Positions 1-32,573 of a DNA stretch of 32,573 nucleotides are shown here, piece by piece. Under the pieces are notes generated by a model. The model made no database searches and had not been told where the DNA came from. It was given only the letters and a program-made list of their open reading frames with translations. Source of the DNA: Paracoccaceae bacterium (lineage in GTDB: Bacteria > Pseudomonadota > Alphaproteobacteria > Rhodobacterales > Rhodobacteraceae); the NCBI GenBank assembly GCA_017854675.1, contig JAFMHE010000012.1, forward strand, positions 1 to 32,573, read 5' to 3'. Within the stretch, counting starts at the first letter, position 1. The number at the start of each line of letters is the position of its first letter. The position numbers were made by a program, and so were the translations under genes.

Positions 1-2
1 TG

Positions 3-1322
3 TGCGTGGCACGTCATGGCAAGATCTTGCGCCGAGGCCCCGAATTCCATCGCAACACAGATTTCGTGGATCAGATCACCCGCAGATGGCCCGATGATAT
101 GCGCGCCCAAAATGCGGTCGGTGTCTTTGTCCGCGAGGATTTTCACAAAACCGTCGCCTGCAAAGTTCGCTTTGGCACGGGCGTTGCCCATAAAGCTGAA
201 CTTGCCGACTTTGTAGGCGCGGCCCGCTTCTTTGAGGGTCGCTTCGGTTTCACCGACATTGGCAACCTCCGGGTGGGTATAAATCACGCCGGGGATAAGG
301 CCGTAGTTCACATGCCCGTGCTTACCCGCGATCACTTCCGCGACGGCCATGCCTTCGTCTTCGGCTTTGTGTGCAAGCATCGGACCTTCGATCACGTCAC
401 CGATGGCATAGACCCCTTTGACGGAGGTTTCCCACTTGTCGTTTACGGCGATCTGGCCGCGCTTGGTCATCTCGATGTTCAACGCGTCCAGACCAAGCCC
501 GTCGGTCAAAGGCTTGCGCCCTGTTGCGACCAGAACTGTATCTGCGTCGATGACATGTTCGCTGTCATCTTTGCGCAGTTTGTAGTGCACCTTGGCTTTG
601 GATTTGCTGGCTTCGGTTTTCTGGACCGCAGCGCCCATGATGAAGTTCAGGCCCTGCTTTGTCAGAATCCGTTGGAATGTTTTCTGAACCTCCGGGTCCA
701 TGCCGGGGGTGATGGCATCAAGGAATTCCACAACCGTCACTTCGGAGCCGAGACGCGCGTAGACGCTGCCCAGTTCAAGACCGATCACACCCGCACCGAT
801 CACGACCAGTTTCTTGGGCACTTTGCCCAGTTCAAGCGCACCCGTGGAGGTTACCACAATTTTTTCGTCAACCTCGACGCCGGGCAGTGATGCAGGCTCT
901 GAACCTGATGCAATGATGATATGTTTGGCCTCATGGACCTCATCGCCAACCTTGACCTTGCCCGCCTCGGGGATTGTACCCCAGCCTTTAAGCCAGTCGA
1001 TCTTGTTCTTTTTGAACAGGAATTCGATGCCTTTGGTGTTGGTGTCGATGGTGGATGTTTTATATTTCTGCATCTGGGGCCAGTCGACCGAGGGGCTTTT
1101 GCCCTTGAGACCCATTTCGGCAAAGTTGTGTTCGGCCTCATGCAGCATATGGCTGGCGTGCAGCAATGCCTTTGACGGGATACAGCCCACGTTCAGGCAG
1201 GTGCCGCCCAAGGTATCGCGCCCCTCGACGCAAGCGGTTTTCAGGCCCAGTTGCGCACAGCGGATTGCAGCGACATAGCCGCCGGGGCCGGAACCGATGA
1301 TGATGACGTCGTAACTGGACAT
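3..1322 (-). CDS. lpdA: Dihydrolipoamide dehydrogenase (E3), partial: C-terminal end runs off the left edge
   Basis: Own reverse-strand translation: start [29 protein letters not shown] (FAD-binding GxGxxG); the left-edge part reads [41 protein letters not shown], typical of the E3 interface domain. No stop before position 3. Not in the ORF track because it is open at the edge. Confidence 0.95.
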
Positions 1323-1363
1323 GGGGATCTCCTTGAATGCGTCGGTTGGTGCGGGCGAGGGTA

Positions 1364-1418
1364 GGGGGGCCAGCCCCCCGGCGCAAGCGCCTCCCCCCGG
1401 AGGTTTATTTGGAAAATT
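1364..1418. repeat. G/C-hairpin intergenic repeat, copy A (GGGGGGCCAGCCCCCC, GCGCAAGCGC, CCCCCCGGAGGTTTATTTGGAAAA)
   Basis: Two adjacent hairpins then CCCCCGGAGG-TTATTTG; same architecture as copy B at 32469-32531. Confidence 0.7.
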
Positions 1419-1422
1419 GAAG

Positions 1423-1830
1423 TTAGAGCAGGGCAGCGATCAGCATGAACGCGGTCGCGAGGAAGCCTGCGAACCATATGAAAGAGCGGGCAGGGTTCCA
1501 GCCGAGAACGTAAGCAGGGACATAGGCGATGCGCGCGATGAAGTAGATCCATGCGCAGGCTGCGGTGAAAGAGGAGCTTTGGCCCGTGGTGTGGATGACC
1601 AGAGCGGCAATTGCGAACAGGAGCAGCCCTTGGAAATGGTTGTCAAAGGCGCGGCCAAGGCGGGCGGTTCTTTCCGACATTTCGCGGGATGGTTCCCGGT
1701 CGCGCGGCGACATCGTGTAACCCGTGCCGAGTTCCATGTTTGCGGGCACCGCATAGAGGGCGAATTGCACGAATTGCAGCAATGTAGCGAGGGTGAGGGC
1801 AGTGAGTTCTGGGGTCATGGAGACGGTCAT
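1423..1830 (-). CDS. MAPEG-family small integral membrane protein
   Basis: 135 aa, about four hydrophobic segments, typical motif ...[26 protein letters not shown]...[21 protein letters not shown]. Confidence 0.8.
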
Positions 1831-1839
1831 TTCATGTAA

Positions 1840-2271
1840 TCAGGCAAACGAAATACGTCTGCCGGTTGCGAGTAGCGTGCCGCAGGCGACCCAGTCGCCA
1901 TTCTGTTTGACCATGATTTCGGATGCACCTACGCAGGTGGTTTTGCCAATCTGTTTGGCCTCCCCAATCGCCCTTAAGCGGGTACCAACCGATTTTCCAA
2001 GCATCTTGATCGTGAAATCCAATGTCGACATGGGATTGCCTGCTGGCATCGCCGACGTCACTGCAAGCATGGCAGCCATATCCCCCAGCGCGCCGACGGA
2101 ACTGGCGGCGAACGATCCCGGAGGGGCCTCCAACGCAGGGCTGAGCGGAACTTCCAGGATCACTGATCCTTTTGTTGCAGACACGATCTCAACCCCCAGC
2201 GCTGGTGCGAATGGCATCGCACCGAGCAGCGAAGACAGAAGCGCCTTGAGGTCGGCATCGCCATCACTCAT
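1840..2271 (-). CDS. PaaI-family hotdog-fold thioesterase
   Basis: 143 aa; hotdog thioesterase-like sequence ...GSFAASSVGALGDMAAMLAVTSAMPAGNPMSTLDFTIKMLG... Confidence 0.75.
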   Translation of the reverse strand: MSDGDADLKALLSSLLGAMPFAPALGVEIVSATKGSVILEVPLSPALEAPPGSFAASSVGALGDMAAMLAVTSAMPAGNPMSTLDFTIKMLGKSVGTRLRAIGEAKQIGKTTCVGASEIMVKQNGDWVACGTLLATGRRISFA

Positions 2272-2273
2272 TG

Positions 2274-3812
2274 CTACAAATCCATCAACAACCGGCGTGG
2301 GTCTTCCAACATCTCTTTGACGCGTACAAGGAACGTCACAGCGCCTTTGCCGTCGATGATCCGGTGGTCGTAGCTGAGCGAAATATACATCATCGGGCGG
2401 ATCACGATTTCACCACCGACAACCATTGCGCGGTCCTGAATTTTCGCCATGCCAAGGATACCGGACTGCGGCGGGTTCAGGATCGGCGCGGTCATTAGCG
2501 AGCCGTAGACACCACCGTTGGAGATGGTGAAGGTGCCGCCGGTCATGTCGGCCATGGTCAGTTTGCCATCACGGGCCTTTTTGCCCATGATATTGATGCC
2601 TTTTTCGATTTCGGCAAATGACATGGTATCCACGTCGCGGATTACCGGCACCACCAAGCCCGTGGGCGTGCCTGCAGCGACACCCATGTGGACGTAGTTT
2701 TTATAGATCACGTCGGTGCCGTCGATCTCTGCGTTGACCTCGGGGATCTCTTTCAGCGCATGGCAGCATGCTTTGGTGAAGAAAGACATAAAGCCCATCC
2801 GCACGCCGTGTTTCTTTTCAAAATCAGCTTTATAGGTGTTCCGGATCGCCATTACTTCGGTCATGTCGACCTCGTTAAAGGTGGTCAGGATCGCGGCGGT
2901 ATTCTGGGCTTCTTTCAGGCGGCGGGCCATCGTCTGCTTGAGGCGGGTCATCTTGACGCGCTCCTCGCGGGAGGCATCGTCAGCGGCAGACGGCGCGCGC
3001 GCTTTGGCAGGAGCGGCTGCGGGCGCGGATGATGTTGTGCCAGCGGCAAGCGCCTTGGCGACGTCCTCTTTCATCACACGGCCATCTCGGCCAGAGCCTG
3101 TGACGGCGTCGCGGTCAATGCCTGCCTCGGCCATGGCTTTCTTGGCGGATGGGGCGTCTTCGATGTCTTTGCCGCCAGATGCAGGGGCGGCTGCCGGGGC
3201 AGGCGCTGTTTCTTGAGCCGATGCGGACGCAGCGGCACCTGCACCGGATGAAATCACCGCCAGCTTGGCGGATGCCTCAACCGTACTGCCTTCTTCGGCG
3301 AGGATTTCTGTCAGGGTGCCTGCCGCCGGGGATGGTACTTCGACGCTGACTTTATCGGTTTCCAACTCGCAGAGCATTTCATCCTGCGCGACGGTATCTC
3401 CGACCTTTTTGAACCATGTTGAAACGGTGGCCTCCGTGACACTTTCGCCCAATGTGGGAACCATCACATCAACAGATGCGGCACCACTGTCCTCCTCGCG
3501 CAGTTTCACGTCTGACGCGCCTGCGTCGATGGACTTGGGGGCAGGGCTTGGCTCTTCCTTGGTCGCTGGCGCTGCGTCGCCTTCGGAGATATTGGCAAGC
3601 AGGGCGTCCACGCCAACGGTTTCGCCTTCGGCAGCAATAATCTCGGACAATGTGCCTGCAACGGGGCTGGGCACTTCGACCGTGACTTTGTCTGTCTCAA
3701 GCTCACATAGCATTTCATCGACCGCAACGGTATCGCCGGGTTTCTTGAACCATGTGGCCACTGTCGCCTCGGTCACGGATTCACCTAGTGTGGGTACGCG
3801 TACATCAGTCAT
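2274..3812 (-). CDS. odhB: 2-oxoglutarate dehydrogenase E2, dihydrolipoyllysine-residue succinyltransferase, with two N-terminal lipoyl domains
   Basis: 512 aa; two ELETDKV(T/S)VEVPSP lipoylation motifs, a peripheral-subunit-binding segment, and catalytic ...[35 protein letters not shown]. Adjacent to sucA. Confidence 0.95.
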
Positions 3813-3815
3813 GGT

Positions 3816-6776
3816 TCATTCTTTCTCAAGTGTCAGCGCCTCATTGATGAGGTCCGCCTGTTGTTGCTTGTGCATCGACGCCAGACCCGTGGCGGGCGAG
3901 GCAGCGGTGGCGCGGCCGGCATAGACGGGCCGTGTGTTCTTGGCTTTGATCCGGCCAAGGACCCATTCGATATTCGGCTCAATGAAGGTCCAGGCGCCCT
4001 GGTTTTTAGGCTCTTCCTGACACCAGATCATGTCGGCGTGTTTGAAACGCTCCAGCTCTTTGACCGCGGATTGCGCGGGGAAGGGGTAGAATTGTTCGAA
4101 CCGCAGCAGATAGATGTCGTCTATGCCGCGTGCGTCACGCTCTTCCAGCAGATCGTAATAGACCTTGCCGGAACACATTACGACGCGCTTGATCTTGTCG
4201 TCGGCGACCAGTTTGGTGTCTGAATTGCCGTGCTGAGCATCGTCCCACAACACGCGGTGGAAAGAGCTGCCGGTTGTGAACTCCTCCGCCGTGCTGACAG
4301 CCATCTTGTGGCGCAGCAGGGATTTCGGGGTCATCAACATCAGCGGCTTGCGGTAGCTGCGGTGCAATTGGCGACGCAGGATGTGGAAATAGTTCGCTGG
4401 TGTTGTGCAATTGGCCACGATCCAGTTGTCCCCGCCACACATGGTCAGGAACCGTTCCAGACGGGCGCTTGAATGTTCGGGGCCTTGGCCCTCGTATCCA
4501 TGCGGCATCAGGCAAACGAGACCGGACATGCGCAGCCATTTGCTCTCTCCCGAACTGATGAACTGGTCGAACATGATCTGGGCACCATTGGCAAAGTCGC
4601 CAAACTGCGCCTCCCACAAAGTCAGTGCGTTGGGTTCGGCCAGCGAATAGCCGTACTCAAAACCAAGCACCGCATATTCCGACAGCATTGAGTCGATGAC
4701 TTCGTACTCTGCCTGACCCTCGCGGATGTGGTTCAGCGGGTAATAGCGGTCCTCGTTTTCCTGATTGATCAAGGCGGAATGGCGTTGGCTGAATGTGCCG
4801 CGCGCGCTGTCTTGACCTGCAAGGCGGACTTTGTAGCCTTCGGTCAAAAGAGAACCAAAAGCCAGTGCCTCGGCTGTTGCCCAGTCAAACCCGGTTCCGT
4901 TCTCGAACATTGCGGCCTTGGCTTCCAGCAACCTGCCGACAGTCTTGTGCAGCGGGAAATTGTCGGGTGCGGTGGAGAGTGACTTGCCAACATCCGCGAG
5001 CGTCTCGGGCGCAATCGCAGTCTTGCCGCGCTGGTATTTCTTGCCGCGCTTGTCGAGGTGGGACCACTTGCCATCCAGCCAGTCGGCTTTGTTGGGGCGG
5101 TATTCCTTGCCTGCCTCGAACTCGTCGTTCATGCGTTTTTGGAAATCGGCCTTGAGGTCTTCGATTTCGCCCTCTGGGACAAGCCCGTCCTTCACCAGAC
5201 GCTCTGAATAGAGGCTAAGCGTGGTTTTCTGGCCTTTGATCTTTTTGTACATCACCGGGTTGGTGAACATCGGCTCATCGCCCTCGTTGTGACCAAAACG
5301 GCGGTAGCAGATGATGTCGATCACTACGTCTTTGTGGAACTTCTGGCGGAATTCTGTCGCGACCCGTGCGGCGTGTACGACGGCTTCGGGATCGTCACCG
5401 TTTACGTGGAAAATTGGCGCCTCAACCACCAGCGCATTGTCGGTGGGATAGGGGGAGGACCGTGAAAAGTGCGGCGCTGTGGTGAAACCGATCTGGTTGT
5501 TGACCACGATGTGCATGGTGCCGCCGGTCTTGTGACCCTTGAGGCCCGAGAGCGCAAAGCATTCGGCCACGACACCTTGACCCGCAAAGGCCGCATCCCC
5601 GTGTAAAAGCAGTGGCATAACAGCGATCCGCTGGGAATCGTTCAACTGGTCTTGCTTGGCGCGGACTTTGCCGATGACCACCGGGTTCACGGCCTCAAGG
5701 TGGGACGGGTTCGCAGTCAGGCTGAGATGCACGATATTGTCGTCGAACTCGCGGTCAGAGGACGCGCCGAGGTGATATTTCACATCGCCAGAGCCGTCTA
5801 CATCTTCGGGCTTGAAACTGCCGCCCTGAAATTCGTTGAAAATCGCGCGGTAGGGCTTTTGCATCACATTGGCGAGAACCGACAGCCGACCCCGGTGCGG
5901 CATGCCAATAACGATTTCGCGCACACCCAACTGGCCGCCGCGCTTGATGATCTGTTCCATTGCTGGGATCAGGCTTTCGCCGCCATCCAGACCGAAACGT
6001 TTGGTGCCCATGTATTTGACGTGCAGGAATTTCTCGAACCCTTCGGCCTCGACCAGCTTGTTCAGGATCGCCTTGCGCCCGTTTTTGGTAAAGGCGATTT
6101 CCTTGCCGTAGCCTTCGATGCGTTCCTTTAGCCAACCTGCTTCTTCGGGGTTGGAAATATGCATGTATTGCAGCGCAAAGGTGCCACAGTATGTGGACTT
6201 TACGATGTCCAAAATCTGCTTCATCGTCGCGATTTCGAGGCCAAGCACATTGTCGATAAAGATCGGGCGATCCATGTCGGCATCGGTAAATCCGTAGGCT
6301 TTGGCGTCCAGTTCAGGATGGTTGCCCATATCGCGCATGCCAAGCGGGTCCAGATCAGCGGCCAAATGGCCCCGGATGCGGTAGGCCCGGATCAGCATCA
6401 GCGCGCGCAGGCTGTCCAGCACGGCCTGTTTGACTTGCGCGTCGGTAATCTCTGCGCCTTTCTCGGCGGCTTTTGCCTTGATCTTGTCGCCAGCGGCCTT
6501 GGCCTCAGCGGGTTCGGGCCACATGCCTGTCAGCGCGCCCATGACATCACTTTCGGGCGAGGGCGGCCAATCACTGCGCGCCCAAGACGGGCCGGTGGCC
6601 TCTGCCTCAACCGTTTTGCGGTCATCGCCCATTGCCTTGAAAAACACATGCCACGCCTCATCGACGGAACTGGGATCAGAGGCATAGCGCGCATACATCT
6701 GTTCGAGGTAGGCGGCATTGTCGCCTTCCATAAAGGAAGATGCGTGGAAATGGTCGTTGGCAGGTTGTTCGGTCAT
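3816..6776 (-). CDS. sucA: 2-oxoglutarate dehydrogenase E1
   Basis: About 986 aa from MTEQPANDHFHASSFMEGDNAAYLEQMY; motifs GMPHRGRLSVLANVMQKPY, GDAAFAGQGVVAE, QVGFTT-like NNQIGFTTAP, RRFGHNEGDEP. Start at 6776 preferred over the ORF-track start 6809. Confidence 0.97.
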   Translation of the reverse strand: MTEQPANDHFHASSFMEGDNAAYLEQMYARYASDPSSVDEAWHVFFKAMGDDRKTVEAEATGPSWARSDWPPSPESDVMGALTGMWPEPAEAKAAGDKIKAKAAEKGAEITDAQVKQAVLDSLRALMLIRAYRIRGHLAADLDPLGMRDMGNHPELDAKAYGFTDADMDRPIFIDNVLGLEIATMKQILDIVKSTYCGTFALQYMHISNPEEAGWLKERIEGYGKEIAFTKNGRKAILNKLVEAEGFEKFLHVKYMGTKRFGLDGGESLIPAMEQIIKRGGQLGVREIVIGMPHRGRLSVLANVMQKPYRAIFNEFQGGSFKPEDVDGSGDVKYHLGASSDREFDDNIVHLSLTANPSHLEAVNPVVIGKVRAKQDQLNDSQRIAVMPLLLHGDAAFAGQGVVAECFALSGLKGHKTGGTMHIVVNNQIGFTTAPHFSRSSPYPTDNALVVEAPIFHVNGDDPEAVVHAARVATEFRQKFHKDVVIDIICYRRFGHNEGDEPMFTNPVMYKKIKGQKTTLSLYSERLVKDGLVPEGEIEDLKADFQKRMNDEFEAGKEYRPNKADWLDGKWSHLDKRGKKYQRGKTAIAPETLADVGKSLSTAPDNFPLHKTVGRLLEAKAAMFENGTGFDWATAEALAFGSLLTEGYKVRLAGQDSARGTFSQRHSALINQENEDRYYPLNHIREGQAEYEVIDSMLSEYAVLGFEYGYSLAEPNALTLWEAQFGDFANGAQIMFDQFISSGESKWLRMSGLVCLMPHGYEGQGPEHSSARLERFLTMCGGDNWIVANCTTPANYFHILRRQLHRSYRKPLMLMTPKSLLRHKMAVSTAEEFTTGSSFHRVLWDDAQHGNSDTKLVADDKIKRVVMCSGKVYYDLLEERDARGIDDIYLLRFEQFYPFPAQSAVKELERFKHADMIWCQEEPKNQGAWTFIEPNIEWVLGRIKAKNTRPVYAGRATAASPATGLASMHKQQQADLINEALTLEKE

Positions 6777-6799
6777 TGGAAGGTATCTCCAAACTGGGT

Positions 6800-7183
6800 C
6801 TAGCGGCAATAAAAGTACTGAATTCTCAGGTCTTTCGTTTGAGCAAGTACTGAAGGTGGCGCATTCTTTATGACCAATCCTTCATCTCGGTCCACACGAT
6901 CAAATGTCACGCGCCGATATCTGCACATACGTTCACGAGCAGCGGCAAGTCTCTGCTGCGAAAGCCGATCCGAAGAATACATAACAGTGTATTGTTTTGG
7001 ACGGGGACTGTAGCTGATGCTCAAAATTGATCCATCGTCTACGCCGGTTATCAGAGCAAGCTTTTCGGAGCTATCGGCGGTAGGCTTTCCTCCCGTGTCA
7101 AATTCACCCGATGACGTGGGCGTGCAAGCCGCAGCGGCCACACACATCAACGGGATAAATATGAAACGCGACAATTGCCTCAC
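6800..7183 (-). CDS. Small predicted lipoprotein of unknown function between sucD and sucA (GTG start overlapping the sucD stop)
   Basis: 127 aa, N-terminal [25 protein letters not shown] resembles a lipobox; 4-nt GTGA overlap with sucD. Confidence 0.75.
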
Positions 7184-8067
7184 CCCTTTGCAATCGCTTC
7201 TTTGACAGCTTCGCCCAGTGTGGCGGGGCTTTCGGCGACCGTGATACCTGCGGCTTTCATCGCTTCGATCTTGTCCTCGGCACCGCCTTTGCCGCCTGCG
7301 ACAATCGCGCCTGCGTGGCCCATGCGGCGGCCGGGAGGGGCTGTGCGGCCCGCGATGAAACCCGCGGTGGGTTTCCAGCGGCCTTTCTTGCGCTCGTCGG
7401 CAAGGAACTGTGCGGCTTCTTCTTCGGCGGAGCCACCGATTTCACCGATCATGATGATGGATTGTGTTTCAGGGTCGGCAAGGAACATCTCAAGTACGTC
7501 GATGTGCTCTGTGCCTTTGATTGGGTCGCCGCCGATGCCCACAGCGGTGGACTGGCCGTAACCCAGATCGGTGGTCTGTTTGACCGCCTCGTAGGTCAGC
7601 GTGCCGGAGCGCGAGACGACGCCGCAAGAGCCGCGTTTGTGGATGTGGCCGGGCATGATGCCGATTTTACATGCGTCCGGTGTGATTACGCCGGGGCAGT
7701 TGGGGCCGATCAGGCGCGACTTGGAGCCCTCAAGCGCGCGCTTGACGCGCATCATATCGAGAACAGGGATGCCTTCGGTGATGCAGACGATCAATTCCAT
7801 TTCGGCGTCGATCGCCTCAAGGATTGAATCGGCGGCAAAGGGCGGCGGCACATAGATCACAGAGGCATTGGCACCCGTGGTATGACGCGCCTCGTGGACG
7901 GAGTTGAAGACCGGCAGGTCCAGATGTGTCTGGCCGCCTTTGCCGGGGGTCACGCCGCCGACCATCTTGGTGCCATAAGCAATCGCCTGTTCGGTGTGGA
8001 ACGTGCCCTGCGAGCCGGTGAGGCCCTGACAGATGACTTTGGTGTTTTCGTCTACGAGTACGGCCAT
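7180..8067 (-). CDS. sucD: Succinyl-CoA synthetase alpha subunit
   Basis: 295 aa; [72 protein letters not shown]. Confidence 0.98.
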
Positions 8068-8196
8068 GTGAGGCTTTTCCTTGTGTTATTCGGTCTTAAG
8101 TGGCGTGAGCAAAGGCGATGCATGCCCACATAGAAAGAAGCTGAGAATGGGAGCGATCCATTGTCGGCGGTGAGTGTCGGGTGCGCGTTACATACG

Positions 8197-9003
8197 TCAT
8201 GCAGATACCCCAGTCGGCAATTTGCGCAAGAGAACTGAAATGTTGTCATCGACCGGTCGTGTGACCTTGTTGATCAACGTTGTGCCAAAGCCTGCGCGCG
8301 CAACAGTGTCGCGCAAGGTTTCAAGCGTGAAATAATTTACGTGATCGGGATAGCGGAAACCGCACCATTTGGGTCCGATGACTTTGCGGTTCACAGAGCC
8401 GTAGTTTGGCACGCGGACGAACACAGCGCCGGTGTGTTTGAGCGCGCGGTGCGCGCCGCGCAGCACGCCCATGACGTCCGTTTCATGTTCCAGATAAGAA
8501 AACATCACGATGCCGTCGAATTGTTCTGGCTCAAAGTCATGGATCGCCTCGGCGCCTGCGCCATGCAGGCAATACCCACCGGCGGCGCGCATGACCTTGT
8601 CCGCATGCGCGTGCAACGCCGTCGATAGTTCGATCCCGTAAGGCGTCATCGGCGCGGTGATCCTGTCCCCTGCGCCACATCCGATGTCGAGGACATGACC
8701 ATCGTTGAACCAGCGCCTGAAGCTGCTGGTTTTGTCACGGGTCATGCCAAATGCGGTGCGGATACGGCGGATGGCAGGGCTGAGCGGGGTAGAACCCTTG
8801 GAGGCCTTCTTTTTCTTGACGTAGGTCTTCTCCCACGCAAAGTCCTCTTCCAAGGCCTCATAGGCAGGGGGATTGCGCAAGTATGTCAATTCGCAGTTAT
8901 CGCAGGTCACTATTTGCCAAGGGTCGGGTGAATAGGCCGCAATTGGTACTGCGTTGGTACCATCACAGGTCGGGCAATTGCGCAAGGATACGGTGTCTTT
9001 CAT
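8197..9003 (-). CDS. Class I SAM-dependent methyltransferase with N-terminal CxxC...CxxC zinc-ribbon-like segment
   Basis: 268 aa; CPTCDGTN...IVTCDNCELTYLRNPP, then HVLDIGCGAGDRI (motif I). Confidence 0.85.
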   Translation of the reverse strand: MKDTVSLRNCPTCDGTNAVPIAAYSPDPWQIVTCDNCELTYLRNPPAYEALEEDFAWEKTYVKKKKASKGSTPLSPAIRRIRTAFGMTRDKTSSFRRWFNDGHVLDIGCGAGDRITAPMTPYGIELSTALHAHADKVMRAAGGYCLHGAGAEAIHDFEPEQFDGIVMFSYLEHETDVMGVLRGAHRALKHTGAVFVRVPNYGSVNRKVIGPKWCGFRYPDHVNYFTLETLRDTVARAGFGTTLINKVTRPVDDNISVLLRKLPTGVSA

Positions 9004-9518
9004 CCGGCATCCTCCAGACCCAGCCCGTCATAAAGCCTGTCAACCGCCATAAAGGTCTGGCGCCCGGATGCGGTGTCGCGGGTGCCGACATGAACAACCG
9101 CAACACGGCCGCGCAATAGTTCGCGACCTTCAATCAGCACGGTTTCGTCCAGAACGCGATGGGTGTCCGGCAATGCGATCAACGCGCCGAATACGGGCGG
9201 CGTCTGCATCTGAATGCGCAATTCTTCTATCGCGCGGTCCGCGTGGTCCCCGTCGAACGCCACTTCGCAACGGCGCTCAATGCCGGGCGGGGCATCTGCG
9301 GGGCGTGGCTCAAGACTGTCGTCCCAAAAAGTCAGCACAAACGGGGCGACATCCGCGCCCATGTTCCGCCGCGCTTGGGTCTCTGTCTGGTATGCCTTGA
9401 AACACCATGTGTTGAAGGCAGTGATGGCATTGCCTGCGATGTCCCCCGCCCACGCACCACTGCCTGCCCCGCAAAGGGCAGCCAGCGACAGCGCAAAGGC
9501 AGGGAACGTCACACGCAT
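9000..9518 (-). CDS. Exported protein of unknown function
   Basis: 172 aa; signal peptide MRVTFPAFALSLAALCGAGSGAWAG; 4-nt overlap with the methyltransferase gene; 4-nt gap after sucC. Confidence 0.75.
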   Translation of the reverse strand: MRVTFPAFALSLAALCGAGSGAWAGDIAGNAITAFNTWCFKAYQTETQARRNMGADVAPFVLTFWDDSLEPRPADAPPGIERRCEVAFDGDHADRAIEELRIQMQTPPVFGALIALPDTHRVLDETVLIEGRELLRGRVAVVHVGTRDTASGRQTFMAVDRLYDGLGLEDAG

Positions 9519-9522
9519 CTGC

Positions 9523-10716
9523 TTAGCCTTTGACCGCTTTCACGATCTTCTGCGCGCCGTCTTTCAGGTCTTCGGCGGCGATCACATCAAGGCCGGAGTT
9601 GTTGATGATGGCTTTGCCTTCTGCGACATTGGTGCCTTCAAGACGCACAACCAACGGTACTTTCAAACCGACTTCTTTCACCGCAGCCACAACGCCCTCT
9701 GCGATCACATCGCAGCGCATAATACCGCCAAAAATGTTCACAAGGATGCCTTTGACCTGCGGGTCGGAGGTGATGATTTTGAACGCTTCGGTGACTTTTT
9801 CTTTCGTCGCACCACCGCCCACGTCAAGGAAGTTGGCAGGTTCGGCACCGTAAAGCTTGATGATGTCCATTGTGGCCATCGCCAGACCCGCACCGTTGAC
9901 CATACAACCGATTTCACCGTCAAGCGCGATGTAGTTGAGGTCGTATTTGGACGCTTCCAACTCTTTGGGGTCTTCTTCGGTGGTGTCGCGCAGTTCCGCA
10001 ATGTCGGCGTGGCGGTAGATGGCGTTGCCGTCGAACGCGACCTTGGCGTCGAGCACTTTCAGATCACCGCTGTCCGTGACGATCAGCGGGTTGATCTCCA
10101 GCATCTCCATGTCTTTTTCCATGAACGCTTTGTACAGAAGGCCCATCAGACCAACGCACTGCTTTACCTGCTTGCCTTCAAGGCCCAGCGAGAACGCGAT
10201 GCGACGGCCGTGGAACGCCTGATAACCGGTTGCCGGATCAACGGAGAACGACAGGATTTTCTCGGGCGTGCTTGCGGCCACTTCTTCGATGTCCATGCCA
10301 CCCTCGGTGGAGCAGACGAAAGAAACGCGGCTGGTCTGGCGGTCTACCAAGAGCGCAAGGTAAAGTTCGGTCTCGATGCCGGAGCCGTCTTCGATGTAGA
10401 TACGGTTAACCTGCTTGCCTGCCGGACCCGTCTGGTGCGTGACCAGCGTGCGTCCCAGCATCTTTTTGGCTTGCTCTGCAGCGTCAGCCACGGATTTCGT
10501 CAGGCGCACACCACCCGCGTCGCCCGCGTCGGCTTCCTTGAACTTGCCCTTGCCGCGACCCCCTGCGTGGATCTGCGCTTTGACGACCCATAGGGGTCCG
10601 TCCATCTCGCCTGCTGCGGATTTGGCGTCTTCGGCTTTCAACACAACGCGGCCATCGGACACGGGTGCGCCATAGCTGCGCAAAAGGGCCTTGGCCTGAT
10701 ATTCGTGGATGTTCAT
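9523..10716 (-). CDS. sucC: Succinyl-CoA synthetase beta subunit (ADP-forming)
   Basis: 397 aa; [67 protein letters not shown]. Confidence 0.98.
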
Positions 10717-10826
10717 GGAAATGCAGTCCCGGTTTTGTTCAAGTCACGTCAGCCCAAGGCCTGTGAGTCTTATGGTCGCGTGGACTGTTTCGCAGATCGA
10801 ATCGGAAAGCGAGTCAAAAGTGACAT

Positions 10827-10861
10827 TTGTGATCACACGCCAAAATCCTGTGATCACAAAA
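10827..10861. promoter_or_regulatory. Composite inverted-repeat site upstream of sucC: TTTGTGATCAC-N13-GTGATCACAAA
   Basis: Two perfect TGTGATCACA palindromes (10829-10838 and 10850-10859), centres 21 bp apart; same arrangement upstream of sdhC. Confidence 0.75.
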
Positions 10862-11023
10862 TGCCTCTTGCGGGCCGAAAGTTAAGGAAAGGTCAATGAA
10901 ACAGGCCGTTTCGCGCAACTGCGCAGCGCGTGTGCTGGCAATGCGCAACACTCGTGCGCGCGCATCTAACCTATCGGTAGACTGCCGACACGACCCGTCA
11001 GGTGCTATGCGCAGCGTGCAGGA

Positions 11024-12055
11024 CTACAGCGGCATCAACGCCCAGTAATCCAGGTCCAGCAGAACATCAGGCAGATACTTGCCGTCCTCGCCTTTCAGTT
11101 TGAACGCATCGCCACCCTTTGTGGCAACCAATCGCAAACGGATCGCGCCGACACCGGGCGCATTAGTCGGGGCTTTGTCCAGCACCTGCGACCAGGCGCG
11201 GATTGTGTCACCGGACAGACAGGGGTTCGCATGCGCGCCGCCGTTCAGTCCAACAACCATCTGCGCATTGGCAAGACCGTTGAACGACAACGCCCGCGCC
11301 ATCGAAATCACATGGCCGCCATAGATCAGGCGCGACCCGTCAGGGCGCGCGGAGGTATCAAAGTGGACCTTGGCGGTATTTTGCCACAGGCGGGTGGCCA
11401 TCATGTGTTCGGCTTCTTCAATCGTCACGCCATCGACGTGGTTGATCTGTTCGCCGATCTCATAATCGCCCCAGCGGTTTGCCTCACCCGCGAGGGCGAA
11501 GTCATATTTGCTGAAATCAAGGCCTTTGGGGATGACAAGTTCATCCGCGCCTAGCGCCTTTGGCAATTCGGGCACGACAGTTTCGGGGGCAGGGGCATCT
11601 AGGTTGGATTTTCGCACCATCACCCAGCGCACGTATTCCAACACAGGCGTGTCGTTTTGGTTGAAACCGGTTGTGCGCACGTAAACCACACCGGTCTTGC
11701 CGTTGGAGTTTTGCTTGAGGCCGATCACTTCGGATTGGCTGCGCAATGTATCGCCGGGCCAGACGGGGGCCAGCCAACGCCCCTGTGCATAGCCCAAGTT
11801 CGCCACTGCGTTCAGCGATACATCCGGCACGGTTTTGCCAAAGATGATGTGGAACGCGATCATATCGTCCAGCGGGCTTTGATCCAGCCCGCAGTTTTGC
11901 GCGAATTGATCCGACGAATAGAGCGCATGGCGCGCAGGATAAAGCATATGGTACAGCGCCCGCTCTCCGCCCGACACGGTACGCGGTACGGCGTGGTGCA
12001 AAACCTCGCCGACGGTGTAATCCTCGAAAAAGCGCCCTGCGTTCGTCTTGGCCAT
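11024..12055 (-). CDS. mch: MaoC-type mesaconyl-CoA (2-methylfumaryl-CoA) hydratase
   Basis: 343 aa double hotdog; MAKTNAGRFFEDYTVGEVLHHAVPRTVSGGERALYHMLYPARHALYSSDQFA; adjacent to a malyl-CoA lyase/thioesterase family gene, with ccr and ecm also in the window. Confidence 0.88.
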   Translation of the reverse strand: MAKTNAGRFFEDYTVGEVLHHAVPRTVSGGERALYHMLYPARHALYSSDQFAQNCGLDQSPLDDMIAFHIIFGKTVPDVSLNAVANLGYAQGRWLAPVWPGDTLRSQSEVIGLKQNSNGKTGVVYVRTTGFNQNDTPVLEYVRWVMVRKSNLDAPAPETVVPELPKALGADELVIPKGLDFSKYDFALAGEANRWGDYEIGEQINHVDGVTIEEAEHMMATRLWQNTAKVHFDTSARPDGSRLIYGGHVISMARALSFNGLANAQMVVGLNGGAHANPCLSGDTIRAWSQVLDKAPTNAPGVGAIRLRLVATKGGDAFKLKGEDGKYLPDVLLDLDYWALMPL

Positions 12056-12258
12056 CAGTGTGCCCCCAGCTTGGTGTCAGGTGTATAGGTGCCCTCAACT
12101 TCCTTCACGACCGACTGGCCGCAGCGCATCACGCCTGCCGCATGGTCCCACGTTTGTGTGGGAGAGCCATAAAGCTCCCAGCCCTTGTTCAAGGCGTCGG
12201 TGACTTTATGGCAAAAGGCGGATGTGTCCTCTTCGGACAGGAAGCGGTAAAGTTTCAT
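12055..12258 (-). CDS. DUF1737-type small protein
   Basis: 67 aa MKLYRFLSEEDTSAFCHKVTDALNKGWELYGSPTQTWD...; TGATG overlap with mch. Confidence 0.75.
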   Translation of the reverse strand: MKLYRFLSEEDTSAFCHKVTDALNKGWELYGSPTQTWDHAAGVMRCGQSVVKEVEGTYTPDTKLGAH

Positions 12259-12267
12259 GGTATTTCC

Positions 12268-12825
12268 TTAAGACGCAAAGGGCCACACGCCGAGCCATAT
12301 GTGGATCGCCGAGATCAGCGCCAACATGACGAAGCTGATTACAGCAAGGCGGATATAGGTGGCGCGACCTGCGGGCGCAGGGGCGGTCCAGTTCGGCTCT
12401 GCCCGGTTGATTAGAATGACCGAACCGACAGCCCATGCAAGCAACCCACCGAACAGAAGGATCGACGCCAGATCACCGTTCACCAGCAGATGCGCGGCTG
12501 CCCAGATTTTAACGGCGAGCAGTTGGGGGTGCCGTGTTTTATACGCAGGCCATGCTTTGGCACCCTTGGCCGCAGAAGATCCGAAAACCCAGAGGGCAAA
12601 AACCATCAACAGGTTGTTGATATGGACAAAGAAAGAGGGGGGTGACCAGACAGGGATGAAATCCGCACCGCGGTAGCCGATGATCATCAGTACGACCGAC
12701 AGGACGATCAACACGGCCACAATACCTTTGCCGGGATTGCCCAGTTTGGCGCGGGCATCAGGGGCCAACCGCTTGAAATAATGGGTCAGGGTCCAAAGGA
12801 TCAGGCCGAGGATCAGAAGCGTCAT
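12268..12825 (-). CDS. NnrU-family integral membrane protein
   Basis: 185 aa multi-TM, MTLLILGLILWTLTHYFKRLAPDARAKLG...SPPSFFVHINNLLMV...KIWAAAHLLVNGDLASILLFG. Confidence 0.8.
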   Translation of the reverse strand: MTLLILGLILWTLTHYFKRLAPDARAKLGNPGKGIVAVLIVLSVVLMIIGYRGADFIPVWSPPSFFVHINNLLMVFALWVFGSSAAKGAKAWPAYKTRHPQLLAVKIWAAAHLLVNGDLASILLFGGLLAWAVGSVILINRAEPNWTAPAPAGRATYIRLAVISFVMLALISAIHIWLGVWPFAS

Positions 12826-12829
12826 GGGG

Positions 12830-13687
12830 TTACTCCGCGTTGAGGGCTGCTATGGCGTCTACCTTTGCCAGTGTTTCACGCGCAGTTGCAACATGCAGGT
12901 TCTCGACGATCTTGCCATCGACCACTGCGACGCTTTGACCGGACGCGATGACTGCGTCGTAAGCTTCGATCTGGCGACGGGCCAGATCGACTTCGGCGTC
13001 AGATGGCGAAAACGCGGCATTTGCCACATCAAGCTGCGCGGGATGGATCAGCGTTTTGCCGTCAAACCCCATGTCACGGCCTTGATCGCATTCGAATTTG
13101 TGGCCCTCATCGTCCTTGAATGCGTTGAAAACGCCGTCGATGATCGCGCAGTCGTGGGCTTTTGCCGCCAAAACGCACAGGCCCAGCCCGGCCATCAGCG
13201 GCAAGCGGTCGGCGCGGAACCGTGTTTGCAGGTCTTTCGCCAGATCGTTGGTTCCCATAACCATTGCTTGTAACTGGCCATGCGCGGCTATTGCGGCCGC
13301 GTTCAGCATCGCACCAGGGGTTTCCATCATGGCCCACAAAGGGATGTCGCCGACGATTTCAGCAAGTGCGTCCAAATCTGCGGGGCTGCCGACCTTTGGC
13401 AAGAGGATCGCATCGGCGTCCATCTTGGCCGCAGCGCGGGCGTCATCAGCGCCCCATTCGGTGTCCAACCCGTTGATACGGATCACTTTGTAGCGCGTGC
13501 CATAACCGCCTGTTTGCAACGCGTCGGCCAATGTGGCGCGGGCTGCGGTTTTCTCGTCTGGGCTGACTGCGTCTTCAAGATCAAAGATGATCGCATCGCA
13601 GGCCAAACCGCGCGCCTTGTCCAACGCACGGGGCTTTGAGCCGGGGATATAGAGCACGGAACGCAGCGGACGGGTGAGTTTGGACAT
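12830..13687 (-). CDS. mcl2: CitE/HpcH-family malyl-CoA enzyme; best guess (3S)-malyl-CoA thioesterase (Mcl2-like)
   Basis: 285 aa from MSKLTRPLRSVLYIPGSKPRALDKARGLACDAIIFDLEDAVSPDEK; length and N-terminus look more like Mcl2/CitE-type than the roughly 318-aa Mcl1 (from memory). Start 13687 preferred over ORF-track 13747. Confidence 0.7.
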   Translation of the reverse strand: MSKLTRPLRSVLYIPGSKPRALDKARGLACDAIIFDLEDAVSPDEKTAARATLADALQTGGYGTRYKVIRINGLDTEWGADDARAAAKMDADAILLPKVGSPADLDALAEIVGDIPLWAMMETPGAMLNAAAIAAHGQLQAMVMGTNDLAKDLQTRFRADRLPLMAGLGLCVLAAKAHDCAIIDGVFNAFKDDEGHKFECDQGRDMGFDGKTLIHPAQLDVANAAFSPSDAEVDLARRQIEAYDAVIASGQSVAVVDGKIVENLHVATARETLAKVDAIAALNAE

Positions 13688-13942
13688 TGGACAGGCTCCA
13701 TCAATTCGCACAGTGGCAGGGTACATTTGTTGCGCGCAAAGGCGCATTTTTGACTGAAAAGTTCAAGAGGCTTTGTGCCGCGACGCAGCAAAAATGACCC
13801 CAGACATGGGGAACGAACGGTGGCTTAACCAATATTTCAGGCCTTTGAAGCAGATTTATCGGTGTCGCGGCCTCGTGGTCTTGCCAGCTAGAAACGGCTG
13901 ATGAGTGAGTGAGGTGCCGCCGTTTAAATAAAGGCAAGCACA

Positions 13943-14272
13943 ATGAAAAACCCACGCAAGATGTTCAATTTGATGGCGCTCACCTTGGGGGCCGTGACGT
14001 ATCTGGTATCGACAACGGATATCGCGGCCCAAGGGCGCAATTGCGCCCCGCGCGATGTGGTGCTGGCCCAGCTTGCCACAAAATACGGCGAGACACGGCA
14101 ATCCATCGGGCTTGGTTCCAACAACGCTGTAGTCGAGGTCTTCGCCTCGGATGAAACGGGTACGTGGAGCATCACCGTCACGGCACCCGGCGGGTTGACC
14201 TGTCTGGTGGCATCTGGCCGCGCGTTCGAGGAGGTTGCTGACATGGTTCCTACCAAAGACAGCGACACTTAA
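13943..14272 (+). CDS. Small exported protein of unknown function
   Basis: 109 aa; hydrophobic N-terminus MKNPRKMFNLMALTLGAVTYLVSTTDIAAQG; followed by a terminator-like hairpin. Confidence 0.65.
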   Translation: MKNPRKMFNLMALTLGAVTYLVSTTDIAAQGRNCAPRDVVLAQLATKYGETRQSIGLGSNNAVVEVFASDETGTWSITVTAPGGLTCLVASGRAFEEVADMVPTKDSDT

Positions 14273-14301
14273 GTTAAAGTGTTGCGCGAAGAGTGAGGGT
14301 T

Positions 14302-14326
14302 AAGGCAATCATCTGGTTGCCTTTTC
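14302..14326 (+). terminator. Terminator-like hairpin AAGGCAA-TCATCTGG-TTGCCTT-TT
   Basis: Perfect 7-bp stem followed by T-rich tract, 30 nt after the stop of the 13943-14272 gene. Confidence 0.65.
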
Positions 14327-14327
14327 T

Positions 14328-15083
14328 TCATGTCAGTCCGTCCCAGATCAGTTTGCTGCCTGTCACCATCAGCAGCACGTAGGTCAGCGCAAAAAACGCG
14401 CGTTCAGGCACCAGATGGTGGGCCTTGACCCCCAGCCACGTGCCCAGCAACGCAAAGGGCGCAAGGGCGACATTGGCAAGAAACGTCTGTGCCGTGAACA
14501 TGCCCAAGGCGGCATAAGGCACAAATTTCACGATATTTAGTATCCAGAACAACAGCACTGTTGTCGCCTGATACTGTGTCTTGCCCAACCCGCGGCTGAG
14601 TAGAAATACAGCGGCCGGCGGGCCGCCCGCGTGGCTGATGAACGTGGTAAACCCGACAGCGACCCCCGCGACCAACCCGGCCCAATCGGGCAGGCGCGTC
14701 CGGGCCAGTTTCACCAAGCCTGACGCAAGGCTGAGTTGCCACAGCACAAACCCGACAGACACCCCGCCGATCAACAAGCGCAGCACGTCCGGTGACGCGA
14801 CGCGGTAAAGGGCTGCCCCCAGCACAACTCCCGGCACGCCGCCAATAACCAACAGGCGCACGTCAGGCGCGCTCCATTTGCGCCAATAGGGTCTGAGCGA
14901 ACTTGCATCAATCAGCATCAACAAGGGCAGCATCACACCCAATGCCAGCCCCGGTTCCACCACCAGCGCCAGTATCGTGGCAGCCGCAAAAGCGGCGCCT
15001 GACCCGAATCCGGCCTTTGAAATGCCTGCAAACAGAACCGCCGGGCCTGCCACGCAAAAGAAAAAGAGGTCGAGGGTCAGCAT
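14328..15083 (-). CDS. TauE/SafE-family membrane transporter/exporter
   Basis: About 251 aa multi-TM; AGISKAGFGSGAAFAAATILALV...GVPGVVLGAAL...GFTTFISHAGGPPAAVFLL. Start at MLTLDLFFF preferred. Confidence 0.85.
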   Translation of the reverse strand: MLTLDLFFFCVAGPAVLFAGISKAGFGSGAAFAAATILALVVEPGLALGVMLPLLMLIDASSLRPYWRKWSAPDVRLLVIGGVPGVVLGAALYRVASPDVLRLLIGGVSVGFVLWQLSLASGLVKLARTRLPDWAGLVAGVAVGFTTFISHAGGPPAAVFLLSRGLGKTQYQATTVLLFWILNIVKFVPYAALGMFTAQTFLANVALAPFALLGTWLGVKAHHLVPERAFFALTYVLLMVTGSKLIWDGLT

Positions 15084-15110
15084 CGCTGCACCTTTCGTGG
15101 TTCGGCGTAA

Positions 15111-16211
<1,101 letters not shown>

Positions 16212-16234
16212 GCCAAACGTTTATAATTAAAGGG

Positions 16235-16263
16235 AAAAGCGCATCGTTTCGGTGCGCTTTTTT
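16235..16263 (+). terminator. Rho-independent terminator after mdh
   Basis: AAAAGCGCA-TCGTTTCGG-TGCGCTTTTTT: perfect 9-bp stem with T tract, 24 nt after the mdh stop. Confidence 0.85.
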
Positions 16264-16339
16264 CGTTTAGCCCGTCCGTCCCGCAGCCGTCGCTGATTTG
16301 TGAGATGCGCAAATGCGCCCCGCGCGGTAGGCTGCGCCC

Positions 16340-16996
16340 ATGCGCTTTGTCCTTGCCCTGTTGATCTGTCTGCCGCGCAGCCTGTTTGCGTGTGATCTGG
16401 CGTTGGTATTGGCGGTGGATGTGTCAGGCTCTGTGGATGCGGACGAATACCGCGTTCAGATGGATGGCCTTGCGCTGGCGCTGCAAGACGGAATTGTCGC
16501 GGATGCGCTGGTGGATGCGCAGGCGCGCGTCAGCTTGATCCAATGGTCCGGCTCCTCACGCCAAAAGCAGACGGTGCCTTGGACGGCGCTCACCTCTCAT
16601 GCCGATGTTGCCGCGCTGGCGGTACGGATCGCCAATGATCCCCGGCTGTGGCGCAATTATTCCACGGCGATTGGTGAGGCACTTGGTTTAAGCATCCGGT
16701 CATTCGACGATGTTGCGGCATGTCGGCGCAAGGTGATTGACGTATCAGGGGACGGTTTGTCGAATGAAGGCGTTGAGCCCGCAACGCATCACGCGGCATT
16801 GGGCGCACAAGGAATTGTGGTAAATGCGCTGGCGATTGAAACCGATGACACGGATTTGACGGCATATTTCTTTGAGCATCTGATCATGGGCGAGGGGGCC
16901 TTTGTGATCACCGCCAACGGATTTGAGGATTACCCCGAACAAATCCGCCGGAAACTTCAACGCGAGACGACCAAACGGCTCTCTGTGGCCAAGTAA
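16340..16996 (+). CDS. DUF1194 / von Willebrand factor A-like exported protein
   Basis: 218 aa; signal peptide, LALVLAVDVSGSVDADEYRVQMDG (MIDAS-like DxSGS), CRRKVIDVSGDGLSNEG. Confidence 0.85.
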   Translation: MRFVLALLICLPRSLFACDLALVLAVDVSGSVDADEYRVQMDGLALALQDGIVADALVDAQARVSLIQWSGSSRQKQTVPWTALTSHADVAALAVRIANDPRLWRNYSTAIGEALGLSIRSFDDVAACRRKVIDVSGDGLSNEGVEPATHHAALGAQGIVVNALAIETDDTDLTAYFFEHLIMGEGAFVITANGFEDYPEQIRRKLQRETTKRLSVAK

Positions 16997-17002
16997 CAGG
17001 GT

Positions 17003-17037
17003 TTTGTGATCACTTGATTATTTGCTGTGATCACAAA
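17003..17037. promoter_or_regulatory. Composite inverted-repeat site upstream of sdhC: TTTGTGATCAC-N13-GTGATCACAAA
   Basis: TGTGATCACT (17005-17014) and TGTGATCACA (17026-17035), centres 21 bp apart; outer arms and N13 spacing identical to the sucC-upstream site. Confidence 0.75.
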
Positions 17038-17189
17038 TTACACCTGTCGTGCGGATTTGATGCATTTAGATGTCAACTGCGCCAACAAACCGCGCTTTTT
17101 TACAAGCTGGACCCGTGACATGCCGTTAGAATACAGTATCAGTAGTGTCAGCCAACGACATAAAATGCAGCTATCCAAAGGACCGTGCC

Positions 17190-17573
17190 ATGGCCGATGT
17201 AAATCGGGGCAATCGCCCCCTGTCGCCACACCTGTCGATTTATCGCCCCCAACTGACCTCCATGACCTCGATCCTGACGCGGATCACCGGCAATGCGATG
17301 CTTGTCGCCGCTTTGTTGATCGTCTGGTGGTTTTTGGCCGCTGCGACGTCGCCTGGTTATTTCGAGGCCGTGAACGGGTTTGTCACCAGCTGGTTCGGCG
17401 ATTTGATCATGTTCTTTTCCGTTCTAGGTTTGTGGTATCACACGCTGGCGGGTGTCCGGCATCTGATCTGGGACAACGGGTATGGGCTTGATCTTCCGAC
17501 GGCTGAAAAGCTGGGTTGGGCCTGTATCGGTGGATCGGTTGTTCTGACCTTGCTCACCGCCCTGATCGTTTAA
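17190..17573 (+). CDS. sdhC: Succinate dehydrogenase cytochrome b556 subunit
   Basis: 127 aa MADVNRGNRPLSPHLSIYRPQLTSMTSILTRITGNAM...; followed by sdhD and sdhA. Confidence 0.95.
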   Translation: MADVNRGNRPLSPHLSIYRPQLTSMTSILTRITGNAMLVAALLIVWWFLAAATSPGYFEAVNGFVTSWFGDLIMFFSVLGLWYHTLAGVRHLIWDNGYGLDLPTAEKLGWACIGGSVVLTLLTALIV

Positions 17574-17583
17574 GGAGGCTGAA

Positions 17584-17955
17584 ATGGCATTTCTCACAGA
17601 CCGCAAACGCGCGATGGGCCTCGGCTCCGCGAAATCCGGCACGGCACATCACTGGTCCATGACCCTCAGTTCTGTCGCGCTGCTGATCCTGATCCCGATG
17701 TTTGTCTTTACCTTTGGTCCCGCGCTGGGCGGCACCTACGAGGAAATCCTCGCTTACTATAGCCGTCCGTTCCCCGCGATCATCGCGGCGCTGACGATTG
17801 CAGTGGGCTTTAAACACTTCAATGATGGGGCGCAGACCCTGATCGAGGATTATGTGCATGGCACTGCACAGAAGGTCACGATCATTCTGGTCACTTGCCT
17901 CAGCTACGGGGCTGCCGCAGTTGGCGTTTTCGCCATTGCAAGGCTGGCCCTTTGA
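17584..17955 (+). CDS. sdhD: Succinate dehydrogenase membrane anchor subunit
   Basis: 123 aa, GSAKSGTAHHWSMTLSSVALLILIPMFVF...FKHFNDGAQTLIEDYVHG. Confidence 0.93.
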   Translation: MAFLTDRKRAMGLGSAKSGTAHHWSMTLSSVALLILIPMFVFTFGPALGGTYEEILAYYSRPFPAIIAALTIAVGFKHFNDGAQTLIEDYVHGTAQKVTIILVTCLSYGAAAVGVFAIARLAL

Positions 17956-17997
17956 ACCATTATTCCCAAGACATCACTCTCAATAGGGAGAAACACC

Positions 17998-19803
17998 ATG
18001 GCCGCATATGAGTACGAAACACACGAATACGACGTTGTTGTTGTAGGGGCGGGGGGCGCCGGTTTGCGCGCCACCCTCGGCATGGCCGAGCAGGGCCTGC
18101 GCACGGCGTGTATTTCCAAGGTTTTCCCGACACGGTCGCACACTGTCGCCGCCCAAGGCGGTATCGCTGCGTCGCTGTCCAACATGGGCCCCGATAACTG
18201 GCAGTGGCACATGTACGACACGGTCAAGGGTTCCGATTGGCTCGGCGACACCGACGCGATGGAATACCTCGCGCGTGAGGCCCCCAAGGCAGTTTACGAG
18301 TTGGAGCACTACGGTGTGCCGTTCTCGCGCACCGAAGAGGGCAAGATTTACCAGCGTCCCTTTGGCGGTCACACAACAGAGTTTGGCGAAGGCCCACCCG
18401 TACAGCGGACGTGCGCCGCAGCAGACCGGACTGGCCACGCGATCCTTCACACGCTTTATGGTCAGTCTTTGAAGCAAAAGGCCGAGTTCTTTATTGAATA
18501 TTTCGCCATTGACCTGATCATGTCTGACGATGGCGTGTGTCAGGGTGTTTTGTGCTGGAAGCTGGATGATGGCACGATGCACCTGTTCTCGGCCAAGATG
18601 GTTGTGCTGGCGACGGGTGGCTATGGCCGCGCGTATTTCTCTGCCACATCTGCACATACCTGCACCGGTGATGGTGGTGGCATGACGGCGCGCGCCGGTC
18701 TGCCGTTGCAAGACATGGAGTTTGTACAGTTCCACCCCACCGGCATTTACGGTGCGGGTTGTCTGATCACTGAAGGCGCACGCGGTGAAGGTGGTTATCT
18801 CACCAACTCCGAGGGCGAGCGGTTTATGGAGCGCTATGCGCCGACCTACAAAGACCTTGCGTCCCGTGACGTGGTCAGCCGTTGCATGACGATGGAAATC
18901 CGCGAAGGGCGCGGTGTGGGCGAGAAGGGGGATCATATCCACCTGCACCTCAACCACCTGCCACCCGAAACGCTGGACCTGCGCCTGCCGGGGATTTCCG
19001 AATCCGCGCGCATCTTTGCCGGTGTGGACCTCACGAAAGAGCCGATCCCTGTGCTGCCAACGGTGCACTATAACATGGGCGGCATTCCGACGAACTATTG
19101 GGGCGAAGTCCTCGCGCCGACCAAAGACAACCCTGACAACGTATCCCCCGGCCTGATGGCTGTGGGCGAAGCGGGTTGTGCTTCTGTGCATGGGGCGAAC
19201 CGTCTTGGGTCTAACTCATTGATCGACCTTGTGGTGTTTGGCCGTGCGGCAGCAATTCGTGCCAAGGATATCGTTGATCCTACGACGGCTGTGCCAACGC
19301 CCAGCAAGCGGTCTATCGAGGCTGCATTCAGCCGCTTTGACGGGTTGCGCTATGCCAAGGGTCATGTGCCCACGGCAGAATTGCGCCTTGAGATGCAGAA
19401 AACCATGCAGGACGACGCAGCGGTGTTCCGCACCGACAAGACGCTGGCCGAAGGCGAAGAAAAGATGAAAGGCGTGGCAGGCAAGCTGGAGGACCTCAAA
19501 GTCACCGACACCTCGCTGGTCTGGAACTCTGACCTCATGGAAACGCTTGAACTGACCAACCTGATGCCCAATGCGGTGGCGACGATTACGGCAGCAGCAG
19601 CACGCAAGGAAAGCCGTGGCGCGCATGCGCATGAGGATTATCCCGATCGTGATGACGTGAACTGGCGCAAGCACTCGCTGATCTGGTTCAAGGGCAACGA
19701 GGCATCATTGGGCTTCCGTGGTGTGCATACGCAGCCACTGACCAGCCATAATGAAGGCGGTATCGACCTGAAAAAGATCGCACCAAAAGCACGGGTTTAT
19801 TAA
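17998..19803 (+). CDS. sdhA: Succinate dehydrogenase flavoprotein subunit
   Basis: 601 aa; [81 protein letters not shown]. Confidence 0.98.
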
Positions 19804-19807
19804 GCGG

Positions 19808-20134
19808 ATGCGTTTAGCGGCTCTTGGATTGTTGGTGGCATTGACGGCCTGCGCCCCTGTGCAGCAGGCCGTCGATAACACTGCGCGCCAGGGGGCCAAA
19901 CGCGTCGTGACAGAAACCCTTGCCACCCGGTTTCCGCAGGTGCCCAAGGAACTCATCACGCCGTTCACCGACTGCATCATCGACAATTCCAACGCTATAG
20001 AGATCCGCGAATATGTGCGGGCCTCTATCGGAGGTGTCGATGATACAACGGTTGCTACAATTCGTGGCGTTCTTGCGCGGCCTGAGACAGCTCAATGCTT
20101 GCAGAAATCCGCGTTTTCGCTGGGACTTGTCTGA
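19808..20134 (+). CDS. Small predicted lipoprotein between sdhA and sdhB
   Basis: 108 aa; MRLAALGLLVALTAC-APVQQAVDNTARQGAKRVVTETLATRFP (lipobox LTAC); starts 4 nt after the sdhA stop. Confidence 0.75.
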   Translation: MRLAALGLLVALTACAPVQQAVDNTARQGAKRVVTETLATRFPQVPKELITPFTDCIIDNSNAIEIREYVRASIGGVDDTTVATIRGVLARPETAQCLQKSAFSLGLV

Positions 20135-20137
20135 CCG

Positions 20138-20938
20138 ATGAATATGGCCAGCTATCCTGTTGTGAACCCGGTCGGCAAAGACGCGCAGCGCGATGCTTTG
20201 CGTGATGTTTTTCTGGGCTCTGACAAAGCGACGCGCCAACGTCTGGTGCCGGTCTTGCCGCCTGCCGAGGTGACGTTTGCGGGCATTCGCATGTATGTCG
20301 ACCCGCGTGACAATTACACCGACCGGATGATCTGGCTGCATGGGCAGCCGCCAGAAATGCAGTCGCTGATGGCATTGACCGAGGTGGTTGAGGGAAAAAA
20401 CGCCTTTGTTCTGGATGTGGGTGCAAATTCGGGTGCCTTCACGGTCCCGCTGGCATTGGCCGCAGGGGCAGCCAGCAGGATCATCGCGTTTGAGCCTAAT
20501 CCGGTAATGATCGGGCGTCTTGCCCATAACGTCGGGCTGAATGGACTGCGTGAAAAGGTCAGGATAGAGAGCTGCGCACTGGGGGATGCACCGGGTGAAG
20601 CGCTGTTGAACCTGCGGGTGGGCAACCACGGTCAGGCCTCGCTAAAGCCCATCGTGGGGCGCGCGCGCGAGGGTGGCACGCTGGTCCCGGTCAGACCGTT
20701 GATGGACTTTGTCGGGCAAGCCGCAAAGCATGATTATTCGGTGTTGAAGGTGGATGTCGAGGGGGCAGAAGTCGATGTTTTGAACCCGATGCTGGAGGCT
20801 GGTGGCTGGCTGCCTGATGCCATGCTGATCGAGACGCGGCATGCAGATGCGTGGGACGTCGATCTGGTTGGGAAAATAACGGCTCTGGGGTTTGCGATAA
20901 CCTTGGAAGCCGACGGAAACACGCTGTTCGTCCGGTAA
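20138..20938 (+). CDS. FkbM-family SAM-dependent methyltransferase between sdhA and sdhB
   Basis: 266 aa; FVLDVGANSGAFTVPLALAAGAASRIIAFEPNPVMIGRLAHNVGLNG, VLKVDVEGAEVDVL. Confidence 0.85.
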   Translation: MNMASYPVVNPVGKDAQRDALRDVFLGSDKATRQRLVPVLPPAEVTFAGIRMYVDPRDNYTDRMIWLHGQPPEMQSLMALTEVVEGKNAFVLDVGANSGAFTVPLALAAGAASRIIAFEPNPVMIGRLAHNVGLNGLREKVRIESCALGDAPGEALLNLRVGNHGQASLKPIVGRAREGGTLVPVRPLMDFVGQAAKHDYSVLKVDVEGAEVDVLNPMLEAGGWLPDAMLIETRHADAWDVDLVGKITALGFAITLEADGNTLFVR

Positions 20939-20958
20939 GGGCGCAGCACTTTGGAAAC

Positions 20959-21002
20959 GCAGCCTTTTGGCTGCATAGCATGAAACGGGCAAGCCTCTGC
21001 CC
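20959..21002 (+). other. Two small perfect hairpins in the FkbM-sdhB intergenic gap
   Basis: GCAGCC-TTTT-GGCTGC (20959-20974) and GGGCA-AGCCTC-TGCCC (20987-21002) just upstream of the sdhB start. Confidence 0.5.
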
Positions 21003-21020
21003 TTGATCAGGAGAAGCGAC

Positions 21021-21800
21021 ATGGTTCAGCTCACACTCCCCAAGAACTCCCGCATGACGACGGGCAAAACATGGCCGCGCCCCCAAGGGGCGACCAACGT
21101 CAAGGAATTCCACATCTACCGTTGGAACCCCGATGACGGCAAAAACCCTGCCGTGGATACCTATTTCGTCGATCTTGATACCTGTGGCCCGATGATTTTG
21201 GACGCACTGATCAAGATCAAGAACGAGATTGACCCGACGCTGACCTTCCGCCGGTCCTGCCGCGAGGGGATTTGTGGTTCCTGTGCTATGAACATCGACG
21301 GGATCAACACGCTGGCCTGCACTTACGGTGTGGAAGAGGTCAAAGGCACGGTCAAAATCTATCCGCTGCCGCACATGCCGGTGATCAAGGATTTGATCCC
21401 TGATCTGACGCATTTTTACGCGCAGCACGCCAGTATCCAGCCGTGGTTGGAAACGGAAACGCCCGCACCGGCAAAAGAATGGAAGCAGTCGATCGACGAT
21501 CGTCAAAAACTGGACGGCCTATACGAGTGCATCATGTGCGCGTGTTGTTCCACGTCTTGCCCCAGCTACTGGTGGAACGGCGACCGTTATCTTGGACCAG
21601 CAGCATTGCTGCACGCCTACCGCTGGATCATCGACAGCCGGGATGAGGCGACCGGAGAGCGGTTGGACGAGTTGGAAGACCCGTTCAAGCTTTATCGTTG
21701 CCACACGATCATGAACTGCGCGAAAACATGCCCCAAGGGTTTGAACCCGGCGGCAGCGATTTCCAAGATCAAGAAACTGATGATCGAACGCACGGTTTGA
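21021..21800 (+). CDS. sdhB: Succinate dehydrogenase iron-sulfur subunit
   Basis: 259 aa; [49 protein letters not shown] cluster-ligand motifs. Confidence 0.98.
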
Positions 21801-21959
21801 TCCTTATCCTTCACCTGCGGTTTGTCTTCGTCCTGACCGGACGAGGACGACCAAAGGCTGAATGAGGGGCGATGCGCGATAACCTTGCGGACCCGCCGCG
21901 CCTTTCGCTCGACATATGTCGGGTTGTAGCGGTACGTTTCCCTGAACACGGGGGACGCC

Positions 21960-23612
21960 ATGACAGATCACACATTCAAGCCGGATATCATTGTTGTCGG
22001 CGCGGGCCTTTCTGGCATGGTTGCAGCGCATGAGGCGATCTTGCGGGGGCGCAAAGTCTTGATGTTGGATCAAGAAGCGCCGCAGTCCCTTGGCGGGCAG
22101 GCGTTTTGGTCGCTGGGCGGGCTGTTCATGGTGAACTCACCCGAACAACGCCGTCTTGGCATCCGCGATTCAGTTGAATTGGCGTATAATGACTGGATGG
22201 GTTCCGCCCAGTTTGACCGACCCGAGGATGCCAACCCCAAGCTGTATGCCGAAAAGTTCATTGAGTGGTCGGCGGGGGGCATGCGGCGCTGGTGTTTTGC
22301 GCTGGGTATGCGGTGGTTTCCGGTGGTCGGGTGGGCAGAGCGGGGCGGTGCAGATGCACAAGGGCATGGCAATTCCGTGCCGCGCTTTCACATTACATGG
22401 GGCACCGGCACGGGTGTTGTCGCGCCTTTCGTAAAGCTTGTGACCGACTATGCGGCGGCGGGCAGTCTGCGCATCGCATTTCGTCACCGGGCGACAGAAC
22501 TGATCACAACAAATGGCGCTGTGACAGGCGTGCGTGGCGATGTTTTGGAAGACAGCCTTGCCGCGCGGGGGCACAGCACTTCCCGGGTTGTCACCGGCAC
22601 GTTTGAACATCACGCAGAGGCGACGGTCCTGACCACAGGCGGCATTGGCGGCAACCACGATACGGTGCGCGCGCATTGGCCGGTGGACCGGTTGGGAAAA
22701 CCGCCAAGCAGAATGGTCGCGGGTGTGCCTGATTATGTCGACGGAAAAATGCACGGGTTTGCCGCCGATGCCGGGGCGGGACTAATCAATGAGGACCGCA
22801 TGTGGCACTATTGCGAGGGCGTGCAGAACTGGAACTCCATCTGGCCCAACCACGGTATTCGCATTTTGCCCGGTCCGTCCTCTATGTGGTTCGACGCAAA
22901 AGGCGACCGGATGGAGGCCCCCTATTATCCCGGTTTCGACACGCTGGGGACGCTAAAGCGCATTTTACAGGCGGGGGAACATTCGTGGTTCATCCTGACC
23001 CAGAAAATCATCGAAAAGGAATTTGCCCTTTCGGGATCAGAGCAGAACCCGGATTTAACTGATGGCGGCTGGCGCGATGTCCTCAAGGCGCGTCTGGGCA
23101 AAGGCGCGACACCGGCGGTCGAGGCGTTCAAGAAACATGGCGACGATTTCGTTGTGGCGGATGATCTCGAAACGCTTGTGGCCGGGATGAACAAGATCAC
23201 GCCAGAGGCGCCTGTCGATCTGGATCACATTCGCACGCAAATCCGCGCGCGGGATTTGCAGATCAACAACCCGTTCTGCAAGGATGCGCAGATTACGGCG
23301 ATCAATGGCGCGCGCACCTACAAGGGTGACAAGTTGATCCGCACAGCAAAACCCCATGCTATTCTGGACAAGGCCAATGGGCCGCTGATTGCCGTCAGGC
23401 TGAACATCGTGACGCGCAAGTCGTTGGGCGGGTTGCACACCGATATTGAGGGGCGCGTTCTGACGCCAAAGGGCGACGTGTTGCCGGGATTATTCGCAGC
23501 GGGCGAAGTTTGTGGCTTTGGCGGTGGCGGTTATCACGGATACAATGCGCTGGAGGGGACATTCTTGGGTGGGTGCCTGTTTTCGGGCCGTATGGCGGGG
23601 CAAAACGCATGA
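21960..23612 (+). CDS. FAD-binding dehydrogenase (succinate dehydrogenase/fumarate reductase/ketosteroid-dehydrogenase-like flavoprotein)
   Basis: 550 aa; IIVVGAGLSGMVAAHEAILRGRKVLMLDQE...SLGGQAFWSLGG; C-terminal GLFAAGEVCGFGGGGYHGYNALEGTFLGGCLFSGRMAG. Confidence 0.85.
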   Translation: MTDHTFKPDIIVVGAGLSGMVAAHEAILRGRKVLMLDQEAPQSLGGQAFWSLGGLFMVNSPEQRRLGIRDSVELAYNDWMGSAQFDRPEDANPKLYAEKFIEWSAGGMRRWCFALGMRWFPVVGWAERGGADAQGHGNSVPRFHITWGTGTGVVAPFVKLVTDYAAAGSLRIAFRHRATELITTNGAVTGVRGDVLEDSLAARGHSTSRVVTGTFEHHAEATVLTTGGIGGNHDTVRAHWPVDRLGKPPSRMVAGVPDYVDGKMHGFAADAGAGLINEDRMWHYCEGVQNWNSIWPNHGIRILPGPSSMWFDAKGDRMEAPYYPGFDTLGTLKRILQAGEHSWFILTQKIIEKEFALSGSEQNPDLTDGGWRDVLKARLGKGATPAVEAFKKHGDDFVVADDLETLVAGMNKITPEAPVDLDHIRTQIRARDLQINNPFCKDAQITAINGARTYKGDKLIRTAKPHAILDKANGPLIAVRLNIVTRKSLGGLHTDIEGRVLTPKGDVLPGLFAAGEVCGFGGGGYHGYNALEGTFLGGCLFSGRMAGQNA

Positions 23613-24454
23613 GCATGATCCCCCCAGATGCAGACGCACGCCGTGCGATCCCGCCGGTGATCTGCTACCCGGTTGAAACGCTCCCGCAGCCTGACATGGC
23701 GATCTACGCCAATGCGCGAGAGACGCTGACCAAGACGGGCGAGGTTCTTGTCCCGCCACGCGATGCCGCAACATTTAACGTGCCTGCAGGTCATTTCTTT
23801 CGCATTACGTCCGTAGAAGGGTCGCAGGTCGGTGATCTGAACCTGTGGAATGCCAATGATCTGAACGAGCGGTTCTATTCCGGCAAAACCCGCGCATTGC
23901 ACGGCACGCATATTACGACTGGCGACAGGATGTGGTCATCCTTTCCCGGACTGCGGCCCATGGCGACGATCACCTATGACAGTCTGGGCTGGTACGGGAT
24001 GGACCCGTTTGGCGGTTCTGTCCATGATGTTATTGGCACCCGGTGCGATCCCTATACGCATAGTCTGTTGAAGGGCGGGCAGTACCACCATTGTTGCCAC
24101 TCCAATCTGACACGCGCGATGGCGGATCATCTGGGCGTGTCGCCGGTTGAGGCCGAAGCGCATGTGCATGACGTGCTGAACGTCTTTATGTGCACAGGTT
24201 TCACCCGCGACACCGGGCAGTATTTTATGAAGGCCAGCCCCGTAAGGCCCGGCGATACGTTGGAATTCTTTGCAGAGATTGATCTGATTGGTGCGCTCAG
24301 CGCCTGCCCCGGAGGGGATTGTTCGGCTGAGCATTCATCAGATACGGCCGCGTGCCATCCGCTTTTGGTTGAAACGTTTCAGCCTGCTGCGGGTGCATTG
24401 GACGGTTGGGTCGCTCCTGCCGTAAATGGATACGACAGAAGCCATGGCCGGTAA
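23609..24454 (+). CDS. DUF1989 (urea carboxylase-associated) family protein
   Basis: 281 aa from MSMIPPDADARRAIPPVICYP; RCDPYTHSLLKGGQYHHCCHSNLTRAM and CPGGDCS resemble the DUF1989 metal-ligand pattern; ATGA overlap with the preceding FAD gene. Confidence 0.75.
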   Translation: MSMIPPDADARRAIPPVICYPVETLPQPDMAIYANARETLTKTGEVLVPPRDAATFNVPAGHFFRITSVEGSQVGDLNLWNANDLNERFYSGKTRALHGTHITTGDRMWSSFPGLRPMATITYDSLGWYGMDPFGGSVHDVIGTRCDPYTHSLLKGGQYHHCCHSNLTRAMADHLGVSPVEAEAHVHDVLNVFMCTGFTRDTGQYFMKASPVRPGDTLEFFAEIDLIGALSACPGGDCSAEHSSDTAACHPLLVETFQPAAGALDGWVAPAVNGYDRSHGR

Positions 24455-24469
24455 TCGGGCGGGGTACAT

Positions 24470-25174
24470 TCAGGCGAATGCCGCCTCTAGCGCGATTTTG
24501 ACCATATCGCCGAACGTCTTTTCGCGATCCTCGGCGGGCAAGGCTTCGCCCGTTTGGAGATGGTCCGATACGGTAAGCACGGCCAAGGCCCGACGACCGT
24601 GCCGCGCAGCAAGAGTATAAAGCTCGGCTGCTTCCATCTCGACGGCAAGAATACCGTGGCGCACCATTTGCGCATCCAGATCATCGCGTTCGGCATAGAA
24701 TACATCTGATGAATAGATACCGCCGACATGTGTCTTTGCGCCTCTATTCTCGGCTGCGGCAACGGCTGCGCGGAGTAGCGGCCAATCTGCAACGGGCGCA
24801 TAGTTCACTTCGCGGAAAATAGCCGAGGAAGGGGAGGTAATGGTGCTGGCGGTCATCGCGATAATGACATCGCGAATACCAACATGCGGTTGCATGCCGC
24901 CGCAGGACCCGATGCGAATAAGCGTCTGGGCGTTGTGATCCCGGATCAATTCATTCACGTAAATCGACAGGGACGGCATGCCCATCCCGGAACCTTGGAT
25001 GGTCACACGGTTGCCTTTCCATGTGCCGGTAAAGCCCAGCATGCCGCGCACTTCATTGACCAATACCGCGTCTTTCAGAAACGTTTCGGCGGCCCATTTG
25101 GCGCGGTATGGATCACCGGGCATAAGGATCGTTTCAGCGATTTCGCCAGGCTTTGCGCCGATATGAATTGTCAT
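24470..25174 (-). CDS. deoD: Purine-nucleoside phosphorylase, DeoD type
   Basis: 234 aa [33 protein letters not shown]...RIGSCGG...[20 protein letters not shown]; start at 25174 behind GGGGAAAG. Confidence 0.95.
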
Positions 25175-25301
25175 TATTTCTTTCCCCTTTTTAGGCGACA
25201 AAGTGCCCAAATCGGGTAGGCGGGGCAAGGCGGAAGTGCTGGTTCAAGGGGTGTGTGCAGAGTTTCAGCGTCAGATTCGAATCAATCCCGTAGCAGGCAA
25301 C

Positions 25302-25329
25302 AAAAAAAGCCGCCCAGAATTGAGCGGCT
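25302..25329 (-). terminator. Rho-independent terminator of the H-NS-like gene
   Basis: Minus strand reads AGCCGC-TCAATTCTGG-GCGGCT-TTTTTT. Confidence 0.85.
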
Positions 25330-25356
25330 CATTTCAATCAAAAGCTGAAGGGCAGC

Positions 25357-25710
25357 TTAGATCAGCATCGATTCTGGCGCGGCGCCGTTTTCTACCGCTG
25401 CACGAAACCAATTCGGCTGTCGGCCTTTACCGGTCCATGTGCGCGTTGGATCCGCGGGATCGGCGTATTTGGGTGCAGTTTTGGTGCCGGTCTTTTTCGC
25501 CTTTGCTTTAGGCGTTTTAGTTGATTTCTGTTTTGGTTTTTCGTCTTTTTCCAACTCATCAAGCGAAAAGCCAAACTCTGCAGCGGCCTTTTGTGCTGCC
25601 TTTTTCGCGTCTCTCAGATCCCGCGCTTTTGCATTCTGCAAAGCAGTTTTTACATCTTTAAGGAGTTTCTCCAATTCCTTGCGGGTCATCGTTTTGAGGT
25701 CGGTTTTCAT
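25357..25710 (-). CDS. H-NS family nucleoid-associated protein (HvrA/Spb-like)
   Basis: 117 aa; coiled N-terminus and C-terminal DPTRTWTGKGRQPNWFRAAVENG DNA-binding core. Confidence 0.9.
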   Translation of the reverse strand: MKTDLKTMTRKELEKLLKDVKTALQNAKARDLRDAKKAAQKAAAEFGFSLDELEKDEKPKQKSTKTPKAKAKKTGTKTAPKYADPADPTRTWTGKGRQPNWFRAAVENGAAPESMLI

Positions 25711-25791
25711 AGCTTATTCCCTTTGCTACTCTCTCTAACTGAGTGGAGATAACCGAAATGATCATTCAGTAAAACTAAGAATTTTGCCATA

Positions 25792-27759
25792 TTATTCTGC
25801 TGCAACTGCTGCGGGATCGGCCAGCGTCACGATATCCCCCATGATTGTATTCAATTCGAAGTCTTTTGGCGTATATACCCGTGCAACACCCATGGCCTTG
25901 AGGCGGGCAGCGTCATCATCAGGAATGATCCCGCCAACAATCACCGGAACATGGCCCAGTCCAGCATCGCGCATTTGTTTCATCAGGTCTTCGACAAGGG
26001 GGATGTGTGATCCCGACAAGATCGACAACCCGACCACATGGGCTTGGTCGTTCTTGGCGGCATCTACAATCTCCGAGGGAGTGAGCCGGATACCCTCGTA
26101 TGCAATATCCATGCCGCAATCACGGGCCCGCACGGCGATCTGTTCCGCACCGTTTGAATGACCATCAAGGCCGGGTTTGCCGACAAGGAATTTCAACCGA
26201 CGGCCCAGTTTGTCGCTGACCGCGTCGACGGCAGCGCGCAGGTCGTCCAACCCTTCGGTCTTGTTGGACTGTCCTTTTGCCACACCCGTCGGGCCGCGGT
26301 ATTCTCCATGAACGGCGCGCATTTGGGCGGCCCATTCGCCAGTGGTCACACCCGCCTTTGCGGCCGCAACAGAGGCTGGCATGACATTGCGGCCTTCGGC
26401 TGCGGCAGCGCGCAGGTCTGCAAGGGCGGCATCCACAGCCCCTTGATCACGGGCATCGCGCCAAGCGTTCAACCGGTCGATCTGTTCGGCCTCAACCGCC
26501 GGGTCCACAACCATGATGCCGCCATCACCCGTCATCAACGGAGAGGGTTCGCCTTGCTGCCATTTGTTCACGCCGACAACGATGGTTTCGCCAGCCTCAA
26601 TTCGGCCCAACCGGTCTGAATTGCTTTCGACCAAACGGCCTTTCATATAATCAATCGCGGAAATCGCGCCGCCCATGCCATCAAGCAGGGCCAATTCAGC
26701 GCGCGCGCCTTCTTTTAGCATTTCTACTTTTGCGTCCACGGCAGGGTTGCCGTCAAACAGATCATCGAATTCCAAAAGGTCGGTTTCATACGCCAGAATT
26801 TGTTGCATCCGCATCGACCATTGTTGGTCCCATGGGCGCGGCAGGCCAAGCGCCTCGTTCCATGCGGGTAATTGAACCGCACGGGCGCGGGCCTTTTTCG
26901 ATAAGGTCACGGCCAGCATTTCGATTAGAATACGGTAGACGTTATTTTCGGGCTGCTGTTCGGTCAATCCCAGCGAATTGACCTGAACGCCGTACCGGAA
27001 GCGGCGGTATTTTGGATCCTGCACGCCGTAGCGTTCCAGACAAATCTCGTCCCACAGATCAACAAAGGCGCGCATTTTGCACATCTCGGTCACGAACCGA
27101 ATACCGGCATTCACAAAGAATGAAATACGGCCCACGAGGGCGGGGAAATCTTTTTCGTCCACACGCGGGCGCAGTTGATCCAGAACGGCGGTGGCGGTTG
27201 CCAAGGCAAATGCCAATTCCTGTTCCGGCGTCGCACCGGCTTCTTGCAGGTGGTAGGAACACACGTTCATCGGGTTCCATTTCGGAACGGATGTGTAGCA
27301 ATACTCTGCCACATCTGCGATCATTTTCAAGGACGGGGCAGGGGGGCAGATATAGGTGCCGCGGCTGAGGTATTCCTTGATCAGGTCGTTTTGTACCGTG
27401 CCTTGAAGCTGGGAAATATCCGCGCCCTGTTCTTCGGCGACCGCGATATAGAGTGACAAGAGCCAAGGTGCCGTCGCGTTGATTGTCATCGATGTGTTCA
27501 TCTGGTCCAGCGGGATGTCCCTGAACAGCATCCGCATATCGCCCAGATGGCTGACCGGCACACCGACCTTGCCGACCTCGCCGCGCGACAGGATGTGGTC
27601 GCTGTCATAGCCGGTTTGCGTGGGCAGATCGAAGGCAACCGACAGGCCGGTCTGCCCTTTGGCAAGGTTAGACCGATAGAGTTCGTTTGACGCCTCGGCG
27701 GTGGAATGGCCTGCATAGGTCCGGATCAGCCAGGGGCGGTCTTTTGTTTGCTCGGACAT
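25792..27759 (-). CDS. ecm: (2R)-ethylmalonyl-CoA mutase, B12-dependent
   Basis: 655 aa; MSEQTKDRPWLIRTYAGHSTAEASNELYRSNLAKGQTGLSVAFDLPTQTGYDSDH and KPGLDGHSNGAEQIAVRARDCGMDIAYEG (B12-binding DGHxxG); about 2.3 kb from ccr. Confidence 0.93.
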   Translation of the reverse strand: MSEQTKDRPWLIRTYAGHSTAEASNELYRSNLAKGQTGLSVAFDLPTQTGYDSDHILSRGEVGKVGVPVSHLGDMRMLFRDIPLDQMNTSMTINATAPWLLSLYIAVAEEQGADISQLQGTVQNDLIKEYLSRGTYICPPAPSLKMIADVAEYCYTSVPKWNPMNVCSYHLQEAGATPEQELAFALATATAVLDQLRPRVDEKDFPALVGRISFFVNAGIRFVTEMCKMRAFVDLWDEICLERYGVQDPKYRRFRYGVQVNSLGLTEQQPENNVYRILIEMLAVTLSKKARARAVQLPAWNEALGLPRPWDQQWSMRMQQILAYETDLLEFDDLFDGNPAVDAKVEMLKEGARAELALLDGMGGAISAIDYMKGRLVESNSDRLGRIEAGETIVVGVNKWQQGEPSPLMTGDGGIMVVDPAVEAEQIDRLNAWRDARDQGAVDAALADLRAAAAEGRNVMPASVAAAKAGVTTGEWAAQMRAVHGEYRGPTGVAKGQSNKTEGLDDLRAAVDAVSDKLGRRLKFLVGKPGLDGHSNGAEQIAVRARDCGMDIAYEGIRLTPSEIVDAAKNDQAHVVGLSILSGSHIPLVEDLMKQMRDAGLGHVPVIVGGIIPDDDAARLKAMGVARVYTPKDFELNTIMGDIVTLADPAAVAAE

Positions 27760-27853
27760 CTGCGCGGCTCCTTGAATCGCTTCGGTAATAATATTGCGTT
27801 GCGTGCTTCATATGGGACATATTGTGCCCATGTCAATTCGCCGCATTGCGGCA

Positions 27854-28486
27854 TTATGCGGAATTCAAGCGGCTGTGTCCATGAGCGGTGGGCGCGTCCG
27901 GCGTCACGTCACACCGCATTTTGGTAGATGCACGGAAGCCGAATACCCAACGCAAAGGTCCAATATCCTCTTCGCCGATGGCAACAAAGCCTTTGCGTTC
28001 ATAAAGCGCCTTGGCGCGGGGGTTGGTGTCAATCACATCCAGCCGCACCGCAGCCAGACCAAGTGCGCGGGCAGTGTCCTTGATTGCGTCCAGCAGTGCC
28101 GATCCAAGGCCCATCCCGCGTGCCGCAGACCCCACGCAGATGCCGTCCATCAATAAAACATCGTCCGCCAGATCACGTTCCACAAGCGCCACCAGCGGCG
28201 CACGCCACAGCACCGACAGCCATCCATAAGCCCGCGCCAGATCCGCCAGTCCGCCACCGATCAGCGCGCCTTGGGAGGTTTTGTATCCTGCCACGCCCAA
28301 TACATCACCGTCCGCATTGCGCGCGACCAGCGCAAATTTCGGGTCCAACTGCGTTGCAATGAAACGCAATGCCTTGTGTTCTGGCCCCATCACACGGCCC
28401 AGCTTGGCCGAGAACGCCTCCCAATACAGGGCTGCGATGACAGGCCTTTCGTGGTCTTCAAACCCTTCGCTGATCGTAAATTCCAC
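27854..28486 (-). CDS. GNAT-family N-acetyltransferase (GTG start)
   Basis: VEFTISEGFEDHERPVIAALYWEAFSAKLG...GICVGSAARGMGLGSALLDAIKDTARALG...NPRAKALYERKGFVAIGEE. Start at 28486 preferred over 28630, which would overlap the divergent gene. Confidence 0.85.
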   Translation of the reverse strand: MEFTISEGFEDHERPVIAALYWEAFSAKLGRVMGPEHKALRFIATQLDPKFALVARNADGDVLGVAGYKTSQGALIGGGLADLARAYGWLSVLWRAPLVALVERDLADDVLLMDGICVGSAARGMGLGSALLDAIKDTARALGLAAVRLDVIDTNPRAKALYERKGFVAIGEEDIGPLRWVFGFRASTKMRCDVTPDAPTAHGHSRLNSA

Positions 28487-28552
28487 CGCACGATCCCTTT
28501 TGCTATCACTTAGATATTGTCGCGGACGCGGCTGCCTGCAAGGGTGCGGCCC

Positions 28553-29923
28553 ATGACGCAAACGGTTCAATTGCCCCTGTGGCTCTTCATACTCATCCTG
28601 CTTTTTGCCGCAGTGACCGCGCTGAGCCATTTTTTGCTGCCATCAGTGCGGTGGTTTTTCCGCTTGCGGCTGGAAAGGGCGGTCAAGCGGCTGAACACGC
28701 GGCTGAAACGGCCTATTGAGCCTTTCAAACTGGCCCGTCGGTACGACATGATCCAGCGCCTGATCTATGATCCGGAAGTTACGCGCGAAATCGTCGCTTA
28801 CGCCAAGAACAACAATGTGCCGGAAAACGTGGCGTTTGAAAAAGCCCGCCATTACGCGCGTGAAATCGTCCCTAGTTTTTCTGCTTTTGCCTATTTCAGC
28901 TTTGCCATCCGTTTGGCGCGGTTGCTTGCCAATTCGGTTTACCGCATCCGCACGGCGGAGGGGAACGACGCAGTTTTTGATTCCATTCCCAAAGATGCAA
29001 CAGTGGTCTTTGTGATGAACCACCGCTCGAACATGGACTATGTTTTGGTCACGTATCTGGCGGCACGCGATACGTCGCTATCTTATGCTGTGGGCGAATG
29101 GGCGCGGGTCTGGCCGCTGAGTTGGCTGATCAAATCGCTTGGCGCGTATTTTATCAGGCGCACGGCGCGCACCGCGCTTTATCGCAAGGTGCTGGCGCGG
29201 TATGTGCAAATGGCGACCGTTGGCGGCGTGAACCAGGCGTTCTATCCCGAAGGCGGGTTGAGCCTGACGGGCAAACTGCGGCCCCCGAAAATGGGTCTGT
29301 TGTCCTATCTTGTCGAAGGGTTTGACCCCGAAGAAGGGCGAGACGTCGTGTTTGTACCCGTTGCGATAAACTACGACCGTGTGCTGGAGGATCGGGTGTT
29401 GATTGCCGCGGATCAACGGGGGGATCGCCGGTTTGGCGCGCGTATCTCGGTGGTTGTGGGTTTTATCCTGCGCAAATTATGGCAGCGGCTGACGTTTCAG
29501 GAAACCCGGTTCGGGACTGCGGCGGTTGCTTTCGGGGCACCGTTGTCGTTGCGTGCGTCCGGTCAGGGTGCCGAGATCAACGCGCTTTCGGTAGAGTTGA
29601 TGGCGCGGATCGAAACGGCGATGCCGGTCCTGACGGTGCCGTTGGTTTGCCAAGCGTTGTTGCAAAAGGACGGTTTGTCGCAAGAGGGTTTGATGGATGC
29701 AGTTGGCAAAATGATGGGGCAGATCCCGCAGGCCAACCATATTTTTGATATGGACGCGCTTGAGATGGAAGTGACCCGCGGCGTGCAATCGCTCGCGGAC
29801 CGCGATATTGTTGTTTTGAAAAACGGTGCTTGGACCATTGCAGAGGGTGAAACGCCTGTTGTGCAATTCTACGCGAACTCGATATCCCAATTCATCCAGA
29901 TTGATGCTGCGACTGCATCATAA
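28553..29923 (+). CDS. Glycerol-phosphate acyltransferase-like membrane protein (PlsB/PlsC superfamily)
   Basis: 456 aa; catalytic HX4D in MNHRSNMDYVLVTY and FYPEGGLSLTGKLRPPKMGLLSY. Confidence 0.85.
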   Translation: MTQTVQLPLWLFILILLFAAVTALSHFLLPSVRWFFRLRLERAVKRLNTRLKRPIEPFKLARRYDMIQRLIYDPEVTREIVAYAKNNNVPENVAFEKARHYAREIVPSFSAFAYFSFAIRLARLLANSVYRIRTAEGNDAVFDSIPKDATVVFVMNHRSNMDYVLVTYLAARDTSLSYAVGEWARVWPLSWLIKSLGAYFIRRTARTALYRKVLARYVQMATVGGVNQAFYPEGGLSLTGKLRPPKMGLLSYLVEGFDPEEGRDVVFVPVAINYDRVLEDRVLIAADQRGDRRFGARISVVVGFILRKLWQRLTFQETRFGTAAVAFGAPLSLRASGQGAEINALSVELMARIETAMPVLTVPLVCQALLQKDGLSQEGLMDAVGKMMGQIPQANHIFDMDALEMEVTRGVQSLADRDIVVLKNGAWTIAEGETPVVQFYANSISQFIQIDAATAS

Positions 29924-30070
29924 TTTCTGCAACTGCTGGGTCATAAAATTACAAAAACAGCGCTTGGGAGGTTGCATTGTTGCGTACGGCCCCATATTCC
30001 GGTGCGAGAGGCTGCGAGTCTGCATTGCGGCACGAAATGAAACTGATTGATCACGTCAAAGGAGGCCCGC

Positions 30071-31351
30071 ATGGCACTCGACACGACCATTGCGCAGTAC
30101 GAAGCACCTGAAAAGGACCTCTACGAGGTCGGCGAAATCCCTCCGATGGGGTACGTGCCAAAGCAGATGTATGCTTGGGCGATCCGCCGCGAACGCCACG
30201 GTGATCCCGACAAGGCGATGCTGCAGGAAGTGGTCGATGTGCCCGTGTTGGACAGTCAGGACGTTCTTGTCCTCGTGATGGCGGCCGGCGTAAATTATAA
30301 CGGCGTATGGGCCGCTCTTGGTCAGCCGATCAGCCCGTTTGATGGTCACAAGCAGCCCTATCACATTGCAGGTTCTGATGCCGCGGGCATCGTGTGGGCC
30401 GTGGGCGACCGGGTCACACGTTGGAAGGTCGGCGATGAGGTCGTGATCCATTGCAACCAAGACGACGGCGACGATGAGGAATGTAACGGCGGTGATCCGA
30501 TGTATTCCCCGACGCAGCGCATCTGGGGCTATGAGACACCTGATGGGTCGTTCAGCCAGTTTACCCGTGTACAGTCACAGCAGTTGATGCCACGTCCCAA
30601 GCACCTGACATGGGAAGAGGCGGCGTGCTATACGCTGACGCTGGCCACTGCGTACCGGATGCTGTTCGGCCACGAGCCACATGATCTGAAGCCGGGCCAG
30701 AACGTTCTGGTCTGGGGTGCCTCGGGGGGCCTTGGGTCTTATGCGATCCAGTTGATCAATACGGCTGGTGCCAATGCGATTGGTGTGATTTCTGACGAAA
30801 GCAAACGTGATTTTGTCATGGATCTGGGCGCAAAGGGCGTGTTGAACCGCAAGGATTTCAATTGCTGGGGTCAATTGCCAAAGGTCGGCAGCGAGGAATA
30901 CGCAGCCTGGTTCGCCGAAACGCGTAAATTCGGCAAGGCCATCTGGGACATCACCGGCAAGGGTGTGAATGTCGACATGGTGTTTGAACACCCCGGTGAG
31001 GCGACGTTCCCGGTGTCCACATTCGTGGTGAAAAAGGGCGGAATGGTGGTGATCTGTGCCGGCACCACCGGCTTCAACCTTACGTTTGACGTGCGTTACA
31101 TGTGGATGCACCAAAAGCGTCTGCAAGGCAGCCACTTTGCCCACCTCAAACAGGCGTCCTCAGCCAACAAGCTGATGCTGGAGCGGCGTCTGGACCCTTG
31201 CATGTCCGAAGTGTTTGCGTGGAACGAACTGCCAGAGGCGCACATGAAAATGCAGCGCAATGAACATAAGCCCGGCAACATGTCCGTGCTGGTGCAATCG
31301 CCCACAACAGGTCTTCGGACGCTGGAGGATGCGCTGGAGGCGCGCCGCTAA
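30071..31351 (+). CDS. ccr: Crotonyl-CoA carboxylase/reductase
   Basis: 426 aa MALDTTIAQYEAPEKDLYEVGEIPPMGYVPKQMYAWAIRRERHGDPDKAM; GASGGLGSYAIQL nucleotide-binding motif; long C-terminal match to Ccr. Confidence 0.97.
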   Translation: MALDTTIAQYEAPEKDLYEVGEIPPMGYVPKQMYAWAIRRERHGDPDKAMLQEVVDVPVLDSQDVLVLVMAAGVNYNGVWAALGQPISPFDGHKQPYHIAGSDAAGIVWAVGDRVTRWKVGDEVVIHCNQDDGDDEECNGGDPMYSPTQRIWGYETPDGSFSQFTRVQSQQLMPRPKHLTWEEAACYTLTLATAYRMLFGHEPHDLKPGQNVLVWGASGGLGSYAIQLINTAGANAIGVISDESKRDFVMDLGAKGVLNRKDFNCWGQLPKVGSEEYAAWFAETRKFGKAIWDITGKGVNVDMVFEHPGEATFPVSTFVVKKGGMVVICAGTTGFNLTFDVRYMWMHQKRLQGSHFAHLKQASSANKLMLERRLDPCMSEVFAWNELPEAHMKMQRNEHKPGNMSVLVQSPTTGLRTLEDALEARR

Positions 31352-31381
31352 CCGTTCATCGTTTCCAGTTGGGAAACAATC

Positions 31382-31415
31382 AGCCCGCGAATCAGGTATT
31401 GGTTCGCGGGCTTTT
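31382..31415 (+). terminator. Rho-independent terminator after ccr
   Basis: AGCCCGCGAA-TCAGGTATTGG-TTCGCGGGCT-TTT, perfect 10-bp stem. A second hairpin GTTTCC-AGTTG-GGAAAC lies just before it (31361-31377). Confidence 0.88.
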
Positions 31416-31530
31416 GCGTTTAGAAAAAGGCAGACAATCCCATCAACACCTTACTAACACTGACCTCACTATTATTGGGGAGTAGAAATCAGCGAATTTC
31501 TTTGTTGATGGAGCACATGTTATGGGTGTG

Positions 31531-31545
31531 TTAACACTTCATTAA
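31531..31545. promoter_or_regulatory. CtrA-type binding site TTAA-CACTTCA-TTAA
   Basis: Exact TTAA-N7-TTAA, 20 nt upstream of the small ORF at 31565; overlaps the palindrome GTGTTAACAC (31528-31537). Confidence 0.65.
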
Positions 31546-31564
31546 CTATTTAGGGGCGATTTTG

Positions 31565-31774
31565 ATGACGCGACATGACTGGATACTGGATGTTCTTGCT
31601 GACCTAAAAGAGTTTGCGTTATCTGCTGATCTGTTTACCCTTGCAGAGCAGCTTGATGACACCGCCCTGATAGCATTGGCCGAGATCGCCTCCGTTGAGG
31701 AGGGCAAACAAGGGCAAGCATATGCTAAAGAAACCAACGCTGGAACACATACTGGAGGCGTTGGAGCAAGCTGA
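31565..31774 (+). CDS. Small conserved-looking protein overlapping luxR
   Basis: 69 aa MTRHDWILDVLADLKEFALSADLFTLAEQLDDTALIALAEIASVEEGK...; helical amphipathic pattern; overlaps the luxR 5' end by 53 nt in another frame. Confidence 0.55.
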   Translation: MTRHDWILDVLADLKEFALSADLFTLAEQLDDTALIALAEIASVEEGKQGQAYAKETNAGTHTGGVGAS

Positions 31775-32441
31775 CACGCTTGAAGGTATGCAGACCGCGA
31801 GCGTGGCACTGCGCGATCATCTGGATGTTTGGCATATAGCCTATCATTGGGTCGATTCCGCCGGGGACCAATATGGGTGCGGGACCTATTCGATTGAGTG
31901 GCAGCAGCGCTATATGGCGCAAAACTATCAACGTTTGGACCCGGTAATCATCGGGTGTTACCAGCGCTTTCATCCGGTGGACTGGAAGCAGCTCGACTGG
32001 TCCTCCAAGGCAGCGCGGGCGTTCCAAAAGGAAGCGATTGAATACGGGATCGGCAATCAGGGGTTTTCGGTGCCGATCCGGGGACCGAACGGGCAGTTCG
32101 CCTTGTTTACGGTGAACGATTCATGCGACGATGCGGCATGGGCCCATTTCACGGAAAAGCACCGGCGCGAGCTGATTCTGGTTGCGCATTATTTCAATGA
32201 AAAAGCGCTCTATTTTGAGCCCGACCGCGTGGCCGATCCGGTGCAGCCCCTATCGCCGCGCGAAGTAGACGCGATGACGCTGCTGGCGATTGGATACAAC
32301 CGTGCGCAGGCCGCCGATACGCTGTCCATTTCCGAGCATACTTTGCGGGTATATATTGAAAGTGCGCGGTTCAAGCTGGGCGCGATGAACACCACTCATG
32401 CGGTTGCGCGGGCGCTGAGCCGGGGGTTGATCGTCGTCTAG
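31722..32441 (+). CDS. LuxR-family AHL-responsive transcriptional regulator
   Basis: 239 aa; autoinducer-domain W-x3-Y...DPV...W pattern (EWQQRYMAQNYQRLDPV...VDWKQ...GNQGFSVPIRG) and LuxR HTH LSPREVDAMTLLAIGYNRAQAADTLSISEHTLRVYIESARFKLG. Confidence 0.92.
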   Translation: MLKKPTLEHILEALEQADTLEGMQTASVALRDHLDVWHIAYHWVDSAGDQYGCGTYSIEWQQRYMAQNYQRLDPVIIGCYQRFHPVDWKQLDWSSKAARAFQKEAIEYGIGNQGFSVPIRGPNGQFALFTVNDSCDDAAWAHFTEKHRRELILVAHYFNEKALYFEPDRVADPVQPLSPREVDAMTLLAIGYNRAQAADTLSISEHTLRVYIESARFKLGAMNTTHAVARALSRGLIVV

Positions 32442-32468
32442 ATCGGTCCGTGTTGCTGATGTGGTTCA

Positions 32469-32531
32469 GGGGGCCAGCCCCCCGCGACCCCAAGGGGTCA
32501 CGTCCCCCGAATTATTTGAGGCCAAAAAGAA
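32469..32531. repeat. G/C-hairpin intergenic repeat, copy B (GGGGGCCAGCCCCC, GACCCCAAGGGGTC, CCCCCGAATTATTTGAGGCCAAAAAGAA)
   Basis: Same layout as copy A at 1364-1418; lies just after the luxR stop, so it may act as its terminator. Confidence 0.7.
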
Positions 32532-32573
32532 AGCGGTGTTGCGTTTGTGCCATTTGGCCGCGCGGTCTGTTCC

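Follow-up and report, generated by a model that had tools for sequence, protein, structure and literature searches.

Does a flavoprotein gene that overlaps the gene of a DUF1989 protein mark a dedicated two-step pathway, or do the two genes merely share a locus? The question is raised by a window of 32,573 nucleotides (the whole stretch of DNA analyzed here, contig JAFMHE010000012.1 of a Paracoccaceae bacterium), in which the gene order is sdhCDA, a small lipoprotein-like open reading frame, an FkbM methyltransferase gene, sdhB, the FAD gene (product P0001), the DUF1989 gene (product P0002) and a convergent deoD. An earlier note on this DNA had read the two genes as a translationally coupled pair, inserted between sdhB and deoD and forming a catabolic unit for a small nitrogen-containing substrate. 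Its coordinates for both reading frames and for the ATGA that joins stop and start were reproduced (Table 1). The FkbM-type and lipoprotein-like genes lie between sdhA and sdhB (window positions 20138-20938), and are likewise placed in about half of the congeners. A promoter and terminator scan gave promoters at chance level and 7 terminators versus 3.8 expected, with nothing convincing between sdhB and the FAD gene, and no guanidine or other riboswitch was found in the window.

Table 1. Features of the sdhB-deoD region in window coordinates
Feature	Position	Strand	Remark
sdhB	21021..21800	+	Usual upstream neighbor of DUF1989 in the family; profile match
P0001, FAD-dependent dehydrogenase, 550 aa	21960..23612	+	FAD_binding_2; NF009472/PRK12834
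Stop/start overlap ATGA (translational coupling)	23609..23612	+	Kept in 10/13 same-genus FAD-bearing loci
P0002, long-form DUF1989 protein, 281 aa	23609..24454	+	Ortholog of SPO0365/PDB 3DI4
Predicted metal-site residues of P0002	23834..24307	+	Shared with DUF1989 structures 3ORU/3SIY and TMAO demethylase
D76	23834-23836	+	Predicted metal-site residue
C146	24044-24046	+	Predicted metal-site residue
H160 / C163	24086-24088 / 24095-24097	+	Predicted metal-site residues
C233	24305-24307	+	Predicted metal-site residue
Extra Cys/His cluster of the long subfamily, C233-P-G-G-D237-C238...H242...C249	24305..24355	+	
deoD, purine-nucleoside phosphorylase	24470..25174	-	Convergent, downstream of DUF1989

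The flavoprotein class proposed for P0001 was borne out by its matches to Pfam FAD_binding_2 (1.7e-71) and to NCBIfam NF009472 (PRK12834; 889.9 bits, well above the equivalog cut-off of 476), a FAD-binding dehydrogenase model that names no substrate. The FAD-binding motif stands almost at the start of the protein, which has no obvious signal peptide. P0001 has its FAD domain in common with the flavocytochrome c, urocanate reductase and ketosteroid dehydrogenase superfamily, and in its C-terminal motif GGGGYHGYNALEGTFLGG the His of flavocytochrome c and urocanate reductase is kept (H526). At the aligned position of the HGANRLGG/HGTNRLGG Arg of those enzymes, however, P0001 has Ala-Leu-Glu, and the fumarate-reductase-type catalytic Arg motif is absent there. 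Because P0001 differs from fumarate and urocanate reductases in its catalytic motif, its chemistry is not readable from its relatives. Assignment as a fumarate reductase or 3-ketosteroid dehydrogenase was rejected, with scores of 104 against a cut-off of 285 for flavo_cyto_c, 48 against 788 for PRK07843, and 47 against 789 for PRK12844. The predicted structure of P0001 had a pLDDT of 39, and no result rests on it.

The DUF1989 homology of P0002 was confirmed by profile search (PF09347; 3.8e-49, 167 bits, gathering cut-off 27), and the structure model of the protein (pLDDT 75) gave significant E-values solely with other DUF1989 structures. Its sequence carries the three Cys ligands and the HxxC motif of the family. 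The predicted ligands C146, C163 and C233 are invariant in 42 orthologs and align with 3ORU and with 9Q59, the structure of the TMAO demethylase Tdm; as a whole, the predicted metal-site columns are invariant or near-invariant in the alignments. H160 was assigned to the site by alignment with the HxxC of relatives and is missing from the invariant list. The Cys/His clusters singled out by the earlier note were retained in large part, with Y159, C162-N166, C233-G236 and C238 invariant and D237 conserved in at least 90% of the 42 orthologs, but H160 and H161 are not on the list. The long subfamily has an extra cluster, CPGGDC...H...C, whose C238, H242 and C249 are invariant in the same orthologs and which is unaligned in the short DUF1989 protein of locus L257 and in 3ORU. 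Mean column identity in the long subfamily is 76% across the 42 orthologs, which come from several orders; judged from sequence, conservation this strong indicates a defined enzyme.

To place the pair in the family, we surveyed 199 genomes, one per genus save two from the window's genus (probably Sulfitobacter); outside the window's own genome, genes were called with tblastn, using a chosen set of references, and by simple ORF picking. DUF1989 orthologs were found in 136 of the 199, usually directly behind sdhB, and P0001-like proteins (at least 60% identity) in 43. The two genes are adjacent or nearly so in 14 of the 136, where FAD identities fall to 68%, and in 13 of the 20 genomes from the same genus; each also occurs independently of the other. 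The ATGA overlap is kept in 10 of these 13 (the spacing is 61, 385 and 579 bp in the other three), and this recurrence at the level of the genus makes the coupling more than chance. In other genera, the gap runs from an overlap (genome G198) up to 2.8 kb, and in several of them a stretch of 0.6-2.8 kb parts the two genes, with an ornithine-decarboxylase-like gene inside it in some. The pair is real and shared beyond the window's genome.

One hundred DUF1989 neighborhoods were read, 20 of the same genus and 80 of other genera, the latter deliberately enriched for FAD neighbors. In 14 of the 80, the same strand carries the ornithine-decarboxylase-like gene (PF02784/PF00278) no more than 4.5 kb upstream of DUF1989; its closest structures are lysine/ornithine decarboxylases. 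This type III PLP enzyme stands beside DUF1989 in many Rhodobacteraceae and is about as common there as the FAD gene (loci L274, 7594-8811; L123, L126, L136, L137, L351, L363, L369 and L371).

A tree of 52 FAD proteins placed the copies at the sdhB locus in one group but for one relocated copy, with 2 label changes versus 16 in shuffles. The near-single group means that the pair goes back to about one insertion, and common ancestry by itself suffices to explain why it recurs; by the tree, the pairs at the sdhB locus would essentially trace to that event, having been inherited and often lost. No FAD-DUF1989 pair away from the sdhB/deoD locus was seen in 20 loci of other alphaproteobacterial families, in 20 plasmid loci (a non-random sample) or in the 80 named loci, and all pairs were at the syntenic sdhB/deoD locus rather than recurring independently at unrelated ones. 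A search for conserved pairs, which the earlier note had called for, returns conserved adjacency, but at one locus and of about one origin.

These data bear directly on the idea of a dedicated two-enzyme unit, in which the flavoprotein would oxidize a small nitrogen-containing substrate and the DUF1989 protein would then hydrolyze the resulting C-N bond. The retained overlap and the adjacency that persists despite diverging FAD proteins speak for it, as does an association in gene presence: DUF1989 is carried by 39 of 43 FAD-positive versus 97 of 156 FAD-negative genomes (p=0.0002, uncorrected for phylogeny) and, where the FAD gene is unlinked, by 25 of 29 versus the same 97 of 156 (p=0.011, likewise uncorrected). 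The unlinked association leaves room for a functional link between the two. Against such a unit stand the single locus with essentially one insertion, the absence of a FAD gene from the locus in 7 of 20 congeners, the intervening stretch in several genera, and the FAD copies elsewhere, which sit among housekeeping genes such as yebC whose identity offers no hint of a substrate. While the coupling within the genus and the flavoprotein class of the earlier proposal stand, the dedicated unit itself is left weak by the 122 of 136 family genomes in which DUF1989 has no adjacent FAD gene, and we consider it rather unlikely.

At 18 of the 20 same-genus loci and at 60 of the 80 family loci from other genera, sdhB lies upstream of DUF1989; deoD follows downstream at all 20 and at 60 of the 80, respectively. 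Related genomes show DUF1989 as native to the sdhB-deoD interval, which leaves the FAD gene as the one apparent insertion; the claim that the pair was inserted holds for the FAD gene and not for DUF1989, the usual occupant. The locus looks like an accretion site. At 14 of the 80 family loci, an SHMT-like gene (PF00464) lies close to DUF1989 but is encoded on the opposite strand; it sits between DUF1989 and deoD in L115, L116, L118, L135, L153, L156-L158, L173, L174, L185, L362 and L367. The position behind sdhB could also mean that the DUF1989 protein is a housekeeping factor tied to succinate dehydrogenase, acting in its maturation or repair, and the frequency of sdhB upstream is what this reading would expect. 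Yet DUF1989 is missing from about one third of the family, whose members presumably all have sdh, and in other orders it was not seen beside sdh and has its own LysR or GntR regulators or lies in carboxylase operons, making a role linked to succinate dehydrogenase quite improbable.

Orthologs of P0002 are also found in other alphaproteobacterial families and, at about 50% identity, in other classes. A divergent LysR gene stands ahead of DUF1989 in 25 of the 80 named loci. On 7 rhizobial/Microvirga plasmids, the gene order is pxpA, a fused CT_CD/CT_AB carboxyltransferase, a biotin carboxylase with BCCP, and DUF1989, which is possibly an undescribed carboxylase-linked nitrogen pathway. The operon is found at L276, L285, L286, L288, L290 and L292, all on rhizobial/Microvirga plasmids, and at L278; a divergent GntR gene usually lies upstream of it. 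The earlier note had no carboxylase in view, which is correct for the window but misleading for the family: orthologs elsewhere lie directly behind a biotin-dependent carboxylase. Klebsiella plasmids carry a related pxpA/carboxylase set with a DUF1989 protein about 50% identical to P0002. The gene was seen in 41 Klebsiella plasmid records (about 50% identity among the matches listed), and in one of them (L282, Klebsiella pneumoniae pKpN06-SIL 67030-87767) it adjoins a set of genes for an amino-acid ABC transporter, GntR, NRAMP, pxpA, a hydro-lyase, a carboxyltransferase and a biotin carboxylase.

Within the Rhodobacteraceae, pxpA lies about 0.1 kb upstream of DUF1989 in one genome (G153). Co-occurrence with PxpA is weak in the family (102 of 136 DUF1989-positive versus 36 of 63 negative genomes; odds ratio 2.25, p=0.013, uncorrected for phylogeny), and this rules out a strict coupling of the two. 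In Azospirillum ramasamyi, DUF1989 overlaps pcp, a pyroglutamyl peptidase gene. In three Rhodobacteraceae where DUF1989 is off the sdhB site, it lies among genes that resemble EutC, DoeA, EutA or DAP lyase, or among transporter genes of polyamine type. L182 and L187 pass the EutC-type model PRK08291, TIGR02992 EutC is not passed, EutA scores 147 against a cut-off of 318, and DoeA (cut-off 613) passes in L182 alone (620.8; 573 in L187). A specific ectoine pathway was rejected on these scores.

In the Hyphomicrobiales, too (Bosea and relatives; L332, L335 and L343), some 2.7 kb separate DUF1989 from the gene of ethylmalonyl-CoA mutase (ecm), here without sdhB or deoD, and the linkage with ecm may be older than that with sdhB. 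In Leucothrix pacifica (L354, 8980-10278), the gene convergent to DUF1989 encodes a creatinase/prolidase-type M24 protein that, judged by eye, resembles creatine amidinohydrolase. Outside the sdhB site, the LysR, pxpA/carboxylase, pcp and Eut/Doe-type neighborhoods point to small nitrogen compounds with amidine- or lactam-type C-N bonds, with no agreement on one substrate.

We therefore favor, at a probability of about 0.4, the reading that P0002 is a stand-alone, metal-dependent C-N hydrolase with the FAD enzyme as an optional accessory. The reading rests on the metal-site residues common to 3DI4, 3ORU/3SIY and the Zn-binding TMAO demethylase, and on the independent associations with nitrogen-compound genes, among them the ornithine-decarboxylase-like gene immediately upstream. 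P0002 would be self-sufficient and cytosolic, probably using Zn to cleave a C-N bond. The substrate would be a small nitrogen compound, most likely amidine-, guanidine-carboxylate- or lactam-like, with a product that would enter different pathways in different bacteria. In Rhodobacteraceae, the gene is parked behind sdhB; in one lineage, including the window's genus, a flavin dehydrogenase gene would have entered between the two by a single ancestral insertion, and in Sulfitobacter the FAD and DUF1989 genes would then have become translationally coupled. The flavoprotein probably serves an optional oxidation of the same or a related nitrogen compound, and DUF1989 would function independently of it. 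Several points count against this reading: the neighborhoods vary so much that none is decisive, co-occurrence with PxpA is weak, and the presence of FAD and DUF1989 genes is associated even when they are unlinked. In addition, Tdm shows that such a domain is capable of chemistry beyond hydrolytic deamination.

More broadly, SPO0365-type DUF1989 proteins could define an undescribed pathway that is linked to a biotin carboxylase, runs parallel to the guanidine carboxylase route and handles small cyclic amidines or lactams. In this speculative and, on balance, unlikely scheme, BC-BCCP with CT_AB/CT_CD would activate the substrate, DUF1989 would remove nitrogen, and PxpA would replace allophanate hydrolase; Rhodobacteraceae would keep the DUF1989 step alone, with some coupling a flavin dehydrogenase to it. 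Of the two proteins, the DUF1989 protein holds more interest. Its ortholog group is extremely conserved and was found in two thirds of the genera sampled from a family of abundant marine and soil bacteria, the SPO0365 structure 3DI4 has been public since 2008 with no function assigned, and the recurrent placement of the gene after a biotin-dependent carboxylase, both in rhizobia and on Klebsiella plasmids, offers a substrate class that is concrete and can be tested. In itself, the pairing with the FAD gene is a lineage-specific gene arrangement of lesser importance.

Among known systems, P0002 has the PF09347 domain and the conserved metal-site residues in common with the carboxyguanidine deiminase CgdA/CgdB and the urea-amidolyase-associated proteins UAAP1/UAAP2, and its rhizobial orthologs follow a biotin-dependent carboxylase whose CT domains also occur in urea/guanidine carboxylase. 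It could thus be a deiminase or associated protein of a guanidine or urea pathway. Carboxyguanidine deiminase, however, is heteromeric and the partner of guanidine carboxylase (PMC11410670), and no second DUF1989 subunit was found in the window's genome (89% complete), where the sole other DUF1989 domain is Tdm-like. Nor did that genome give a match above the cut-off for urea/guanidine carboxylase (TIGR02712); the carboxylase profile search returned only separate biotin-carboxylase and carboxyltransferase pieces. As a UAAP, P0002 was rejected at 46.2 bits against 284.7 for UAAP2 and 36.2 against 205.95 for UAAP1. With the window also lacking a guanidine riboswitch, this assignment is highly improbable, and the difference from CgdA/CgdB drawn in the earlier note is upheld.

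Alternatively, P0002 might be a Tdm-like demethylase or lyase, a metal-dependent enzyme that cuts the C-N bond of an N-oxide or N-methyl compound and releases an aldehyde. Methylated amines are among the compounds that marine hosts use, and the window's own genome has an apparent TMAO demethylase gene with DUF1989 and GcvT-like regions (G000:C97:4252-4755, L002). The Zn ligands in the DUF1989 domain of Tdm have been given (PMC12560246), and its three Zn Cys are conserved in the P0002 alignment. Tdm is multidomain, with a C-terminal GcvT-like domain, whereas P0002 stands alone, with no second Pfam domain in its 281 aa, a score of 26.5 bits against a cut-off of 1100 for NF053776, and no methylamine genes beside it, so that identity with Tdm was rejected and a Tdm-like activity is doubtful. 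The short DUF1989 protein TM1040_0329 (PDB 3ORU/3SIY) has the fold class and core metal-site residues in common with P0002; it is about 25% identical and has neither the aligned N-terminal extension nor the extra cluster. SPO0365 of Ruegeria pomeroyi, in contrast, is about 73% identical over the full length, with the same long form and Cys/His clusters and no clear sequence difference; its only mention in PMC8319176 is as a candidate group confined to aminolipid producers. On the sequence evidence, P0002 is a DUF1989 member of the SPO0365 type outside CgdAB, UAAP and Tdm, which may work as they do, by metal-dependent C-N cleavage.
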